Positions 1 to 5,224 of a stretch of DNA of 5,224 nt are shown in pieces. The position numbers were made by a program, and so were the translations under genes. The notes beneath the pieces were generated by a model that had not been told where the DNA came from, ran no database searches, and saw only the letters and a list, made by a program, of their open reading frames with translations. Each line of letters begins with the position of its first letter. Position 1 is the first letter of the stretch. The DNA comes from Firmicutes bacterium UBA1535 (GTDB lineage: Bacteria > Bacillota > Clostridia > Tissierellales > Sedimentibacteraceae), in the NCBI GenBank assembly GCA_002323775.1, contig DCPV01000304.1, forward strand, positions 1-5,224. The letters run 5' to 3'.

Positions 1-699
1 TACATTTATAAAATTAGCTATTAATCTATCCAGTTCTAAAAGTTCTTCTTTATTTAAGCACATACATAATGCACGGTTTATTTTTATGCTTTCACCCAAA
101 ATTAATTCAGCAAGCCCTCTTTCTTCTTTAAAGATAGAATTAATTAGATTTTTAATTGTACATAATATTTCTTTTTTAACTTTTTCAAGAATATCAGATT
201 CTGAACATCTAATAAATTTAATGAATCTAATAACTGTTCGTAATTTTCTTAAAAGTATCATGTTTTTTTCAACTATTAATTTCATCAGTGTTACAACGAG
301 ATTATTGACTTGTTTAATATCATCAAAAGTACAATAAAATGCAACATTTGCTACACCTTTTCCTAATTTATCTATTAAGTAACCTAACGAAGATTCTTCT
401 GCCGCTATACTTCCTAAAACAGAATTTAAGTTGTTTAAAAGTTCAAATTGTTTATTGTAATTTAAACATTCAATTCCTTCTTTTTGTATAAAGTCAAGAG
501 TGTCTCTTAATTTATTCTCTAAAATATTGTTTTTCTGTATTATAGTTTTAAAAATTCGTATTATGCTTTGAGTAACGTCAATAAAGCCATAGATAGTTAT
601 GCAAGGATTTATTACATTACATAACAAATTTGCTTGAGCTTCAAGTAATGATGCAAGAGCATATTCTTCATTAGCTACTGATCCAACAATAGAAACAGC
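1..699 (-). repeat. Protein-level tandem repeats, two full units plus a partial third, period about 90 residues
   Basis: The glutamate pairs recur at residues 31, 121 and 212, a period of 90-91. Each full unit carries a Lys-Asn signature about 44-45 residues after the glutamate pair. The DNA copies have diverged, so this shows in the protein and not as near-identical DNA. The third unit is cut by the window edge before its Lys-Asn signature. Confidence 0.85.
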
Positions 700-759
700 A
701 TTACTTGGTATTCCTTCAATAGGAAAATTGATATTATTATTTATATTTGACATAGTCAT
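1..759 (-). CDS. Repeat protein with EExxLA/KNxxLxxKL helical units, cysteine-containing paralogue (3' end cut by window edge)
   Basis: An open frame of 253 codons reads from ATG at 759 to base 1 without a stop, so the C-terminus lies outside the window. Function is unknown. The protein holds two complete units of about 90 residues and part of a third. The acidic signature is at residues 31-32 (NEEYALASLL), 121-122 (AEESSLGYLI) and 212-213 (KEERGLAELI). The basic signature is at 76-77 (QKNNILENKL) and 165-166 (EKNMILLRKL). The units align one-to-one with those of the gene at 901-2022, so the two are paralogues. By analogy a fourth unit of roughly 100 residues should follow. Eight cysteines (47, 53, 98, 143, 185, 200, 232, 234) contrast with none in the paralogue; I see no His or Trp. 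There is no signal peptide or membrane segment. ATG759 is 8 nt from AGGA (768-771); an ATG at 753 matches the paralogue's start context (ATGTCAAATATA) but is 14 nt away. Confidence 0.9.
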   Translation of the reverse strand, partial: MTMSNINNNINFPIEGIPSNAVSIVGSVANEEYALASLLEAQANLLCNVINPCITIYGFIDVTQSIIRIFKTIIQKNNILENKLRDTLDFIQKEGIECLNYNKQFELLNNLNSVLGSIAAEESSLGYLIDKLGKGVANVAFYCTFDDIKQVNNLVVTLMKLIVEKNMILLRKLRTVIRFIKFIRCSESDILEKVKKEILCTIKNLINSIFKEERGLAELILGESIKINRALCMCLNKEELLELDRLIANFINV

Positions 760-760
760 A

Positions 761-773
761 CTCACATTCCTTT
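761..773 (-). promoter_or_regulatory. Ribosome binding site and conserved leader of the 1-759 gene
   Basis: The minus strand reads AAAGGAATGTGAG here, and the same 13 bases stand before the paralogue at 2027-2039. AGGA (768-771) is 8 nt from ATG759, a normal spacing. This favours that ATG over GTG765 (too close) and ATG753 (14 nt). Confidence 0.7.
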
Positions 774-792
774 ATATTTTGTTACATTTTAT

Positions 793-829
793 AAAAAACT
801 AATAGCCTGTATTATATTTTATACAGGCT
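793..829 (-). terminator. Hairpin AGCCTGTAT/ATACAGGCT with nearby T6, terminator or leader attenuator
   Basis: Arms at 804-812 and 821-829 pair perfectly over 9 bp with an 8-nt loop. On the minus strand the hairpin is followed after 5 nt by six T (793-798). It sits between the two repeat-protein genes, past the stronger hairpin at 862-897 and about 32 nt before the Shine-Dalgarno of the 1-759 gene. It could be a second terminator of the upstream gene, or an attenuator in the downstream gene's leader. The CAGGCT/CCTGTA sequence recurs in a hairpin before the paralogue (2050-2072). Confidence 0.5.
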
Positions 830-861
830 GGCTTAATATGTTACATTATATTTTATTAATA

Positions 862-897
862 AGTATAAAAGGCTGATGAATCTGAGCCTTTTATACT
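862..897 (-). terminator. Rho-independent terminator of the 901-2022 gene
   Basis: Arms at 862-874 and 885-897 form a perfect 13-bp stem with a 10-nt loop. The core is AAAAGGCT...AGCCTTTT, the usual A-tract/T-tract intrinsic design, starting three bases after the TAA stop at 901-903. The symmetric A/T tracts would allow it to work in both directions. No long T run follows outside the stem. Confidence 0.72.
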
Positions 898-900
898 GCA

Positions 901-2022
901 TTATAGTGATAGTATGAAATTAATAACTTCTAAATTCTTTTGTTGTAATACCATGTTCTTTAATGTTATTGATTCCAGTAAGGTTGTAGCACTATCATTT
1001 ACAGCAATTAGATTTCCTACGTTACCAGGTGTAATTCCAGCGACAGCATTGATTTTTAATGCTTCAGTACCGATAAGTGTACCGAGTGCAATTTCCTCAT
1101 TGGCAATTGATTGTTGAAGATTAGATAATGTTACAGCAAATATTGCCAATTGTGCAGGAGTAAAGCCTAATGCAAGTAATGCAAGTATCTCCTCAAGCTT
1201 AGCCTCTAAAATCATATTTTTCTGAACTACTATATCTATAACAGATGTGATTGTAGTATTGAATGCTATTAAGCCAGGCACACCTGCTACGGTAGTAGTT
1301 AAAACTATTGCTCTGGCTAATTTAGCTGCTTCAGCTTCAATTAAAACAGCAAGTCCGTTTTCTTCAACAGTTATTGAATTTATTAGAGCATTTATTGCTG
1401 CTATTGTTGCTGCTACCTGTGCTGGGGTTGGAGTTGGGAAAGAAGCTGCATTATTAACTATAAATCTAACAAGCCTTCTCAATATACTTAAAAGCACAAG
1501 ATTTTTTTCTGTTATAACTCTCATAAGTGCTATTACAATTTGGTCAACAAGCTGTAATTGTGCAAAGGTAAGGATTGGCGCTAACAGCCTAACTGCATTT
1601 CCTAATGCTCTAATCAAATTACCTAAAGCATTTTCTGCGTTTGCTATTGCAGCAAAAAGTGCAATTATACTATCTACAAGAGCTGGAGTAATTGTAAAGT
1701 TTTCAGCATCAATATAGTTTAGGGTTTCTGTTAGCTTTGCTTCTAAAACTGTATTTTTCAGTACTACGATTTTCATTGCACGTATAATGCTTCCAGCCAA
1801 AGCTGTAAAATTAGCAAAAGTTAAAGTATCGCCAGTTAATAAAGTTAATTTATCTGCTTCTTCTTGTATTATGGCTGCAAGTCCATTTTCTTCTACAGCA
1901 ATTGAGCCTATTATACTAAATGCAGCTGCTGCATTTAAGCCTGGGACTTGTTGAAGTTCAATGTCATTTTGTACACTATAATCTTTTATATTTTCATTGT
2001 TTATATTAAATATATTTGACAT
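901..2022 (-). CDS. Four-repeat EExxLA/KNxxLxxKL helical protein, alanine-rich, no Cys/His/Trp
   Basis: A complete protein of 373 residues of unknown function. After a polar Asn-rich N-terminus (1-30) come four units of about 90 residues. Glutamate signatures are at 44-45 (VEENGLA), 129-130 (NAENALG), 220-221 (VEENGLA) and 309-310 (NEEIALG); Lys-Asn signatures at 89-90, 173-174, 268-269 and 355-356. Units 1 and 3 resemble each other most, as do 2 and 4. Ala, Ile and Leu dominate and I see no Cys, His or Trp. Helix-rich, amphipathic stretches suggest stacked helical hairpins; no signal peptide or transmembrane segment stands out. From memory, unit 4 resembles a repeat in the C-terminal part of collagen-like spore-surface proteins of Bacillus and Clostridium; this is unverified. 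I chose ATG2022, 11 nt from AGGA, because GTG2031 lies only 2 nt from it and the paralogue shares ATGTCAAATATA. Confidence 0.92.
   Translation of the reverse strand: MSNIFNINNENIKDYSVQNDIELQQVPGLNAAAAFSIIGSIAVEENGLAAIIQEEADKLTLLTGDTLTFANFTALAGSIIRAMKIVVLKNTVLEAKLTETLNYIDAENFTITPALVDSIIALFAAIANAENALGNLIRALGNAVRLLAPILTFAQLQLVDQIVIALMRVITEKNLVLLSILRRLVRFIVNNAASFPTPTPAQVAATIAAINALINSITVEENGLAVLIEAEAAKLARAIVLTTTVAGVPGLIAFNTTITSVIDIVVQKNMILEAKLEEILALLALGFTPAQLAIFAVTLSNLQQSIANEEIALGTLIGTEALKINAVAGITPGNVGNLIAVNDSATTLLESITLKNMVLQQKNLEVINFILSL
904..1929 (-). repeat. Four protein-level tandem repeats arranged as a duplicated two-unit block
   Basis: The units begin near residues 32, 118, 207 and 297 of the protein. 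Units 1 and 3 share VEENGLA and LEAKL; units 2 and 4 share IAN-x-E-x-ALG-x-LI (126-137 and 306-317). The offset between like units is 176-180 residues, twice the single period. This A-B-A'-B' pattern suggests that a two-unit ancestor was duplicated. Confidence 0.85.
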
Positions 2023-2026
2023 GTTT

Positions 2027-2039
2027 CTCACATTCCTTT
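2027..2039 (-). promoter_or_regulatory. Ribosome binding site and conserved leader of the 901-2022 gene
   Basis: AAAGGAATGTGAG on the minus strand is identical over 13 bases to the leader of the 1-759 gene. AGGA occupies 2034-2037. It is 11 nt from ATG2022 and only 2 nt from the alternative GTG at 2031, so the ATG is the better start. Confidence 0.7.
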
Positions 2040-2049
2040 TTTAATATTT

Positions 2050-2072
2050 TACAGGTAAATAATCAGCCTGTA
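2050..2072 (-). promoter_or_regulatory. Leader hairpin TACAGG/CCTGTA upstream of the 901-2022 gene
   Basis: Arms at 2050-2055 and 2067-2072 pair over 6 bp with an 11-nt loop, ending about 12 nt before the Shine-Dalgarno. No T run follows, so it is not a terminator. The minus strand reads TACAGGCTGATTA here and TACAGGCTATTAG in the hairpin before the paralogue, so the element seems shared. It could be a leader structure or an operator-like inverted repeat. I found no convincing promoter next to it. Confidence 0.4.
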
Positions 2073-2461
2073 CAACATCATAATATTCTCATGTCCCTTA
2101 TGTGTGCCATATTATTTATATATAAGTAACCTTTTCTTATAATTAAAAAAGACTATTTTCTTTAAAGTAACATATGGTACTATTTCGCATGTCTGCCTAA
2201 CTTAAAAAATCTTTATGTCATGTGTGATGTAAAGACTTAACTCCCTCATAGTAGCTATCTCTGACGAAATGACCTCAGACTGGGCTAAAATCCTATAAAA
2301 AGTATTTAAAAAAGTCAAAAACAGAATGCTTAATGAAATGAACAACATAAATCGTATAGTATAACTTATAACTGCAACACAAGTGTATCCACAGAGCAAG
2401 AGTAAAAAAGCAACTATTTTTACAATATATAAAAACAACTTTAAGAAAGATACTATAAGAA
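2073..2461. other. Gap of about 390 bases with no supported gene
   Basis: I see no convincing gene here. Its left part must contain the promoter of the 901-2022 gene, but no clear vegetative or sporulation-type -35/-10 pair stands out in the AT-rich DNA. A minus-strand frame at 2202-2438 (78 residues) would encode a hydrophobic two-helix peptide, but it starts with TTG, lacks a good Shine-Dalgarno, and AT-rich DNA often gives hydrophobic frames by chance. The stretch 2215-2300 is less AT-rich than its flanks and could be a decayed gene end. Confidence 0.5.
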
Positions 2462-2487
2462 AAGAGCAAACTTTTCAGTTTGCTCTT
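2462..2487 (-). terminator. Rho-independent terminator of the PadR-methyltransferase operon
   Basis: A perfect 10-bp stem, AAGAGCAAAC/GTTTGCTCTT, with a 6-nt loop, is followed on the minus strand by TTC and TTAT. With the stem's own terminal TT this makes a T-rich tail. It begins 8 nt after the TGA stop of the methyltransferase gene and closes the operon. Confidence 0.85.
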
Positions 2488-2495
2488 AATTAACT

Positions 2496-3152
2496 TCATT
2501 TCTTTCCTGTAACTTTCAGCCCAAAAAATTCTTTTTCTACTTTGAAATTCTGAAACTCCGTATTTCGTAAGAGTTCTGTCATTTCATTTACTGTATAAGC
2601 CGCATGCAGTGAGCTCATAAAACCCGGTCTGATTTCTTTCGGCTTTGTAGAAGCATAAATCATTTTTACAATCAATGGGTTGACATCCCTACGCATATCG
2701 GAAATGCAGAAGATTCCTCCCGGTTTCAAAGTACGGTAAATCTCGTTGAGAACTTTTACAGGCTTCTCCCATTCATGTATAGAGCCGTTAGAGAATATCC
2801 CGTCAAAGCTTCCATCCTCAAACGGCATCTCCAGAGCATTACCGTTTACATACCGCACTTTATCAGAAAATCCATAATCCTCTGCGTTCCTCTTTGCTAT
2901 CCGTATCATCGTATTGCTGATTTCCAGTGCTGTCAATCCGGCGTTCTGTGTCTTTTTCAGCCATTCTAGTCCAATCAATCCCGGTCCGGGACCGATTTCA
3001 AGTACTGTTCCTTTTGTAATTCCCTCTGCAATAAAGCTGTCCACATTGTTCCAGCCCTTGTCACGCATGACCTTTGCAAACTCATTAAAAATTTCCACAT
3101 CCAGCTCACCCTGAATACCCTCGTTCGTTTCAATCACTCTTTGCTTTACCAT
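2496..3152 (-). CDS. Class I SAM-dependent methyltransferase, operon partner of PadR
   Basis: A cytoplasmic protein of 218 residues that should transfer a methyl group from S-adenosylmethionine; the acceptor cannot be read from sequence. A Rossmann-type methyltransferase core is clear: motif I LEIGPGPG (51-58), the acidic residue ending strand 2 in ALEIS (75-79, E77), GNALEMPF (104-111), the strand-4 region DGSFDGIFSNGSIHEW (113-128) and LKPGG (142-146). This fits the Methyltransf_11/25-like small-molecule group; UbiE-like or resistance roles are only guesses. ATG3152 is chosen because AAGGAGG lies 6 nt upstream; a longer frame to 3197 would begin inside the upstream gene without such a site. 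The Shine-Dalgarno overlaps the stop of the PadR gene, so the two are co-transcribed and probably translationally coupled. G+C is visibly higher than in the repeat genes to the left. Confidence 0.93.
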   Translation of the reverse strand: MVKQRVIETNEGIQGELDVEIFNEFAKVMRDKGWNNVDSFIAEGITKGTVLEIGPGPGLIGLEWLKKTQNAGLTALEISNTMIRIAKRNAEDYGFSDKVRYVNGNALEMPFEDGSFDGIFSNGSIHEWEKPVKVLNEIYRTLKPGGIFCISDMRRDVNPLIVKMIYASTKPKEIRPGFMSSLHAAYTVNEMTELLRNTEFQNFKVEKEFFGLKVTGKK

Positions 3153-3158
3153 AAAAAA

Positions 3159-3164
3159 CCTCCT
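3159..3164 (-). promoter_or_regulatory. Shine-Dalgarno of the methyltransferase, overlapping the PadR stop codon
   Basis: AGGAGG on the minus strand lies 6 nt before ATG3152. Its first base is also the last base of the PadR gene's TAA (3164-3166). This fixes the methyltransferase start and suggests translational coupling of the pair. Confidence 0.88.
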
Positions 3165-3691
3165 TACTTCATCAATACAATTGCCTTCTGCGCCCATTCC
3201 AGTTCCACTTTATAATGCAGCTCATGGTGCAGGAAGATTACTTCCGCCGAGCTTTTCATTTCATCCGGAATAAACTGGAAAGACTCTATTTTATGTTTTT
3301 CAATAATAGAAATCTGAGCTTTTAACTGCTCTGCATATTGCTTAAGATGCTCCACTAAATCTTTCTTAGCTATGTTGTCAGAAAAATAGAACATAGCATC
3401 AGCCTCGAACACCGGGTGGTATTCCATATGCAGCAAAGCTTTCAGTCCATCTGAAAACTTTTCCCTGCCCTTGTCTGTCACGCTGTAAACTGTCTTTTCT
3501 AAACGATTGCTTTCATTGTCTTGAACAGCATTAAGTAGTCCATCCTTCTGCATTTTATCCAGATGATAGTAAATCAGCGACAGCTTAATCTGCGTGAAGT
3601 CAGATAAATTATCTGATATCAGCTTTTTAATCTGATATCCATGCTGTGGACCAAACCTAAGCAGCATCCCAAGAATGTAAATCGGAACCAT
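3164..3691 (-). CDS. PadR-family transcriptional repressor
   Basis: A protein of 175 residues with the PadR layout. The N-terminal winged helix-turn-helix spans about 4-80: ILGML (6-10), HGYQIKKLI (17-25), IYYHLDKMQKDGLL (40-53), and the wing and strand KTVYSVTDKGREKF (66-79). A helical C-terminal dimerisation region covers about 95-175 (DLVEHLKQYAEQLKAQ and later helices), typical of the longer PadR subfamily. Such proteins usually bind dyad operators as dimers and release DNA on binding a small aromatic or drug-like ligand. It is first in a two-gene operon with the methyltransferase at 2496-3152, its stop overlapping that gene's ribosome site. A large palindrome overlapping the promoter points to autorepression. 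ATG3691 is chosen for the GGAGG 5 nt upstream; the TTG at 3703 overlaps that site. The inducing ligand is unknown. Confidence 0.94.
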   Translation of the reverse strand: MVPIYILGMLLRFGPQHGYQIKKLISDNLSDFTQIKLSLIYYHLDKMQKDGLLNAVQDNESNRLEKTVYSVTDKGREKFSDGLKALLHMEYHPVFEADAMFYFSDNIAKKDLVEHLKQYAEQLKAQISIIEKHKIESFQFIPDEMKSSAEVIFLHHELHYKVELEWAQKAIVLMK

Positions 3692-3705
3692 AAAAACCTC
3701 CAAAT

Positions 3706-3754
3706 AAATAGTCAGTACTGAGTATACTTTTATTATACTCAGTACTGACTATTT
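3706..3754. promoter_or_regulatory. Large palindromic operator, probable PadR binding site
   Basis: Two perfectly complementary 21-base arms (3706-3726 and 3734-3754) flank a 7-base centre. Each arm contains the self-palindrome TCAGTACTGA (3712-3721 and 3739-3748), so there are two identical dimer-size sites 27 bp apart, centre to centre. One lies between the -35 and -10 elements and the other just past the expected transcription start. This placement fits autorepression by the adjacent PadR protein. The palindrome is seen directly; PadR as the binder is inference. Confidence 0.82.
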
Positions 3755-3760
3755 TGTCAA
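3732..3760 (-). promoter_or_regulatory. Consensus vegetative promoter of the PadR-methyltransferase operon
   Basis: On the minus strand TTGACA (3755-3760) and TATAAT (3732-3737) are exact consensus hexamers separated by exactly 17 bases. Transcription should start near 3725, leaving a short leader before the GGAGG and ATG3691. Such a strong promoter implies tight repression, which the overlapping palindrome could provide. Confidence 0.92.
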
Positions 3761-3901
3761 TAGCTAATCACATATATTTTTTTATCGCATAGGTGTGCGG
3801 ATTACATGCTTGCACTGCAATTTCGATAAGAGAAGATATTAAAAAATTATCAACAATAATAACGATGAAAATTTTAGAGCTATCGGAGCTTAACATAAGC
3901 T

Positions 3902-4600
3902 TTATTTCTTAGAATCGAGAACAAACAAGGAGGCATCATGCCCCATAAATATTTTACTTCCATGATAAAAGGTTTTAGATTGAATATCCTTGTATACTAT
4001 TTTTGTCATAAGGTTAGTTAATTCTCTCTGATTAAATCCGTTATGAACTATGTCTGAAGTTATTTTTTCGTTTTTATCAAAGTCCACAATTAATAAATGT
4101 CCATTTTCGTTTAGCACCTCATATAGTCTTGATAGCAGCAATTCTATATCATTAATATGCAGCAAAACCTGAGCCATAAAAATATAATCAGCTCGTAAAT
4201 CTAAAAGACTATCCTTTTCAAAGTCAAAGCATAATGCAGAGGCATTCTGTATATTAGACACAGAAATTTTCTGCTTTATCTGATTAATCATGTTTTGCGA
4301 TGAATCCATAAAAAGTATAGAATTAAAATCATTTAACAAATCCATTCCAACAAGCCCAGTTCCACAACCAAAATCAACAGCATTCTTACCTTTTGTATCA
4401 ATTAAATACTCACGTATAGCATTTGAGGATTTATTTGCAATTTGAATTCTTTCAGCAGTATCATATATATGAGCTATCATTTCAAACTTATCTGTATTTC
4501 CCATTATTATCACTCCAATCTTAAACTCGTCACTTTCTATTCTTTGTAAATCTATGAATACTATGTCTATTTCTTTCTTATTTACTGTAAACTTAATCAT
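3902..4600 (-). CDS. Class I SAM-dependent methyltransferase, stand-alone
   Basis: A cytoplasmic methyltransferase of 232 residues, or 200 from the internal start. Core motifs (numbered from ATG4600): FEMIAHIYDTAERIQIA (39-55), the usual N-terminal helix of this group; motif I VDFGCGTGLVG (75-85); the acidic end of strand 2 at D99 (LFMDSS); CFDFEKD (124-130); the AQVLLHI strand-4 region (143-149); and NENGHLLIVDFDK (164-176). The acceptor is unknown. It is not closely similar to the 2496-3152 methyltransferase outside the fold motifs. ATG4600 has AGGAG at 5 nt and sits a short leader from a plausible promoter. ATG4504 (MGNTDKFE) has GGAG at 8 nt and matches where I would expect family members to begin, so the first 32 residues may be an extension or untranslated. 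No strong terminator follows; only a 6-bp hairpin at 3887-3901. G+C is about 30%, below the adjoining PadR operon. Confidence 0.9.
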   Translation of the reverse strand: MIKFTVNKKEIDIVFIDLQRIESDEFKIGVIIMGNTDKFEMIAHIYDTAERIQIANKSSNAIREYLIDTKGKNAVDFGCGTGLVGMDLLNDFNSILFMDSSQNMINQIKQKISVSNIQNASALCFDFEKDSLLDLRADYIFMAQVLLHINDIELLLSRLYEVLNENGHLLIVDFDKNEKITSDIVHNGFNQRELTNLMTKIVYKDIQSKTFYHGSKIFMGHDASLFVLDSKK

Positions 4601-4637
4601 AAATTCTCCTGCATCGATATTGAAGAATATGATTTTG

Positions 4638-4667
4638 CTTATATTTTATCTAACATTCATATATCAA
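4638..4667 (-). promoter_or_regulatory. Probable promoter of the 3902-4600 methyltransferase
   Basis: The minus strand has TTGATA (4662-4667) and TATAAG (4638-4643) with an 18-base spacer, or ATATAA with 17. Transcription would begin near 4630, about 30 nt before ATG4600 and its AGGAG. The region is AT-rich, so chance matches are possible. Confidence 0.5.
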
Positions 4668-4831
4668 CATAATCGTTAAATAAATCAATTTTAAATATTA
4701 TACTATTTATTTTATAATTTATCAAACAGATATTTTCGATAATTAACTTTTGATACACAAATAATATAATAAATTTAAGGATAACAAAACTGTAAGCTCA
4801 TATAGTTAGCATGACCCATACTTAAATAAAA

Positions 4832-4865
4832 TGACAGACGGCATAATATTAAAATCCGCCTGTCA
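4832..4865. terminator. Hairpin terminator after the MATE gene, possibly bidirectional
   Basis: TGACAGACGG (4832-4841) pairs with CCGCCTGTCA (4856-4865) with a single A-C mismatch and a 14-nt loop. On the minus strand it is followed by TTTTATTTAAG, as expected for the end of the MATE transcript. The plus strand has a T6 run at 4869-4874, so it could also stop transcription from the other side. Confidence 0.75.
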
Positions 4866-4896
4866 CTGTTTTTTGTATCAATTAATATATTTTTAT

Positions 4897-5224
4897 TTAT
4901 ACAGTAATATTCGCTCGTCTTTTTCTCAAGCTGTTAAATTCTTTCTTAACCATTAGCATGGTCCATATGACAATTACTGCATCAATTGCAAGAGAGCCGT
5001 AATACACCCCTCCCACACCTATCACTCTTGGCAGAATCATCATCACAGGTATGTAAAACACAAACTGTCTTGCCATACCGATAATCATGGCTGGCTTGCC
5101 CTTATCGACAGCCGGAAATAATGTCATTGCCATAAAAATAAATGATAACGCAGGCAATATTGCCATATATATACGAAAATACAAGAATTGTGGGGCAGAA
5201 AAAGCCTGTTCCTTCAGCATCATG
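4897..5224 (-). CDS. MATE-family multidrug/Na+ (H+) antiporter, C-terminal part (5' end cut by window edge)
   Basis: The visible 108 residues form the C-terminus of a polytopic inner-membrane transporter. Three hydrophobic helices are present, roughly 15-38, 46-66 and 69-92 counting from the ATG at 5223. They are followed by a basic cytoplasmic tail (KKEFNSLRKRR). The pattern PAVDKGKPAMIIGMARQ, then FYIPVMMILP and GVGGVYYGSLAID, is typical of the last three helices (10-12) of MATE efflux proteins, which export cationic drugs or metabolites in exchange for Na+ or H+. A full protein would be about 450 residues, so the Met at 5223 is almost certainly internal and the frame continues past the edge. 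The stop is TAA at 4897-4899 and a terminator follows at 4832-4865. G+C is noticeably higher than in the neighbouring intergenic DNA. Substrate is unknown; a flippase relative of the same superfamily is a less likely alternative. Confidence 0.87.
   Translation of the reverse strand, partial: MMLKEQAFSAPQFLYFRIYMAILPALSFIFMAMTLFPAVDKGKPAMIIGMARQFVFYIPVMMILPRVIGVGGVYYGSLAIDAVIVIWTMLMVKKEFNSLRKRRANITV

Follow-up and report, generated by a model that had tools for sequence, protein, structure and literature searches.

What might be built by two adjacent genes whose products consist of successive copies of a single unit? This question is raised by gene 1 and gene 2, which are arranged head to tail on the minus strand among the open reading frames (ORFs) of the 5,224-nt stretch of DNA that was analyzed (hereafter the window; Table 1). 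A preliminary description of this locus had pointed to two neighboring multi-repeat genes, and our search with an iterated unit profile, which also supplied the unit boundaries of both genes, agrees with it: four units were found in gene 1 and three in gene 2, the latter being cut by the window edge.

Table 1. Coordinates of the features of the pair within the window.
Feature	Position	Strand	Description
Gene 1	904..2022	-	373-aa protein, four A-ENA-like units, ATG at 2022, no cysteine
Gene 1 unit 1	1711..1929	-	residues 32-104; unit profile; model helices 31-60, 69-106
Gene 1 unit 2	1459..1677	-	residues 116-188; unit profile; model helices 113-150, 153-190
Gene 1 unit 3	1174..1404	-	residues 207-283; unit profile; model helices 200-241, 245-283
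Gene 1 unit 4	913..1134	-	residues 297-370; unit profile; model helices 289-330, 335-372
Gene 2	1..759	-	cysteine-rich paralog, ATG at 759, cut by window edge; 253 aa visible, 8 Cys
Gene 2 unit 1	487..705	-	residues 19-91; unit profile
Gene 2 unit 2	220..438	-	residues 108-180; unit profile
Gene 2 unit 3	1..165	-	residues 199-253 (cut by window edge); unit profile
Promoter-like AC-N16-AATATTAT before gene 1	2080..2105	-	predicted SigK/SigE-like; relaxed pattern in 5/5 loci
Promoter-like AC-N16-TATAAAATA before gene 2	815..841	-	predicted SigK/SigE-like; pattern in 5/5 loci
Hairpin after gene 1, putative transcript end	863..896	-	predicted by folding 845-906

Gene 1 and gene 2 encode tandem arrays of the same unit

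Each unit of gene 1 could be recovered by a profile built from the other three, a leave-one-out and non-circular procedure that yielded scores of 52.5, 26.8, 46.0, and 39.8 bits. Among 1000 shuffled versions of each unit, the top score was 10.1-15.0 bits, and 0/1000 reached the real score. The acidic and Lys-Asn signatures are separated by 44-48 residues and the units are spaced by 85-91 residues, with unit 2 of gene 1 carrying AEN in place of the EE present in the other units. AAAGGA-like ribosome sites can be read directly just 5' of both genes. Because gene 2 is cut by the window edge, its four-unit length is visible only in relatives. The counterpart pair of Sedimentibacter saalensis (L001) has the same layout, with four units in each of its 374- and 390-aa proteins, the latter being the full-length gene 2 counterpart (L001 7248-8420). 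In each of the four relatives that were read (L001, L002, L003, and G018/L024), gene 2 comes after gene 1, and the eight unit matches of G018 are distributed over two frames in the same order as in the window pair. The most diverged unit is unit 4 of gene 2, which has an E of 2.8e-4 in G002 and long branches in the unit tree described below. In comparisons with S. saalensis, dN/dS was 0.098/0.30 for gene 1 and 0.107/0.27 for the visible part of gene 2.

Sequence kinship to the A-ENA spore fiber subunit

A protein search found 65 relatives of gene 1, and every relative listed carries the precomputed Pfam label PF26595.1, a family that may be named A_ENA. The gene 1 protein matches chain 9ihh_A of PDB entry 9IHH at E 8e-7 (phmmer), as does a 24-row profile (built from window gene 1 and 23 of these 65 relatives) at E 1.1e-12, and the gene 2 protein matches 9IHH at E 0.0072. 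This entry, entitled "Ex vivo spore-silk A-ENA fibers", contains 29 chains of the 101-aa A-ENA subunit, and a single-unit clostridial relative matched 9ihh_A along 97 of its 101 residues at E 4.6e-27. From these sequence comparisons, we can conclude that the units of both genes are homologous to the single-unit A-ENA spore-fiber subunit, and it is this homology that carries the proposal that gene 1 encodes a block of fiber subunits. The preliminary description knew of no free four-unit form with a known job, but the PF26595.1 labels and the solved fiber structure of a single-unit relative show that the unit itself is not without precedent. It had also suggested that the proteins could be structural parts of the spore surface or of another self-assembling layer, and the homology to the 9IHH subunit supports a self-assembling role at the spore surface.

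With a model library that does not contain PF26595, neither gene yielded any Pfam family at E ≤10, including the F-ENA (DUF4183) and S-/L-ENA domains, and there was likewise no Pfam match to collagen repeats or the BclA_C domain in either protein. NCBIfam and PHROGs gave no family for gene 1 or gene 2, matches with E values of 0.036 or higher being disregarded. A match to the histidine kinase 5idj (E 0.6 with phmmer and 0.071 with the profile) was attributed to chance. A search of the open-access papers in PMC found no publication dealing with A-ENA or PF26595.

Predicted fold

The AlphaFold model of gene 1 consists of eight helices forming four helical hairpins (mean pLDDT 90.6, pTM 0.87), which predicts an antiparallel helical hairpin for each unit and a stacking of the four hairpins into one array. 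For unit 3 modeled alone (pLDDT 82.0, pTM 0.59), the first-ranked Foldseek match was 9ihh_A, with TM 0.69/0.64, rmsd 2.6, 35% identity, and prob 0.99, at a weak E of 0.15. The entry is absent from the 50 VIA-align matches listed for the single-unit model and from the 50 Foldseek and 50 VIA matches listed for the whole four-unit model. A likeness to pore-forming toxins was rejected, since the AhlB and SmhB chains have Foldseek TM ≤0.17 and the common feature is long helices only.

Cysteine content distinguishes the two paralogs

Cysteines were counted in a multi-unit set of 123 proteins (P0001-P0119 together with the gene pairs of the window and of S. saalensis), leaving out the nine that were unclassed by score and those <340 aa, which include window gene 2. 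Cysteine is missing from 44 of the 59 gene-1 proteins that reach 340 aa; a further 11 contain a single cysteine, and the remaining four contain 2, 2, 4, and 8, respectively. By contrast, every one of the 49 gene-2 proteins that reach this length has 14-23 cysteines. The protein with eight cysteines (P0054) is counted with gene 1, although it looks like a chimera. The composition of the gene-1 proteins is 15.0% Leu, 13.1% Ala, and 10.5% Ile. All four units of the S. saalensis gene 2 protein contain 1-3 cysteines each at unit positions 29-39, which is where the gene 1 model turns between helices. Judging from both the cysteine contrast and the placement of these residues near the predicted hairpin tips, the gene 2 protein likely cross-links or anchors the assembly.

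History and distribution of the unit

A unit tree was built from 89 rows (62 from multi-unit and 27 from single-unit proteins) and 81 columns. In this tree, units occupying the same position in gene 1, in gene 2, and in the four-unit proteins from Neobacillus and Bacillus coreaensis cluster together, the single-unit relatives form a separate group, and the five labels require six changes compared with a shuffled mean of 52.4. Supports were 86-91 for the unit groups (Niallia rows apart) and 92 for the single-unit group, all of them below the 95 starred by the tool. The grouping by position argues for a single four-unit ancestor, which most likely preceded the split of gene 1 and gene 2, just as the preliminary description had proposed from the unit-by-unit correspondence of the two genes. 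The same ancestor most likely also preceded the separation from the Bacillaceae forms, via either descent or transfer. Neobacillus niacini P0065 has four units and no cysteine and shares 37% identity with gene 1 along 93% of the latter, and B. coreaensis P0117, which also has four units and no cysteine, is 82% identical to P0065. The units of the three-unit protein P0119 of Niallia oryzisoli are placed outside of the four-unit groups, and this protein may have arisen through an independent fusion event. P0011 is identical to S. saalensis gene 1. Four units were found in 117 of the 123 multi-unit proteins, a value that does not represent prevalence because the length range of the searches (0.55-1.75x query length) favors four-unit proteins.

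Within the S. saalensis genus, 5/25 genomes carry units, and the single-unit profile found the same five. Four of these genomes have the four-unit pair (eight matches each) and the fifth, G010, has three single-unit genes. A mutual exclusion of the pair and the single-unit form was considered and rejected, since no genome out of 25 has both, yet 4 + 1 carriers fit chance. Across the order, 8/249 genomes gave a match, one of which is false (G489, E 2.6e-4), as it lies at residue 174 of a chemoreceptor-like protein. In the phylum sample, 22/299 genomes match the multi-unit profile and 26/299 the single-unit profile, with S. saalensis being the sole genome to have several units per frame according to the listed positions. 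There were no matches to gene 1 at E 0.001 among 72,556 plasmid and 50,697 phage records, and a phage or plasmid origin of gene 1 was rejected.

Single-unit relatives and collagen fusions

Most of the 12 aligned single-unit relatives start with MS-P-IP. Of 41 frames, counting cut pieces, 40 have the start of the unit at residue 11-33, and the remaining frame is a false match. Gly-X-Y repeats follow the unit in eight rows (six genes by eye, as two rows are cut pieces), and in three of six single-unit proteins Pfam places collagen repeats and BclA_C C-terminal to the unit. The preliminary description had placed similar single units at the C-terminus of collagen-like spore-surface proteins, and the reverse arrangement was found, since in 8/8 Gly-X-Y rows the unit precedes the repeats and is close to the N-terminus. 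Among the four genomes bearing the four-unit pair, we found no unit-collagen fusion, and collagen repeats are clear only in G001. A cluster in Bacillus velezensis pDMB05-1 (L058, 149420-157689), whose record is classed as a plasmid, combines a single-unit gene with genes for a 154-aa protein of unknown function and a glycosyltransferase and with a unit-collagen gene, which makes it a candidate A-ENA locus within a laboratory genus that is well studied. Four to six single-unit genes, several of them in a row, are present in both L033 (G030) and G202 of the phylum sample, and thus several A-ENA-like subunits may be co-assembled in these genomes.

For F-ENA, PMC11952670 describes collagen-like proteins with a C1q-like end that anchor the fiber or make its tip. 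The relatives that combine the unit with collagen and BclA_C resemble such appendage proteins, in which a collagen stalk bears a C1q-like end, and by analogy the unit-collagen proteins would be adaptor or tip proteins. As the unit is N-terminal to collagen and, in some relatives, BclA_C, the same module may join fiber and tip in many Firmicutes.

Upstream motifs and expression

The regions upstream of gene 1 and gene 2 can be aligned in five loci. All ten of these regions contain AC-N16-NATANNNT about 77-107 bases 5' of the start, compared with an expectation of 0.06-0.28 per region under a first-order model, although it should be noted that the pattern was picked after viewing the alignments and that the five loci are related. 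A middle form with [ACT]ATANNNTA is found upstream of gene 2 in 5/5 and gene 1 in 1/5 loci, and the strict SigK form AC-N16/17-CATANNNTA in 0/10 regions. In Clostridioides difficile, SigK promoters are described as having AC at -35 and a -10 element common with SigE (PMC3789822). The region 845-906 folds at -17.6 kcal/mol (z -6.16), with 0/200 shuffles being as good, and given this stable hairpin 3' of gene 1, the two genes may be separate transcripts.

A crude hydropathy check detected no obvious signal peptide in either protein: within the first 30 residues, the top 15-residue mean hydropathy was -0.31 and 1.07 for the two window proteins. Such a lack of a strongly hydrophobic N-terminal stretch fits with release through mother-cell lysis. 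We also observed inverted repeats on both upstream sides, TACAGG-N-CCTGTA before gene 1 (window 2050-2072) and, in the opposite order, CCTGTA-N-TACAGG overlapping the gene 2 promoter (window 806-827), both of which are the same in L001 and L003; a regulator site or a 5' hairpin are both possible.

Link to sporulation and neighboring genes

The genus Sedimentibacter has been termed spore-forming (PMC13064008). SpoIVA, a sporulation ATPase, was used as the only sporulation marker, and its profile exceeded the cut-off in 1/14 control genomes, this one being either B. subtilis or Thermotoga maritima. It is present in 5/5 unit-bearing genomes of the S. saalensis genus and in 23/25 genomes of the genus overall. 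In the phylum sample (299 genomes), SpoIVA was found in 25/26 genomes bearing units by the single-unit profile vs 225/273 others (Fisher p 0.09), and in 21/22 vs 229/277 others with the multi-unit profile (p 0.14); G102 is the exception that bears units without SpoIVA. The link between units and sporulation is not significant because SpoIVA is common in genomes lacking units. According to the preliminary description, presence in many non-sporulating lineages would remove the spore link; within the phylum sampled this was not observed, as 25/26 carriers have SpoIVA, although the enrichment is not significant. This co-occurrence is consistent with, rather than proof of, a spore role.

Two methyltransferases with a PadR-type regulator between them occupy window 2496-4600 and are absent beside the pair in L001-L003, and a 108-aa frame that runs off the window (4897-5223) is likely a membrane protein fragment. 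In L003, the pair is adjoined by two uncharacterized cysteine-rich proteins (4292-4762 and 4904-5692, minus strand), for which neither Pfam nor NCBIfam gave a match at E 0.1 and which could be spore-surface parts. The S. saalensis pair has the sporulation gene yunB (L001 11362-11997, minus strand) at a distance of ~3 kb, a proximity that is perhaps chance because other genes intervene.

Proposed role and its alternatives

We consider it somewhat probable (about 0.6) that gene 1 encodes a pre-joined block of four fiber subunits and gene 2 a cross-linker or anchor, together forming a spore-surface fiber. Both proteins would be made in the sporulating mother cell, as suggested by the late-sigma-like promoters and the absence of an obvious signal peptide, and they would be released by mother-cell lysis. 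Assembly would then proceed through hairpin-to-hairpin contacts similar to the joints between separate A-ENA subunits, and upon exposure to oxidizing conditions the gene 2 cysteines would form disulfides, which would fix the fiber or layer to the spore. The spore location, the polymerization, and the cross-linking are all inferred here. A more specific version is tentative: gene 1 would be a covalent protofilament segment that polymerizes end to end, gene 2 would staple the hairpin tips, and the pair would replace the single-subunit A-ENA fiber plus collagen tip in these Sedimentibacter lineages.

Three alternatives were weighed against the fiber-block proposal. The repeat could be taken for a fortuitous or low-complexity helical pattern, or for an assembly artifact, in view of the richness of gene-1 proteins in Leu, Ala, and Ile, which can yield false helical matches, but this reading is refuted, since none of 1000 shuffles reaches the score of any gene 1 unit, 65 relatives exist, the tandem order is the same in L001, L002, L003, and L024, and dN is below dS. 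The proteins might instead tile side by side as slabs in a flat coat or exosporium layer stitched by gene 2 disulfides, with no free fiber. We regard this as rather unlikely, because 9IHH, the one relative for which we found a solved assembly, is a fiber, and matches to helical arrays may reflect no more than a common arrangement.

Less likely still are cytoplasmic or cell-surface helical-repeat scaffolds that reuse the A-ENA unit and have no spore role. This would accommodate the 20/25 genus genomes without units, the non-significant SpoIVA enrichment, and the nearest neighbors in the window, which are the methyltransferases and PadR regulator and include no known spore gene. However, the closest characterized relative is a spore fiber, conserved late-sigma-like motifs (in their relaxed form) precede both genes, and the neighbors, among which yunB lies close to the S. 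saalensis pair, vary between loci and therefore carry little information. If the fiber-block proposal is true, the fused four-subunit form and its cysteine-rich partner would represent a route from a one-subunit polymer to a polyprotein, and the two genes would constitute a compact two-gene material that is open to laboratory testing. The spore appendages of Bacillus cereus are described in PMC8619143 as having extraordinary resilience.

Comparison with known systems

The closest system is the A-ENA fiber of 9IHH, which according to its title comes ex vivo from spores and shares a homologous unit with the window pair. Each A-ENA chain has one unit and an N-terminal MGMPTIP leader, the PxIP form of which also occurs in most of the 12 aligned single-unit relatives, whereas gene 1 has four units per chain and no such leader, and the cysteine-rich paralog is a feature of the window pair. 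With four units in 373 aa and a different N-terminus, gene 1 is thus a multi-unit variant rather than a canonical A-ENA. N. niacini P0065 and B. coreaensis P0117 are like gene 1, having four units in the same positional order and no cysteine. In contrast, the unit-collagen-BclA_C proteins of Clostridia and the unit-collagen protein of B. velezensis pDMB05-1 have one unit followed by collagen, whereas the window pair is multi-unit. The F-ENA of Bacillus thuringiensis, as outlined in PMC11952670, is alike in plan, since a small subunit polymerizes and collagen-like proteins serve as anchor or tip. Its subunit, however, is described there as a DUF4183 protein with a beta-barrel neck, a domain that Pfam does not detect in either gene of the window pair. 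Moreover, the fiber domain is C-terminal in the collagen-like F-ENA anchor (PMC11952670), whereas the A-ENA-type unit is N-terminal to the collagen repeats.
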